Virus record (IMG/VR): IMGVR_UViG_3300005914_000014
Span: 1 to 50,110 of that record
Source: a virus
Reading direction: 5' to 3' (one strand)
DNA: 50,110 bases
Positions 1 through 50,110 of the stretch are shown here, piece by piece. The notes beneath the pieces were generated by a model that did not search any database, had not been told where the DNA came from, and saw only the letters and a list, made by a program, of their open reading frames with translations. Numbering within the stretch: the first letter of the stretch is position 1; every line of letters begins with the position of its first letter. The position numbers were made by a program, and so were the translations under genes.

Positions 1-2
1 GA

Positions 3-536
3 GAGAGACTAGCAGGAGCAGGTACCCAAGACGCAGGTCTTGCTTTTGGTGGACTTGCACCTGCAATCTCCAATGCCACGGAAGAATACAATGGAACTAG
101 TTGGTCGAGTGGTGGTAATCTAACTACTGCTAGACAAATGCCCGCAGGAGCAGGCACCCAAGACGCAGGTCTTGCTTTTGGTGGAGTGACACCTGCAATC
201 TCCAATGCAACCGAAGAATATAATGGAACTAGTTGGTCTAATGGTGGTAATCTAACTACTGCTAGATATAGTCACGCAGGAGCAGGTACCCAAGACGCAG
301 GTCTTGCTTTTGGTGGATTTGCTACACCTGCCAACTCCAATGCCACGGAAGAATATGATCAAGGTGCTATTAACCAACGATATCCGATAATTATGTCGCA
401 CACATTTGATACTATGATAATGACAGACCTAGCTACTCGATATAATATAGCAGATGATGTAGATGCAGCAACGGCAGGTATCAACGTTGGTAATATATAC
501 CACACGAATGGAATTGTTAAAATTCGATTAACATAA
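3..536 (+). CDS. Repeat-rich tail fibre / receptor-binding structural protein (3' part only)
   Basis: The frame is open from the left edge, so the gene starts outside the window; an internal ATG at 138 is not a likely start because the repeat continues unbroken across it. About 44-residue repeats (core GAGTQDAGLAFGG, then NATEEYNGTSW) read like the kelch-like blades common in fibre or adhesin proteins of marine phages. The repeats stop near residue 117 of the visible part. The end (DDVDAATAGINVGNIYHTNG then IVKIRLT) resembles the conserved C-terminus of many marine phage structural proteins. Role inferred: surface-exposed virion protein for host contact. I cannot tell a tail fibre from a head decoration protein. 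Confidence 0.7.
   Translation, partial: ERLAGAGTQDAGLAFGGLAPAISNATEEYNGTSWSSGGNLTTARQMPAGAGTQDAGLAFGGVTPAISNATEEYNGTSWSNGGNLTTARYSHAGAGTQDAGLAFGGFATPANSNATEEYDQGAINQRYPIIMSHTFDTMIMTDLATRYNIADDVDAATAGINVGNIYHTNGIVKIRLT
12..357 (+). repeat. Tandem 132-bp coding repeat, 2.6 copies
   Basis: Copies begin at 12, 144 and 276, an exact 132-nt (44-codon) period. Copies 1 and 2 differ at few bases. The third has one extra codon (FATPANS instead of VTPAIS) and breaks off after NATEEY. More copies probably lie upstream of the window. The period is a multiple of three, so copy number can change without breaking the frame. Confidence 0.95.
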
Positions 537-549
537 ACAACACATAATG

Positions 550-559
550 ATATTTATAG
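550..559 (+). promoter_or_regulatory. Candidate late promoter element ATATTTATAG
   Basis: The 10-mer ATATTTATAG ends 22 nt before the ATG at 582. The same 10-mer stands before the tail tube and tape measure genes. It is the reverse complement of the T4 late box TATAAATA plus flanks, so orientation and function are inferred only from its position. Confidence 0.35.
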
Positions 560-581
560 AAAACATAATGGAGACATATAA

Positions 582-815
582 ATGAAATACTTTCAAGCAG
601 TAAATACAGGAAAAGGATTCGTAACCCATGCAGAAAATGAATCCGCTCATATCAGTGGATATCCTGCGAACATCTGGGTAACGATAAATACTACATGGCC
701 ATCTCGTGTTAATGCGACCGAGTATACAAAAACTGAGGCACAAGCATTTATTAACACAGAGTTAGATGGTGAACTGGATGACGATGGAAATCAAGTCGTG
801 GTTACATTACCATAA
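582..815 (+). CDS. Hypothetical small protein (77 aa)
   Basis: This 77-residue protein has a good Shine-Dalgarno (GGAG at 570-573, 8 nt before ATG). There is no signal peptide or membrane segment. The C-terminus is acidic (ELDGELDDDGNQ). It directly follows the fibre gene and has its own candidate late promoter, so it may be a virion accessory or fibre-assembly protein; that is inference from position. No family recognised. Confidence 0.7.
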   Translation: MKYFQAVNTGKGFVTHAENESAHISGYPANIWVTINTTWPSRVNATEYTKTEAQAFINTELDGELDDDGNQVVVTLP

Positions 816-817
816 AT

Positions 818-846
818 TTGATAATTTTTACTCAATGTATTATATT
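818..846 (+). promoter_or_regulatory. Sigma70-type promoter, TTGATA-N17-TATATT
   Basis: TTGATA at 818-823 and TATATT at 841-846 are separated by 17 nt in the gap before the gene at 871. The -10 hexamer is identical to those at 4763, 19358, 23741 and 30189, which supports a shared early or middle promoter class. Confidence 0.55.
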
Positions 847-870
847 AATAATTAAACAAAACAACTAGTT

Positions 871-1578
871 ATGGACTATAAACTGACCAATGTGGTAGAA
901 CCGACCAAAGATTTATCCTTATTAATGGATGTATTTTCTGACGAGAAAATGTCAGAGATACAGATATTGGGTGATGAACTTGCGGATAATTGGAATAAAA
1001 AACAAATATTTAGAACAGAGACGGAGATGCGAGTTTCCGTGCTTAACGACGGAAAGCATCCAACACATGCCTCCAAGTACTGGCAATCTGTGCGAGAGAT
1101 GTCTGCACAATTTAATGCACTCGTAGATATGTCATTTGACATTAAACGAAATAAAATAAAAAAACTGAAACTAGAACGTGACTTGCAAAAAGCAATAACC
1201 GACTCAGATGACTTAACTCAATTAGAATTGGGAGTTGATTTAGAAGAAAATCTATACCAGGCTGCTAACTTAAAGCAAGTAGCTGATGATAGACTTAGAG
1301 AACTGAAGTTGTGGTCTAAAATAAAGGCCGAACTAGATGATAACTCATTTGATACTACAAGTCCAAACACACACCAAGCAGACTCATTCAAGTACGCACT
1401 TGGTAATAGAGTGCGATCACTAGGGCCTAATGCAGGTCCTGCTGAAGTTATCAATGCAGTCGGCCCACTTGAAACAATCAAACGATTGGGAACTGATGAT
1501 GGTGGAGTATTAGGATTCCGGGAAGGTGCTATAAAGTATATTGAGTCGCAAAAAGAACAGAACAATCAGTTAAAGTAA
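871..1578 (+). CDS. Conserved phage hypothetical protein (235 aa)
   Basis: Soluble, highly charged protein with a long helical, probably coiled-coil middle (about residues 85-155, rich in K, E, L and R) and a C-terminal segment PAEVINAVGPLETIKRLG. That C-terminal phrase recalls a family of uncharacterised proteins in marine T4-like phages; this is from memory and untested. No catalytic motif is visible. The start has no Shine-Dalgarno; the leader is A-rich and ends AGTTATG, as for the genes at 2556 and 17691. Likely early-expressed, given the sigma70-like promoter 25 nt upstream. Confidence 0.75.
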   Translation: MDYKLTNVVEPTKDLSLLMDVFSDEKMSEIQILGDELADNWNKKQIFRTETEMRVSVLNDGKHPTHASKYWQSVREMSAQFNALVDMSFDIKRNKIKKLKLERDLQKAITDSDDLTQLELGVDLEENLYQAANLKQVADDRLRELKLWSKIKAELDDNSFDTTSPNTHQADSFKYALGNRVRSLGPNAGPAEVINAVGPLETIKRLGTDDGGVLGFREGAIKYIESQKEQNNQLK

Positions 1579-1650
1579 CGTTTGATATATATCACGTTAC
1601 ACTCGTAGAATTAAATAAAAATAAAGACCTAGTTAGGCACTTTCAATATC

Positions 1651-1866
1651 ATGAATACCAAAGAAAACTCACAAGAAATCACGGAGCAGGTGTTAACTGC
1701 ACCTGCTACCATCGACTTCTTAAGAATGCACTTAGAAGTAATATGTGGTCGATTGGCAGAACCACTATTAAAACAAAATAAACTACCAAGAGAAGACGCA
1801 GAATGTCATGAAGCATTCTTAGCGTTAGCACACTTACTCGCAATTGAAGATTGCCTAAATGATTGA
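1651..1866 (+). CDS. Hypothetical protein (71 aa)
   Basis: Small, mainly helical acidic protein with no recognised motif. It starts at an ATG in an AT-rich leader without Shine-Dalgarno and sits between the 235-aa unknown and the oxygenase cluster. The ORF is supported by its coding-like composition and by filling the gap between neighbours on the same strand. Confidence 0.6.
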   Translation: MNTKENSQEITEQVLTAPATIDFLRMHLEVICGRLAEPLLKQNKLPREDAECHEAFLALAHLLAIEDCLND

Positions 1867-1924
1867 TACCGGTTATCGCATACATTGGATATGGTACATT
1901 TAATAAATTGAAAAAAATAAAATC

Positions 1925-2539
1925 ATGCTAAAGTTACAAACATACAACAATTATAAAGTCACCTCTGACTGGAATACGTTCTATTATTTCAAGAATGTAT
2001 TTAATGATGACATGATTAGTGAACTCGAAAGGATGGTTCACTCCAATTATTCCTTTAGTAAAGGTAGAACCGGAGTTGCAGAAAAGGGAACCGATACGGA
2101 TTCATATGAAACAAATAATAGAGATATTGCATACATAGAACCAACCAATGATTCTAAATGGTTGTATGACCTACTATTTCCACTAGTAGAGCAGGCAAAC
2201 GATGCTGTATTTAAATTTGACATTGATACAGTAACTGATCCAATTCACTATGTGATTTATCCAGAGGATGGTGGGCATTTAGATTGGCACATGGATATTG
2301 GTTCCAACGCGGTTAATCGCAGAAAGTTAGCAATGACGGTTCAATTATCAGACCCTTCAGATTATGACGGTGGGGAGTTTGAAATATGGATGGGTGGTTC
2401 GAGTGGATTTTTACAACTACCACGTGAGAAGGGTGATGTTATCATATTCCCTTCATTTCTGATGCACCGGGTGAAACCAATTACACGAGGTCAGCGAAAG
2501 TGTTTAGTATTTTGGACAGGTGGGAGACCTTTCCGTTAA
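1925..2539 (+). CDS. 2OG-Fe(II) oxygenase (PKHD/prolyl 4-hydroxylase-like)
   Basis: The 204-residue protein shows the double-stranded beta-helix signature: iron ligands H122-x-D124 (in LDWHMD) and H181 (in SFLMHRV), with basic residues R188/R191 placed to bind 2-oxoglutarate. The phrases YDGGEFEIW and GDVIIFPSFLMHRVKPITRG are typical of PKHD-type hydroxylases such as PiuC/YbiX. These enzymes hydroxylate a substrate using O2 and 2-oxoglutarate. The substrate here is unknown. It is first of three consecutive oxygenases ending in a glycosyltransferase, which suggests a shared modification pathway. Confidence 0.9.
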   Translation: MLKLQTYNNYKVTSDWNTFYYFKNVFNDDMISELERMVHSNYSFSKGRTGVAEKGTDTDSYETNNRDIAYIEPTNDSKWLYDLLFPLVEQANDAVFKFDIDTVTDPIHYVIYPEDGGHLDWHMDIGSNAVNRRKLAMTVQLSDPSDYDGGEFEIWMGGSSGFLQLPREKGDVIIFPSFLMHRVKPITRGQRKCLVFWTGGRPFR

Positions 2540-2555
2540 TTAAAAAATAATAGTT

Positions 2556-3146
2556 ATGGAATTTAAAGTATATGAACAGTTGTGGTTTGCCACACCTGTA
2601 TGGGAATGTCCTGTGAGTGGAATCGACAATGAGTCAATTAAGCAGTACTGCTTACGAGTTAGACGTGAATTGCCTGGTAAGAAAGTTTCAAATAGGGGTG
2701 GATGGCATAGTGATACGTTACTTAATCCACTACCTGATGATTTATCACAACTGTTCACAGACTTAACATTATTCGTAAACGATGTATGCGCACGGCATAT
2801 GGGCATCGATAATTTAGAGTTAGGTAATTTTTGGATTAATATTAATGGTATACATGACTATAACATGCCACATGACCATCAAAAATCAATCCTATCTGGT
2901 GTTTATTATGTAGATGTTCCTGCGGACAACACAGGTGATCTAGTTCTTCATAGAGGAGACACCTCTGAATATTTCCTACACAGTGGAGTCACTCGAGTAG
3001 AAACACCTACGAATGCACAGACTGTATCTAAAAAAGCAGTCGAGTCAACATTTTACTTGTTCCCTAGTTGGACTAAACATCATGTCGAGCGTAATGAGAG
3101 TGATGTCGAACGAATTTCAATTGCATTTAATTTTATCCAAAAATGA
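2556..3146 (+). CDS. 2OG-Fe(II) oxygenase-like protein (TIGR02466-type)
   Basis: 196 residues. Candidate iron ligands are H106 and H108 (in MPHDHQKS) and H175/H176 (in SWTKHHV), with R186 in VERISIAFNF as the 2-oxoglutarate anchor. The layout SGVYYVDVP, LFPSW.KH and RISIAFN matches the TIGR02466 family common in marine phages. The N-terminal phrase LWFATPVWE also fits. The upstream leader is A-rich and ends AGTTATG. It overlaps the next gene by ATGA at 3143-3146, so the two are probably translationally coupled. Substrate unknown. Confidence 0.85.
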   Translation: MEFKVYEQLWFATPVWECPVSGIDNESIKQYCLRVRRELPGKKVSNRGGWHSDTLLNPLPDDLSQLFTDLTLFVNDVCARHMGIDNLELGNFWININGIHDYNMPHDHQKSILSGVYYVDVPADNTGDLVLHRGDTSEYFLHSGVTRVETPTNAQTVSKKAVESTFYLFPSWTKHHVERNESDVERISIAFNFIQK

Positions 3147-3793
3147 CACCCAATAATGACGCACAAGTACTCGAGTTATTTCCAACTCCAGTATACACTA
3201 CAATGGTACCTGACTCACTCGGAGACGTGCTACCATGGATTCATGAGCAACCAATGATGTCTGATGGTATTGACTCCGATAACTATGGTGATAGGTCATC
3301 TAGTAGTTATATCCTTGATGATGAAAATACAATCGAATTGAAAAAATTCATCCTTAATGAAATAAAAAAATTTGGTGATACCCTTGGGTATGACTACGAA
3401 TCATATAGAGTCGGACAAAGTTGGATATCACACAAGCATCCAGGGCAGCACCACACGATGCATTCTCACCCCAACTCACTCATATCAGGAGTGTTCTATT
3501 TCGGTGAACCAACCGATGATACACCTGCGATTAAATTTCACAAAGCAACTGGTGGCATTGGGGTATCTAGTATAAAACCAAAAACAGTTGCTGATAAAAG
3601 ACTTTTTCCATTGGCATGGGATGAATTTTCAATACCGTTCCAGCCTGGCAGACTCCTACTTTTTCCATCATACTTGCATCACTCAGTGCCACTTAACAAG
3701 TCAAACTCGGTTCGATGTAGTATAGCATTCAACTCAGTACCATCTATTGGATTTGGTTCCGAGTCAAACTTAACTGAGTTAAAATTTGGATAA
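3143..3793 (+). CDS. 2OG-Fe(II) oxygenase-like protein (TIGR02466-type), second copy
   Basis: 216 residues and clearly paralogous in layout to its upstream neighbour: ELFPTPVY at the N-terminus, H107-x-H109 (TMHSHP), SGVFYF, then GRLLLFPSYLHHSVP with H179/H180, and R191 in VRCSIAFN. The start overlaps the previous stop (ATGA). Its own stop lies inside the start region of the glycosyltransferase at 3786. Two tandem members of one family suggest duplication followed by specialisation, perhaps on two different substrates. Confidence 0.87.
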   Translation: MTPNNDAQVLELFPTPVYTTMVPDSLGDVLPWIHEQPMMSDGIDSDNYGDRSSSSYILDDENTIELKKFILNEIKKFGDTLGYDYESYRVGQSWISHKHPGQHHTMHSHPNSLISGVFYFGEPTDDTPAIKFHKATGGIGVSSIKPKTVADKRLFPLAWDEFSIPFQPGRLLLFPSYLHHSVPLNKSNSVRCSIAFNSVPSIGFGSESNLTELKFG

Positions 3794-4724
3794 TTTGGCA
3801 AATGGATTTGCATATAAGGTCGATCAACCATTGGTCAGTAGTAAATCGGCTGGCGAAAAATATTTAATATGGCATGTGCAAGGTGGTCTCGGTAAGAACA
3901 TTGCCGCTACTGCATTGACAAAAGATATTAAAAAAAAGCATTCGGACAGAAAGTTTATAGTAGTATGTAGTTGGCCCGAAGTATTTCTAAATAATCCACA
4001 CATAGACAGAGTATATCAACTTGGTAGGACTCAGCATTTTTATAAAGATTATATTGAAAATAAAGATGTCATTGTTTTTAGACATGAACCATATCACCAA
4101 AGTGGGCACATCACTCGCAAGAATCATATTATCAAAAGTTGGTGTGAGTTACTTGATATTGAGTATACCAACCAATTACCATTAATTCAACCCAACGCAG
4201 TTCAACTCATGAAGTGTGGTACGTGGACTCGTAACAAACCACTACTAGTTCTACAGACGTGTGGTGGGGTAATGTCATCAACTGCACTATCATACGCATG
4301 GGCACGTGACATTCCACAAGAGATAGCTGAATCTATAATAACACATTTCAGTCAAGCATATCATATAATGCACGTGACACGGAGAAATGGATACACCCTA
4401 CATAATGTAGAACGTATCGACTATGAGATGAAAAATATGGACTTATTCAGTCTACTTGCAGCATCGTCTCGTCGAATATTAATCGATTCTTCTTTACAGC
4501 ATGCAGCTGCATCGATGGATATGCCATCAACTGTGCTATGGGTTGGAACATCACCTATTAACTTTGGTTATACTATGCATAATAATATTATGGCAAAATC
4601 TCCAACTATACAAAATCACCTAATAAATTCATACTTATTCGACTATCAATTCGAAAATAATGAATATGAATGTCCCTATAATAATGTGTCTGATATGTTT
4701 GATTTAAGTACGATATTAACTTAG
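3786..4724 (+). CDS. Glycosyltransferase, GT9/heptosyltransferase-like (GT-B)
   Basis: 312 residues. An N-terminal HVQGGLGKNIAATALTKDIK segment, followed by a strand and a PHIDRVYQLG phrase, resembles the donor-independent half of ADP-heptose:LPS heptosyltransferases (GT9). The C-terminal half contains LLAASSRRILIDSSLQHAAA, which fits the GT9 region near the nucleotide-sugar site. No ATG precedes the conserved segment, so the start is TTG at 3786 (or 3795), overlapping the upstream stop. Coupled to the oxygenases; a hydroxylate-then-glycosylate route is possible but not shown. Confidence 0.7.
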   Translation: MDNLANGFAYKVDQPLVSSKSAGEKYLIWHVQGGLGKNIAATALTKDIKKKHSDRKFIVVCSWPEVFLNNPHIDRVYQLGRTQHFYKDYIENKDVIVFRHEPYHQSGHITRKNHIIKSWCELLDIEYTNQLPLIQPNAVQLMKCGTWTRNKPLLVLQTCGGVMSSTALSYAWARDIPQEIAESIITHFSQAYHIMHVTRRNGYTLHNVERIDYEMKNMDLFSLLAASSRRILIDSSLQHAAASMDMPSTVLWVGTSPINFGYTMHNNIMAKSPTIQNHLINSYLFDYQFENNEYECPYNNVSDMFDLSTILT

Positions 4725-4729
4725 TCAAA

Positions 4730-4768
4730 TTCAACTAATTTTGAATTACTTATATTATATGTTATATT
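4730..4768 (+). promoter_or_regulatory. Promoter with extended -35 block (TTCAACTAATTTTGAA ... TATATT)
   Basis: TTGAAT at 4741-4746 and TATATT at 4763-4768 are separated by 16 nt. The 16-mer TTCAACTAATTTTGAA (4730-4745) recurs exactly at 23708-23723, and its CTAATTTTGAA part recurs before the sliding clamp. It drives the small gene at 4799. Confidence 0.65.
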
Positions 4769-4798
4769 AGAGTTTTAACTAATTAAATTATATAATAT

Positions 4799-5053
4799 AT
4801 GAGTAACGAACAACCACTAAGTGATGCAGAAATTAATACAATCAAGGCATTGCAGCAAAAAAAGCAGTCATTTATTCGTGAATTCGGAGAGTCTGAAGTT
4901 CAGAGTAGATTACTTGATCACAGCAGACACAATTTAGAAACTAACTTCGCAGAACATTTAACACATGAGAGTGCATTCTATGCCGAATTGCGAAATACGT
5001 ACTCCAACGGTATGGTTGATTTAGACCGATTAGTCTATATCCCATCAAATTAA
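4799..5053 (+). CDS. Conserved small phage protein, coiled-coil-like (84 aa)
   Basis: An 84-residue, mostly helical protein. The N-terminal LSDAEINTIKALQQKKQ and the C-terminal FYAELRNTYSNGMVDLDRL look like a small T4-like phage family with the pattern E..L...KYG.G.idl at the end; this is recalled, not searched. Function unknown. It is a monocistronic unit: promoter 30 nt upstream and a strong terminator 14 nt downstream. Confidence 0.7.
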   Translation: MSNEQPLSDAEINTIKALQQKKQSFIREFGESEVQSRLLDHSRHNLETNFAEHLTHESAFYAELRNTYSNGMVDLDRLVYIPSN

Positions 5054-5066
5054 TAGTAAATATTAC

Positions 5067-5105
5067 AAAGTTGAAATTATTTAGGTAATTTCAACTTTTT
5101 TTTTA
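5067..5105 (+). terminator. Rho-independent terminator
   Basis: Perfect 13-bp stem (AAAGTTGAAATTA at 5067-5079 with TAATTTCAACTTT at 5086-5098), a 6-nt loop, and a T run continuing to 5104. It separates the 84-aa gene from the sheath transcription unit. Confidence 0.92.
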
Positions 5106-5170
5106 ATACTTATAGTGTATACGGTCGATATGCCATGTGTGTATAGTTACGACTTTGAAAAATTTAAAAA

Positions 5171-5180
5171 TATATAAATT
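5171..5180 (+). promoter_or_regulatory. Possible T4-type late promoter box (TATAAATT)
   Basis: TATATAAATT directly precedes the GGAG ribosome site of the sheath gene and is close to the T4 late consensus TATAAATA. A TACTTATA at 5108-5115 is an alternative. Either could serve; the evidence is motif and position only. Confidence 0.35.
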
Positions 5181-5192
5181 GGAGATTATTTA

Positions 5193-7430
5193 ATGGCTGA
5201 AAAATTTGTGTCACCTGGTGTATTTACTCGTGAAAACGATGCATCATTTTTACCTCAAGGTATTGCTGATATTGGAACTGCCGTAGTCGGCACGTTTCCA
5301 ACAGGTCCTGCGTTCACACCAGTGGTGGTTCGTTCGATCGATGAGTTTAGAACTAGATTCGGCGGAGAAGATAGAAATTACTATGCGACATATGCCGCTA
5401 AGAATGTTTTAACGAATGCCAATCAAGTTACCATTGTACGTGTTGGTGAATTGGGTGGGTATAATCACACGGGTCATTCAATAACGGCAACTACGGACAT
5501 AGGTGGTGTGGCTGGCGAAACAAGTGTTATCATGCTTGCACCTGCGAGAGGAGTTACTGCACTGACGGTGACTAACGTTGCTGTTGCCGGAGCGACTATT
5601 GAATTAACAGTTAATGGTGTTGATTACATAGCATCATTTGACCCAACCGCTGAGAATTACTTTACTAAGGTATTTGGTACAAATCCACTTGGAATTAAAA
5701 GTGCTTATGTGTATTCCCACGCAGAAACGAGCAACCGAAATATAGATGACTACACCGACATTACTGTTGCGAATGCAACTCAAGCAATTGATTTCGATAA
5801 TCAAAACGCACAGAGTGCAGCAACTCCATATGTTACATCACAAAATATTAATAACACAGTCTATAACTTATTTAGATTTGTGACATTAAATACTGGAACA
5901 GATACAAATACACAGACAAAAATCTCGATTCAAAATGTGAAACGTGCAGGTGAAATCGGTGATGTCTATGGTAGATTTGATGTAATCATTCGTGCATTCA
6001 GTGACACTGACGAACGACCTGTCGTGTTGGAGAGGTTTTCTGGTATAAATTTAAACCCATCATCCCCTAACTTTATCTCACGTGTTATTGGAGATAACTA
6101 TCGAACAGTCAATGAGTCTGGTGATTTAACGACACACGGTGATTATCCAAATGCATCAATGTATGTTCGAATGGAAGTTGCCGACGGATTTGATACATTT
6201 CCACCTACTGTGGTACCTGCAGGATTCGGTGGATATAAAATTCCATTCGATAGTGGAACTATAAGTGAATTACCACTAGCAGATGTAGGCACGTCTGCAC
6301 GGATTCACTATGGTATAGACTTCGACGGATCTACCGACTGGACTGCATACATAGCACCCAAGTCAGACGATTCTACTGATGTAACTAGTCCCTACACATT
6401 ACCAGATGCATTGTTTGCTACCTCTGCAACATCCACGACAATTCAAATACAGAGAAGGTTTACCATTGGGTTTGAGGGTGGATTTAATGGAGCAGCTCCT
6501 AACTTGGTTAAACACTTAGGCACTGAGGTTAATAGTGCAGCTAATGTGGGTGGATTAGATTTCACGAATGTTAACTCAAGTGGGTCAGTTGCATTTACAC
6601 GTGCATTAAATGCGATTTCAAATCCATTAGAATTTGACTACAACCTTCTTCTAACACCAGGTATTTCTAAAGATTACGGTGGGTCTGTCATAGATAGAGC
6701 ACGTGAAATTGTGGAAGATAGAGCAGATGCATTCTACATTGCAGACTTAACTTGGATTGCGCAGTCGAATGACAAAGCAATAGCAGATGCAGCGGCGTAC
6801 AATTCGTCATACATGGCATCATACTACCCATGGGTTAAAATAGTAGACACTAGTACTACACGTCCGATGTGGGTTCCACCATCTGTTGTTATGGGTGGTG
6901 TATTTGCGTTTAGTGATGCAATATCAACTGAGTGGTTTGCTCCTGCTGGATTAAACAGAGGGAATATCACTCAAGCAATTGACACATATAAGAAGTTAAA
7001 GCGGTCGGACATGAATTTGCTATATGATAGTAAAGTAAATCCAATCGTATCATTTCCTGGACAAGGTATTACTGCATATGGACAAAAGACACTGCAAACA
7101 TCGTCGTCTGCATTAGACAGAATCAACGTACGTCGTTTGATGATTAACTTGAAGAAATTCATTAGTTCAGCATCTAGATTTTTAGTATTCGATCCAAACA
7201 CGTTGACAACTAGAAATAAATTTCTATCATTAGTTGAACCTTATTTGGACTTAGTCCAACAAAATCAGGGTATATTTGCGTATCGTGTTGTTGTGGATGA
7301 TACGGTGAATACACCAGAGGTGATTGATAGAAACCAACTGATTGGTAAAATATTTATTCAACCTGTAAAGTCTGCTGAATTTATCGTGTTAGACTTCAAT
7401 GTATTACCAACAGGTGCAGAATTTGCTTAG
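5193..7430 (+). CDS. gp18: Tail sheath protein (T4 gp18-like)
   Basis: The 745-residue protein begins EKFVSPGVFTREND, the classic myovirus sheath start, followed by GTAVVGTFPTGPAFTP and IDEFRTRFGG. The C-terminal third (RDFYIADL-like DRADAFYIADL, APAGLNRG, INPIVSFPGQG-like, NVRRLMINLKKFI, FVFDPN-type, FIQPVKSAEFI) is the conserved sheath core that contracts around the tube. T4 gp18 is 659 aa; the extra length fits larger outer domains in the middle. GGAG at 5181 lies 8 nt before ATG. Its terminator follows at 7451, so it is a one-gene, highly expressed late unit. Confidence 0.97.
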   Translation: MAEKFVSPGVFTRENDASFLPQGIADIGTAVVGTFPTGPAFTPVVVRSIDEFRTRFGGEDRNYYATYAAKNVLTNANQVTIVRVGELGGYNHTGHSITATTDIGGVAGETSVIMLAPARGVTALTVTNVAVAGATIELTVNGVDYIASFDPTAENYFTKVFGTNPLGIKSAYVYSHAETSNRNIDDYTDITVANATQAIDFDNQNAQSAATPYVTSQNINNTVYNLFRFVTLNTGTDTNTQTKISIQNVKRAGEIGDVYGRFDVIIRAFSDTDERPVVLERFSGINLNPSSPNFISRVIGDNYRTVNESGDLTTHGDYPNASMYVRMEVADGFDTFPPTVVPAGFGGYKIPFDSGTISELPLADVGTSARIHYGIDFDGSTDWTAYIAPKSDDSTDVTSPYTLPDALFATSATSTTIQIQRRFTIGFEGGFNGAAPNLVKHLGTEVNSAANVGGLDFTNVNSSGSVAFTRALNAISNPLEFDYNLLLTPGISKDYGGSVIDRAREIVEDRADAFYIADLTWIAQSNDKAIADAAAYNSSYMASYYPWVKIVDTSTTRPMWVPPSVVMGGVFAFSDAISTEWFAPAGLNRGNITQAIDTYKKLKRSDMNLLYDSKVNPIVSFPGQGITAYGQKTLQTSSSALDRINVRRLMINLKKFISSASRFLVFDPNTLTTRNKFLSLVEPYLDLVQQNQGIFAYRVVVDDTVNTPEVIDRNQLIGKIFIQPVKSAEFIVLDFNVLPTGAEFA

Positions 7431-7450
7431 TAAATTCTAACCTAAATTAC

Positions 7451-7481
7451 AAAGGAACTCATAATGAGTTCCTTTTTTTTT
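7451..7481 (+). terminator. Rho-independent terminator after sheath gene
   Basis: AAAGGAACTC pairs with GAGTTCCTTT (7451-7475) around an ATAAT loop, followed by an unbroken T run to 7481. Confidence 0.93.
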
Positions 7482-7569
7482 GCATAGCACTCAATTACAG
7501 TTACTTGGATTGACATATCAATTTTCTTAATATTAAAAAATAAATACCTTACATTTTTAAAACTAAATA

Positions 7570-7579
7570 ATATTTATAG
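7570..7579 (+). promoter_or_regulatory. Candidate late promoter element ATATTTATAG
   Basis: Identical 10-mer to 550-559 and 9246-9255, ending 20 nt before the tail tube ATG. It lies between the sheath terminator and the tube gene, where a promoter is expected. Confidence 0.45.
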
Positions 7580-7599
7580 TAAATGAAGGAATTTTTTAT

Positions 7600-8085
7600 A
7601 TGGCAATCACCGAAAACTTATTTTACACTGACTATGAACCAAAATCGCAAAATAGGTTTATATTCTCATTTAATGATGCAGACATACCTGCATATCTAGT
7701 CAAGAGTGGTAGCAGACCAAATGCGACTTCCACTAGAAAAGAAATTGATTATATCAACACCAAGAGATACTATGCTGGTAAGTATGCATGGGAAACTATG
7801 GACGTAACATTTCAAGACCCTATCGTACCCTCAGGTGCTCAAAAAGTCATGGAGTGGTTTAGACAGCACTACGAATTTAGCACAGGTGCCGCTGGTTATG
7901 CAACTGCATACAAAAAAGATGTTAATTTAGAAATGCTAGGGCCTGATGGTACCATCGTAGAACGATGGACATTGAAGGGAACCTTTATAGAAACGGCAAA
8001 TTTTAATGAACTAGACTACTCAACTGATGATTTAATGGACATTACTGTTACATTATCATTTGATTATGCAACATTAGAATTTTAA
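7600..8085 (+). CDS. gp19: Tail tube protein (T4 gp19-like)
   Basis: 161 residues, matching T4 gp19 (163 aa). Recognisable parts: ENLFYTDYEPKSQNRFIFSF at the start, the central NTKRYYAGKYAWETMDVTFQD, VMEWFRQHYE, and the end DLMDITVTLSFDYATLEF, as in the tube family (PF06841-type). It polymerises into the inner tail tube inside the sheath. AAGGA lies 9 nt before ATG. Placement directly after the sheath is the standard T4 order. Confidence 0.96.
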   Translation: MAITENLFYTDYEPKSQNRFIFSFNDADIPAYLVKSGSRPNATSTRKEIDYINTKRYYAGKYAWETMDVTFQDPIVPSGAQKVMEWFRQHYEFSTGAAGYATAYKKDVNLEMLGPDGTIVERWTLKGTFIETANFNELDYSTDDLMDITVTLSFDYATLEF

Positions 8086-8146
8086 TATTCTAAGATTATG
8101 GACAATGTTGCTATTGCACTTAAAGATTCTTATATTAAGTTAATCT

Positions 8147-8338
8147 ATGAGAATTTTTAACATGCTAATATGTCAAACGTGCGGAAAAGAATACAAAACC
8201 AGCAGATGGCTGAATAAGCACATCGAATCGGTGCACTCTATAGAAACTTACGTCGAACAAAATTCTGCATTAATAAAGATTCCCAACACAAATAAGTTAC
8301 GACTTGTACCAATTATTAAACGAGTTTCTCGAAAGTAA
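8147..8338 (+). CDS. Small C2H2 zinc-finger protein (63 aa)
   Basis: A single C2H2 finger: C9-x2-C12-x12-H25-x4-H30 (CQTCGKEYKTSRWLNKHIES then VH). The rest is a short basic tail (IIKRVSRK). C2H2 fingers occur sporadically in phages and usually bind DNA, RNA or protein. The start may instead be the ATG at 8162, which keeps the whole finger. No Shine-Dalgarno is clear. It is inserted between the tail tube and gp26-like genes, an unusual place for a regulator. Confidence 0.7.
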   Translation: MRIFNMLICQTCGKEYKTSRWLNKHIESVHSIETYVEQNSALIKIPNTNKLRLVPIIKRVSRK

Positions 8339-8362
8339 TATTAAAAAAACAAAAAAAGTTAT

Positions 8363-9064
8363 ATGTTAACAGAAATTATAGAATTACCATCTAAAGGTAA
8401 TCTTTATCCAAAAAGTCATCCACTATCGAGTGGTGTTGTTGAAATAAAATACATGACAGCCCGTGAGGAAGATATACTGACGACCGAGTCTTATATTGAA
8501 AAAGGACTAGTACTGCAAAAATTACTAGATGCTGTTATCGTTACGGAGGGAGTATCTTCCAATGATTTACTAACAGGTGATAAGCAAATGGTCTTATTAC
8601 AAACTAGGATACTTGGGTATGGTAGTTCGTATTCATTCACACAAGATGGTAAATCGCACACGATAGACTTATCTGCAATTGGAACTAAGGGTAATCCTGA
8701 CTTATTTAACAACTCACCACTTATACAGTATGAACTACCAAAGTCAGGTAAAACTGTTATTCTCAAAATACTTAATGGGGATGAATCTCGTGAATTATCC
8801 GACGACATAGAATCAGTTAAGTCTAAAGGATTGCCAATCGGTGAGGTAACAACCAGACTGACTCGGATTATACAATCACTAGACGGTGTTACTGACAAGA
8901 AAGTAATTAAAGACTTTGTCCATAATGAGATGCTTGCGGTTGATAGCCTTGGTGTTCGAATGTTTTTAGACATAGTGGCACCTGATATTGACTTAACGTT
9001 AACTATTGACGGAGAAGAGGTAGATATCCCAATCGGGGTTAACTTTTTTTACCCTACCTCCTAA
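8363..9064 (+). CDS. gp26: Baseplate hub subunit (T4 gp26-like)
   Basis: 233 residues (T4 gp26 is 208). The start IIELPSKGNLYPKSHPL, then VEIKYMTAREEDILTTE, is the signature of the T4_baseplate (gp26) family (PF12322). Expected to take part in hub assembly at the tail tip. The final codons contain a T7 run (9044-9050), and a second frame that opens across it continues for another 55 codons. In the zero frame the protein ends FFYPTS at 9064. Confidence 0.85.
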   Translation: MLTEIIELPSKGNLYPKSHPLSSGVVEIKYMTAREEDILTTESYIEKGLVLQKLLDAVIVTEGVSSNDLLTGDKQMVLLQTRILGYGSSYSFTQDGKSHTIDLSAIGTKGNPDLFNNSPLIQYELPKSGKTVILKILNGDESRELSDDIESVKSKGLPIGEVTTRLTRIIQSLDGVTDKKVIKDFVHNEMLAVDSLGVRMFLDIVAPDIDLTLTIDGEEVDIPIGVNFFYPTS

Positions 9065-9224
9065 GTACCGACTTGACTTACGAGTACAAATATTTTACTT
9101 CTTACAATTTTCTCAAGGATATACGTATTCAGACATCCTAGATTTAACCATCGGAGAGAGAAGATTTATTTTTTCTGAGTTTAATAAGCTATCCGAAGAA
9201 CGAAATAAAAAGAAACCCACTTAA
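9024..9224 (+). CDS. Tail-assembly ORF without start codon, +1 frame relative to gp26 (gp51 / chaperone-C-like)
   Basis: This frame is open from 9024 to the TAA at 9222-9224 and has no ATG, GTG or TTG. After the T run it reads TLPPKYRLDLRVQIFYFLQF, then SQGYTYSDILDLTIGERRF and IFSEFNKLSEERNKKKPT: a coherent soluble peptide. Its shape (Y..R..Q, W/Y-S-based helix, then a basic end with an FNKL.EE helix) is like the small domains encoded after tail hub/assembly genes, often made by frameshift. In T4-like phages gp51 often follows gp26, but T4 gp51 is much longer, so homology is only suggested. Expression could be by +1 frameshift; a sequencing indel is the alternative. Confidence 0.6.
   Translation: MSQSGLTFFTLPPKYRLDLRVQIFYFLQFSQGYTYSDILDLTIGERRFIFSEFNKLSEERNKKKPT
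9041..9053 (+). other. Candidate +1 ribosomal frameshift site (AAC TTT TTT TAC C)
   Basis: In the gp26 frame the codons read AAC TTT TTT TAC. Slippage of Phe-tRNA by +1 on TTT-T would place the ribosome on ACC CTA CCT CCT AAG, the downstream frame. The gp26 stop lies four codons later at 9062. Inferred from frame geometry only. Confidence 0.4.
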
Positions 9225-9238
9225 TGTGGGTTTTTTTG
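9213..9238 (+). terminator. Rho-independent terminator
   Basis: AAACCCAC (9213-9220) pairs with GTGGGTTT (9226-9233) around TTAAT, followed by T residues to 9238. It overlaps the last codons of the +1-frame ORF, whose TAA is in the loop. Confidence 0.92.
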
Positions 9239-9245
9239 TTCAGGC

Positions 9246-9255
9246 ATATTTATAG
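9246..9255 (+). promoter_or_regulatory. Candidate late promoter element ATATTTATAG
   Basis: Third copy of the 10-mer, ending 25 nt before the tape measure ATG and placed right after a terminator. Confidence 0.45.
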
Positions 9256-9280
9256 TTAGTAGCAAAACTAGAAATTCAAT

Positions 9281-11230
9281 ATGGCAGATTTACCAATATA
9301 CGACGCAGATCAATTAAGCAAGTTGAGCAAGACGTATCAGACAATACTAAAGACTATGGCATCTCAATTAGCAGTGACTAAAGAGACGGCTAAGTATGAT
9401 GATGCTATTATTAAAATGTCACATGTCAACTATAAGAATCAAAAAAACGCACTTGCATTTCAAAAAGAAGCACATAAGGTATTTGCACACCACAGGCAAC
9501 AGATAGTAGATTTTGATGCTTATAAAAATAAGCAAGATAGAGAAACACGAAAGAGACAGATAAAAGAGGCTAGAGGATCACGTGGTGTCCGAAGTGCACA
9601 GCAGGCATTTAGAAGCATGCGAGGTGGTGAAAGTGCAGGCAAACAACTGATGACTGGTGCATTCGGTGATGGTGGAATCGCACGTGCGACAGGTAAATTC
9701 TCTCACTCAATGAAGAGTGTGTACCAAGGTACCTCTGAAATAAGTGGTTCATTTGCGAAGTTGCGTAACCTATCTAGTGGTTTTTTTAAATCTGGAAAAC
9801 AAGGTGCATCTGTATTAGCTAAGTCATTTTCTATGCTTGGACTTTCTATCGGACTCGCAACGGCTGGACTTTCTCTTGCAATGGGTGCCGTCGTGCTTGT
9901 GCTTTCTAAAATCAAAGACATAGTGTTGGGTGTTGACAATGCTGCAGCAGCATTAACGAATACCGTTGGTGCACTCGACAATTCATTTAGTTTATTATTA
10001 CTAAATGCTACGGCAAATACATCTATACTTGGGGGTAATGTTGCGCTTGCAGGTGAATACGCAGGTCGATTAATTAATAACTTATCACCTGCCATTCAAA
10101 TAACAAGTGACATAGTCTCAACCGCAGCTGAGATGGGTGAGGTATTTGGATTGGGATCTGAGAAGGCGGCAAAGTTAGTTACGATATTCACACAACTGTC
10201 TAATTCATCTATCGCAGATGCAACGACAGAATCTGCTAAGTTAGTTGCAAGTTTTGGTAGACTAGGGCCTGCGATAACTAAAAATTTAGTTGACAGTTTT
10301 GATGCAGTATCAACTCAGTTTGATTTGACACTGCATCAACTTGCACAGCAATCTGTACGAGCAACCAATCTTGGTATTTCTTTGACAACCGCGTCAAACT
10401 CAGCTGCTAAGTTGCTTGACTTTACGTCGTCAATATCGTCAGAATTTAGAACATCTGCATTACTCGGTCGGCAGATTAATCTAAACAAGGCAAGACAACT
10501 CGCATGGGATGGGCAGTTGAATGCGTCTAATGAAGAGATGCTGAATCAATTCGAATCAATTCTAGATTCAGGTCAGATGAACTTCGTGCAAGCAAAAGCA
10601 ATCCAAGAAGTGACAGGTAAAACGGTTGCGGAACTAAGACGTGAACTCCGAGTTAGGAAAGAGTTGGGTAATCTTGGCAGAATCGATGCACGTACCCGAG
10701 AGACTGCATTGAGTCGATTGGATGTAATAACACGTAAACTTGAAGCAGGATTATTCAGAATATTATCATCTCCAACAGTCCAAAAATCATTCGAAGAAGC
10801 AGCTGATCAATTAATTAATTTTTTACAAAGTGGGGGATTCGAACAGATAATCGACTCTTTAAAGAGTGTTGCCACATTGATACATGGACTTATTTCTGGA
10901 TCACTCAAACTCTCATTTAATTTTATAGACTTTATGACAGGTGACGGACTTTCGATAAAAGGTGGTAGTTCGTCTCAAAAGGTAACTTCAATTAATGATG
11001 GTATTATAACACCAAAAGGTGATATAGTCAAAACCAATCCACGTGATTATATAATTGCAACGACAAACCCTAGTGCAATGGTACAGAGTTCAGGTGGTAC
11101 GAATGCTAATAATGCATTAATGGAAGAAGTCAAATCATTATTAGTATCAATTAAACAGAATGGTGTGCATGCAAATGTATATTTAGATAGTAAAAAACTT
11201 AGTAGTGGGATAGCAAACTCACTGAGATAA
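9281..11230 (+). CDS. Tape measure / baseplate hub protein (T4 gp29 analogue)
   Basis: 649 residues (T4 gp29: 590). The N-terminal 110 residues are helical and charged. A hydrophobic block at about residues 185-215 (SIGLATAGLSLAMGAVVLVL) is typical of tape measure proteins. The C-terminal SINDGIITPKGDIVKTNPRD followed by YIIATTNP is a recurrent tape-measure tail. It sets tail length and is expected to lie inside the tube. Order between gp26-like and tube cap genes matches T4-like hub clusters. It is followed after 1 nt by the next gene. Confidence 0.88.
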   Translation: MADLPIYDADQLSKLSKTYQTILKTMASQLAVTKETAKYDDAIIKMSHVNYKNQKNALAFQKEAHKVFAHHRQQIVDFDAYKNKQDRETRKRQIKEARGSRGVRSAQQAFRSMRGGESAGKQLMTGAFGDGGIARATGKFSHSMKSVYQGTSEISGSFAKLRNLSSGFFKSGKQGASVLAKSFSMLGLSIGLATAGLSLAMGAVVLVLSKIKDIVLGVDNAAAALTNTVGALDNSFSLLLLNATANTSILGGNVALAGEYAGRLINNLSPAIQITSDIVSTAAEMGEVFGLGSEKAAKLVTIFTQLSNSSIADATTESAKLVASFGRLGPAITKNLVDSFDAVSTQFDLTLHQLAQQSVRATNLGISLTTASNSAAKLLDFTSSISSEFRTSALLGRQINLNKARQLAWDGQLNASNEEMLNQFESILDSGQMNFVQAKAIQEVTGKTVAELRRELRVRKELGNLGRIDARTRETALSRLDVITRKLEAGLFRILSSPTVQKSFEEAADQLINFLQSGGFEQIIDSLKSVATLIHGLISGSLKLSFNFIDFMTGDGLSIKGGSSSQKVTSINDGIITPKGDIVKTNPRDYIIATTNPSAMVQSSGGTNANNALMEEVKSLLVSIKQNGVHANVYLDSKKLSSGIANSLR

Positions 11231-11231
11231 T

Positions 11232-12446
11232 ATGAATATTAAACAACAAATACAAAAGTATATAGAACAACGTGAGGCGTTTGTAGCATCTCGGTCAGAT
11301 AGTACTTCGGACATGCCTAACTACACCAAATCTATATTTTCAAACGCTAAGTCCTCATACCAAACCACACAGAGACGAGACGTATCGGTGAGATCGGACT
11401 CAATATCCGACATGCCACCACCTTTGTTAGGTACATTCACTGGGCAGAAAGAAGCATATGTAAATAGTATAAAACCACCAAGTGCGACTGAGTTTTTATC
11501 TGATTTATCAAAATCACTGACTCGGTCGGTTGTTGATCAACTAGGCAATAGTATAGGAGTTGGGTTAGACGACTTACGAAATCCACGCAGACTTGCGAAC
11601 GCATTTGTCGAAAACGCAAAGCAAGAGGTGACTCGTGGAGTCACTCGTAGAGGAAATGCACTTGCGAATAATCTACGTGAGCAATTTATGCGTGGTATTA
11701 GAAAGTCTGAGGATGGTAGTCCAAAGATGCGTGAAGAAGAAATCAATGGTGTGCGTGACTTATATTATAACCTCACGATTGGTGATTTACGTGCCAAAAC
11801 TCAGTCGGAACTAGATCTCATGTCTATCAGTAGACATTCTCGTATCGATACGAAGTTTCGTATCGATACTATCGATACGAAGTTCAACTCAATGTTTGAG
11901 AAAACATACGTCGACCCGATCGATACCCCACAGAGTACTACGGATGATACTGATTATATAATAAAATTTGATATCACAAATGAAAATAAGAGTTTATTGT
12001 TTAGGATGGCAAACTTCACTGGACTAACTGACTCATTAACGACTACGTATGATGATGCAACTTACATTGGACGTCCTGAAAGATACCCATCATATACAGG
12101 AACTTCACGAAACATTACATTTACATTTGGAATATTTGCAGACGATAAGGACGACATTGATGTGATATACAAAAAACTAAATGCATTGGCATCATTATCA
12201 TACCCACATTCATATACATCGACTAATATAATGCAACCTAACATTATTAAATTATCAATTGGACGATACTTGATTGATAAACCATTTTTTATACAAAGTT
12301 CTACATTTATTTTTGACGAAGACCTAGTACACTCCGAGGGCAAACCACGTGGAATGAGTATTACTATAAATGGCACACTTCTACAATCAGAATCAAATCC
12401 AAAACTATATGATATCACACTAGGTACTCCTAAGTTCTTAGCATAA
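11232..12446 (+). CDS. Baseplate tail-tube cap/initiator-like protein (gp48/gp54 type)
   Basis: 404 residues. Residues 1-230 are polar, with a repeated (R/V)RSDSxSDMP phrase (residues about 20-28 and 55-62). Residues about 235-400 form a beta-rich domain (DYIIKFDITNENKSLLF, SYTGTSRNITFTFGIFA, LASLSYPHSY, ISINGTLL-type end). That domain resembles the tube-like part of gp48/gp54, which nucleate tube growth on the baseplate. Position right after the tape measure fits. Which of gp48 or gp54 it replaces cannot be decided by eye. Confidence 0.55.
   Translation: MNIKQQIQKYIEQREAFVASRSDSTSDMPNYTKSIFSNAKSSYQTTQRRDVSVRSDSISDMPPPLLGTFTGQKEAYVNSIKPPSATEFLSDLSKSLTRSVVDQLGNSIGVGLDDLRNPRRLANAFVENAKQEVTRGVTRRGNALANNLREQFMRGIRKSEDGSPKMREEEINGVRDLYYNLTIGDLRAKTQSELDLMSISRHSRIDTKFRIDTIDTKFNSMFEKTYVDPIDTPQSTTDDTDYIIKFDITNENKSLLFRMANFTGLTDSLTTTYDDATYIGRPERYPSYTGTSRNITFTFGIFADDKDDIDVIYKKLNALASLSYPHSYTSTNIMQPNIIKLSIGRYLIDKPFFIQSSTFIFDEDLVHSEGKPRGMSITINGTLLQSESNPKLYDITLGTPKFLA
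11841..11881 (+). repeat. Clustered TATCGATA palindromes inside coding sequence
   Basis: CGTATCGATACG (11841-11852) is a perfect 12-bp palindrome. It is followed by TTCGTATCGATA, one base, and TATCGATACGAA (11857-11881), a perfect 12-bp inverted repeat. The peptide is a small repeat, SRIDTKFRIDTIDTKF, so a short in-frame duplication of RIDT(K)F is the simplest explanation. A role as a site or hairpin is possible. Confidence 0.85.
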
Positions 12447-12466
12447 CAAATATTAAAAACACACAC

Positions 12467-12760
12467 ATGAGTAGAGCAAAATACGCAAAAACTGGTACGA
12501 GAACTGATGGTAAGCAGAAATATAATTCACTAATACTACCATCGTTCGTAGAAAATTCATCGGACATTGTCATTAGTGTCAATAATTCAACTAGATTGGA
12601 TGCACTTGCACAACAGTTTTTTAATGACGCAACACTATGGTGGGTTATCGCTGTGTATAATAATATAGGTGAACCATCATTGTTCGTCAAAAACTTAACT
12701 TTTTTAAGAATTCCATCTGACATTCAAACTATATTTAATACTATCAAAGAACTAAACTAA
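12467..12760 (+). CDS. gp53: Baseplate wedge protein (gp53-like, LysM-like)
   Basis: 97 residues. The phrase TRLDALAQQFFNDATLWWVI followed by AVYNNIGEP, then LRIP, is the compact gp53/LysM-like fold: RLD.LA..f..D..LWW.IA..N. T4 gp53 is 196 aa, so this is the short core version common in other myoviruses. It helps join baseplate wedges around the hub. The stop (12758-12760) directly abuts the ATG of the next gene. Confidence 0.8.
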   Translation: MSRAKYAKTGTRTDGKQKYNSLILPSFVENSSDIVISVNNSTRLDALAQQFFNDATLWWVIAVYNNIGEPSLFVKNLTFLRIPSDIQTIFNTIKELN

Positions 12761-15334
12761 ATGAAAATTGTTATAAACGGAGGAGAGCAGATAAAAATAA
12801 GACCATTTGATGAAAGTGTGTCTGAATCATTGCTTGCTCGAGAGAACGCAGGAAATCCTGCATCTATTGATGGATTCAAATCATATGCAATAAATACTAC
12901 ACCATTTGTTCGCATTAATTGCATGCAAGAAGTCACGTATGAATCATCTAAGACCACCACCGGTAATAATAACAATCTACCATCTGCTTCTGATGTCTTA
13001 GCAGATGACATGAAACGTACTCTAGATGGACTGACTTTGACGTTCGATACATCGTTTGATGATATGTATAGTGCGACTTCACAAGTGATAGGTCGTACCA
13101 TTGGATTTAGCTCAAATGGATCCGTCCCTATTAAATTGAAAAATCCACGTAGAGTTCCCCCACCCACATTGACGCAACTCACGGCAAAATGCGGTGAGAG
13201 CGCTGGTTACTATACAACTGCTCAATTGAATTTCACTGTTAATAGTCTTGAGCAGCTAGAATTTTTAGTTCCGTTTTTGTTTAATCCTGCTAATGCAATT
13301 TTTTTAGAATGGGGTAATAATTCGAAGAATATCAATAACACCGATTTTTTCAGTGCAGCTGATGTTAAACTAATGACGGACAGTATTGGTGGTGATGGTG
13401 ACTTTTATGGCAAATTCAATAAAACAGTGCTAGACTCTGAAGGTGACTATGAGTTTATGTTTGGTGTTATAAATAACTTTAATTTTGATTTAAATAAAAA
13501 TCTCGGATACGATGTGTCTGTTGATGTTATATCATCGGAACTATCACAAGTAAAATCACCTGCCAATATAGGTGGGTCTGACACCGGTGTTAGGTGTCCT
13601 GGGTGGGATGAGCAATCGCTGGATTTTTATTTAAAGATGTTTTATGATACTAATCTAAGTAATTATAAAAATAATCCAGATACACCATCTAATATTATTG
13701 AACTTATTGGAAATAATTCTAATTCATATGTTACTATATCTTCTATTTTGAAATTCCTACGAGTTCGTCCAAAGGATACAATTGACCAATACATATTAAA
13801 CAAAACTGGGATTGATTTAAGCAATGGAGAACCTGTCGATATACTCGAGGAAGAGGGTGTTCTTACCGGAATATCTAATAATTTAATAATAGATAAATCT
13901 AATGAAATTCCTATTGTATCATACACTGATGATGTGTTAATATTTCGAGAAGAAATGTATGTAAATATTGCAAGTAAACATGATGAAAGTGGTGACTATA
14001 GACTGTCTCCTGCAATTTCGTCGGATGTTGGTAAGATACACAATAAGTATATACTTTCATATGGAATTTCTGATATATCATCGTCTAATGTAGTAAAAGA
14101 GGTGTATAAAACCGCCGCAGTATCTATACTAAATCCTGTACGTGGTGCCATAGGAGCCGCCAGGATCGCTGCTGCAGTTACTGATAAACGTAGAAAGTAT
14201 AAAGTTACTAAGAAATATTTTAAACCAAAATTAGTTAGTCAAGATGACAATCGCCGTATAACTCCATCTCAAGAAAACTTAGCGAATGCTTATATAAAGT
14301 TTGATACATTTTCTCAAATATATAAAGACTCACTCGGAAAGCCGATCGATGTTATGAAAAAGTTGATAGAAATTTTAGACAATGCCACTGGTAATATATT
14401 AGACCTAGTTGTAATGGAAGCAATCGATGAAACTACACAAACACCCATGGTGACGGTTGTACCACTGAGTTCTACCAAATTGGATACAACTATCAAACCG
14501 TATGTATTTAAATTCGATTCCAAAAATAGCATGCTATTATCTGCTAACTACAATCTTGGACTTGCTGGATTACTTGGTGACTATGTATACTCACAAGCAC
14601 TCGGATACACGAGTGGAGATGGTAATTCTGAAAAGTTACACCTATCCATATTTACCAACCATGAAAACGGATTAACCGTCAATGACGTACGTGCGACTAA
14701 ATTAAAAAAACTGATGAGCAAACGTGATACTCGTTCAACTGCAGTGGTAGATGATAACCCATGCGCACCACCTCCGATGGGTGTGGTAGAATCGGCAAAT
14801 GGATTGCTAGCTCGTAAACTCGATGATGACGTTAGGTTATCCTATAATGGTATATTTTTTGTAGATAAGGATGCGTCTGTGCAAGTAAATGATACGTCCA
14901 TTGGTAGTTTTAATTCATCATTTGATGCACTTGACGAGATTACGATTGCGGGAAATGACCCAATAACAGATATTGATATTTTATATAAACTTAAATCCAT
15001 ATATAAAATTGAGAGAATTCCATTAGTCTTTAGTAAAGCAAAAGATTTAATATTAGTTGCCCGACGAAATAAATCGGAAACAATATCACAAACTCCTGAA
15101 CTTAGAAAACTTGGAGGCATTCACCCATTACTCGAGTCTAAGTTGACATTATCTACACGTGGTATTGGTGGAATAAACCCATTACAGTACTTTAAAGTAA
15201 GTGGCATACCAAGTGCATACAGTGACCGTGGTCAATTCTGCGTAATGGATGTTCAACATACAGTCACTTCAAATGGATGGGTGACTCAGTTAGAGGCAAG
15301 ATTCAGACCAACATACCACGACGAGGAATCATGA
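12761..15334 (+). CDS. Large baseplate/hub structural protein (857 aa)
   Basis: 857 residues. A central block has AIFLEWGNNSKN, then YEFMFGVINNFNFDLNKNLG and YDVSVDVISS, resembling a family of large tail-tip proteins in marine T4-like phages. The C-terminus (FKVSGIPSAYSDRGQFCVMD followed by VQHTVTSNGWVTQLEARFRP) is the hub-type ending shared by gp27/gpD-like proteins: F.V..V.H.it..gW.T.l...f. A structural hub role is inferred. A polar region near residue 640-660 (KLMSKRDTRS) may be a linker. ATGA overlap with the next gene. Confidence 0.6.
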   Translation: MKIVINGGEQIKIRPFDESVSESLLARENAGNPASIDGFKSYAINTTPFVRINCMQEVTYESSKTTTGNNNNLPSASDVLADDMKRTLDGLTLTFDTSFDDMYSATSQVIGRTIGFSSNGSVPIKLKNPRRVPPPTLTQLTAKCGESAGYYTTAQLNFTVNSLEQLEFLVPFLFNPANAIFLEWGNNSKNINNTDFFSAADVKLMTDSIGGDGDFYGKFNKTVLDSEGDYEFMFGVINNFNFDLNKNLGYDVSVDVISSELSQVKSPANIGGSDTGVRCPGWDEQSLDFYLKMFYDTNLSNYKNNPDTPSNIIELIGNNSNSYVTISSILKFLRVRPKDTIDQYILNKTGIDLSNGEPVDILEEEGVLTGISNNLIIDKSNEIPIVSYTDDVLIFREEMYVNIASKHDESGDYRLSPAISSDVGKIHNKYILSYGISDISSSNVVKEVYKTAAVSILNPVRGAIGAARIAAAVTDKRRKYKVTKKYFKPKLVSQDDNRRITPSQENLANAYIKFDTFSQIYKDSLGKPIDVMKKLIEILDNATGNILDLVVMEAIDETTQTPMVTVVPLSSTKLDTTIKPYVFKFDSKNSMLLSANYNLGLAGLLGDYVYSQALGYTSGDGNSEKLHLSIFTNHENGLTVNDVRATKLKKLMSKRDTRSTAVVDDNPCAPPPMGVVESANGLLARKLDDDVRLSYNGIFFVDKDASVQVNDTSIGSFNSSFDALDEITIAGNDPITDIDILYKLKSIYKIERIPLVFSKAKDLILVARRNKSETISQTPELRKLGGIHPLLESKLTLSTRGIGGINPLQYFKVSGIPSAYSDRGQFCVMDVQHTVTSNGWVTQLEARFRPTYHDEES

Positions 15335-15660
15335 CTCAATTAAACATACGATATAAACCTATACCAATAGTAACAAATGAAAAAATTATAGTAACGAGTT
15401 CATCTGAATCTATTAGAAGATTTTTTGTAATAAAATTTGATGGTATTGTATATGAAGTTAATAGAAATACCTATACAAAAATCAAAAACTCACCTTATTT
15501 TGGTACACTCATAATTAATTGGTATATTAGCGGAACGGAAGAGTTTGTCAGGAGTCGAAACGCAGATGAAGTTAAGCGAGCATCTGCCATAATTCCATCA
15601 ATACATTCCATACTCGTAAATATGTTACAATTTTTTAGACATGATAATAGATTCTCTTGA
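15331..15660 (+). CDS. Hypothetical baseplate-region protein (109 aa)
   Basis: The start chosen at 15331 makes the usual ATGA overlap with the hub-like gene; a longer frame exists upstream but would run deep into that gene. The protein is beta-rich at the N-terminus (LNIRYKPIPIV, RRFFVIKFDGIVYEV) and helical at the end (ASAIIPSIHSILVNMLQFF). It overlaps the next gene by 20 nt. No family recognised; co-transcription with baseplate genes suggests a tail or assembly role. Confidence 0.65.
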   Translation: MTQLNIRYKPIPIVTNEKIIVTSSSESIRRFFVIKFDGIVYEVNRNTYTKIKNSPYFGTLIINWYISGTEEFVRSRNADEVKRASAIIPSIHSILVNMLQFFRHDNRFS

Positions 15661-16891
15661 AGAATTAGCATTAAATATAGACAATCGTGAGTGGATTCTA
15701 ATACCAATTCAAACGGAGCATAGAACACATCCATCAAATACGACTGTTACTGCACTATATATCACAGACATATCATGCTCGGACTCATTCATTGTCCCAA
15801 TAGATCACACCGAGGCTTTCGGTGAACTATCGTTGCATAACATCATTGGTATATTTAAAGACATGTCGGTGTACACCGTCGACCGAAAGTCGTGGCGTAA
15901 TTTAGAATGTAACCCACATGATTTATCATTAATATTTTTTCTACATGGTGATCGATTTGATCAACTCCCTACACTAGACTCATATTATGAAAAGTGGAAT
16001 TCATTTAATAATATTAATAGACTAATTCCATTAAGCATTTTATACGATGCGTATTATAATTTTTTCAAAAAAAACTCAAATTATATTGATAAGTTCGTCG
16101 ACTATCTACCTATTATAGAAACTGATACATACATAAACTATATAGAAACAATTGACTCGTTCTATGCAATTGAATCAAACGGACTACGAACCACAGATGG
16201 GTGGGAATACTCTCAGTACTATCTATGGAACTATACAGGCAGGCCATCTAACCGATTCAACAAGGTCAACTACGCTGCCCTCAGAAAGGACGATAACACT
16301 CGTTCTAGGTACGTATCCCGATTTACCGATGGTTACCTTGCCTTATTCGATTACGAGGCATTCCACCCGAATATAATAGCAAAATACACCCACACAGCGG
16401 TGAGTCGTGATAGTTCGTTACATTATCAACTTGGACAACACTACTACAACGCAGAACTCCTAACCGACGAGCAGTTGGCGGAAAGTAAGAAAAAAACATT
16501 TTATCACTTATACGGAAATATTCCAGATGAATTAACTAGCATAGACTTCTATAAAAATGCGAGAACATTGATAGATTCATTTGCAGATAAATCCCACATA
16601 GAAAGTCCGATTTATAAACGAAAAATAAATACGGATGGGTTTTCTAAACAAAAGTCATTTAATTACTTTCTACAAGCATTCGAGTCTGAGATAAACTTTA
16701 TCAAGATACGACAATTAAATCAATATTTATCTGATAAGAAGTCCAAGTTAATATTGTATATATATGATGCATTTTTACTTGATGTACATCCAGATGAATC
16801 AACCATACTAGATGAAGTTTCTAAGATCCTCGAAGGCAGTCACTTCAAGGTAAGTGTTCAGTGCGGTGCGAACTATAAAGACTTAAAATAG
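15641..16891 (+). CDS. Family A DNA polymerase-like protein (compact, divergent)
   Basis: 416 residues. The motif order matches the polA palm/fingers: NYTGRPSNRFNKVN (residues 197-210, cf. TGR.S...pN), motif A LFDYEAFHPNIIA with D237, motif B SKKKTFYHLYG (282-292), a QGtaAD-like helix SFNYFLQAFESEINFIKIRQ (339-358), and motif C ILYIYDAFLLD with D376. The canonical HDE is YDA here. The first 110 residues may be a 3'-5' exonuclease remnant. Both palm Asp residues remain, so activity is possible. The phage also has a family B replicative polymerase, so this would be an accessory or diverged enzyme. Confidence 0.65.
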   Translation: MIIDSLEELALNIDNREWILIPIQTEHRTHPSNTTVTALYITDISCSDSFIVPIDHTEAFGELSLHNIIGIFKDMSVYTVDRKSWRNLECNPHDLSLIFFLHGDRFDQLPTLDSYYEKWNSFNNINRLIPLSILYDAYYNFFKKNSNYIDKFVDYLPIIETDTYINYIETIDSFYAIESNGLRTTDGWEYSQYYLWNYTGRPSNRFNKVNYAALRKDDNTRSRYVSRFTDGYLALFDYEAFHPNIIAKYTHTAVSRDSSLHYQLGQHYYNAELLTDEQLAESKKKTFYHLYGNIPDELTSIDFYKNARTLIDSFADKSHIESPIYKRKINTDGFSKQKSFNYFLQAFESEINFIKIRQLNQYLSDKKSKLILYIYDAFLLDVHPDESTILDEVSKILEGSHFKVSVQCGANYKDLK

Positions 16892-16957
16892 CACGAATAT
16901 ATAAAAGATTTCAGATACTTATTAGTGAACGTGAAAACAAAACACTAAGAGGTATTG

Positions 16958-17674
16958 ATGGGTACGCATTCTAATTCTCAGTTCAGGTTGAAAAAGCTGA
17001 AATATCAGATAAAGGAATTTGAAAAAAAACTAAACATTGAACAAAAACAAGCAGATGAATTAATAGAACAAAAGACCTTGACCGTATTATCCGGCAAGGC
17101 GGGAAGTGGTAAGACACTCCTAAGTTGTTATACTGCACTGAAAAAGTTTGCAGAAAGAGAGGTCGATAGAATTGTAATCACTCGACCGACGGTGTCCACT
17201 GAAGATAATGGATTTTTACCTGGTGGAATTGAAGATAAACTCGGGCCGTGGATGTCGCCGATATACTCCAACTTCAAAACAATACTACACAATGACCAAG
17301 ACCATACTTCGATTGAGTTATATGATCAGTTAATTGAAAGTAAAGTCCTAGAAATTGTTCCGATTACCTTCATGCGAGGACGGACATTCACAAATTCACT
17401 CGTTATTGTAGACGAGGCACAGAACCTAACCGAAGAGCAGTCTTTAATGGTTCTTTCACGAATTGGAATTGGCACTAAAATGATTATTTGCGGTGACTTA
17501 AAACAAGTCGACTTGCGCAAACGGAATGATAGTGGTATGTGGTTCATGAGTCGATTAAAAGAATCTGCCAATATTGGTAGTTTTGAATTGCTCAAAAATC
17601 ATAGACATCCTGTAGTTGACGAGATACTCGAACGACATGCAGAACTCACCTCAGATACGCACTTGTACAATTAA
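16958..17674 (+). CDS. phoH: PhoH-like ATPase
   Basis: 238 residues. Walker A GKAGSGKT (46-53), ITRPTVSTEDNGFLPG, the conserved PhoH phrase DKLGPWMSPI, Walker B LVIVDEAQN, and MIICGDLKQVD identify the PhoH/RNA-helicase-like P-loop family. PhoH is a frequent gene of marine T4-like phages; its role in infection is not settled. ATG 16958 is preferred over TTG 16955 because AAGAGGT lies 4 nt upstream. The N-terminus has a short basic coiled-coil-like segment. Confidence 0.95.
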   Translation: MGTHSNSQFRLKKLKYQIKEFEKKLNIEQKQADELIEQKTLTVLSGKAGSGKTLLSCYTALKKFAEREVDRIVITRPTVSTEDNGFLPGGIEDKLGPWMSPIYSNFKTILHNDQDHTSIELYDQLIESKVLEIVPITFMRGRTFTNSLVIVDEAQNLTEEQSLMVLSRIGIGTKMIICGDLKQVDLRKRNDSGMWFMSRLKESANIGSFELLKNHRHPVVDEILERHAELTSDTHLYN

Positions 17675-17690
17675 TTAAAAAAAAAAGGTT

Positions 17691-18959
17691 ATGCTAACAA
17701 AAACTTCGCCTATTAATAAATTATTAAGTAATTTTTCTAGTTTAAATTATACGATAGATTCAAGTAAATCGTCTAGTAAAAGAACAGTTATTATTATAAG
17801 GTCACATGATAGAGAATCATGTAGAGAACAACTATTAAATAAGTTTCTAATTGATGGTTATGATGTATTAGTTAAAGATACATCATACTCATCGGTTGGC
17901 GGACTGTCATTCACATATTCTAATAAGAATATTTTAATACTATTTAAACCGATATCAGGTGGTATGAGTGAAACAACACTCAATGCATCCATCACTGAGT
18001 TTTTCCCATGCATTGCATTTGAACTTGGGTATCATCCGACCAATATTGATTCATTTTATGAGTTTATTGAAAGTGTCGATGTTTCACTATTAAACTGTGT
18101 ATTTGCATCGGATAAGAAAGCTTTATCTGATATGATTACTCGTACTAAGACTAGTTCGAAGTACGAAGAAAAGATAAAAAATGCAATAGGAATTACTAAA
18201 TTCTTATATACCATGGACGCACAGCGTCCGATATGTAATGTATATTGGGGGTATCGAACTAAACCGAATGGGGTGTCACGATCCAATGCAGGTGATATAT
18301 ACATTCAATACAAAGACACTAATGAGTTGCTTGGTATTAGCTTAAAGGCAGGAACGAAAAGCTCAGCCGAACCACTACTCAACACCTACGTAAAACCAAT
18401 ATTCAAATTCTTTGAACGCACTGATTTATTACTACAACTCCGCAGTGAATTATATGATAAAGTATATTCAAAGTTAGACACAATATCACCGCACGATGGG
18501 TATGACGCATCCAATCGAACTGTAACTCAAACCATGCTGAAAGAGTTTTCTGCAACTAATAACGAGTTATACAATACTTATTATAACAAACAACTAAAAA
18601 CTATAAAAAAGTACTTGATTAATTTGATTAACGAAAACCCGAGGACGGCAGTTTCATATATTAAGTCTGAAATTTTACATCAAACACTTGACACTCCTAC
18701 TATAACGGTCAAAGCACTTGACTCTAACTGCGAAGTGCTATCTGATAAAGGTGTATTAGGAGAGTTCATAGATGGTGTCGTAGATGTTACTGCATATGAA
18801 TCCAACACGGGCAAGCAAGATTGGTTCATCAAGTTGTCATCCGAATCGAGTGAGATTATATTAAAAATGTCTACTCGAACAAACAAGGCAGGTCATCCAG
18901 GTAAGCGTAAGCTAGGGCAATTTTACAATCTATCGGTCAAATACAATGGACTCATATAA
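17691..18959 (+). CDS. Putative PD-(D/E)XK-type nuclease (422 aa)
   Basis: The most conserved-looking part is NAGDIYIQYKDTNELLGISL followed by KAG (residues 199-221). D202 and K219 in ISLKAG could be the D...(S)xK of a restriction-like nuclease core, with EPLLNTYVKP following. An N-terminal lobe (residues 30-110) has a similar strand pattern ending ILILFKP. The assignment is by motif shape only; the usual acidic residue is Ser here. The start lies in an A-rich leader ending GGTTATG. It sits between PhoH and the gp32 group, so a DNA-processing role is plausible. Confidence 0.45.
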   Translation: MLTKTSPINKLLSNFSSLNYTIDSSKSSSKRTVIIIRSHDRESCREQLLNKFLIDGYDVLVKDTSYSSVGGLSFTYSNKNILILFKPISGGMSETTLNASITEFFPCIAFELGYHPTNIDSFYEFIESVDVSLLNCVFASDKKALSDMITRTKTSSKYEEKIKNAIGITKFLYTMDAQRPICNVYWGYRTKPNGVSRSNAGDIYIQYKDTNELLGISLKAGTKSSAEPLLNTYVKPIFKFFERTDLLLQLRSELYDKVYSKLDTISPHDGYDASNRTVTQTMLKEFSATNNELYNTYYNKQLKTIKKYLINLINENPRTAVSYIKSEILHQTLDTPTITVKALDSNCEVLSDKGVLGEFIDGVVDVTAYESNTGKQDWFIKLSSESSEIILKMSTRTNKAGHPGKRKLGQFYNLSVKYNGLI

Positions 18960-19346
18960 ATGAATATACAATTACTACTAACATTCTCGACCGTAGATAC
19001 ACTAACATCGTCTGTTACAGAGGTGCTCTCATATTTCACCCCAATAGATGGCAGAATATTTACATTACAGTCGGTGGATAATCCAAACATAATATATCTG
19101 ACATATAATATTCACAAGATGAACTATGCAAATAAACCACCCAAGACAATGCTAGTTCATCGAAAGAAAGAGAGCAATACGATCTACACCATCAATGCAA
19201 TCAATGAAATCTCAAAGGCAGTTACAGGTAAAGTTGACAGTAGATATCGAATAATTTGGAATAACTATAGAAACTCTGTATTATTGACGGATTCCAATGG
19301 ATTGGTTGAACGAAAAACCAATCTATATGAAATTTTTGATACATGA
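18960..19346 (+). CDS. Hypothetical protein upstream of gp32 (128 aa)
   Basis: Starts immediately after the preceding stop (TAAATG). Mixed alpha/beta composition with the phrase RYRIIWNNYRNSVLLTDSNG; no recognised motif. The gp32 promoter -35 begins inside its last codons. It probably belongs to the same transcript as the putative nuclease. Confidence 0.65.
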   Translation: MNIQLLLTFSTVDTLTSSVTEVLSYFTPIDGRIFTLQSVDNPNIIYLTYNIHKMNYANKPPKTMLVHRKKESNTIYTINAINEISKAVTGKVDSRYRIIWNNYRNSVLLTDSNGLVERKTNLYEIFDT

Positions 19347-19363
19347 TATATATGTGTTATATT
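19336..19363 (+). promoter_or_regulatory. Promoter for gp32, TTGATA-N16-TATATT
   Basis: TTGATA 19336-19341, 16-nt spacer, TATATT 19358-19363, 46 nt before the gp32 ATG. Same -10 as the other promoters of this class. The 46-nt leader includes a repeated AACAATTAACAATTAAC tract. Confidence 0.65.
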
Positions 19364-19409
19364 AACAATTAACAATTAACAAATAAAAAATAACAATTGA
19401 GGCACACTT

Positions 19410-20249
19410 ATGGGATTAGATATCAATGCCATTAAGGCGAAGTTAAATAAACTTCAAAATAAGAACAGTAAAACTGCAAATCTTTGGAAACCATCCGAGG
19501 GAAAGCAAACCGTTCGTATATTACCTTATAAAGAAACACCTGAGAATCCATTTATTGAAATGTTTTTTCACTATGACTTTAATGGTAAGACCATCGTGTC
19601 ACCGAGATCGTATGGTTTATCAGACCCTATCTACGATTTCTCTATGAATCTACGGAAAACGGGTGATAAAGAATCTTACCAACAAAGTAAGAAGTTCGAA
19701 CCAAAGATGCGAACTCATGTTCCTGTGCTAGTGCGTGGTGAAGAAAGTGAGGGAATTAAGTATTGGGCATTTGGTAAACTTGTGTACGAGCAATTACTCG
19801 GATACATTGCTGATCCAGATTATGGTGACATCACAGATATTAAAGAGGGTCGTGACATTGTTGTTGAGTTTGAGAAGCCAGAAACTGGATATCCAAAGAC
19901 AACGATTCGTGTTAAACCAAATCCATCACTCGCATTCGACGATGCTGCCAAATTAAAGTCTATGTTCGACGAACAGATTATAGTATCAGACATATATGAG
20001 GCAAAGACTTTTTCGGAGTTGGAACTCGAACTCACTGCATATCTGAATGTAGATGACGATAGTATTACAGATGGAACTGCCACATCAGACAATGCAGTTA
20101 AAGTTAATGAAGAAGCAAAGACAGCGGCTGAGTTACGTGACGATAGTGCTCCTTTTAAGTCAGGTGTGGTACAGCAGTCGACTACCGCACCTAAGAAACA
20201 AATCACAAGTGACGTAGAAGACGCATTCGATTCATTATTTAATTCTTAA
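19410..20249 (+). CDS. gp32: Single-stranded DNA-binding protein (T4 gp32-like)
   Basis: 279 residues. The N-terminal helix with KAKLNKLQNKNSKTANLWKP corresponds to the cooperative-binding segment and core start. VRILPYKETPENPFIEMFFH and YWAFGKLVYEQLLGYI are hallmarks of the gp32 OB fold. The C-terminus is acidic and ends DAFDSLF, the protein-interaction tail. No cysteine occurs anywhere, so the structural zinc site of T4 gp32 is absent. GAGG lies 7 nt before ATG and a dedicated promoter precedes it. It coats replication and recombination intermediates for the neighbouring UvsX, gp41 and gp43. Confidence 0.96.
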   Translation: MGLDINAIKAKLNKLQNKNSKTANLWKPSEGKQTVRILPYKETPENPFIEMFFHYDFNGKTIVSPRSYGLSDPIYDFSMNLRKTGDKESYQQSKKFEPKMRTHVPVLVRGEESEGIKYWAFGKLVYEQLLGYIADPDYGDITDIKEGRDIVVEFEKPETGYPKTTIRVKPNPSLAFDDAAKLKSMFDEQIIVSDIYEAKTFSELELELTAYLNVDDDSITDGTATSDNAVKVNEEAKTAAELRDDSAPFKSGVVQQSTTAPKKQITSDVEDAFDSLFNS

Positions 20250-20258
20250 TTAAACTAG

Positions 20259-21386
20259 ATGGATAAAGATGATTTATTAATTGATATCCTCGCTGAGGGT
20301 ATCAATAAAAAATACAAAGGCGAGACAATTGCATATAACTTAGGTACTACGCAAGAATCTCCAGCTGAAGTTAAAGACTGGGTTTCTACAGGCAGTTCAA
20401 TACTTGACTTAGCAATTGCCAACCGACCAAACGGAGGTTTGCCTGTTGGTAGAATAGCAGAGTTATCAGGTCTCGAGGCGTCTGGAAAGTCACTAATGTC
20501 TGCACACCTTCTTGCGAATACGCAAAAAAAAGGAGGAGTTGCGGTCTACATTGACACCGAAAACTCAGTATCCCAAGAGTACCTAAGTGCAATTGGGGTT
20601 GATGTGACACAATTGTTATATATCGGAGTTGATACAGTAGAACGTATATTCGAAACTATCGAAACTATCATAGAAAAAGTTAGAGCATCTGAGAAAGATA
20701 GATTGGTTACAATCGTCGTCGACTCGGTTGCTGCAGCATCTACTGAAATAGAAATGGATTCTGATTACGGAAAGGATGGCTATGCGACTGCTAAAGCACT
20801 TATCATGTCAAAGTCGATGAGAAAGATTACAAACATGATAGGAAAGCAAAGTATCTTATTAGTATTTACTAATCAGCTAAGAGAGAAGATGGGAGTTATG
20901 TTTGGTGACAAATATACCACATCAGGTGGAAAGGCACTTGCATTTCATGCATCAGTACGTATCCGTCTCAAAGCAATTGGTAAGATTAAAAAGAAAGTCA
21001 ATGGTACAGACTCCGTTATTGGTGTGCAGACTCGTGCTATCGTTATGAAAAACCGAATGGGGCCACCGCAACGAGAAGCAGACTTCGAGATTTATTTTGA
21101 TCGAGGTATAGATGACTACTCATCTTGGCTTAAAGCATTGAAACTCTTCAGTATTATTAAATCAGGTGGTGCATGGTATTCATATGATCTAGCAGATGAA
21201 ACTACAGGAGAAGTCATACAAGAGTATAGATTTCAGGCAAAAGACTTTACCAAATTAATGGAATCAGATGATACATTAAAAAAGAAGTTTTATACTGAAA
21301 TTTGTGCGGTGATGGTCATGAAATACAGATCAGACGAATTGGACGTGGACTCTACTGAAATTGAGTTTATAGACGATGCGGGTTGA
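20259..21386 (+). CDS. uvsX: UvsX, RecA-like recombinase
   Basis: 375 residues (T4 UvsX: 391). Walker A GLEASGKS (71-78), Walker B TIVVDSVAA, and FTNQLREKMGVMFGDKYTTS with GGKALAFHASVRIRL are RecA-family signatures. It forms filaments on ssDNA and drives strand exchange and recombination-dependent replication. It follows gp32 by 9 nt, an order that fits co-regulation of gp32 and UvsX. The C-terminus is acidic. It seems complete. Confidence 0.97.
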   Translation: MDKDDLLIDILAEGINKKYKGETIAYNLGTTQESPAEVKDWVSTGSSILDLAIANRPNGGLPVGRIAELSGLEASGKSLMSAHLLANTQKKGGVAVYIDTENSVSQEYLSAIGVDVTQLLYIGVDTVERIFETIETIIEKVRASEKDRLVTIVVDSVAAASTEIEMDSDYGKDGYATAKALIMSKSMRKITNMIGKQSILLVFTNQLREKMGVMFGDKYTTSGGKALAFHASVRIRLKAIGKIKKKVNGTDSVIGVQTRAIVMKNRMGPPQREADFEIYFDRGIDDYSSWLKALKLFSIIKSGGAWYSYDLADETTGEVIQEYRFQAKDFTKLMESDDTLKKKFYTEICAVMVMKYRSDELDVDSTEIEFIDDAG

Positions 21387-21389
21387 TGT

Positions 21390-22346
21390 ATGAGCAGAGT
21401 TCTCATTGTAGATGCACTAAATTTATTTTTTAGAGCATATTCAACAAGTCCTGCAACTGACATTAATGGAATTCCTGTGGGTGGCGTCATAGGAAGTCTA
21501 TTAAGTTTAGGTTCCGTGGTTCGAATGTTAGATATTAATAAAATATATTGCGTATTTGATGGTAAAGGTGGTTCTAGTAGACGTAAAAGTATTTTAAAAG
21601 AATACAAAGCAGGTCGTAAGATGACAATTCGTATGAATCGTCAAGAAGACTTCGCAACGGAGGAAGAGAAACTGTTAAACATGAAAGAACAAATGTTTGC
21701 ATTATCTTCCTACTTAGAAATGCTACCTATCCAAGTTATCATAGTAGACCGAGTGGAGGCCGACGACGTGATTGCATACATTAATGAACACTATCACACC
21801 GAGGATGATACTTATATCATGTCGACTGATAAAGATTTTCTTCAGCTAATAAATCATAACACATTCGTGTATTCACCCACCAAAAAAAAGTTATATGACG
21901 TAGATAGTGTTATTAAAGAATACCTAGTACATCCATGTAACATGGTTATTAAACGAACTATGGAGGGGGATAAATCGGATAACATTAATGGAGTCCATGG
22001 AATTGGCCCAAAGACCATTCAAAAGCATCTATCGTATTTAATAAACGATACTCCATTGAGTATTGATGAGTTTGAAAAAAAATTAAATGAAGTTATTGAT
22101 AAACCAAAGGCAATCAAAAATTTGATTACGAGTTTTGACATCATTGAAAGAAATGATAAACTTATGAACTTAAAGCTATTTAACTTTCCAATAGATATCA
22201 AAACACGGATTCGTGGATGTGTGGAAGAACCAATAGCAGGGTTAAATAAAATGAAATTTTTAGTTAAGTTACAAAAAGACGGACTAACTCATGCATTGCG
22301 GAATGCCCCTGAGTGGTTGTCAAAAACCTTCTTTAGCATCCATTAA
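21390..22346 (+). CDS. rnh: 5'-3' exonuclease / RNase H (FEN-like)
   Basis: 318 residues (T4 Rnh: 305). Metal-site motifs in order: LIVDALNLFFRAY, VEADDVIAYI, MSTDKDFLQL, and GDKSDNINGVHGIGPKT (the helix-two-turn-helix DNA clamp). Removes RNA primers from lagging-strand fragments. It starts 3 nt after uvsX and is followed directly by the helicase gene (TAAATG), making a tight replication operon. Confidence 0.94.
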   Translation: MSRVLIVDALNLFFRAYSTSPATDINGIPVGGVIGSLLSLGSVVRMLDINKIYCVFDGKGGSSRRKSILKEYKAGRKMTIRMNRQEDFATEEEKLLNMKEQMFALSSYLEMLPIQVIIVDRVEADDVIAYINEHYHTEDDTYIMSTDKDFLQLINHNTFVYSPTKKKLYDVDSVIKEYLVHPCNMVIKRTMEGDKSDNINGVHGIGPKTIQKHLSYLINDTPLSIDEFEKKLNEVIDKPKAIKNLITSFDIIERNDKLMNLKLFNFPIDIKTRIRGCVEEPIAGLNKMKFLVKLQKDGLTHALRNAPEWLSKTFFSIH

Positions 22347-23705
22347 ATGACAAAATACATAGATACTCTTGCTGAGTTTGGGAAAGCATTTCAAGTAAAA
22401 ATCATATATTCTCTGATACATGACTCTCAGTTCCTTCAAGATGTTCTAGAAATTCTAGATACCGATTATTTCGAATCCGACTCGCATCAATGGATAGTTA
22501 GAACTGCAGTTGAATACTTTACGGTTTATAAAAAATCTATTACACTTGATGTATATTCACTCGAAGTAAAAGGCATTTCAGTTGATTCATTTGCGGACAC
22601 GGTTAAGAATGATTTAAAGAATATATACACTTCAAAAAACTTAGATGATTTAGAATTTATCAAAGACCAATTTGAAACATTCTGTAAAAATCAAAAGTTA
22701 AAGATGGCAATTATTGAATCAGCCGACTTACTCAAACGTGGTGACTATGATACTATAAAGATAAAAATAGATACTGCCATGAAGGCAGGTATGTCTAAGG
22801 ACATAGGTCATAACTGGAAAGAGCACGTATCTCTCCGATTAGAGAACATACGGAGTCCACAACGCACCTACATGCATGCTATCGATAATATAACCGATGG
22901 TGGCCTTGGTGGTGGTGAGATTGGAGTTATAGTAGCACCTAGTGGAGTTGGTAAGTCATGGGCACTATCATCCCTCGGATTCAATGCAGCGATGAATAAC
23001 TTCAATGTTCTTCATATAACGTTGGAACTATCGGCGGACTATGTTGGTAGACGATATGATATGATGCTAACAGGTAAACCTTTTCCAGTACTGAGAGATA
23101 ATGAGGGTTACCTGATAGCAGCGCTTGACAAAGTACCAGGATCTATCGACATTAAGCAATTTCCAACTCGTGGCGTTACTGTACAAGGACTAGAGATGTA
23201 TATAGAAAAAGTTCTTCAATTGAAAAATATTGATTTAATTATTCTTGACTATGCAGACTTACTAGGAAGAAATAAATTTTCAAGTGGAAATGATTATGAA
23301 GATATGGGTGGTATATACGAAGAACTTCGAGGTATGAGCATGAAGTTTCAAATACCCATGTGGACAGCATCTCAGTCCAATCGAGCAGGTAGTTCTACTG
23401 ATGTCATTGGCGCTGACCTGATTGCAGACTCTTATAAGAAAGTAATGACTGCAGATTTTATCATAAGTCTAATGCGCAAAGATGTTGAAAAGCTATCAAA
23501 TAAAGCACGAGTCCATGTTATTAAAAATAGATTCGGGCCTGATGGAATGACGTTTTATGCCGATATGGATACTTCTATTGGCAAGTTTCACATTAACGAC
23601 GTATATGCAGATAATGCAGCGGTTAGTGTAGAGCAGAGTAAACTGGAAAAGTCTAATTTGAAATCTAAGTATGACGTATTCAAGCCTAAAAAAGACTTTG
23701 GGTAA
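22347..23705 (+). CDS. gp41: Replicative DNA helicase (DnaB-like, T4 gp41)
   Basis: 452 residues. The N-terminal domain (1-165) is helical. The RecA-like motor domain has GGGEIGVIVAPSGVGKSW (Walker A 197-204), HITLELSADYVGRRYD, Walker B LIILDYADLL, and WTASQSNRAG (arginine/Q-finger region), as in DnaB/gp41. It unwinds DNA at the fork. No intein or fracture is seen, unlike some marine gp41 genes. C-terminal tail is lysine-rich (LEKSNLKSKYDVFKPKKDF). Confidence 0.96.
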   Translation: MTKYIDTLAEFGKAFQVKIIYSLIHDSQFLQDVLEILDTDYFESDSHQWIVRTAVEYFTVYKKSITLDVYSLEVKGISVDSFADTVKNDLKNIYTSKNLDDLEFIKDQFETFCKNQKLKMAIIESADLLKRGDYDTIKIKIDTAMKAGMSKDIGHNWKEHVSLRLENIRSPQRTYMHAIDNITDGGLGGGEIGVIVAPSGVGKSWALSSLGFNAAMNNFNVLHITLELSADYVGRRYDMMLTGKPFPVLRDNEGYLIAALDKVPGSIDIKQFPTRGVTVQGLEMYIEKVLQLKNIDLIILDYADLLGRNKFSSGNDYEDMGGIYEELRGMSMKFQIPMWTASQSNRAGSSTDVIGADLIADSYKKVMTADFIISLMRKDVEKLSNKARVHVIKNRFGPDGMTFYADMDTSIGKFHINDVYADNAAVSVEQSKLEKSNLKSKYDVFKPKKDFG

Positions 23706-23707
23706 TG

Positions 23708-23746
23708 TTCAACTAATTTTGAAACTACAGATTATAAATGTATATT
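23708..23746 (+). promoter_or_regulatory. Promoter with extended -35 block (TTCAACTAATTTTGAA ... TATATT)
   Basis: The same 16-mer as at 4730 is followed by TTGAAA (23719-23724), a 16-nt spacer and TATATT (23741-23746). It lies immediately after gp41 and drives the 70-aa gene at 23786, which ends at a terminator. Confidence 0.68.
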
Positions 23747-23785
23747 GAATTTCGAACACGTAAATATTAATAAATAATAAACATA

Positions 23786-23998
23786 ATGGCAACAGCAAAA
23801 TATTTCGAAGCAACAGTAGAGTACACCGAAGATACCGACAGTGGTAAGCAGAAGAAAAGACGAGAGGTGTTGTTAATTGACTCACTCTCTGTCACTGAAA
23901 CCGAGTCTAAAGTAATTTCACACCTAAACGCACTGAATATTGGACTTGACTTCATTGTCAAGCAAGTTAAAGAATCTAAGATTATCGAAGTAATCTAA
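23786..23998 (+). CDS. Small DUF4494-like protein (70 aa)
   Basis: The sequence KYFEATVEYTEDTDSGKQKK, LIDSLSVTETESKVISHL and FIVKQVKESKIIEVI recalls the DUF4494 pattern (strand, LvDA.SfTEAE helix, strands), best known from Bacteroidetes and their phages. Function unknown. Monocistronic: promoter 40 nt upstream, terminator 22 nt downstream. The family match is by eye. Confidence 0.65.
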   Translation: MATAKYFEATVEYTEDTDSGKQKKRREVLLIDSLSVTETESKVISHLNALNIGLDFIVKQVKESKIIEVI

Positions 23999-24020
23999 GT
24001 AATTCAACATGTTTAACCAT

Positions 24021-24050
24021 AAGACCACTTGTGTGGTCTTATTCTTTTTA
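24021..24050 (+). terminator. Rho-independent terminator
   Basis: AAGACCAC (24021-24028) and GTGGTCTT (24033-24040) form an 8-bp stem with loop TTGT, followed by ATTCTTTTTA. Confidence 0.85.
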
Positions 24051-24073
24051 ATTAATAATATACAAGCACTCGC

Positions 24074-24271
24074 ATGAAATTTAACGAAAACTTTAAAACC
24101 TATGTAACTGGAGTTGCAGTGATATTAGTATTATCTTTAATATTACATTATATCATCAACATTATATTACCAGGTTTATTTTCCGTATTGGAGAGTTGGG
24201 CTACCGTGATGCTACTAATGACATTTAAAATAGGATGGCAGCAATATAATACAAACGAATCCGACGTATGA
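24074..24271 (+). CDS. Small two-helix membrane protein (65 aa)
   Basis: Two hydrophobic segments: VTGVAVILVLSLILHYIINI (about residues 11-31) and a second, weaker one around LFSVLESWATVMLLMTF (35-52). No signal peptidase site. The stop overlaps the ATG of the metallopeptidase-like gene (ATGA at 24268), so the two are likely made together. A holin or antiholin role cannot be excluded, but it is far from the endolysin. Confidence 0.65.
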   Translation: MKFNENFKTYVTGVAVILVLSLILHYIINIILPGLFSVLESWATVMLLMTFKIGWQQYNTNESDV

Positions 24272-24648
24272 TTATTTCGCAATTTGATAAGTTATGTAAT
24301 TGGATAAAGCACGTGAATGATACAGACGTACTAATGGGAGAGGGCACTTCGTTTATGGGACATTACGTAAATCGAATCGTAATTCACCATAACTATAATT
24401 TAGAAAAAAATGGATTGATTGCTTTATTACATGAATGCGGTCATGCACTTCAACCAAAGACACCGACCGGAGTTAATAAATACAAATTATATGAAGTCAG
24501 ATCGGATAAATTTAAAAAAGGATTATACGAGAATGAAGTGGATGCATGGAAACGTGCTCGAGATATCGCAGTAGACCTACACTTAAATTTGGATTGGGTT
24601 GCATTTAACCGAGAAGAATCAGCATCAATTAAAACATATCAATATTAG
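24268..24648 (+). CDS. Small zinc metallopeptidase-like protein (HExxH)
   Basis: 126 residues with LIALLHECGHALQP: H55-E-C-G-H59, the zincin zinc site, preceded by the strand NRIVIHHNY. A downstream E90 (in YENEVDAWKRA) is well placed as third ligand, as in IrrE/ImmA-type and related small zincins, where E-x-x-A-x follows on a helix. It may cleave a host or phage protein, or be a structural relic; substrate unknown. Coupled to the upstream membrane protein. Confidence 0.75.
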   Translation: MIISQFDKLCNWIKHVNDTDVLMGEGTSFMGHYVNRIVIHHNYNLEKNGLIALLHECGHALQPKTPTGVNKYKLYEVRSDKFKKGLYENEVDAWKRARDIAVDLHLNLDWVAFNREESASIKTYQY

Positions 24649-24664
24649 AGGTTAACATATATTT

Positions 24665-25303
24665 ATGGGTAACGACAAAAACGTAGATATTATGCATGTA
24701 GACTTTAGAGAATACTTACAATTAGAAACGGACGTACCAGGGTCATATAATATCAGGTCGCATGACTCTACTACGCATTTTTACGACTCGAAGACAGGTG
24801 AAAAACGAGAGTTACCTCCACTACCCAGCGACACTGGATTGTATATTTTCAATGAAGAAACTGGATATTGGGAAGAGGATGATATAACAATATCTGAATT
24901 TTTCGATGAGTATGACGACGACGACGACGACGACGACGACGATGATGATGATGATTTTGACGACGATGAGTATGATGAGTATGACTCACTTGATGTTGAG
25001 TCCCCATTCGCACCAATTCAACTCGGTGAGTATATCATACATCTGTATGCATCTGAGTATAGCTTCTGCACCCCCAGGATGAACTCTGTAGATAAGTATG
25101 CATATACACAATGGGAACTTATGATTGAAAAGAAGCATGCGACGTGGGACTTTGTAGTATGCTCATCTGAGATAATGCGAAACCTTGGGTACGAATCATT
25201 TCTGACGGATGATATTTACATTGCATATGTGGATACTGCAATCATTCAGACGATATTCAATCATTTATTGGAAAAACTAGATATTACCACTATATTAAAG
25301 TGA
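24665..25303 (+). CDS. Acidic protein with poly-aspartate tract (212 aa)
   Basis: An N-terminal part includes GLYIFNEETGYWEEDD. It is followed by an extremely acidic stretch (about residues 80-110) with 14 consecutive Asp residues and then further D/E/Y. The C-terminal half (QLGEYIIHLYASEYSFCTPR onward) looks globular. No family recognised. Polyacidic regions in phage proteins often mimic DNA or bind basic partners; this is inference. It is followed by a weak terminator. Confidence 0.65.
   Translation: MGNDKNVDIMHVDFREYLQLETDVPGSYNIRSHDSTTHFYDSKTGEKRELPPLPSDTGLYIFNEETGYWEEDDITISEFFDEYDDDDDDDDDDDDDDFDDDEYDEYDSLDVESPFAPIQLGEYIIHLYASEYSFCTPRMNSVDKYAYTQWELMIEKKHATWDFVVCSSEIMRNLGYESFLTDDIYIAYVDTAIIQTIFNHLLEKLDITTILK
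24914..24955 (+). repeat. GAC/GAT trinucleotide microsatellite
   Basis: Nine GAC codons then five GAT codons in a row, in frame, coding for poly-Asp. Copy number could vary by replication slippage without frame loss. Confidence 0.97.
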
Positions 25304-25305
25304 AC

Positions 25306-25336
25306 TATTCCGATTGAACGGAGTAGGTTTTCTCTT
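25306..25336 (+). terminator. Possible weak terminator
   Basis: CTATTCCG (25306-25313) can pair with CGGAGTAG (25319-25326) including one G-U pair, followed by GTTTTCTCTTTT. Weaker than the other terminators in the window. Confidence 0.45.
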
Positions 25337-25357
25337 TTCATTCAAACAAAAATAAAC

Positions 25358-25531
25358 ATGAGACTAGTTGGAGAATTACACCCAAACTCCAAACTGACTT
25401 CGAATCAAATCCATACGATTCGTAAGTTATATAAGAGTGGGCATTCTTTGAGCATAATTGCAAAGAATTTTAAGGTGTCACAGTGGAATATAAAAGAAAT
25501 TGTTAATAGAAAAACGTGGAAACACATATAA
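25358..25531 (+). CDS. Small helix-turn-helix protein (57 aa)
   Basis: A 57-codon ORF. KLTSNQIHTIRKLYKSGHSL, then SIIAKNFKVSQWNIKEIVNR and KTWKHI, is a textbook HTH: I..IR.LY..G.S...IAK.F.VS...I..IV...TWKHI, like the DNA-binding repeats in phage homing endonucleases and small regulators. Alone it would be a DNA-binding protein. The ORF is too small to contain a nuclease domain. It ends just before the HD gene (ATG 25540). Confidence 0.75.
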   Translation: MRLVGELHPNSKLTSNQIHTIRKLYKSGHSLSIIAKNFKVSQWNIKEIVNRKTWKHI

Positions 25532-25539
25532 AAAACATT

Positions 25540-26211
25540 ATGAAAAATGTAGTTACAGTAAAACACACCCAAGATCAATTAATAGATAATTATTCTAATT
25601 TCATCAAGGCAATTGAACTAACTTTTGCAGATGAACGACTGGAACGGTTATTGTTTATGTACTCAGAAAATGAACTAGGTATGAACTTAATGACATCACC
25701 TGCATCAGGTAATGTTCACTTTCATTACGCACACGACGGTGGTTACATAGATCATGTCATGAATGTTGTAAAGAACTCGTTGAAGATGAAAAAGTTATAC
25801 GAGTCGGTTGGTGGTTTTATAAATTTCACAGATGAAGAATTATTATTTGCTGCATTTCACCATGACTTAGGTAAACTAGGACATAGTAACCACCCCCACT
25901 ACATACCAAATGATAGTGAATGGCATATTAAAAATCGTGGTGACATGTATAAAAGAAATCCAGAAAATTCTTATATGACTCACACCGATCGAACATTTTT
26001 TCTACTAAATGAATACGGCATTAAGTATAATGAAAATGAGTACTTTGGTATAAAATTAACCGATGGTATGTTTGATGAAGATAATGTAAAGTATTACAAA
26101 GTATTCAATCCAGATAGCTACTTGAGGTCTAATATACAGTACATACTACATTGGGCAGATTACATGAGCACGTGCGTTGAGAGAGATGCAACATTCAGAA
26201 CAGACATATGA
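25540..26211 (+). CDS. HD-domain phosphohydrolase
   Basis: 223 residues from the ATG at 25540 (a GTG at 25516 would overlap the HTH gene and lacks support). Metal-binding pattern: H72 in YIDHVMNVV, H108-D109 in FHHDLGKLGH, and D207 in ILHWADYMS. This is the HD superfamily, often acting on nucleotides or cyclic nucleotides. The substrate cannot be read. The leader ends ACATTATG. ATGA overlap with the methyltransferase at 26208 suggests coupled expression. Confidence 0.85.
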   Translation: MKNVVTVKHTQDQLIDNYSNFIKAIELTFADERLERLLFMYSENELGMNLMTSPASGNVHFHYAHDGGYIDHVMNVVKNSLKMKKLYESVGGFINFTDEELLFAAFHHDLGKLGHSNHPHYIPNDSEWHIKNRGDMYKRNPENSYMTHTDRTFFLLNEYGIKYNENEYFGIKLTDGMFDEDNVKYYKVFNPDSYLRSNIQYILHWADYMSTCVERDATFRTDI

Positions 26212-27434
26212 TTGATGTAAAGACTTATTTTAATAAGTTTAAAGGAATGAAACCGTACTTTTATATAGAAGAAGACGAGTGGTCTTATATAAAAGAAACA
26301 TATGATAAAGATGAAGTAAAAGACGCAATGGCATCTGTTTTGATGGAATATCCATTACCATACGCTGATATTACTGAACATGATGCTTACGTAGACTTTA
26401 TGAAACTGAAAGGTATTCGATGGAATGAGGTTCTCAATGAGGGTGAGTGGTTTCCACGGAAGTCTGCTGATAGTACGTATTCGTTCGAATATGATGGAAA
26501 GCAGTTATACTTTGGTAGACTCAATGTGGGTAATCTATCTTCCAATTATTTTCAACAAGAAAACCGATGGAGTGTCGATGGATCGGTATCACCAGGCCCG
26601 TTACGCACCTGGAATAATAAACAATTCATGACCTCACTCATGGGGTCTGCCTATTCACTTAAACTACCCTCTATTGGTAAACGTGAGTTGCGAACCATGA
26701 TTGGGTTGCGTAAATATATTTGTGCACAGTTTAAACCAAACGTTGCCAAGATATTTTATGAAATGATGAATGCCGAAACCGTATTAGACTTTAGTATGGG
26801 GTGGGGTGATAGACTCGCAGGATTTTATAGTGCAATGACCACTAAACACTACGTCGGTATAGACCCTCGAACAGAGAACCATGCATTGTATAAAAAGCAG
26901 TCTGACTTTTATGAGTCACATACTGGATTTTTTGAGAATGAAAAGAAGGTTGATTTTTTTGAATCACCTGCCGAAGACTTTGATTTTTCCCCATATGTAG
27001 ATTATTTTGACGTAGTATACACATCACCACCCTACTTTTCTGTGGAACGATATTCATACGATGATACACAGAGTTGGGTACGTTATAAAAAAATTGAAGA
27101 TTGGAATGAAAACTTTTTACATAAAGTATTGGGTAAAATTATACCAACGGTTAAGTCAGGTGGTACTATTGCAATAAATATTGCAGATGTATACACCTCA
27201 TCGTCAGGTGGTGGTAAACGATGGTTGGAAATAACAAATCCAATGAATGATTACTTAACCAGTCAAGGACTTATATATCGTGGGTGTATTGGGATGGAGA
27301 TGGCAAAACGACCTAACAATGGAGGCAGTGGTACAGCTAAGACCACAGACTTCAGCGATAGTAGTCTTGTGAAAGCAGACGAAACTAAAGATATGAGGTT
27401 CTGTGAACCAATATGGATATTTGAAAAAAAATAA
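26208..27434 (+). CDS. DNA methyltransferase (TSPPY-type), copy 1
   Basis: 408 residues. The SAM-site region VLDFSMGWGDRLAGFYSA (192-209) is followed by HYVGIDPRTEN. The catalytic motif is VVYTSPPYFSVERYSYDD, with TSPPY at 272-276, where S replaces the D/N of (D/N)PPY: an amino-methyltransferase (N4-cytosine or N6-adenine). Residues 1-180 precede the motif region and may bind DNA. The gene at 30990 shares the same motif layout (YDSSAGWGGRIIGA, TSPPYFNRERY), so the two are paralogous. No restriction partner is nearby; self-DNA protection is the likely use. Confidence 0.88.
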   Translation: MIDVKTYFNKFKGMKPYFYIEEDEWSYIKETYDKDEVKDAMASVLMEYPLPYADITEHDAYVDFMKLKGIRWNEVLNEGEWFPRKSADSTYSFEYDGKQLYFGRLNVGNLSSNYFQQENRWSVDGSVSPGPLRTWNNKQFMTSLMGSAYSLKLPSIGKRELRTMIGLRKYICAQFKPNVAKIFYEMMNAETVLDFSMGWGDRLAGFYSAMTTKHYVGIDPRTENHALYKKQSDFYESHTGFFENEKKVDFFESPAEDFDFSPYVDYFDVVYTSPPYFSVERYSYDDTQSWVRYKKIEDWNENFLHKVLGKIIPTVKSGGTIAINIADVYTSSSGGGKRWLEITNPMNDYLTSQGLIYRGCIGMEMAKRPNNGGSGTAKTTDFSDSSLVKADETKDMRFCEPIWIFEKK

Positions 27435-27444
27435 TAGATAAAAA

Positions 27445-29262
27445 ATGGCATACCAAAACATTTCCTTAAAAAGTATTGATTATAATAAATACCAAGTAGA
27501 CTTATGGGACGACGAGCACGGACATAATACATTTGAATGGAAACGAACTGCGTTTGTTCCAGATGCGGACGGAGATTATAAAACACTCACAGGAGTACCT
27601 GTAAGAAAAACGGAATGGTTTTCCCGACATGATGAGACATATGAGTCGGATGTGTCACCTGAAACTGCACTGTTAGTTGAATTATACGGAGCATCAGACG
27701 AACCACCTAAGTGGCAGAATAAATTTTACTTTGATATCGAGGTTTCGATGGAAGAAGAAGATTTGCCAGATCCACTAATCGGCAACAATCCAATTACGTC
27801 CATTGCATATTTCGATCAGACGACGGATGAGTGGGGTGTCTATATATTAGATGAAAATGATGAATTGACATCCACTGATTCATCCGATGACTATAAGTTA
27901 TTTATATGCAACTCGGAACGAGATTTACTTGCAAAGTTCTTGAACAAGTGGAAGGAATGTAACCCAACAATAGTTACAGGTTGGAACATTGATTTCTTTG
28001 ATATACCATACCTATACAATAGAATAAAGACTGTATTTAGTGCAGCAACAGCGAACCAACTATCACCAATCAATCGTGTGAAGTGGAATCCTAGAAAAGA
28101 GAAGTTTTTCATTGCAGGTGTTAGTTGCTTAGATTATATCACGTTATATAAGCAGTTTACATTTACACAACTTTCGAGTTATAGACTCGATGCGGTGGGT
28201 GAGTATGAACTAGGATATGGTAAGATTGAGTATGAGGGAACTCTCGACGACTTGAAACGAAATGACATTAGAAAATTTATTGAATATAACTTAGTCGATG
28301 TTAAGATTGTTAAGGAGTTCGAAGACAAACTTAAATTAATTGATTTATCGGTCGATATATGCCATATCGGACACGTGCCATATGAAAGTATATATCAATC
28401 ATCCAAGTGGATTGAAGGTGCCATTCTGTGCTATCTGAGACGTAATGGCAAGCGAGTTGCAACTAACAAGCCTGAACTCGAGGATGGTGAGGGTGATGGT
28501 GGATTCGCAGGTGCTTTTGTTAAGGAGCCTGTTCCTGGTAGATATGATTACATATATGATTTAGATTTGACATCTATGTATCCGTCAATTATCATGTCAT
28601 TGAATATAAGTCCTGAGACGAAGTTTGCAAAGGTTGCGAATTGGGATTTCGTTGCGTATAATAAACGAACTGTTGATACGTTATCCGTGACTATGTTTGA
28701 GTCAGGTGACACTATTGAATTGACATGTGACGAGTTTGCACAAATGCTTGAAGAAACTCAACACTCTATTTCATTCAATGGTATCATTTATAGAACCGAT
28801 GTCGCAGGAGTACTACCATCCATTTTAAAAGATTGGTTTGACTTACGTAGTGAATATAAGACATTGATGACCAAGTATGGTAATGAGGGAGATGATGATA
28901 AATATAGATTTTATAAACAACGACAGTTAATTCAGAAAGTACTTCTTAATAGTATCTACGGAGTATTGGGTCTTAAGTCTTTTAGATTCTTTGATTTAGA
29001 TAATGCACTTGCAGTAACTGCAGTAGGTCAGCAAATTATCAAATCTTCGTCCAATGCTGCAAATTATTACTACAACAAAGAGATGGGGTCTCGTATCACG
29101 GTATCAACCGACACGGGTGATGTTTATTTATTTAGTAATGTAGAATATACTATTGTTCGTGGTGATGCGACCATGCTCGTGGAAGGATCTTCTATTCGTC
29201 TAGATGACGACATCGTATCAGGATTTTTAATAGAAACTAATATGGCTAGCACCACCGCATGA
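27445..29262 (+). CDS. gp43: Family B DNA polymerase, N-terminal part (gp43A: exonuclease + palm/fingers)
   Basis: 605 residues. Exonuclease motifs: ExoI FYFDIEV (D97, E99), ExoII GWNIDFFD (N181, D186), ExoIII YNLVD (Y281, D285). Polymerase motif A YDLDLTSMYPSII (D374) and motif B QKVLLNSIYGVLG (K498, N502, Y505, G506). Motif C should lie about 55 residues after N502; at that spot the protein reads ITVSTDTGDVYLF (551-563) and then about 40 residues unlike a polymerase before the stop. The true motif C is on the next ORF. Together 906 aa, as T4 gp43 (898). Confidence 0.97.
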   Translation: MAYQNISLKSIDYNKYQVDLWDDEHGHNTFEWKRTAFVPDADGDYKTLTGVPVRKTEWFSRHDETYESDVSPETALLVELYGASDEPPKWQNKFYFDIEVSMEEEDLPDPLIGNNPITSIAYFDQTTDEWGVYILDENDELTSTDSSDDYKLFICNSERDLLAKFLNKWKECNPTIVTGWNIDFFDIPYLYNRIKTVFSAATANQLSPINRVKWNPRKEKFFIAGVSCLDYITLYKQFTFTQLSSYRLDAVGEYELGYGKIEYEGTLDDLKRNDIRKFIEYNLVDVKIVKEFEDKLKLIDLSVDICHIGHVPYESIYQSSKWIEGAILCYLRRNGKRVATNKPELEDGEGDGGFAGAFVKEPVPGRYDYIYDLDLTSMYPSIIMSLNISPETKFAKVANWDFVAYNKRTVDTLSVTMFESGDTIELTCDEFAQMLEETQHSISFNGIIYRTDVAGVLPSILKDWFDLRSEYKTLMTKYGNEGDDDKYRFYKQRQLIQKVLLNSIYGVLGLKSFRFFDLDNALAVTAVGQQIIKSSSNAANYYYNKEMGSRITVSTDTGDVYLFSNVEYTIVRGDATMLVEGSSIRLDDDIVSGFLIETNMASTTA

Positions 29263-30164
29263 AAATAACGCAAATAAAAAAGACAGAGTCGCATACCCAT
29301 GATTGGGTAATTTACGTGGACACAGACTCTGTATTTCTATCAGCAGTACCACTCATTAGAAAAAGATACCCAGCGATTCACATAGATGATGAAGTTACTA
29401 TGTGTGATAAAATTTCTGGAGTTGCAACCGAAATTCAGCGGTATATTAATGATTCATACGACTTGTTAGCAACTAAAGTTTATAACATAAAATCTCATAG
29501 ATTTGAAATAAAGCAAGAAAACATTGCTCGTAGGGGTATTTGGGTTGCTAAGAAACGATATGTGCAAAAAATTATTTGGGAGAACGGAGTAACTAAGAGT
29601 AGAGTAGATGTCAAGGGGTTGGACGTTAAACGATCCGACTTCCCAAAGGCATTTAAAATATTCATGTCTGGTATTCTTGATGATTTATTGGATGGTGTAG
29701 GTAAAGACGTTGTAGATGTGAAGATCAATACCTTTAAGTCTGGTTTAAAGAACATGCCACTATTAGATATATGCAAACCAACAGGTGTAAAAGGACTCAC
29801 TAAGTACAAAGGCAACGGTCAGTTTGGTAATACTGCAAAGGGAACTCCTGCGCACGTCAAGGCTGCCATATACTACAATGATTTAATCAAACTAAAAAAG
29901 TTGAATAAAAAATATCCACCTATTAAAAATGGTGAGAAGATTGTATGGATTTATCTGAAAGATAATTCTTACGGACTGCGGTCTATGGGTATTAAAGGTA
30001 GTGGTGATCCTGATATTATTGTTGAGTTTATTAATTCATACATGGACTCAGATAAAATGTTCTCAAGTATTCTTGAGAATAAACTAGACGACTTTTATAG
30101 TGCACTTAATTGGGATAGTTACAAACATGTGAATAAGACTGCATCGCAGTTCTTTTCATTCTAA
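29259..30164 (+). CDS. gp43: Family B DNA polymerase, C-terminal part (gp43B: motif C + thumb)
   Basis: 301 residues starting in an ATGA overlap with gp43A. After a short KITQIKKTESHTHD leader comes DWVIYVDTDSVFLSA, the catalytic motif C (D21, D23), then the KKRY region (GIWVAKKRYVQKIIW) and thumb (YLKDNSYGLRSMGIKG, INSYMDSDKMF). The two parts must associate to form an active enzyme, or be joined. The overlap should make them in roughly equal amounts. No homing endonuclease lies between them, unlike several known gp43 splits. Confidence 0.96.
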   Translation: MKITQIKKTESHTHDWVIYVDTDSVFLSAVPLIRKRYPAIHIDDEVTMCDKISGVATEIQRYINDSYDLLATKVYNIKSHRFEIKQENIARRGIWVAKKRYVQKIIWENGVTKSRVDVKGLDVKRSDFPKAFKIFMSGILDDLLDGVGKDVVDVKINTFKSGLKNMPLLDICKPTGVKGLTKYKGNGQFGNTAKGTPAHVKAAIYYNDLIKLKKLNKKYPPIKNGEKIVWIYLKDNSYGLRSMGIKGSGDPDIIVEFINSYMDSDKMFSSILENKLDDFYSALNWDSYKHVNKTASQFFSF

Positions 30165-30194
30165 TTTTGAATAGCTTAATTTAATTACTATATT
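30161..30194 (+). promoter_or_regulatory. Promoter with CTAATTTTGAAT ... TATATT
   Basis: TTGAAT 30167-30172, 16-nt spacer, TATATT 30189-30194, in the 103-nt gap before the sliding clamp. It shares CTAATTTTGAA with the promoters at 4730 and 23708. Confidence 0.65.
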
Positions 30195-30267
30195 ACCTCG
30201 CACGCACACAAAACGAGTTTTATCACAAACGACGAATTAAAACACAAACATAAATAAAAGTAAAGAT

Positions 30268-30984
30268 ATGGATAAGAATAGTATAAATACATTCATTCAG
30301 AAGTATTCACTAGGTGGGCTAGTTGAGTCCGTGATGTGGAAAGTAGAGGGTGATGTATTATCAACGTCCTTTATATCAGATGACAAAACAGTTATTGGTA
30401 ATATTACATGGTCTGAGTTTGAGCATGATGATATTGAACTTGGTATATACGATACAACCAAGTTAGTTAAGATGTTGAGTGTGTTGAATACCGACATTGA
30501 GTTTGGAGTTAAAAAGAGCAATGGACAAGTGATTGCACTTGCACTTGAGGACTCACATAGTTCAGTTAACTACATACTAGCAGATCCAAGAGTCATACCA
30601 ACCGCCCCAACCACTCGCAAGTTACCTGAGTTTAATATTGCCATTAAACTCGATGATGCATTTACGAATAGATTTATTAAATCTAAGAATGCACTACCAG
30701 AAGAAACAAACTTTTCATTCGTACCACTTGCCGAAAATAGAGGTCAGATTGTAATCGGACACTCATCGACGAACACCAATAGAATTTCGATTGACGTTGA
30801 CTGCGAATGCCCTGCGGACATAAGTGCCATTTCATTCTCAGCAGTGTACCTAAAAGAAATTTTAGTGGCAAATAAAGATGCAACGAGTGCACACCTTGCC
30901 ATTTCGACAAGTGGGTTGGCAAGTGTCAAATTCACGTCAGGTGCATACACATCCGACTATTATCTGGTCGTTGTAGTAGCATAG
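30268..30984 (+). CDS. gp45: Sliding clamp (T4 gp45-like)
   Basis: 238 residues (T4 gp45: 228). The two-domain clamp pattern is visible: IGNITWSEFEHDDIELGIYD and TTKLVKMLSVLNTDIEF in the first half, then ISIDVDCECPADISAISFSA, VYLKEILVANKD and the end TSGAYTSDYYLVVVVA. It holds the polymerase on DNA and, in T4, also activates late transcription with gp55/gp33. Own promoter about 75 nt upstream. Methyltransferase 2 follows after 5 nt. Confidence 0.95.
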   Translation: MDKNSINTFIQKYSLGGLVESVMWKVEGDVLSTSFISDDKTVIGNITWSEFEHDDIELGIYDTTKLVKMLSVLNTDIEFGVKKSNGQVIALALEDSHSSVNYILADPRVIPTAPTTRKLPEFNIAIKLDDAFTNRFIKSKNALPEETNFSFVPLAENRGQIVIGHSSTNTNRISIDVDCECPADISAISFSAVYLKEILVANKDATSAHLAISTSGLASVKFTSGAYTSDYYLVVVVA

Positions 30985-30989
30985 TCGCA

Positions 30990-32597
30990 ATGCAAAAATA
31001 TTTCTACGAACGTGGTAACTTTACCAACTTTAAGTCAAATATAACATATCATCGGTTACTAAGCATGACCGATGCTGAGTTTGTTGTGTGGGTTAAAAAT
31101 TTGCGACATGAAATGGTCACCCAGTGGGATACGAACGGTAACCCACCTGTGGTTGGACGTGATGAGGCCAATATCATTAAAGCACTTAAGAAACTAAAAG
31201 ACAATAACTGCGACTTCTTGAGCAAAGATAAATCAGACGACGAGACGAGTCTTGGTATATTGAAAAACTTTAATAAAGATGCTTCCCCTGTCAATCAGTT
31301 TTTTCCTACAATGATGAAAACAAAAATTGCTACAGGTAAAAGCATCGATACGGCACTTTCTATATACGACTACTTTGCCGATCCTGCGATGGAAGGTAGA
31401 TTTATTAACTTAATGAAACGAGTCGTTCGTCGAGATGCTATGTACTCGTGGTCACGTACACTAGTACATGACCGTGATAAAAATCCATTTTGGAATGCAC
31501 AGAGTCCAGTTGACTTCATCCAAGATGTCCATGAAGGTCGTATATTCAACGGTGAGTGGTCTAACTGTGGTATATTCATAGCAAAGCATAAGGAGAAGTC
31601 TACGGACGATTCCTCGAGTCTTAGACTCACTGCGGATGAAGTACGTACGTGCGTTTCCAATGGTTGGTTAACTCACTCACAGACATCAAATGTCGACTCG
31701 ATTGTACCAACAATGACCTTAAAAAGTGGGAAAGTAAATCATTACTCATATCTAATAAGGTGGTATGAGAAAGATACTCCACTATTTCCAAAGATACACC
31801 AAGTATTTAAATTATCATGCGGGCAACCTGCGGTTAATTTTCCTGCACTAACGGCAAAATGGTTGTATGAAACTCATACCAATCATATTAAATCTGACGA
31901 AGTTGCAACCATATACGACTCATCAGCTGGATGGGGTGGTCGCATAATAGGTGCTATGAGTTCACGTAGAAAAATTCACTACGTAGGCACCGACCCAAAT
32001 TCGGATAACTTAATTGACGACCTTGGCATATCTCGATATGAATATGTTGCAGACTTCTATAATCAAAACTGTTTGACTGATGGGGGTGAGGTCTTATCCA
32101 AATTCTTCAAACAAGATACGAGTCACAACACCTATGATATATTTAATTTAGGTTCTGAAGTAATTTCACAAGAAAGTTCTTTCCAAAAATACAAAGGTAA
32201 ACTAGATTTAGCATTCACTTCACCACCCTACTTTAATAGAGAACGTTATGGTGAAAAAGACACAGGACAATCGTGGGATAACTTTAGACAATATGACACA
32301 TGGCGGGATGAGTTCTTAAGACCAACCCTCACCACTATTTATGAATACCTAGCATCCGATAGATATATACTGTGGAATATTGCAGATATAAAAATCGGAA
32401 AAGACTTATACTACCCACTTGAACAAGATTCGATTGATATCATTCAATCATTGGGTGGTGTATACACAGGTAAATATAAAATGCTTATGACTAATATGAT
32501 TGGAGTAGATGCCTCGTCTACGAGTGTAAAAAACACAGTCAAGTTTAATACTAAATGGTATAAGTATGAACCAATATTCTGCTTCCATAAAAAATAA
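30990..32597 (+). CDS. DNA methyltransferase (TSPPY-type), copy 2
   Basis: 535 residues. Motif I TIYDSSAGWGGRIIGAMSS (307-325), YVGTDPNSDN, and catalytic FTSPPYFNRERYGEKD (TSPPY 410-414) match the layout of the enzyme at 26208. The N-terminal 290 residues are longer and different, possibly a separate target-recognition part. It lies between the sliding clamp and clamp loader genes, so it is expressed with the replisome. This suggests modification during or right after replication; target sequence unknown. Confidence 0.88.
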   Translation: MQKYFYERGNFTNFKSNITYHRLLSMTDAEFVVWVKNLRHEMVTQWDTNGNPPVVGRDEANIIKALKKLKDNNCDFLSKDKSDDETSLGILKNFNKDASPVNQFFPTMMKTKIATGKSIDTALSIYDYFADPAMEGRFINLMKRVVRRDAMYSWSRTLVHDRDKNPFWNAQSPVDFIQDVHEGRIFNGEWSNCGIFIAKHKEKSTDDSSSLRLTADEVRTCVSNGWLTHSQTSNVDSIVPTMTLKSGKVNHYSYLIRWYEKDTPLFPKIHQVFKLSCGQPAVNFPALTAKWLYETHTNHIKSDEVATIYDSSAGWGGRIIGAMSSRRKIHYVGTDPNSDNLIDDLGISRYEYVADFYNQNCLTDGGEVLSKFFKQDTSHNTYDIFNLGSEVISQESSFQKYKGKLDLAFTSPPYFNRERYGEKDTGQSWDNFRQYDTWRDEFLRPTLTTIYEYLASDRYILWNIADIKIGKDLYYPLEQDSIDIIQSLGGVYTGKYKMLMTNMIGVDASSTSVKNTVKFNTKWYKYEPIFCFHKK

Positions 32598-32605
32598 AAA
32601 AACTA

Positions 32606-33520
32606 ATGAATAACTTATTTGTAGAAAAATATCGACCAAGTACATTCGACACATATATTGGTAACGAAGTTGTTAAGAATAAACTAAAATCATTTATCGA
32701 TAATGATGAAATACCACACCTGCTCCTTTTCGGTAAACCAGGAACTGGCAAAACTTCGGCTTCTAAGATATTAACGGGTGCAATTGATTGTGATTATATT
32801 TACATAAATGCATCGGATGAACGCAATGTTGATACCATTCGCACTAAGGTGAAGGGGTTTGCTAGTTCACTTGGATTTCATAGGTGGAAAATTGTCGTAC
32901 TCGATGAGTGCGATGCAATGAACCCACTTGCCCAAGCAATGCTAAGAAACTTAATGGAGACATTTTCTGATAGGACTCGATTCATATTAACATGCAACTA
33001 CGTTGAGAAGGTCATAGACCCAATTCAAAGTAGATGCCAGTCCTTTAAGATAGAACCACCATCGAAGCGAGAGATTGCTATCCACATTGCGAAGATATGC
33101 AACACGGAGGGACTGACTTTCAATCCAAGTGATTTAAAAGTCATTATAGATAAATCATATCCAGACATACGAAAGACCTTGGGTATGTTGCAACAATCAA
33201 TACACAGTGGTGCTATTGATATAAGTGGGTTGTCGTTTAATCAAAACGCACTTGATGATGCTATCATTGAAATACTAATTGCTAAGAAATCAATTAAGGA
33301 TAGATTTGCATCGGTTAGGCAGTTGATGATGGACGAGGGCATGTCTGATTATGTTTCGTTATTTGATACGTTATATAAACGTATTGATGAGTATGGACAA
33401 GGACACGTAGCACCGTTAATTATTGAAATAAACGACGCACAATACAAGTCTTCGTTCGTAGTAGACCAGGAAATAAATGCAATGGCATTAATAATTAAAA
33501 TCTTAGAAATAATAGATTAA
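32606..33520 (+). CDS. gp44: Clamp loader ATPase subunit (T4 gp44-like)
   Basis: 304 residues (T4 gp44: 319). FVEKYRPSTFDTYIGNEVV, Walker A GKPGTGKT (43-50), Walker B VVLDECDAM (LDECD 99-103), sensor-1 TCN and the SRC motif QSRCQSF (142-144) identify an RFC-type AAA+ clamp loader. It opens gp45 and loads it with its partner gp62, encoded at 35739. Confidence 0.97.
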   Translation: MNNLFVEKYRPSTFDTYIGNEVVKNKLKSFIDNDEIPHLLLFGKPGTGKTSASKILTGAIDCDYIYINASDERNVDTIRTKVKGFASSLGFHRWKIVVLDECDAMNPLAQAMLRNLMETFSDRTRFILTCNYVEKVIDPIQSRCQSFKIEPPSKREIAIHIAKICNTEGLTFNPSDLKVIIDKSYPDIRKTLGMLQQSIHSGAIDISGLSFNQNALDDAIIEILIAKKSIKDRFASVRQLMMDEGMSDYVSLFDTLYKRIDEYGQGHVAPLIIEINDAQYKSSFVVDQEINAMALIIKILEIID

Positions 33521-33614
33521 TGCCAATCTATTATTACATGATATCGTAAACTTAACCGAACGATTCTCTAAATAGTTAATATTCAATTTTACACATAACA
33601 AACATAGGTACCCT

Positions 33615-33752
33615 GTGAAAACAATTCAAAAAGACGATAATATAAAGAGACTGGCCGACGATTTGGCTGATAAACTTGTGACAAATGACGGATGGTCATA
33701 CATTCCAAAGTCAGTTTGGAAAGAGACTGTCCGAGATAAAAAATCATCATGA
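33615..33752 (+). CDS. Small conserved protein (45 aa, GTG start)
   Basis: GTG at 33615 after AGGT; reads MKTIQKDDNIKRLADDLADK then LVTNDGWSYIPKSVWKETVR and DKKSS. The phrase GWSYIPKSVWKE is recalled from small proteins near replication genes in marine T4-like phages. It ends in an ATGA overlap with the gene at 33749, the usual coupling style here, which supports it being real despite the size. Function unknown. Confidence 0.7.
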   Translation: MKTIQKDDNIKRLADDLADKLVTNDGWSYIPKSVWKETVRDKKSS

Positions 33753-34042
33753 CCTCGCAATATGTAGAAGTGGTGCCAATATTGGATGCATTCGAAATGA
33801 ATGCAGCAAGAATGGTCGACGAGTCCGAGTGGCCTGATTGGTTAATGGATGCACGTCGCCGGCCTTCGGGTGGGATTCATTCCATCTACAAGCCAACACC
33901 AGACTTCACTGACTGGGTAGTTATGAATCCGTCAGGTGCCCTGTTAGTTACGTCGGACGACTACATCGTAAAACATTCCAATGGAAATTTAGAATCAATG
34001 CCAAAATTAGAATTCTTAACAAAATACAAAAAATATAAATGA
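33749..34042 (+). CDS. Hypothetical protein (97 aa)
   Basis: Contains VDESEWPDWLMDARRRP, WVVMNPSGALLVTSDDYIVK and a basic end (KYKKYK). It resembles small phage proteins with the pattern PdWl ... W.v.nP.G .. v...D.i..., of unknown role. Overlaps neighbours by ATGA on both sides. No catalytic residues recognised. Confidence 0.65.
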   Translation: MTSQYVEVVPILDAFEMNAARMVDESEWPDWLMDARRRPSGGIHSIYKPTPDFTDWVVMNPSGALLVTSDDYIVKHSNGNLESMPKLEFLTKYKKYK

Positions 34043-34593
34043 TTAAATTAAAAAATATCCTCGGAGAAAATAGTAAGCAGACATATGACTATGGATGTGC
34101 AATGGTATTCTTTAATGCAACCACCATAATCAAACCAATACATAATCTCATAAGTCAATCTGACTTATATATTTCAGACAAAGGCAATTCTTATGGTAAA
34201 GAAGATGAACACCATACTACATTGCTATATGGGTTACATGAAGAGGTTACGTTAAAGGCAGTTACAGACATCATACAAACTTACGAGTTTACTAATTGTA
34301 TAATGCACAACCCATCTTTATTTAAAACTGACACCTATGATGTGTTGAAATACGAAGTTATGGGAGATAACTTACACTCAGTGAATCAGTCATTAAAAAA
34401 ACTACCATACACGACTTCGTTTCCGAAATACAATCCACATTTTACGATAGCATATTTAAAACCAGGATGTGGCAATTATTACGTCAATGAACTTAACACA
34501 CTCAAACTTAATAAATTTTCAATAACACCAACTCATGCAGTATATTCTACTGCAGATGGTAAAAAGCATAAAATTAAAATAAAAATTAAATAA
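34039..34593 (+). CDS. 2H phosphoesterase (2'-5' RNA ligase / Acb1-like) with capsid-targeting-like N-terminus
   Basis: 184 residues with the two H-x-T motifs of the 2H superfamily: EHHTTLLYG (H59, T61) and PHFTIAYLKPG (H134, T136), separated by 73 residues as in the duplicated 2H fold. Members cleave 2',5'- or cyclic phosphodiesters. Phage T4 Acb1 (gp57B) is a 2H enzyme that destroys CBASS cyclic nucleotides, so an anti-CBASS role is a real possibility. The N-terminus MIKLKNILGE resembles the T4 capsid-targeting peptide with an L-x-E cleavage site, suggesting packaging and injection. Other possibilities: RNA repair or NAD-related cyclic phosphate processing. Confidence 0.8.
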   Translation: MIKLKNILGENSKQTYDYGCAMVFFNATTIIKPIHNLISQSDLYISDKGNSYGKEDEHHTTLLYGLHEEVTLKAVTDIIQTYEFTNCIMHNPSLFKTDTYDVLKYEVMGDNLHSVNQSLKKLPYTTSFPKYNPHFTIAYLKPGCGNYYVNELNTLKLNKFSITPTHAVYSTADGKKHKIKIKIK

Positions 34594-34856
34594 TGTCAAA
34601 TATACATAACATCGGCACCACTCAACCACCCCGACGACCTGCATTAAATGCAAGTGACTTTAAAGATATCCTATGCACCAAATGTAACGGAGATTTGTTT
34701 CTAGAGTCTTATAAGTTTAAAAGAGTGAGTAAACTACTAGTTGGCACTGATAAGGATCAAATTGTTCCAATTAAAGTGTATGTATGCACAAATTGCGGTA
34801 CTCTATTGAACGAGTTGCTGCCGAAAGACGTGTCGGTCAGTGGCAGAGCAAAGTAG
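34593..34856 (+). CDS. Zinc-ribbon protein (87 aa)
   Basis: Two CxxC knuckles: ILCTKCNGDLF (about residues 28-31) and VYVCTNCGTLL (about 65-68), a typical zinc ribbon of about 40 residues. The N-terminus is proline-rich (TTQPPRRPAL). A small nucleic-acid or protein-binding factor is likely. The start overlaps the previous stop (TAATG). The last 17 nt overlap the next small gene. Confidence 0.72.
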   Translation: MSNIHNIGTTQPPRRPALNASDFKDILCTKCNGDLFLESYKFKRVSKLLVGTDKDQIVPIKVYVCTNCGTLLNELLPKDVSVSGRAK

Positions 34857-34980
34857 AAAGCCTGGGCAAAACGGAAAGGGGTCTACCCCAAGACCAATGA
34901 ACGTGACGAAGTCAGAATATGCAAAAAATTGGATACGCATATTCGGAGAAAAAACTCCATCAGACGAAAAAAAACCATAA
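34840..34980 (+). CDS. Small conserved basic protein (46 aa, GTG start)
   Basis: GTG at 34840 is the only start in this frame. The protein reads SRKPGQNGKGSTPRPMNVTK, then SEYAKNWIRIFGEKTPS. This matches a small phage family remembered as RKPG.NGKG..PR.......NWd.IFgkk, found in many unrelated phages with unknown function. An ATG at 34900 would remove the conserved half, so GTG is preferred. The recognisable sequence makes it credible despite its length. Confidence 0.72.
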   Translation: MAEQSRKPGQNGKGSTPRPMNVTKSEYAKNWIRIFGEKTPSDEKKP

Positions 34981-35011
34981 ACATTGGTAGATTGATATCA
35001 CATATATATTA

Positions 35012-35125
35012 ATGCTTGCATGCATGTTAATTTTAATTCACCCAGTTGGACTCACTTGGGTGATTGCTACATTAACCATAGGATCACTAACAAAAAAACA
35101 TTATGATAATTGGTATAAACGGTAA
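35012..35125 (+). CDS. Possible 37-aa membrane peptide
   Basis: MLACMLILIHPVGLTWVIAT then LTIGSLTKKHYDNWYKR: one hydrophobic helix with a basic C-terminus. It fills a 120-nt gap and overlaps the dNMP kinase start. There is no clear ribosome site. A weak promoter-like TTGGTA-N15-TATATT (34984-35010) lies just upstream. Small single-span proteins are common in phages, but chance cannot be excluded. Confidence 0.35.
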   Translation: MLACMLILIHPVGLTWVIATLTIGSLTKKHYDNWYKR

Positions 35126-35738
35126 AATTGGTCACGGTAAGGATGCACTAGCATCCATGCTAGTGAAGTTGGATAGTCAACTTAAGATACGGAAGTTTGC
35201 ACATCCCATAAAAAAACTATGTGCGCAGTTAATTGGGTGCAGTATTAAAGACCTCGAGTGCCAGGACTTTAAAAATACTACACTATCCAAGGTATGGGAT
35301 TATTGCACCCTCTCCGACAATGTGAAGTACTCATATCACTCAACTGAAGTTGCATGTGCAATTAAACGAGGTGAATATGTGAGTACGCATCAAATGACCG
35401 TGCGTGACTTATTACAACGCATTGGCACGGATGCATGCCGTGATATGGTTCATCCAGATATATGGGTTAATTCTATGTTTAGTAGTTATAATTTACTAGT
35501 AGATAACTGGATTATATCAGACGTTAGATTTCCGAACGAAGCTCAGCATATAAGGTATATGGGAGGCATTTTGATTAAAATAATCAGGACAACCACATGC
35601 ACCTCATATCATTCATCCGAATGTGCACTTGATGAATTTACTGATTGGGATTATGTGATTGACAATAATGGATCACTCACCGACTTGCAACACAAAGTTA
35701 CGATGATATATAATAAAATTACGAACCCACCCACTTAA
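35103..35738 (+). CDS. Deoxynucleoside monophosphate kinase (T4 gp1-like)
   Basis: 211 residues. The P-loop is GKIGHGKD (7-14), with Asp after Lys as in phage dNMP kinases; IRKFAHPIKKLCAQLIG and the DVRFPNEAQHIRYMGG phrase complete the family pattern. It phosphorylates dNMPs (and, in T4, modified dNMP) to feed dNTP synthesis. The leader is A-rich and ends ACATTATG. The next gene (gp62-like) starts directly after the stop. Confidence 0.85.
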   Translation: MIIGINGKIGHGKDALASMLVKLDSQLKIRKFAHPIKKLCAQLIGCSIKDLECQDFKNTTLSKVWDYCTLSDNVKYSYHSTEVACAIKRGEYVSTHQMTVRDLLQRIGTDACRDMVHPDIWVNSMFSSYNLLVDNWIISDVRFPNEAQHIRYMGGILIKIIRTTTCTSYHSSECALDEFTDWDYVIDNNGSLTDLQHKVTMIYNKITNPPT

Positions 35739-36206
35739 ATGCCACGCATTAAAAAAGAAAAATCTTCTAAGATTAAAGTCAAAGGATTATTCGATCATAT
35801 AACGCAAGTTACATCTGCGAAGAAAGATAACTACTGGAATTCTATGTCAGAGTCTGAACGAAAATCGTTCTCACCATACATGGTTTATAGATTTTTATCA
35901 ATGAATATGGAATATGTAGATTTAATTAATCAACTACAATTTTATAACCTGCAACCAAAGCAGGTATATGATGTATTGATGGATATCCTACCTAAGAAAA
36001 AGGTATGGAGTAAGTACCTAAAGGGGTCACCCATCGACACTGCGTCTGAATATATTTTATCTGACCACTATGAGTTAGGAACACGTGATATTAAGTTTAA
36101 CCTAAACTTACTCACACCCGATGAACAACAATTATTAATAGAAAATATAAAGAATTTATATGGAGAACGATACAACAGTTCAACCAGCAAAAGTAAAAAG
36201 AGTTAG
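35739..36206 (+). CDS. gp62: Clamp loader small subunit (T4 gp62-like)
   Basis: 155 residues (T4 gp62: 187). KSFSPYMVYRFLSMNMEYVD, followed by a helix and MDILPKKKVWSKYLKG, corresponds to the T4 gp62 block (KDYSKFMVENALSQFPE ... VPRGKRYGKWAK). It completes the gp44/gp62 clamp loader but is encoded about 2.2 kb from gp44, unlike the adjacent T4 arrangement. The end overlaps the next gene by 47 nt. Confidence 0.78.
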   Translation: MPRIKKEKSSKIKVKGLFDHITQVTSAKKDNYWNSMSESERKSFSPYMVYRFLSMNMEYVDLINQLQFYNLQPKQVYDVLMDILPKKKVWSKYLKGSPIDTASEYILSDHYELGTRDIKFNLNLLTPDEQQLLIENIKNLYGERYNSSTSKSKKS

Positions 36207-37110
36207 TTATTCTCAGTACGGACTGTATAAAAAATGCGGACTCGCATACAAGTACAAATACATAGATAAACTTTCTATCAATGAAACAGGCATAGCACTA
36301 TTATTCGGTACGGCCATGCACGACACGGTTCAATCATACCTATACACTATATATAATAAAAAGACAATCGACGAAGATACGATTGTAAATGATATCAACC
36401 TATTTCCGTACATGCGAAATGTTGGTACTAAATTTCAACGACTTGATACTGAGAAGTTACTCAAGGATAGATTATACTTCGAAGTATCCGAAGTAGACCC
36501 AGCACACCGTGATACGTGGATAACCAAGGAAGAATTAATAGAGCATTATCAGGATGGTCTGGAAATCTTGAAGTACATAGAAGACAAACGAAGTGACTGG
36601 TTTAAGCTTACAGGCATGAAACTAGAATCAATTGAATATAAGTTAGAAAAAGAAATACGACCAGGCATTCAATTCATTGGGTATATCGACTTGGTATTCA
36701 AGGACGCAAGTGGTTGCTATGTAATAATAGATTTAAAGACATCCAAGTCAGGGTGGAGTAGTTATCATAAAAATGATAAAACAAAGACTAATCAAAACTT
36801 ATTATATAAAAGATTTTTTAGTGAATTACTAGGTGTCTCGGAGGATATGATTTCGGTTGAGTTCTTAATTTTAAAACGAAAAATAGATAACGATGCCCAA
36901 TATGCTAATATGAAAAAACGTCTGCAGCGATTTGTGCCACCTAGTGGTAAGGGAAGTGTTAATAATGCAATAGATGATTTCATGCAATTCGTTGACAGTG
37001 TCCATGTCGATAAGACTGATAAGTTTCTGCCTAACCCTAGTAAATTTAATTGTACTTATTGTGAGTTTTATAATAGGAATATTTGCACCAAAAACTTCTT
37101 TACATCATAA
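36160..37110 (+). CDS. PD-(D/E)XK exonuclease with Fe-S cysteines (Cas4/AddB-like)
   Basis: 316 residues. Starts with SYSQYGLYKKCGLAYKYKYI (C26), then FGTAMHDTVQ (H54), GYIDLVF (D177), IIDLKTSKSGW (D191, K193) and a downstream helix with Q212-N213. The C-terminus carries C298-x2-C301-x7-C309. One N-terminal plus three C-terminal Cys is the iron-sulphur arrangement of Cas4 and AddB nucleases. Likely processes DNA ends in recombination or degrades host DNA. No cas genes are nearby. It ends at a terminator. Confidence 0.85.
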   Translation: MENDTTVQPAKVKRVSYSQYGLYKKCGLAYKYKYIDKLSINETGIALLFGTAMHDTVQSYLYTIYNKKTIDEDTIVNDINLFPYMRNVGTKFQRLDTEKLLKDRLYFEVSEVDPAHRDTWITKEELIEHYQDGLEILKYIEDKRSDWFKLTGMKLESIEYKLEKEIRPGIQFIGYIDLVFKDASGCYVIIDLKTSKSGWSSYHKNDKTKTNQNLLYKRFFSELLGVSEDMISVEFLILKRKIDNDAQYANMKKRLQRFVPPSGKGSVNNAIDDFMQFVDSVHVDKTDKFLPNPSKFNCTYCEFYNRNICTKNFFTS

Positions 37111-37145
37111 ACTACTCAGACATAACATGAGAGTTTTTTTTTCTT
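37109..37145 (+). terminator. Rho-independent terminator (bulged stem)
   Basis: AAACTACTCA pairs with TGAGAGTTT when one A is bulged, followed by nine T residues and TTTCTTTC-like sequence. It closes the gp62/Cas4-like unit. Confidence 0.7.
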
Positions 37146-37169
37146 TCTTGGTAAAACTAGTTGTTATAT

Positions 37170-37188
37170 ATATTTATATATATAAATA
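37170..37188 (+). promoter_or_regulatory. Overlapping TATTTATA / TATAAATA boxes
   Basis: TATTTATA (37171-37178) and the exact T4 late box TATAAATA (37181-37188) lie after a terminator and 17-27 nt before the ATG at 37206. A T4-type late promoter is plausible; the region is pure AT, so chance is a concern. Confidence 0.4.
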
Positions 37189-37205
37189 AAGTAATAACAC
37201 TATAT

Positions 37206-37403
37206 ATGCAAAATGAACTAAAATTAACTTCAGTTAAGGTTCTTTCAGAACTTCACGCAAAATTCAAACAAACTTCTATTGATAATAACTTCAATTTACA
37301 AAAATTGGTAAATCGAGCAATGTATTTGTATATTAATGATATAGAATTTCAAAAATCACTCGAACAGTATACTGACTTAAAGTCTATACATAAAAATTTA
37401 TAA
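37206..37403 (+). CDS. Ribbon-helix-helix-like DNA-binding protein (65 aa)
   Basis: From the ATG at 37206 the protein reads ELKLTSVKVLSELHAKFKQT, then SIDNNFNLQKLVNRAMYLYI. The pattern of one short strand (KLTSVKV), a helix with the (L)..kFk..., a turn and a second helix (LQKLVNRAMYLYIND) fits the Arc/MetJ RHH fold. Such dimers repress promoters. It precedes the glycosyltransferase cassette by 16 nt. An upstream in-frame ATG at 37161 is unlikely because it would cover the late box. Confidence 0.65.
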   Translation: MQNELKLTSVKVLSELHAKFKQTSIDNNFNLQKLVNRAMYLYINDIEFQKSLEQYTDLKSIHKNL

Positions 37404-37418
37404 AATTACATTTATTAA

Positions 37419-38945
37419 ATGAATAAAAGAAAAAAAATACTACTACTATCCGACGACCTACGACTACCGTCCGGTGTTGGTGGTGTTTCGAAAGATATAG
37501 TACTTGGAACAGTTGACACATTTGATTGGGTTCAATTAGGTGCTGCCATAAATCACCCAGACCAGGGTCAGATAATAGACTTGTCTGCAGATGCCATTGC
37601 AAAATCCGGAGTAGCAGATGCCTCAGTTAAACTATATCCATGGGGCGGTTATGGTGATGCAACGGTTCTGCGAGAGATAATAGAACGTGAAAACATAGAT
37701 GCTATACTACACTTCACAGACCCAAGATTTTGGACATGGTTATACCAAATAGAACGAGAAATTCGTAATCATTATAAAATACCCATATTATATTATAATA
37801 TCTGGGACTCTGGCAACGATCCAGACTTCAATGCTGATGCGTATGCGTCATGTGACTCACTGTATGCAATAAGCAAGCAAACCTACGGCATAAACGTACG
37901 TACGTTGACACGGATGTACAACGACGAGGTTGAGTTAATTGATACCAATGGAGACACTATTGATATATCCGATGTAGATATTTCTGAAAACATGTGGGGT
38001 GTTAATGATGCACACACACCTGTACACATACAACCATCTGATACACAAAAACGTAAAATTAAAGTTGCGTACATACCACATGGCATATCTACTGATGTAT
38101 TTAAACCAATAGACGACACCGATCCATCACTGATAAGCATGCGTCAAAAGTTATTTGCAGATAAAACTTCCAATTTTACGTTATTCTATAATAGTAGAAA
38201 TATCAGAAGGAAAATGGTACCTGATGTAATATACTCATTCAACGAATTCTTGATGGCATTGCCTGTGGAGGATCGATATAATGTACACTTGCTCATGCAC
38301 ACTACACGAGTCGATGTAAACGGAACTGATTTGAATGCAGTCATTGAGAAACTAGTAGATCCACAATATCACTCACAATTTATTTTCAGTGATGCGAAGT
38401 TATCTGACGTTGATATGAATTTGTTGTATAACATTGCAGATGCCACTATAGGAATTGCATCTAATGAAGGGTTTGGACTATCTACAGCAGAGTCCCTTTC
38501 TGCAGGAACTCCTATCATAGTTAATGTTACAGGTGGTCTACAAGATCAATGCGGATTCTCCTTCAAGGGGAGTGAATCATATCTAACCGAATCAGACTAT
38601 ATTGAACTTGGATCACTTCATGACATTCGTAAGTGGAAGTCTGCAGTGTCGTGGGGTGCGTGGGCATTTCCTATATGGCCTGCGTCTGTGAGTGTAGTTG
38701 GTTCTCCCCCCACACCATATATAACAGACGATCGTGCTAGTAATTATGATGTCATCGACGCCATCCGAGAGGTATACTTAACTCCCGCAGAAATACGCAG
38801 TGAAATAGGTAAGTTAGGTAGAACTTGGTTGATGGGTGATGGTAAACTAAATATAAAATTAATGACAGATTTATTTAAACATAACATAACAGATGATATT
38901 AATCGATTTAAAGTTAGAGATGCATTTGAGGTCATATCACTATGA
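37419..38945 (+). CDS. Glycosyltransferase, GT-B fold (GT4-like), 1
   Basis: 508 residues. The N-terminal half begins KILLLSDDLRLPSGVGGVSK. The C-terminal half has VAYIPHGISTDVFKP, TLFYNSRNIRRKMVPDVI, and IGIASNEGFGLSTAESLSAG followed by TPIIVNVTGG, the GT4 donor-site region with the EGFGLS..E motif. Transfers a sugar from a nucleotide donor. It overlaps the next glycosyltransferase by ATGA and opens a six-gene glycan cassette (to 43437). Confidence 0.9.
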   Translation: MNKRKKILLLSDDLRLPSGVGGVSKDIVLGTVDTFDWVQLGAAINHPDQGQIIDLSADAIAKSGVADASVKLYPWGGYGDATVLREIIERENIDAILHFTDPRFWTWLYQIEREIRNHYKIPILYYNIWDSGNDPDFNADAYASCDSLYAISKQTYGINVRTLTRMYNDEVELIDTNGDTIDISDVDISENMWGVNDAHTPVHIQPSDTQKRKIKVAYIPHGISTDVFKPIDDTDPSLISMRQKLFADKTSNFTLFYNSRNIRRKMVPDVIYSFNEFLMALPVEDRYNVHLLMHTTRVDVNGTDLNAVIEKLVDPQYHSQFIFSDAKLSDVDMNLLYNIADATIGIASNEGFGLSTAESLSAGTPIIVNVTGGLQDQCGFSFKGSESYLTESDYIELGSLHDIRKWKSAVSWGAWAFPIWPASVSVVGSPPTPYITDDRASNYDVIDAIREVYLTPAEIRSEIGKLGRTWLMGDGKLNIKLMTDLFKHNITDDINRFKVRDAFEVISL

Positions 38946-40231
38946 GTAAACCACGATTAGTTATAAGTTGTCCTATAAAAACTCGGAGTGGATATGGAGA
39001 CCATGCACGAGACTTGGTAATGTCACTTCGCAATATGGACATGTTTGATATTAAAATAATATCACAACTATGGGGTAGTACACCTATGACAGCGCTCCAA
39101 GCAGGTAATGAGTTTCATGACTGGATTAAGTCTAATATAGTGACTGCACAATTAACGGAGAGGCCTGACGTATGGGTTCAAGTAACAGTACCAAATGAAT
39201 TTCAAGCAGTAGGCAAATACAACATTGGAATCACAGCTGGCATAGAATCGACCGTGGTATCCAAACCGTGGATTGATGGTATGAATCGAATGGATATTAA
39301 TATAGTTCCATCCGAACATTCTAAACTTTCCTTTACCAATACTTCATATAATGCACAACAAGACGGACGTGATATTGGTGTAGTTAGGGTCACTAAACCG
39401 ATCGAAGTACTATTCGAAGGATTCAATGAGCACATTTTTACCAAGGCACTCGATGAAGATGCAACGACCTCCATCAATAATGCACTATCAGTTGTAACTC
39501 AACCATTTGCATATCTATTCGTAGGGCATTGGTTACAAGGCACTCATGGGCATGATAGAAAAGATGTGGGAACTCTCATAGATACTTTCATATCTACATT
39601 TAAACATACGACATCACCACCTGCATTGATTCTTAAAACATCAAATGCAACTCCATCGGTGATGGATAAACGTGATATGGTATCACGCATAAATGCAATA
39701 AAAAGTAAGTTTGGTGGTAATACACCACCTATTTATTTAATACATGGTGAGTTGACCGACCGAGAGATGAATGCATTGTATCGACATAAGAAGATAAAGG
39801 CAATGGTTTCATTCACTAAAGGTGAGGGCTTTGGTAGACCACTGTTAGAATTCAGCATCACAGGCAAACCTGTGATAGCATCCAACTTCAGTGGTCATCT
39901 AGACTTCCTCGATGCAGACAAAGCAGTGCTATTATCAGGATCAATACAGAAAATTCATAAATCAGTTGCATGGAAAGATGTATTAATTGAAGAAAGTGGT
40001 TGGTTCTATGTAGACACTGTCAAAGCATCCAAGATGCTGAAGGACATCTTCAAGCATTATAACAAATACCACGAGAGAAGCAGACCCCTTGGAACAAAAA
40101 ACACTAAAAAGTTTTCTTTAACAGAGATGACATCTCAATTTAAAAAAATTATAGACGATTGTGTTCCAGAATTTCCAAAAGAAGTGCCATTGTCACTTAC
40201 CAACTTACCAACATTAACAAAAATTGATTAA
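38942..40231 (+). CDS. Glycosyltransferase, GT-B fold (GT4-like), 2
   Basis: 429 residues. ISCPIKTRSGYGDHARDLVM at the start, PSEHSKLSF, and the donor-site phrase SFTKGEGFGRPLLEFSITGK then PVIASNFSGH mark a GT4-type enzyme. The pattern KGEGFGRP..E is conserved between this and the upstream gene, so both probably act in the same pathway on successive sugars. Acceptor unknown: candidates are virion proteins, DNA bases or host surface glycans. Confidence 0.88.
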   Translation: MSKPRLVISCPIKTRSGYGDHARDLVMSLRNMDMFDIKIISQLWGSTPMTALQAGNEFHDWIKSNIVTAQLTERPDVWVQVTVPNEFQAVGKYNIGITAGIESTVVSKPWIDGMNRMDINIVPSEHSKLSFTNTSYNAQQDGRDIGVVRVTKPIEVLFEGFNEHIFTKALDEDATTSINNALSVVTQPFAYLFVGHWLQGTHGHDRKDVGTLIDTFISTFKHTTSPPALILKTSNATPSVMDKRDMVSRINAIKSKFGGNTPPIYLIHGELTDREMNALYRHKKIKAMVSFTKGEGFGRPLLEFSITGKPVIASNFSGHLDFLDADKAVLLSGSIQKIHKSVAWKDVLIEESGWFYVDTVKASKMLKDIFKHYNKYHERSRPLGTKNTKKFSLTEMTSQFKKIIDDCVPEFPKEVPLSLTNLPTLTKID

Positions 40232-40235
40232 CATT

Positions 40236-40877
40236 ATGAAAGAGATACGTATTAGTTATGCTATCACAGTGTGTGATGAATATGAAGAGTTTAAAAATTT
40301 ATTATCTATATTAACTAAACATAAAAGAAGTGATGATGAAATATGCGTTCTGCTAGATTCACCAAAGGCAAACAACGAATTCACGAAGTTTTTACACCAC
40401 GAGAAATCGCAGGGCAATATAGTGTTACGTGAGTCTTCATTCCAAGGACACTTCGCCAGATGGAAGAATGAATTGATGTCAATGTGTAACAAAGACTATG
40501 TAGTTAATATTGATGCAGATGAGTATCCAAATGTATTATTTCTCGAAAATATTCATCAAATGATAGCCGATAGTTCGGTCGATGTTATGTATGTTCCACG
40601 AGTTAATACGGTCGAGGGTATAACAGAATCGCACGTCTCGGAATGGGGTTGGCATGTCAATAAGAATGGATGGATTAACTTCCCTGATTATCAGTGTAGA
40701 GTAATTAAAAACACATATCCTCATATCAAATGGGAAAATCAAATACATGAAGTTCCGATTGGATTCAAAACATTCGCAAGAATTCCTGCATATGAAGAAC
40801 TTTCGTTCTACCATCAAAAGCACATAAGCAAGCAAGAACGTCAGAACAAGTTATACACTGAACTAGTAAATGGTTAG
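40236..40877 (+). CDS. Glycosyltransferase, GT-A fold (GT2-like)
   Basis: 213 residues from the ATG at 40236 (leader ends ACATTATG; a TTG at 40224 is less likely). RISYAITVCDEYEEFKNLLS is the N-terminal nucleotide-binding strand, YVVNIDADEYP carries a DxD-like metal motif, and WENQIHEVP is the acceptor-side phrase seen in this GT2 subgroup. Ends inside the start of the epimerase gene. Confidence 0.85.
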   Translation: MKEIRISYAITVCDEYEEFKNLLSILTKHKRSDDEICVLLDSPKANNEFTKFLHHEKSQGNIVLRESSFQGHFARWKNELMSMCNKDYVVNIDADEYPNVLFLENIHQMIADSSVDVMYVPRVNTVEGITESHVSEWGWHVNKNGWINFPDYQCRVIKNTYPHIKWENQIHEVPIGFKTFARIPAYEELSFYHQKHISKQERQNKLYTELVNG

Positions 40878-41868
40878 TGGTAAGGTATTAATCACCGGGG
40901 TTGCAGGACTACTAGGTAGTAGACTTGCACATTGGATTCATCAGCATACCGACTATCATGTAGTCGGAGTTGATGACTTGAGTGGTGGATTCTTAGACAT
41001 AGTTCCAGAGTCGGTTGAATTTCATAAGTTTGATTTAGTATCGGAATTTGATAGACTTGATTTATTATTTACATACAATGACTTTGCGTATGTATTTCAT
41101 ATGTCCGCATATGCAGCAGAGGGACTTAGCCCGTTTATTCGAACGTTTAACTATAATAACAATTTGGTGGCAACATCAAATATTGTAAACTGTTGCGTGA
41201 ATCACAAAGTAACACGACTAGTGTTCACGTCATCTATGGCGGTATATGGTAGTGGAACTCCACCATTTGCAGAAGATGCACCCTACAATCCAATCGATCC
41301 ATATGGAATAGCCAAGATGGCATGTGAGTTGGACATACAGCAAGCAGGCACTCAATTTGGTTTAGATTGGTGTATTATTCGACCTCATAATGTATATGGC
41401 ATTAACCAAAATATATGGGACAAGTATAGAAATGTGCTAGGCATCTGGATGTATCAACATTTGAATGACCAACCCATGACTATATTCGGAGATGGTGAGC
41501 AACACCGTGCGTTTAGTTACATTGATGATTGTCTGCGTCCACTATGGAATTCGGCAACTCTGCCAGCGGCATCTAATGAAATTATAAACTTGGGTGGGAC
41601 TCTTACATATTCTATAAACCAAGCAAATAAAACTCTAATTGACGTTATGGGGTCTGGTAGTTCGGTACACTTGCAGAAACGGCATGAAGTTAAATATGCA
41701 TACACAACGCATCAGAAATCAATTGACATATTACATTATAATGATGCTACGACACTTCGAGATGGATTAACTTCTATGTGGGAATGGGCAAAGAGTGCTC
41801 CAATGCGAGATAGATTCGTATGGAGTAGTTATGAAATTGAACAAGGAATCTATGACTTTTGGAAATAA
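40870..41868 (+). CDS. NAD-dependent sugar-nucleotide epimerase/dehydratase (extended SDR)
   Basis: 332 residues. Rossmann GxxGxxG in LITGVAGLLGSRL, VGVDDLSGG, then FTSSMAVYG and the catalytic YGIAK (Y...K) with IRPHNVYG and DCLRPLWNS. This is a GalE/RmlB-like enzyme that alters a nucleotide sugar for the neighbouring transferases. All main catalytic motifs (TSS, YxxxK) are present, so it is probably active. Starts 8 nt inside the previous gene. Confidence 0.93.
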   Translation: MVSGKVLITGVAGLLGSRLAHWIHQHTDYHVVGVDDLSGGFLDIVPESVEFHKFDLVSEFDRLDLLFTYNDFAYVFHMSAYAAEGLSPFIRTFNYNNNLVATSNIVNCCVNHKVTRLVFTSSMAVYGSGTPPFAEDAPYNPIDPYGIAKMACELDIQQAGTQFGLDWCIIRPHNVYGINQNIWDKYRNVLGIWMYQHLNDQPMTIFGDGEQHRAFSYIDDCLRPLWNSATLPAASNEIINLGGTLTYSINQANKTLIDVMGSGSSVHLQKRHEVKYAYTTHQKSIDILHYNDATTLRDGLTSMWEWAKSAPMRDRFVWSSYEIEQGIYDFWK

Positions 41869-41919
41869 CGATTAACTCACTTAAAAGATTTAGAAAATTA
41901 ATTACCCATCCACACATAC

Positions 41920-41959
41920 GGTGATGATTGGGGTTCCACGGACAACAAACATTATGAAA
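41920..41959 (+). repeat. Repeated 40-nt leader, copy A
   Basis: GGTGATGATTGGGGTTCCAC, then GGACAACAAACATTATGAAA. It ends in the start codon of the gene at 41954. Copy B at 49235 has only a few substitutions over the same length and also ends at a start codon. In frame it also encodes GDDWGSTDNKHYE, so it may be the relic of a coding end. Confidence 0.85.
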
Positions 41960-42664
41960 ATATTATATAGAATATCCGATGCTGGATATAGTAAAGTAAA
42001 ACCTGCATATGTCAATAATGAAAGTTGCTTAAAAAACTTCACCAATGTATTTGATGCATGTGATATAACTATTATAGCAGATAATATTTCTAGAGAAACC
42101 AATGCCATGATACAGAGGTACGTTGACAGTAGTTCTATTATACACGTGTCTATCGGACATGGGGCAGGTACGTTTAATATAGCATTGGATATTGCACTCA
42201 CATACCATGAGGATGAAGTTGTATATTTCGTCGAGAATGACTATCTACATAGGGTAGAGTCTCCCACAATCCTTGCAGAGGGTATTGGATTAGGTTCTAG
42301 TTTCGTGTCGTTATATGACCATCCTGATAAATATATGAACGGATCTGTCGGTGGGAATCCATACGTCGTGGATGGTGGTGAGGTAACTAGGGTGCTTAGG
42401 TCTGACAATTGCTGGTGGAAACTAACCAACTCAACATCAATGACATTCGCATCACGTGTTGCGACATTGCGAAAAACTGAGTCTGTAATGCGCAAGTGGA
42501 CTAGTGGAGACCACCCCAACGATTTTAGTATGTTTTTAGAACTACGAGACATTGGAGAGTCATTACTAACTCCTATTCCAGGATATTCAACACATGGGGA
42601 AACTGCATGGTTAGCACCTAGTCCCGTGGGAATGAATGCAATTGAATATTGGAGCACTGTATGA
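41954..42664 (+). CDS. Glycosyltransferase-like protein (236 aa)
   Basis: The start at ATG 41954 follows copy A of the repeated leader; a GTG at 41921 would add 11 residues encoded by the leader. KILYRISDAGYSKVKPAYVN opens the protein. VVYFVENDYLHR has an END motif in the place of DxD, and ALDIALTYHEDEVVYF fits the GT-A core. AWLAPSPVGMNAIEYW closes it. It is linked to the following GT2 gene by an ATGA overlap. The type of sugar is unknown. Confidence 0.7.
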   Translation: MKILYRISDAGYSKVKPAYVNNESCLKNFTNVFDACDITIIADNISRETNAMIQRYVDSSSIIHVSIGHGAGTFNIALDIALTYHEDEVVYFVENDYLHRVESPTILAEGIGLGSSFVSLYDHPDKYMNGSVGGNPYVVDGGEVTRVLRSDNCWWKLTNSTSMTFASRVATLRKTESVMRKWTSGDHPNDFSMFLELRDIGESLLTPIPGYSTHGETAWLAPSPVGMNAIEYWSTV

Positions 42665-43437
42665 TATCGGTTATTATTCCAACGCACAAAGCACCTGCTA
42701 TTTTAGACATATGTCTAATGAGTTGCATTCGTGGACAACGCAATATAAATGAAATTATTGTGGTGGTTGATGGATTTTATGATTTAAACAAAGAAGTTTT
42801 GTATAAATGGAAGGATCACATTAATATATTAAACATAGGTAAGAATGTCGGACTGAGTATGGCGACAAACTTAGGTGTTTATAATGCGTCACATGAAATG
42901 ATATTGATTGTAAATGATGATAATGTATTTCCAGAAAATTGGGATACTCGATTGATCAATGATTACGTAGTGGGTGATGTACTATCTCCGAATCAAATAG
43001 AACCAACACTATCAATGTTTAAACAGTTTAATATACATAATCTTGGTCGATCTGACAAAGACTTTTCAATAGAAAAATTTTGGAATTACGAGACTCACAT
43101 ATCCAAAAACCTCGTTGAAACCACAGGTAGTACATTGCCTGTGTTTATGCAAAAATATGATTACTTAAGGGTAGGTGGGTGGGACGTGTCCTATCCAGGG
43201 ATGCAGTTCGTTGATTGGGAATTCTTTATGAAGTTGGAAATGGCAGGTTTGAGAATGACTCGAACGTATAATGTACATTTTTATCACTTCGTGTCTATCA
43301 CCGATGGGATTGAATCAGATATAGTGTCTGATGCTAAGTCTGAGGTCGAGGTACGCTGCCTTGCATATTTTAAATACAAGTGGGGTGTCATACCAAGTCA
43401 CAATCCAACTACTAACTCTAAATTAGTAAAAATTTAA
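42661..43437 (+). CDS. Glycosyltransferase family 2 (GT-A)
   Basis: 258 residues. ISVIIPTHKAPAILDICLMS, EIIVVVDGFYD, GKNVGLSMATNLGVYNASHE and MILIVNDDNVFP (DD in the DxD position), then GGWDVSYPGMQFVDWEFFMK are classic GT2 parts. ATG at 42661 overlaps the upstream stop (ATGA); an upstream TTG is less likely. It is the last gene of the glycan cassette. Confidence 0.93.
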   Translation: MISVIIPTHKAPAILDICLMSCIRGQRNINEIIVVVDGFYDLNKEVLYKWKDHINILNIGKNVGLSMATNLGVYNASHEMILIVNDDNVFPENWDTRLINDYVVGDVLSPNQIEPTLSMFKQFNIHNLGRSDKDFSIEKFWNYETHISKNLVETTGSTLPVFMQKYDYLRVGGWDVSYPGMQFVDWEFFMKLEMAGLRMTRTYNVHFYHFVSITDGIESDIVSDAKSEVEVRCLAYFKYKWGVIPSHNPTTNSKLVKI

Positions 43438-43468
43438 TTCAATTTGATACTTATATAAAACAAGCAAT

Positions 43469-43648
43469 ATGGAACAATTAAAAACAGAATTAACAGCATT
43501 ACGGAATCAGATAGGATCTATGTCTTTGGTATTTGCCGATTTTGAGTCTGAGATAGATAAGATGTCAAATACCGTGGTTAAAATAAACAAAGTTACCGAC
43601 GAGGTTGAATCTACCAAAGATGAAATTAATAGAGAAATGCTCAGATAA
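43469..43648 (+). CDS. Small coiled-coil protein (59 aa)
   Basis: MEQLKTELTALRNQIGSMSL, then a heptad-rich helix to NREMLR. Almost entirely helical, with repeats of L/I/V at heptad spacing (ELTALRNQIGSM, IDKMSNTVVKINKVTDEV). No membrane segment. It sits between the glycan cassette and the holin-like gene; a lysis-regulator or small scaffold role is only a guess. A TTGATACTTATATAAA sequence upstream (43444-43459) could be its promoter. Confidence 0.65.
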   Translation: MEQLKTELTALRNQIGSMSLVFADFESEIDKMSNTVVKINKVTDEVESTKDEINREMLR

Positions 43649-43687
43649 TAAGCAATTTAATTAATAGTTATATAAAAAGATGTGACT

Positions 43688-44023
43688 ATGAAATTAAAGG
43701 AACCAAGTAATAAAGCATTCTTTGTGCAAAATTTAGTAAAACATACCTACAGGTCTCGATTTATTATAACAATTACAACACTAACAACATTTTTTGTTAT
43801 AGTGTCTGGTATTGGATATGGTATATGGGCAAGTGCGTCCGTGACCCATGAATGGAAAGAAATTCTTCTATTAATACTTGGTGCCTTTCTAGGATCGTAT
43901 AATAAAGTAATTGATTATTGGTTTAATTCATTGGAACGTGATCGAGACATGGTAAAACGAGCAGATGTTGAAGATGATGCGTTATGCGAATCATGTGGTA
44001 AATCTACAATAGAGAATCCATAA
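43688..44023 (+). CDS. Holin-like membrane protein (111 aa)
   Basis: Two membrane helices: residues 25-49 (FIITITTLTTFFVIVSGIGY) and 58-78 (EILLLILGAFLGSYNKVIDY), with a basic N-terminus and charged C-terminus containing C100-x2-C103. LLLILGAFLGSYNKVIDYWF resembles holin-type helices in T4-like marine phages. The GTG at 43682 is a less likely start. The endolysin is 3 kb downstream with four other genes between, so pairing as a lysis cassette is inferred. Confidence 0.55.
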   Translation: MKLKEPSNKAFFVQNLVKHTYRSRFIITITTLTTFFVIVSGIGYGIWASASVTHEWKEILLLILGAFLGSYNKVIDYWFNSLERDRDMVKRADVEDDALCESCGKSTIENP

Positions 44024-44093
44024 TCAAAATCACTCATCAAATTACCAATTTCATAAAGTTGGTTCAGAATTTAGAAATTAATTAAACAGTAAT

Positions 44094-44103
44094 ATATTTA
44101 TAT
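44094..44103 (+). promoter_or_regulatory. TATTTATA element before internal-protein cluster
   Basis: ATATTTATAT lies about 14 nt before the ATG at 44118, followed by AAAGAGAG. It shares the core of the candidate late element but lacks the final G. Confidence 0.3.
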
Positions 44104-44117
44104 ATAAAGAGAGTAAT

Positions 44118-45224
44118 ATGAAATTATCAGATTTTTTAAGTGAAGACACCAAAAAACCTACCATGAGTAAGTTGCGTGGTGACGTAATAACAGTAGACTG
44201 TGCCAAGAGATGGGTCGAGTCGTTTACGAAAACGGTCGTAGTCGAAGGCACTGCAGACTCCCGTAGTAACATGAAACTAAACGTAACTGCACCGCCTTTC
44301 GCAGCAAGTACTATTAGAAAGCAACTAAGTGAAGTTAACATCCCATTTAAGTGGGTGAATGGTAATAATTATTCAATCGCATGTAACGTAGGTGATATGG
44401 CAAAGTTGTCTAACATTAAAAACTTTATGAAAGAGAGTGAGGAAGTGAGTGATGGTGACGAAACCAATACCACATCCACTGAGTTAGATGGTAGCACGGT
44501 AAGTCTTATGCTAGATGGGGATGCTATTTATGTAACAAAAATAGATAGTACACATGTCCGTACATTCAATTCAGAAGAAAACTATAATGACAGCAAAGGG
44601 TCTGCATGGCACGTCCGACAGTTAAGTCATACTCCATATTTTACCGACATGCTCAAGTGGTTGAAGGATGGCAAGTCAAAGCATATACAAGACAATACCT
44701 ACAACACTACGCAAAAAACCACTAACGAGTCCGTTAGTCGTAACAGTATAGTTAACACATTGCGTGAAGGAATAACTGCAGCATTTGTATCTGTAGATGA
44801 AACAAAAAATGGTATCGTTGCTAAGGTATCGTTAGACCCTATTAAATCAAATTCATTTATAACGTCACGGTATATGATGTTCTCCATCACCGAGAGTGGT
44901 CGTTTGCAGCAATTTAGTACTAGTTATAAGTTAAATGACATGCCAACACTAACTGAAGTTACGGTTAAGTCTGCAACTACTGCCGTTCGAAAGATTAATT
45001 ACTTAATTAAAGTAATCACAGAGAGACTAAATGGTCAATTCTCTAAGGGTGATACTGTAGTATTAACGAATGCAACTAAGTATAACCCACTATCAAAGAG
45101 CACAGTAGATGCTATCGTAGAAGGGTTTGATAAGTTCGGTAATGTAATTGTGGTAACTAAGACAGATGATTATGCAGTCGACCGATTTGACATCACTCAC
45201 AAAGAACCAACCATTAAAGTATAA
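44118..45224 (+). CDS. Putative internal head protein with capsid-targeting-like N-terminus (368 aa)
   Basis: The N-terminus MKLSDFLSED resembles the T4 capsid-targeting peptide MKTYQEFIAE (Met-Lys, aromatic/aliphatic positions, then hydrophobic-x-Glu cleaved by the prohead protease). Two similar segments (PPFAASTIRKQLSEVN and later STSYKLNDMPTLTEVTV) and a Thr/Ser-rich middle follow. No enzymatic motif. GAGAG near the start may act as a ribosome site. It heads a run of four genes with such N-termini. Confidence 0.6.
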   Translation: MKLSDFLSEDTKKPTMSKLRGDVITVDCAKRWVESFTKTVVVEGTADSRSNMKLNVTAPPFAASTIRKQLSEVNIPFKWVNGNNYSIACNVGDMAKLSNIKNFMKESEEVSDGDETNTTSTELDGSTVSLMLDGDAIYVTKIDSTHVRTFNSEENYNDSKGSAWHVRQLSHTPYFTDMLKWLKDGKSKHIQDNTYNTTQKTTNESVSRNSIVNTLREGITAAFVSVDETKNGIVAKVSLDPIKSNSFITSRYMMFSITESGRLQQFSTSYKLNDMPTLTEVTVKSATTAVRKINYLIKVITERLNGQFSKGDTVVLTNATKYNPLSKSTVDAIVEGFDKFGNVIVVTKTDDYAVDRFDITHKEPTIKV

Positions 45225-45234
45225 CCTAACTAAT

Positions 45235-45789
45235 ATGAAACTAAAAAAACTAATAGAATCATTGGCAGGCAATGACTGGATGAAGTCCGACGAAGAGAAT
45301 ACTACGATGAAACCTCACACTGTTGATAAATTTGAGACGAAGGAGACTGATAATGAGGGGGAAGTTGCTCGTATGCAAATGGTAAAGACGATGCAAGCGG
45401 CAGCCGAGATAATGGCAATGATTGATAATACGTCAGAATTGCCTGCATGGATTCAAGAAAAGCTAACTAAAATTGCAGATTACACTACAGGTGTCAGACA
45501 TTATATGGAGATGAAAACCACACGTCATGTAGTATCTCGTGTATCAGAGTCTCGGTTAAATGAAAAGTCATCCAACTCCAACACTATTGAAGATAGTGAT
45601 GTAGAAGAGATTATGATAAATGGCATGCAATATATGCTAAGTGACTTAAAGAAATCTAAGCTAAATAAGATGCTACTGATGAGTGATGGGTCTGAACAGA
45701 AGGTTACGAAAATCATGGGTAACTATGATGATGACCGTGGTGTTTACTTCCGATTCAAGTTAGACGATGGCACCTGGTACGACATTTAG
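45235..45789 (+). CDS. Putative virion protein with capsid-targeting-like N-terminus (184 aa)
   Basis: ATG 45235 is chosen (an upstream frame would overlap the previous gene). Begins MKLKKLIESLAGN. The middle EIMAMIDNTSELPAWIQEKL then TKIADYTTGVRHYME is a phrase I recognise from small virion-associated proteins of T4-like phages (W.Q.Ki..a.dY...v..Y). The C-terminal 50 residues form a beta domain (KVTKIMGNYDDDRGVYFRFK). Likely packaged; function unknown. Confidence 0.65.
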   Translation: MKLKKLIESLAGNDWMKSDEENTTMKPHTVDKFETKETDNEGEVARMQMVKTMQAAAEIMAMIDNTSELPAWIQEKLTKIADYTTGVRHYMEMKTTRHVVSRVSESRLNEKSSNSNTIEDSDVEEIMINGMQYMLSDLKKSKLNKMLLMSDGSEQKVTKIMGNYDDDRGVYFRFKLDDGTWYDI

Positions 45790-45810
45790 TAAACAACAAA
45801 TAATATCAAA

Positions 45811-46329
45811 ATGAAAAAACTTAAAAATTATATTAATGAAGTCACTATTACTGATGAATCTATTGCAACTAAAATAGATGAGTATGTAGCACTGACTAAG
45901 AAAATGGTTGCAGAGACTAATCAACTTGCTAAAACTAAGAAAGAAATTGGAGATGCTGCTATAGAATTAGAACCCACATTGCGATTACTTACTGAAAAGG
46001 TTGAATCCTCCGTCGTAACTGCTAAGAGTATACTCGAGTTAAAAAAAGCAGGATACTCTAGAATGAATCCATCGTACAAGGAAGCATTTGTTACAGCATT
46101 ATCGAAGGTTAATCCAGCAACTCGTAAAGTTCTTGAAAACATACTTAAATTAAGTGTTACTACAACTAAAATTGCTGCTACGTTCAAGTCAAACTCACTT
46201 ACAGAAATGAATATGAGTGACATTAAAAGATTTTTTGGAAGTATATTTAACAAACTCAAAGCATCATTTACTTCATGGACGCAACACAATAAAACGTTAG
46301 ATATCGTAATAAAAAAAATTAGTAAGTAA
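45811..46329 (+). CDS. Putative helical internal protein with capsid-targeting-like N-terminus (172 aa)
   Basis: Begins MKKLKNYINEV, with I-N-E at residues 8-10 fitting the cleavage pattern. The remainder is lysine-rich and mostly helical (DEYVALTKKMVAETNQLAKT, NPATRKVLENILKLS), as T4 internal proteins are. No membrane helix or motif. It follows the 184-aa gene by 21 nt with no promoter between, so it is co-expressed. Confidence 0.6.
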   Translation: MKKLKNYINEVTITDESIATKIDEYVALTKKMVAETNQLAKTKKEIGDAAIELEPTLRLLTEKVESSVVTAKSILELKKAGYSRMNPSYKEAFVTALSKVNPATRKVLENILKLSVTTTKIAATFKSNSLTEMNMSDIKRFFGSIFNKLKASFTSWTQHNKTLDIVIKKISK

Positions 46330-46342
46330 TTAATTAAATGCA

Positions 46343-47017
46343 ATGATTTATAAAGATTTCTTCGCATACATTACCGAATCAGGTGGGTTGAAATTTGATG
46401 AGCTTAAAGATAAGAGATTCAAAAATCCATTGACAGGTAAACTTATAAAAGTAGCATCTGCACTTACATATGACCACGATACTCAGCCATATAAGATGGC
46501 AATCGAGTATCTCAAATTATATGGAATTGATTATACGAATAAAGATACGGTAGATGACACCGAGTCAGCACCTACTCGATCCAAGTCAGCTAATTCGGAA
46601 ACTAAAGTTAATACCTTATTAGATACGAGTAAGTTATTTTTTCGATTTGATAAGACTACTAATACAATCTTAATTTCTATTGTACCCACAGAAGATGCTG
46701 TAACTATAGAATTTAATAAATTAGACGGCATTCTTTCGTTGACATTACTAACACGAGGTTCTGTCTCAGATACATCATCCTTTAAGAAGAAACAATTTTA
46801 TAGAGTCGGTGATAAGTACGACTTACAAGTCAAGAAAAAGAATAGATTCTATACCACGATACGCAGATTTTTATCCGACAATATTACCATTATCGGTAGA
46901 AAGATGTCTGAGTTAAGTAGTGAAGATGACTTCAAAACAAATGATGATAAGCAATTATTATATAAAGAATTAAGAATTATGATAAAGTCTGCTAAGAAAA
47001 TAAAACAAAAAAAATAA
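46343..47017 (+). CDS. Putative internal protein with capsid-targeting-like N-terminus (224 aa)
   Basis: Begins MIYKDFFAYITESGG, with I-T-E at residues 10-12. Residues 15-60 may be a small domain, followed by a Ser/Thr-rich linker (about 65-85), a beta-rich middle (LFFRFDKTTNTILISIVPTE) and a basic helical end (MIKSAKKIKQKK). The basic tail fits DNA binding inside the head. Function unknown. The endolysin starts 4 nt after its stop. Confidence 0.6.
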   Translation: MIYKDFFAYITESGGLKFDELKDKRFKNPLTGKLIKVASALTYDHDTQPYKMAIEYLKLYGIDYTNKDTVDDTESAPTRSKSANSETKVNTLLDTSKLFFRFDKTTNTILISIVPTEDAVTIEFNKLDGILSLTLLTRGSVSDTSSFKKKQFYRVGDKYDLQVKKKNRFYTTIRRFLSDNITIIGRKMSELSSEDDFKTNDDKQLLYKELRIMIKSAKKIKQKK

Positions 47018-47021
47018 TGAT

Positions 47022-47621
47022 ATGAATATTAATGTGCTCCGAGGTATAATTCCAGACGAACCGTTTTCTGAGATTGATGAAGTTATTAAAAACTTTAACA
47101 TAAACACCCCACTCAGAATGTCACACTTCCTAGCGCAATGTGCGCATGAGAGTGGTGTATTTAGGTGGAAGGTTGAAAATTTGAATTATTCTAAAGAAGC
47201 ATTAATGATTACATTTCGCAAGTACTTCCCAACTGTGGAAGTGGCATCTAAGTATGCCAGAAATCCTGAGATGATTGCAAACCGAGCATACGCAAATCGT
47301 ATGAATAATGGTGACGAAGCAAGTGGTGATGGTTGGAAATATCGAGGACGTGGGTACATTCAACTGACAGGTAAAGACAATTACACTAGGTTTAATGACC
47401 ATGTTGATGTAGATGTACTAAATAATCCAGACCTCGTTGCGGAGAGATATCCATTATTGTCAGCATCGTGGTTCTGGTCATCCAATCGATTGAATAGCAT
47501 TGCAGATCAAGGGTCGACCGAGGATGTAGTAAAACAGATAACTAGACGGGTTAACGGTGGGTTTAATGGACTAGCAGACAGACAGAAAAAGTTTGATATG
47601 CTGTATGAGTTGTTATCTTGA
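47022..47621 (+). CDS. Endolysin, GH19 chitinase-like muramidase
   Basis: 199 residues. FLAQCAHESGVFRWKVENLN carries the first catalytic Glu (E43 in AHES, with E52 nearby), followed by GDGWKYRGRGYIQLTGKDNY, a GH19 core signature, and ITRRVNGGFNGLADRQ at the end. No signal peptide, so export needs a holin. It cuts peptidoglycan sugar chains at the end of infection. No clear terminator follows. Confidence 0.94.
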   Translation: MNINVLRGIIPDEPFSEIDEVIKNFNINTPLRMSHFLAQCAHESGVFRWKVENLNYSKEALMITFRKYFPTVEVASKYARNPEMIANRAYANRMNNGDEASGDGWKYRGRGYIQLTGKDNYTRFNDHVDVDVLNNPDLVAERYPLLSASWFWSSNRLNSIADQGSTEDVVKQITRRVNGGFNGLADRQKKFDMLYELLS

Positions 47622-47713
47622 AAAGGTCTCGATCCAACATTAGACTATATCGTTAAAAACATATGACGTGATAGTTAATAATATCACATAAGACTCAACA
47701 AATTACAAATAAT

Positions 47714-48004
47714 ATGAAAAATTTTCAGTTAAAATTACTAGTTAGTGAAGAAATCAAAAGGTTCATGGAATGGTTTGCCCTAAATGAGATAGAATTAAAG
47801 CAAACCACGACGATTATGCCTGACGAACTTACATCAGTAGTCGATGCAATAAAGAAGAGAAGTAAATATACCGACATGCAACAGGTAAAATCAGGTAATA
47901 CTATTACATTTACTCTGAACGGTGATGAGGTTATGCGATATGATTTAAAGAAATTCACACTACATCACAACTTTCTGCCATCTACCATAGTAGATACAAT
48001 TTAA
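47714..48004 (+). CDS. Hypothetical protein (96 aa)
   Basis: N-terminal helix (FQLKLLVSEEIKRFMEWFAL), a central DELTSVVDAIKKRSKYTDM and a beta end (NTITFTLNGDEVMRYDLKKF). No family recognised. The 92-nt gap upstream contains an imperfect GTGATA/TATCAC hairpin without a T run. Confidence 0.6.
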   Translation: MKNFQLKLLVSEEIKRFMEWFALNEIELKQTTTIMPDELTSVVDAIKKRSKYTDMQQVKSGNTITFTLNGDEVMRYDLKKFTLHHNFLPSTIVDTI

Positions 48005-48015
48005 TTAAGAAATAA

Positions 48016-48633
48016 ATGTTACTTAAATCTCAGATTTTAGATGCACAATCTAAATCAAAATCTGCATTTGCGTGTGCAAGATATTTAAAAGTATCTTACC
48101 CAACATATAAGAAGTGGGCGAAGTATCACGAAGTGTTCGAAAACTTAATCAATCCGAATGGATTTGGTGTCCGACGACCGAAGACGAAGCAAGTTGCGAA
48201 GAACCTACTTGCATATATAAGTGGTGAGAAGATTCACACGGTTCCTCGGACGTATATGAATCAGTTAATAAAGCATCATTACAAAGATGATCGATGTGAA
48301 TCGTGTGGGTTTGATAATAGCCGAGATGATGGCAAGAAGCCATTCTTAATTAATTTTATAGATGGTGTTAAAAAGAACACGCGTCTTGAAAATATAGAAA
48401 TTCTGTGCTACAACTGCTATTACATAAATGTTGGAGGTGAACTCATTGCGAATCGCCGACGTAAGTACTGGACTCCAAGTTACTTCAATACAGCATCGAA
48501 TGTTAATATCTCTAAGTACGATGATGAAAGTATGAAATGGAGTGACATAGACATGGAAAGTGTACCAGAAGATAACCTACAAACTCCCGACGACCGAGAT
48601 GTCGATGATTTATTCAATAAATTGAACAATTAA
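48016..48633 (+). CDS. HNH-like zinc protein with N-terminal HTH (205 aa)
   Basis: Residues 15-45 (SAFACARYLKVSYPTYKKWA) look like a helix-turn-helix. The central domain DRCESCGFDNSRDDGKKPFL, then INFIDGVKKNTRLENIEILC and YNCYYINVGG, has the two CxxC knuckles and LENI.iLC.NC of HNH proteins. The usual catalytic His (LH.dG / HH) is replaced by INFIDG, so nuclease activity is doubtful. It may be a DNA-binding regulator. The C-terminus is acidic. Confidence 0.75.
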   Translation: MLLKSQILDAQSKSKSAFACARYLKVSYPTYKKWAKYHEVFENLINPNGFGVRRPKTKQVAKNLLAYISGEKIHTVPRTYMNQLIKHHYKDDRCESCGFDNSRDDGKKPFLINFIDGVKKNTRLENIEILCYNCYYINVGGELIANRRRKYWTPSYFNTASNVNISKYDDESMKWSDIDMESVPEDNLQTPDDRDVDDLFNKLNN

Positions 48634-48848
48634 TGCATACCTATCCTTTATCAAGTCAGCAAATAAAAGTCTTAAGTAAAATCGTCGATGCACTGCACGA
48701 CAATATTGTAAACAAAGTATCAATGGGTGACTCACTCGTGTTGAAGATTGCTGTTCGTAAAATATTAAACAATGGGTATTATTTGGAAAAGGACGTAGAT
48801 ATCCTTAACGTACTACTATCAGAGTATAAAAAACGACACACCAAATGA
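48633..48848 (+). CDS. Hypothetical protein (71 aa)
   Basis: Start overlaps the previous stop (TAATG). Helical protein: LSSQQIKVLSKIVDALHDNI, then DSLVLKIAVRKILNNGYYLE and a basic end. No motif recognised. Co-translation with the HNH-like protein is likely. Confidence 0.6.
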   Translation: MHTYPLSSQQIKVLSKIVDALHDNIVNKVSMGDSLVLKIAVRKILNNGYYLEKDVDILNVLLSEYKKRHTK

Positions 48849-48946
48849 ATAATAAATACAAAAACTCATCGTCCGAGTACACGGATATTTACCTACAAAC
48901 GAATGACTATAGACTTCTCCATTTGTAGGTTGCACACTCACGGTAT

Positions 48947-49165
48947 ATGAAGGTTTGCTCGTACATCTTGAATTGAGATACGAGTCATCATACCGGGTCA
49001 CGTACCTTTGATCAAATTCCTCTTTTAACAGACGAACTCGATAAACTCAAGGTATTATGTGAATTACGCAATACACCTCCCTTAGAGGTAGTTGGCGGAA
49101 CTGCCAGAGGCACTGATACACTAGGTGAGCAATGGGGGTCATGTCCTATAACTAATATCACTTGA
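48947..49165 (+). pseudogene. Decayed SLOG-family (DUF2493-like) gene
   Basis: From 48995 the + strand reads GSRTFDQIPLLTDELDKLKV, then LCELRNTPPLEVVGGTARGT and DTLGEQW, the DUF2493/SLOG pattern (IIaGSRtf ... vVsGgArGaDtLgeqwA). Just upstream, GAG ATA CGA GTC ATC AT would give E-I-R-V-I-I, but one base seems missing before ACC GGG, so the strand is out of frame. The ATG at 48947 meets a TGA at 48974. After GEQW the frame loses the family pattern and stops at 49163. It looks like a broken gene in an otherwise gene-free 420-nt gap (48849-49268). Confidence 0.7.
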
Positions 49166-49234
49166 ACTACCTCAATTAATTGGACGTTCAATGTAACTAT
49201 CAAAACATCTATGTCAATGACCCATACACTCTAA

Positions 49235-49274
49235 GGTGATGATTGGGTTTCCGCAGACAACAAACATTATGAAA
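49235..49274 (+). repeat. Repeated 40-nt leader, copy B
   Basis: GGTGATGATTGGGTTTCCGC, then AGACAACAAACATTATGAAA, ending at the start of the helicase gene. The only differences from copy A at 41920 are in the TGGGGTTCCACGGA versus TGGGTTTCCGCAGA stretch. An ACCCAT block upstream is also shared (offset by one indel). Confidence 0.85.
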
Positions 49275-50110
49275 TTAAGAAATAATCAAAAAGAGCCTGC
49301 TCTAATCGGAGAAGAGTTCTTCAAAACAAAAAAAATAGACCCAAGCATTATAGTAGCACCCACTGCGTTTGGTAAGTCTGTCTTAATTGCACATATAAGT
49401 AGCACTATGAAATATGATAAAGTGCTTATAATACAACCATCAATCGAACTGTTGGAGCAGAACTATGAAAAGTTCACTGGCATGTATGGAGGTACCGCAT
49501 CTATATTCAGTGCGTCACTCGGTGAGAAAGAAATTGGTAGAATCACATACGCTACAATCGGGTCTATAGTAAATCGAGTACATGATTTTAAGAAATTTGG
49601 TTTTAAGAAAATTATAATTGATGAGTGTGATAGATACCCACGAGCAAAGAGTGGACAACTTAGAAAATTTTTAGATAAGATAAAAGCGACTCATGTACTA
49701 GGGCTAACTGCAACTCCACTGAAGTTGCAAACACTTTCTATCGATGGTGGGTGGGATAGCTATTCTAAGTTAACAATGCTAACTACTCGCACCAAGCATG
49801 GTCTATTTTTTAAACACATCATTCACTGTGCACAAATAGACGAGATGGTTAAGTTAAAATTTTGGTCACCTCTTAAGTACGAATCATACGACTTTGATGA
49901 ACATCAGCTAGTCTTAAACTCCACTAAGGGTGATTACACAGAGGAGAGTATGAATAAAGCTTACCAGACAGGTAATCTCGAAGATAAGATCGTTGATAAA
50001 ATTACCCACATGACAGATAGGAAATCGATATTAGTTGCACTACCAACCGTTGCCCAGGCAGAATCACTTGCCAGTAGATTACCAAATGCTGTGATGTTAT
50101 GTGGTGCTAC
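49269..50110 (+). CDS. Superfamily 2 DNA/RNA helicase (UvsW-like), 5' part
   Basis: Open to the right edge, so the C-terminal part is outside the window; 280 codons are visible. LRNNQKEPALIGEEFF (Q motif), IIVAPTAFGKSVLIAH (Walker A / motif I), IIQPSIELLEQN (Ia), RITYATIGSIVN, KIIIDECDRYP (motif II DECD), and VLGLTATPLKL (motif III) define an SF2 helicase. A motif IV-like SILVALPTVAQAESL follows near the end. In T4, UvsW has this layout and reshapes recombination intermediates, which would fit. Start is the ATG inside leader copy B. Confidence 0.88.
   Translation, partial: MKLRNNQKEPALIGEEFFKTKKIDPSIIVAPTAFGKSVLIAHISSTMKYDKVLIIQPSIELLEQNYEKFTGMYGGTASIFSASLGEKEIGRITYATIGSIVNRVHDFKKFGFKKIIIDECDRYPRAKSGQLRKFLDKIKATHVLGLTATPLKLQTLSIDGGWDSYSKLTMLTTRTKHGLFFKHIIHCAQIDEMVKLKFWSPLKYESYDFDEHQLVLNSTKGDYTEESMNKAYQTGNLEDKIVDKITHMTDRKSILVALPTVAQAESLASRLPNAVMLCGA

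Follow-up and report, generated by a model that had tools for sequence, protein, structure and literature searches.

The genes that directly precede the endolysin gene in this virus fragment probably form a swappable set of internal proteins of the T4 type, which would be loaded into the prohead, cut after a glutamate (Glu) close to their N-termini and probably injected into the host. The fragment (IMG/VR record IMGVR_UViG_3300005914_000014, 50,110 bases, hereafter the window) comes from a distant, uncultured T4-type phage and encodes sheath, tube, RecA, helicase, family B polymerase, clamp and clamp loader proteins. Among cultured phages, Microcystis phage Mel-JY01 and Flavobacterium phage immuto come closest by tail sheath (39-45% identity). 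No capsid, S77 prohead protease or scaffold gene was found within the 50 kb of the fragment. The genes discussed below are the following:

34039..34593, + strand: predicted 2H phosphoesterase-fold protein, with the canonical tag MIKLKNILGE (34039-34068)
43682..44023, + strand: membrane-type protein bordering the cassette on the left, 37-42% identical to homologues in the related phages G003 and G005
44118..45224, + strand: orphan protein of 368 aa, T4 register with Glu at 9
45235..45789, + strand: T4-type family protein (EGEMAKSQ...LPAWVQ) with relatives in G003, G005 and Mel-JY01
45811..46329, + strand: orphan protein of 172 aa, register and length as in T4 MKTYQEFIAE
46343..47017, + strand: orphan protein of 224 aa, T4 register with Glu at 12
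47022..47621, + strand: GH19-type endolysin (Pfam Glyco_hydro_19, PHROG endolysin)
47714..48004, + strand: small protein of 96 aa, T4 register with Glu at 12, no family in Pfam or PHROGs

The genes at 44118, 45235, 45811 and 46343 are all encoded on the + strand with successive gaps of 10, 21 and 13 nt, and the run stops 4 nt 5' of the endolysin gene, which confirms the position beside a lysis gene that an earlier note on this DNA had assigned to them. The coordinates and N-termini given there (MKLSDFLSE, MKLKKLIES, MKKLKNYINE and MIYKDFFAYITE) were also correct and, as had been stated, the four proteins share no mutual similarity and have no confident family in Pfam or PHROGs. In G003 and G005, too, the homologue of 43682 adjoins the endolysin region; the product of 43682 might, as a guess, be a holin. 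An HNH endonuclease gene (48016-48633) directly follows the cassette.

Some observations concern other parts of the window. The family B DNA polymerase is split into overlapping ORFs (27445-29262 and 29259-30164), and where they join there are about 50 additional residues; it is split in G003 too and is a single 833-aa ORF in G004, and the split is possibly due to a split intein or a frameshift. One leader stands ahead of two genes, at 41921-41957 and 49236-49272; its in-frame read-through is MMIGVPRTTNIM and MMIGFPQTTNIM, with MKILYR and MKLRNN as the likely starts, and this repeat may be a regulatory element. Positions 3-536 hold a tail-fibre-like ORF that is truncated and contains repeats like GAGTQDAGLAFGG.

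The T4 tag, MKTYQEFIAE as read from the T4 record, directs targeting mainly through residues 4 and 7 and processing through residues 8 and 10 (PMC9026906). The register tested here consists of hydrophobic residues at Glu-6, Glu-3 and Glu-2, the Glu itself at positions 9-12, and a basic residue at positions 2-5. It is matched by exactly five of the 64 window genes (34039, 44118, 45811, 46343 and 47714) and by none of the 282 internal methionines; relative to T4 it is shifted by -1 in 44118 and by +2 in 46343 and 47714. The earlier note had proposed five candidates, namely the four genes of the run and 34039, all with a T4-like signal. Five is still the number, and the signal holds for 44118, 45811, 46343 and 34039, while 45235 does not match the register and drops out and 47714, absent from the earlier list, enters.

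In the three orphans, the predicted tags are MKLSDFLSE for 44118 (44118-44144; mature part 359 aa, pI 8.3), MKKLKNYINE for 45811 (45811-45840; mature part 162 aa, pI 9.7, charge +10) and MIYKDFFAYITE for 46343 (46343-46378; mature part 212 aa, pI 9.6, charge +12). The register of 47714 lies in MKNFQLKLLVSE (47714-47749), and this product has a pI of 6.1. Homologue searches with the three orphans matched only a near-identical contig, and the AlphaFold model of 44118, built without relatives, has a pLDDT of 39 and no usable fold. Judged from the N-termini, the tag on these three proteins is well supported and very likely genuine.

A run of six consecutive genes contains four of the five matches (permutation p about 0.004), a figure that, like the other window statistics, is only suggestive because the Glu range of 9-12 was fixed after these proteins had been seen and is partly post hoc. 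When the comparison took in the window, eight other contigs and Mel-JY01, with genes called by a simple gene caller, the register was found at 50 of 1078 gene starts versus 7 of 4869 internal methionines (p 2e-30). A very loose motif, which 15 of the 64 window genes match, was not significant within the window and was dropped as a test. Since the gene caller was simple and the Glu range had been chosen with knowledge of the proteins, an independent test was carried out in IMG/VR, and this unbiased scan of other phages, rather than the window, provides the decisive support for the tag.

IMG/VR was scanned for DNA encoding MIKLK[DN]IL, with the subsequent residues left free and no Glu imposed. 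Glu occupied residue 10 in 94 of 107 distinct ORFs of at least 60 aa, against a background of 6.9% (p 3e-94), and just two of the 107 had no Glu anywhere at positions 9-16. Among 20 records checked, the pattern occurred 29 times and the reversed pattern never, and ten of these records contained an S77 prohead protease. The bodies that follow the tag are diverse, the first 80 ORFs representing about 55 families without mutual similarity, and they are basic (median pI 9.0 versus 6.1 across all genes). Profile matches include Nudix, zeta-toxin-type kinase, exonuclease, ATP-grasp and peptidoglycan hydrolases as well as unknowns, and some tagged proteins match phage lysozyme, M23 peptidase, cell-wall hydrolase or tape-measure profiles. 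Because the tag is also present on peptidoglycan hydrolases and tape-measure-profile proteins, some tagged proteins may not be injected effectors. These counts indicate that the tag is almost certainly a real class. A scan with MKLKDIL, in which distinct ORFs with the match near the frame start were counted, was set aside as less specific than MIKLK[DN]IL: Glu was at residue 9 in 33 of 60, and many matches were apparently unrelated.

The enzyme encoded at 34039 offers another view of the tag. Its AlphaFold model (pLDDT 87) is well folded apart from residues 1-13, which are disordered, as expected for a removable tag. The modelled fold is that of a 2H protein, matching Usb1 and Acb1 at equal rank, and both HxT motifs (HTT and HFT) are present. 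The PHROG match is RNA ligase (E 3e-9), and the PDB profile match to Acb1 has an E of 0.28; the Acb1 label is premature because the Pfam Acb1 score (E 7e-5, 23.0 bits) is under the family cut-off of 27. The enzyme may, as a guess, degrade a cyclic-nucleotide alarm signal.

Relatives of 34039 carry four different N-terminal extensions, MIKLKNILGE, MIKLLDLLKE, MIKKFTEFVNE and MKNNPFKRLQELAGIITE, which all end in Glu at one junction. In the tagged relatives KQTYDYG follows within two residues of this Glu, and untagged relatives begin directly with M[SN][ED]KQTYDYG. Tagged and untagged forms of one 2H enzyme amount to a natural experiment on delivery. The phage with the MIKKFTEFVNE form (G055) encodes five other proteins with a near-start dialect, [YFLK][ST]xF[ILV]xE. 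Untagged 2H copies might be confined to phages that lack the protease; no S77 protease was detected on the contigs of these copies, all of which are fragments, and one of them (G049) has tag-like N-termini of its own. With regard to dialects, [YFLK][ST]xF[ILV]xE, which resembles T4 TYQEFIAE, occurs on six G055 proteins within 33 kb (L414-L415). In G049, which has an untagged 2H copy, three proteins (L407-L410) begin with M[KE][QK]LIRKIL[KN]EE, which may be an additional dialect of the tag.

Related phages connect the tag to head assembly. G008, G009, G014 and G015, whose RecA is about 58-59% identical to that of the window phage, carry an S77 prohead protease, and near it are genes starting with MKLKKILKE, MKLKQILHE, MKLKDILKE and MKLKNLLYE. 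Where T4 gp23 is cut during maturation, the gp23 proteins of these four phages read L[IV]xE followed by A. Tag-like starts also occur in the cultured phages, in Mel-JY01 at 60276 (MIKLKSLLQE, then I) and 62056 (MIKLMSLVTE, then T) and in immuto at 24569 (MIKLIDLLTE, then S) and 112261 (MRLLELLRE, then A). The check proposed earlier, a search for the same motif on the scaffold and the prohead protease, concerns two genes outside the window; in the relatives, tagged genes flank the protease and gp22. Starts resembling K..LRKIIREE, some of them beside the prohead protease, were seen in G009 (84388), G010 (60359), G014 (66876), G015 (44667) and immuto (113188), and these N-termini may be a second head-tag class.

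The closest phages by RecA, apart from near-identical contigs, are G003 and G005 (76-77%). There, the interval from a glycosyltransferase block to the 43682 homologue and the endolysin contains different tagged genes plus a relative of 45235, with tags such as MIKLKDILHE, MKLKDIVKE, MIKLTEILAE, MIKLKDLLTE and MIRLKTLLDE. The T4 record has the gene order ipII-ipIII-e, in which ipII and ipIII adjoin the lysozyme gene e.

The second gene of the run, 45235, stands apart. Its longest frame begins at 45166 and overlaps the neighbouring gene; the start at 45235 is more likely. MKLKKLIE, the resulting N-terminus, lies outside the T4 register and can be no more than a weak tag, and the product is acidic (pI 4.9). 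Canonical tags occur in its family (L182, L243, L171, L207 and L208), and in the phage of L182 this gene follows the S77 protease at a distance of about 1 kb and stands two genes upstream of gp22. A search with 45235 against cultured phages gave no match, and L243 matched weakly in two cyanophages only. Because 45235 is acidic, fits poorly at its N-terminus and has a relative adjoining the gp22 scaffold gene, its product is probably a prohead-core protein rather than an effector, and its own tag has most likely decayed or differs.

The proposed route is as follows. Late in infection, together with the endolysin, each protein would be made with an N-terminal tag of 9-12 residues, whose hydrophobic face (Glu-6 and Glu-3) would dock it inside the prohead's scaffold core. 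A prohead protease of the S77 (gp21) type would then cut after the Glu in [hydrophobic][hydrophobic]-x-Glu, and the mature, mostly basic protein would be freed among the DNA and enter the next host together with the injected genome. Docking, packaging, cleavage, injection and late expression are all inferred by analogy with T4. At the level of sequence, the route is supported by the tag itself, the Glu preference, the unrelated cargo, the presence or absence of the tag on one enzyme, the variability of the locus, and the co-occurrence of the tag with the protease and a matching capsid site in related phages.

Parts of this evidence would also suit a head-assembly locus, where the tagged proteins are core or scaffold parts that shape the head and end up degraded or inert instead of being injected. 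In relatives, the prohead protease and gp22 are flanked by tagged genes, one of which belongs to the 45235 family, and gp21 also cuts core proteins of T4 (PMC9026906). For the cassette as a whole this is nevertheless unlikely: it sits beside the endolysin, away from the head operon, its content varies between close relatives, unlike core genes, its cargo includes folded enzymes (2H, Nudix, kinase and exonuclease), and the orphans are basic like the T4 internal proteins. The hydrolase and tape-measure matches among tagged cargo elsewhere could instead mean that the tagged proteins belong to the tail or baseplate (e.g., virion hydrolases) and are cut for maturation, not stored in the head. That is very improbable, given that the S77 protease of T4 works inside the prohead (PMC9026906) and that Pfam and PHROGs show no hydrolase or tail domain in the window proteins.

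It is also quite improbable that the pattern is an ordinary amphipathic start, or a membrane, degradation or baseplate signal, with four look-alikes produced by chance. Lys and Ile are indeed common at the starts of phage proteins, the loose motif is frequent and two members do not keep the consensus length, but such signals do not strongly favour Glu at one position and the pattern is almost never found at internal methionines. Furthermore, phages of the same broad clade have a matching pattern at the cleavage site of their capsid protein, and an S77 protease is often present in the tag-bearing records.

The cassette has several features in common with the internal-protein genes of T4. Both systems have a 10-residue tag in one register (MKKLKNYINE and MKTYQEFIAE) with Glu at the predicted cut, and unrelated basic bodies encoded by consecutive genes that adjoin a lysozyme gene; 45811, 46343 and 44118 are basic, and 45235 and 47714 are the exceptions. 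Unlike in T4, the consensus here is clade-specific (e.g., MIKLKDILxE), the tag length is 9-12 and recognisable enzymes are tagged too. 34039 resembles Acb1 (T4 gene 57B) and other 2H phosphoesterases in being phage-encoded with the 2H fold and both HxT motifs, and differs in its weak sequence match and in its tag, as T4 57B has no fitting one (MMEFKDFSTGLY). Earlier work proposed, from MuF/portal fusions and gene context, that 2H, Nudix and ART proteins are packaged in heads (PMC9503650); the same enzyme classes are thus proposed in heads, there by fusion to a structural domain and here by a short cleavable tag on stand-alone proteins. The head propeptides of the giant phage SPN3US are likewise cut by the prohead protease after x-Glu, but with an AxE motif and mostly long propeptides of 111-254 residues (PMC10052503). 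A literature search found no description of such a tag on stand-alone enzymes or other proteins outside T-even and giant phages, which does not prove that none exists.

In T4, each of the three internal proteins is an inhibitor of GmrSD-type restriction (PMC12373910; PMC9391042), and for this reason counter-defence, most likely against immediate defences, is a plausible guess for the role of the cassette in the host; host takeover or a structural role are possible alternatives. More tentatively, the portable, clade-specific, cleavable tag may be a general address label in T4-type environmental phages, by which nearly any enzyme could be preloaded from fast-changing lysis-side cassettes. If so, a CBASS-type signal degrader would be active at time zero, before phage gene expression. 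Knowledge of what contractile-tailed phages inject along with their DNA comes mostly from T4, and a tag that can be read from sequence would give lists of candidate injected proteins across thousands of uncultured phages. The occurrence of the tag on dozens of unrelated families in related phages therefore opens a route to predicting injected proteins and, as the T4 internal proteins are all anti-restriction factors (PMC12373910), such a list of candidates could yield new defence inhibitors.
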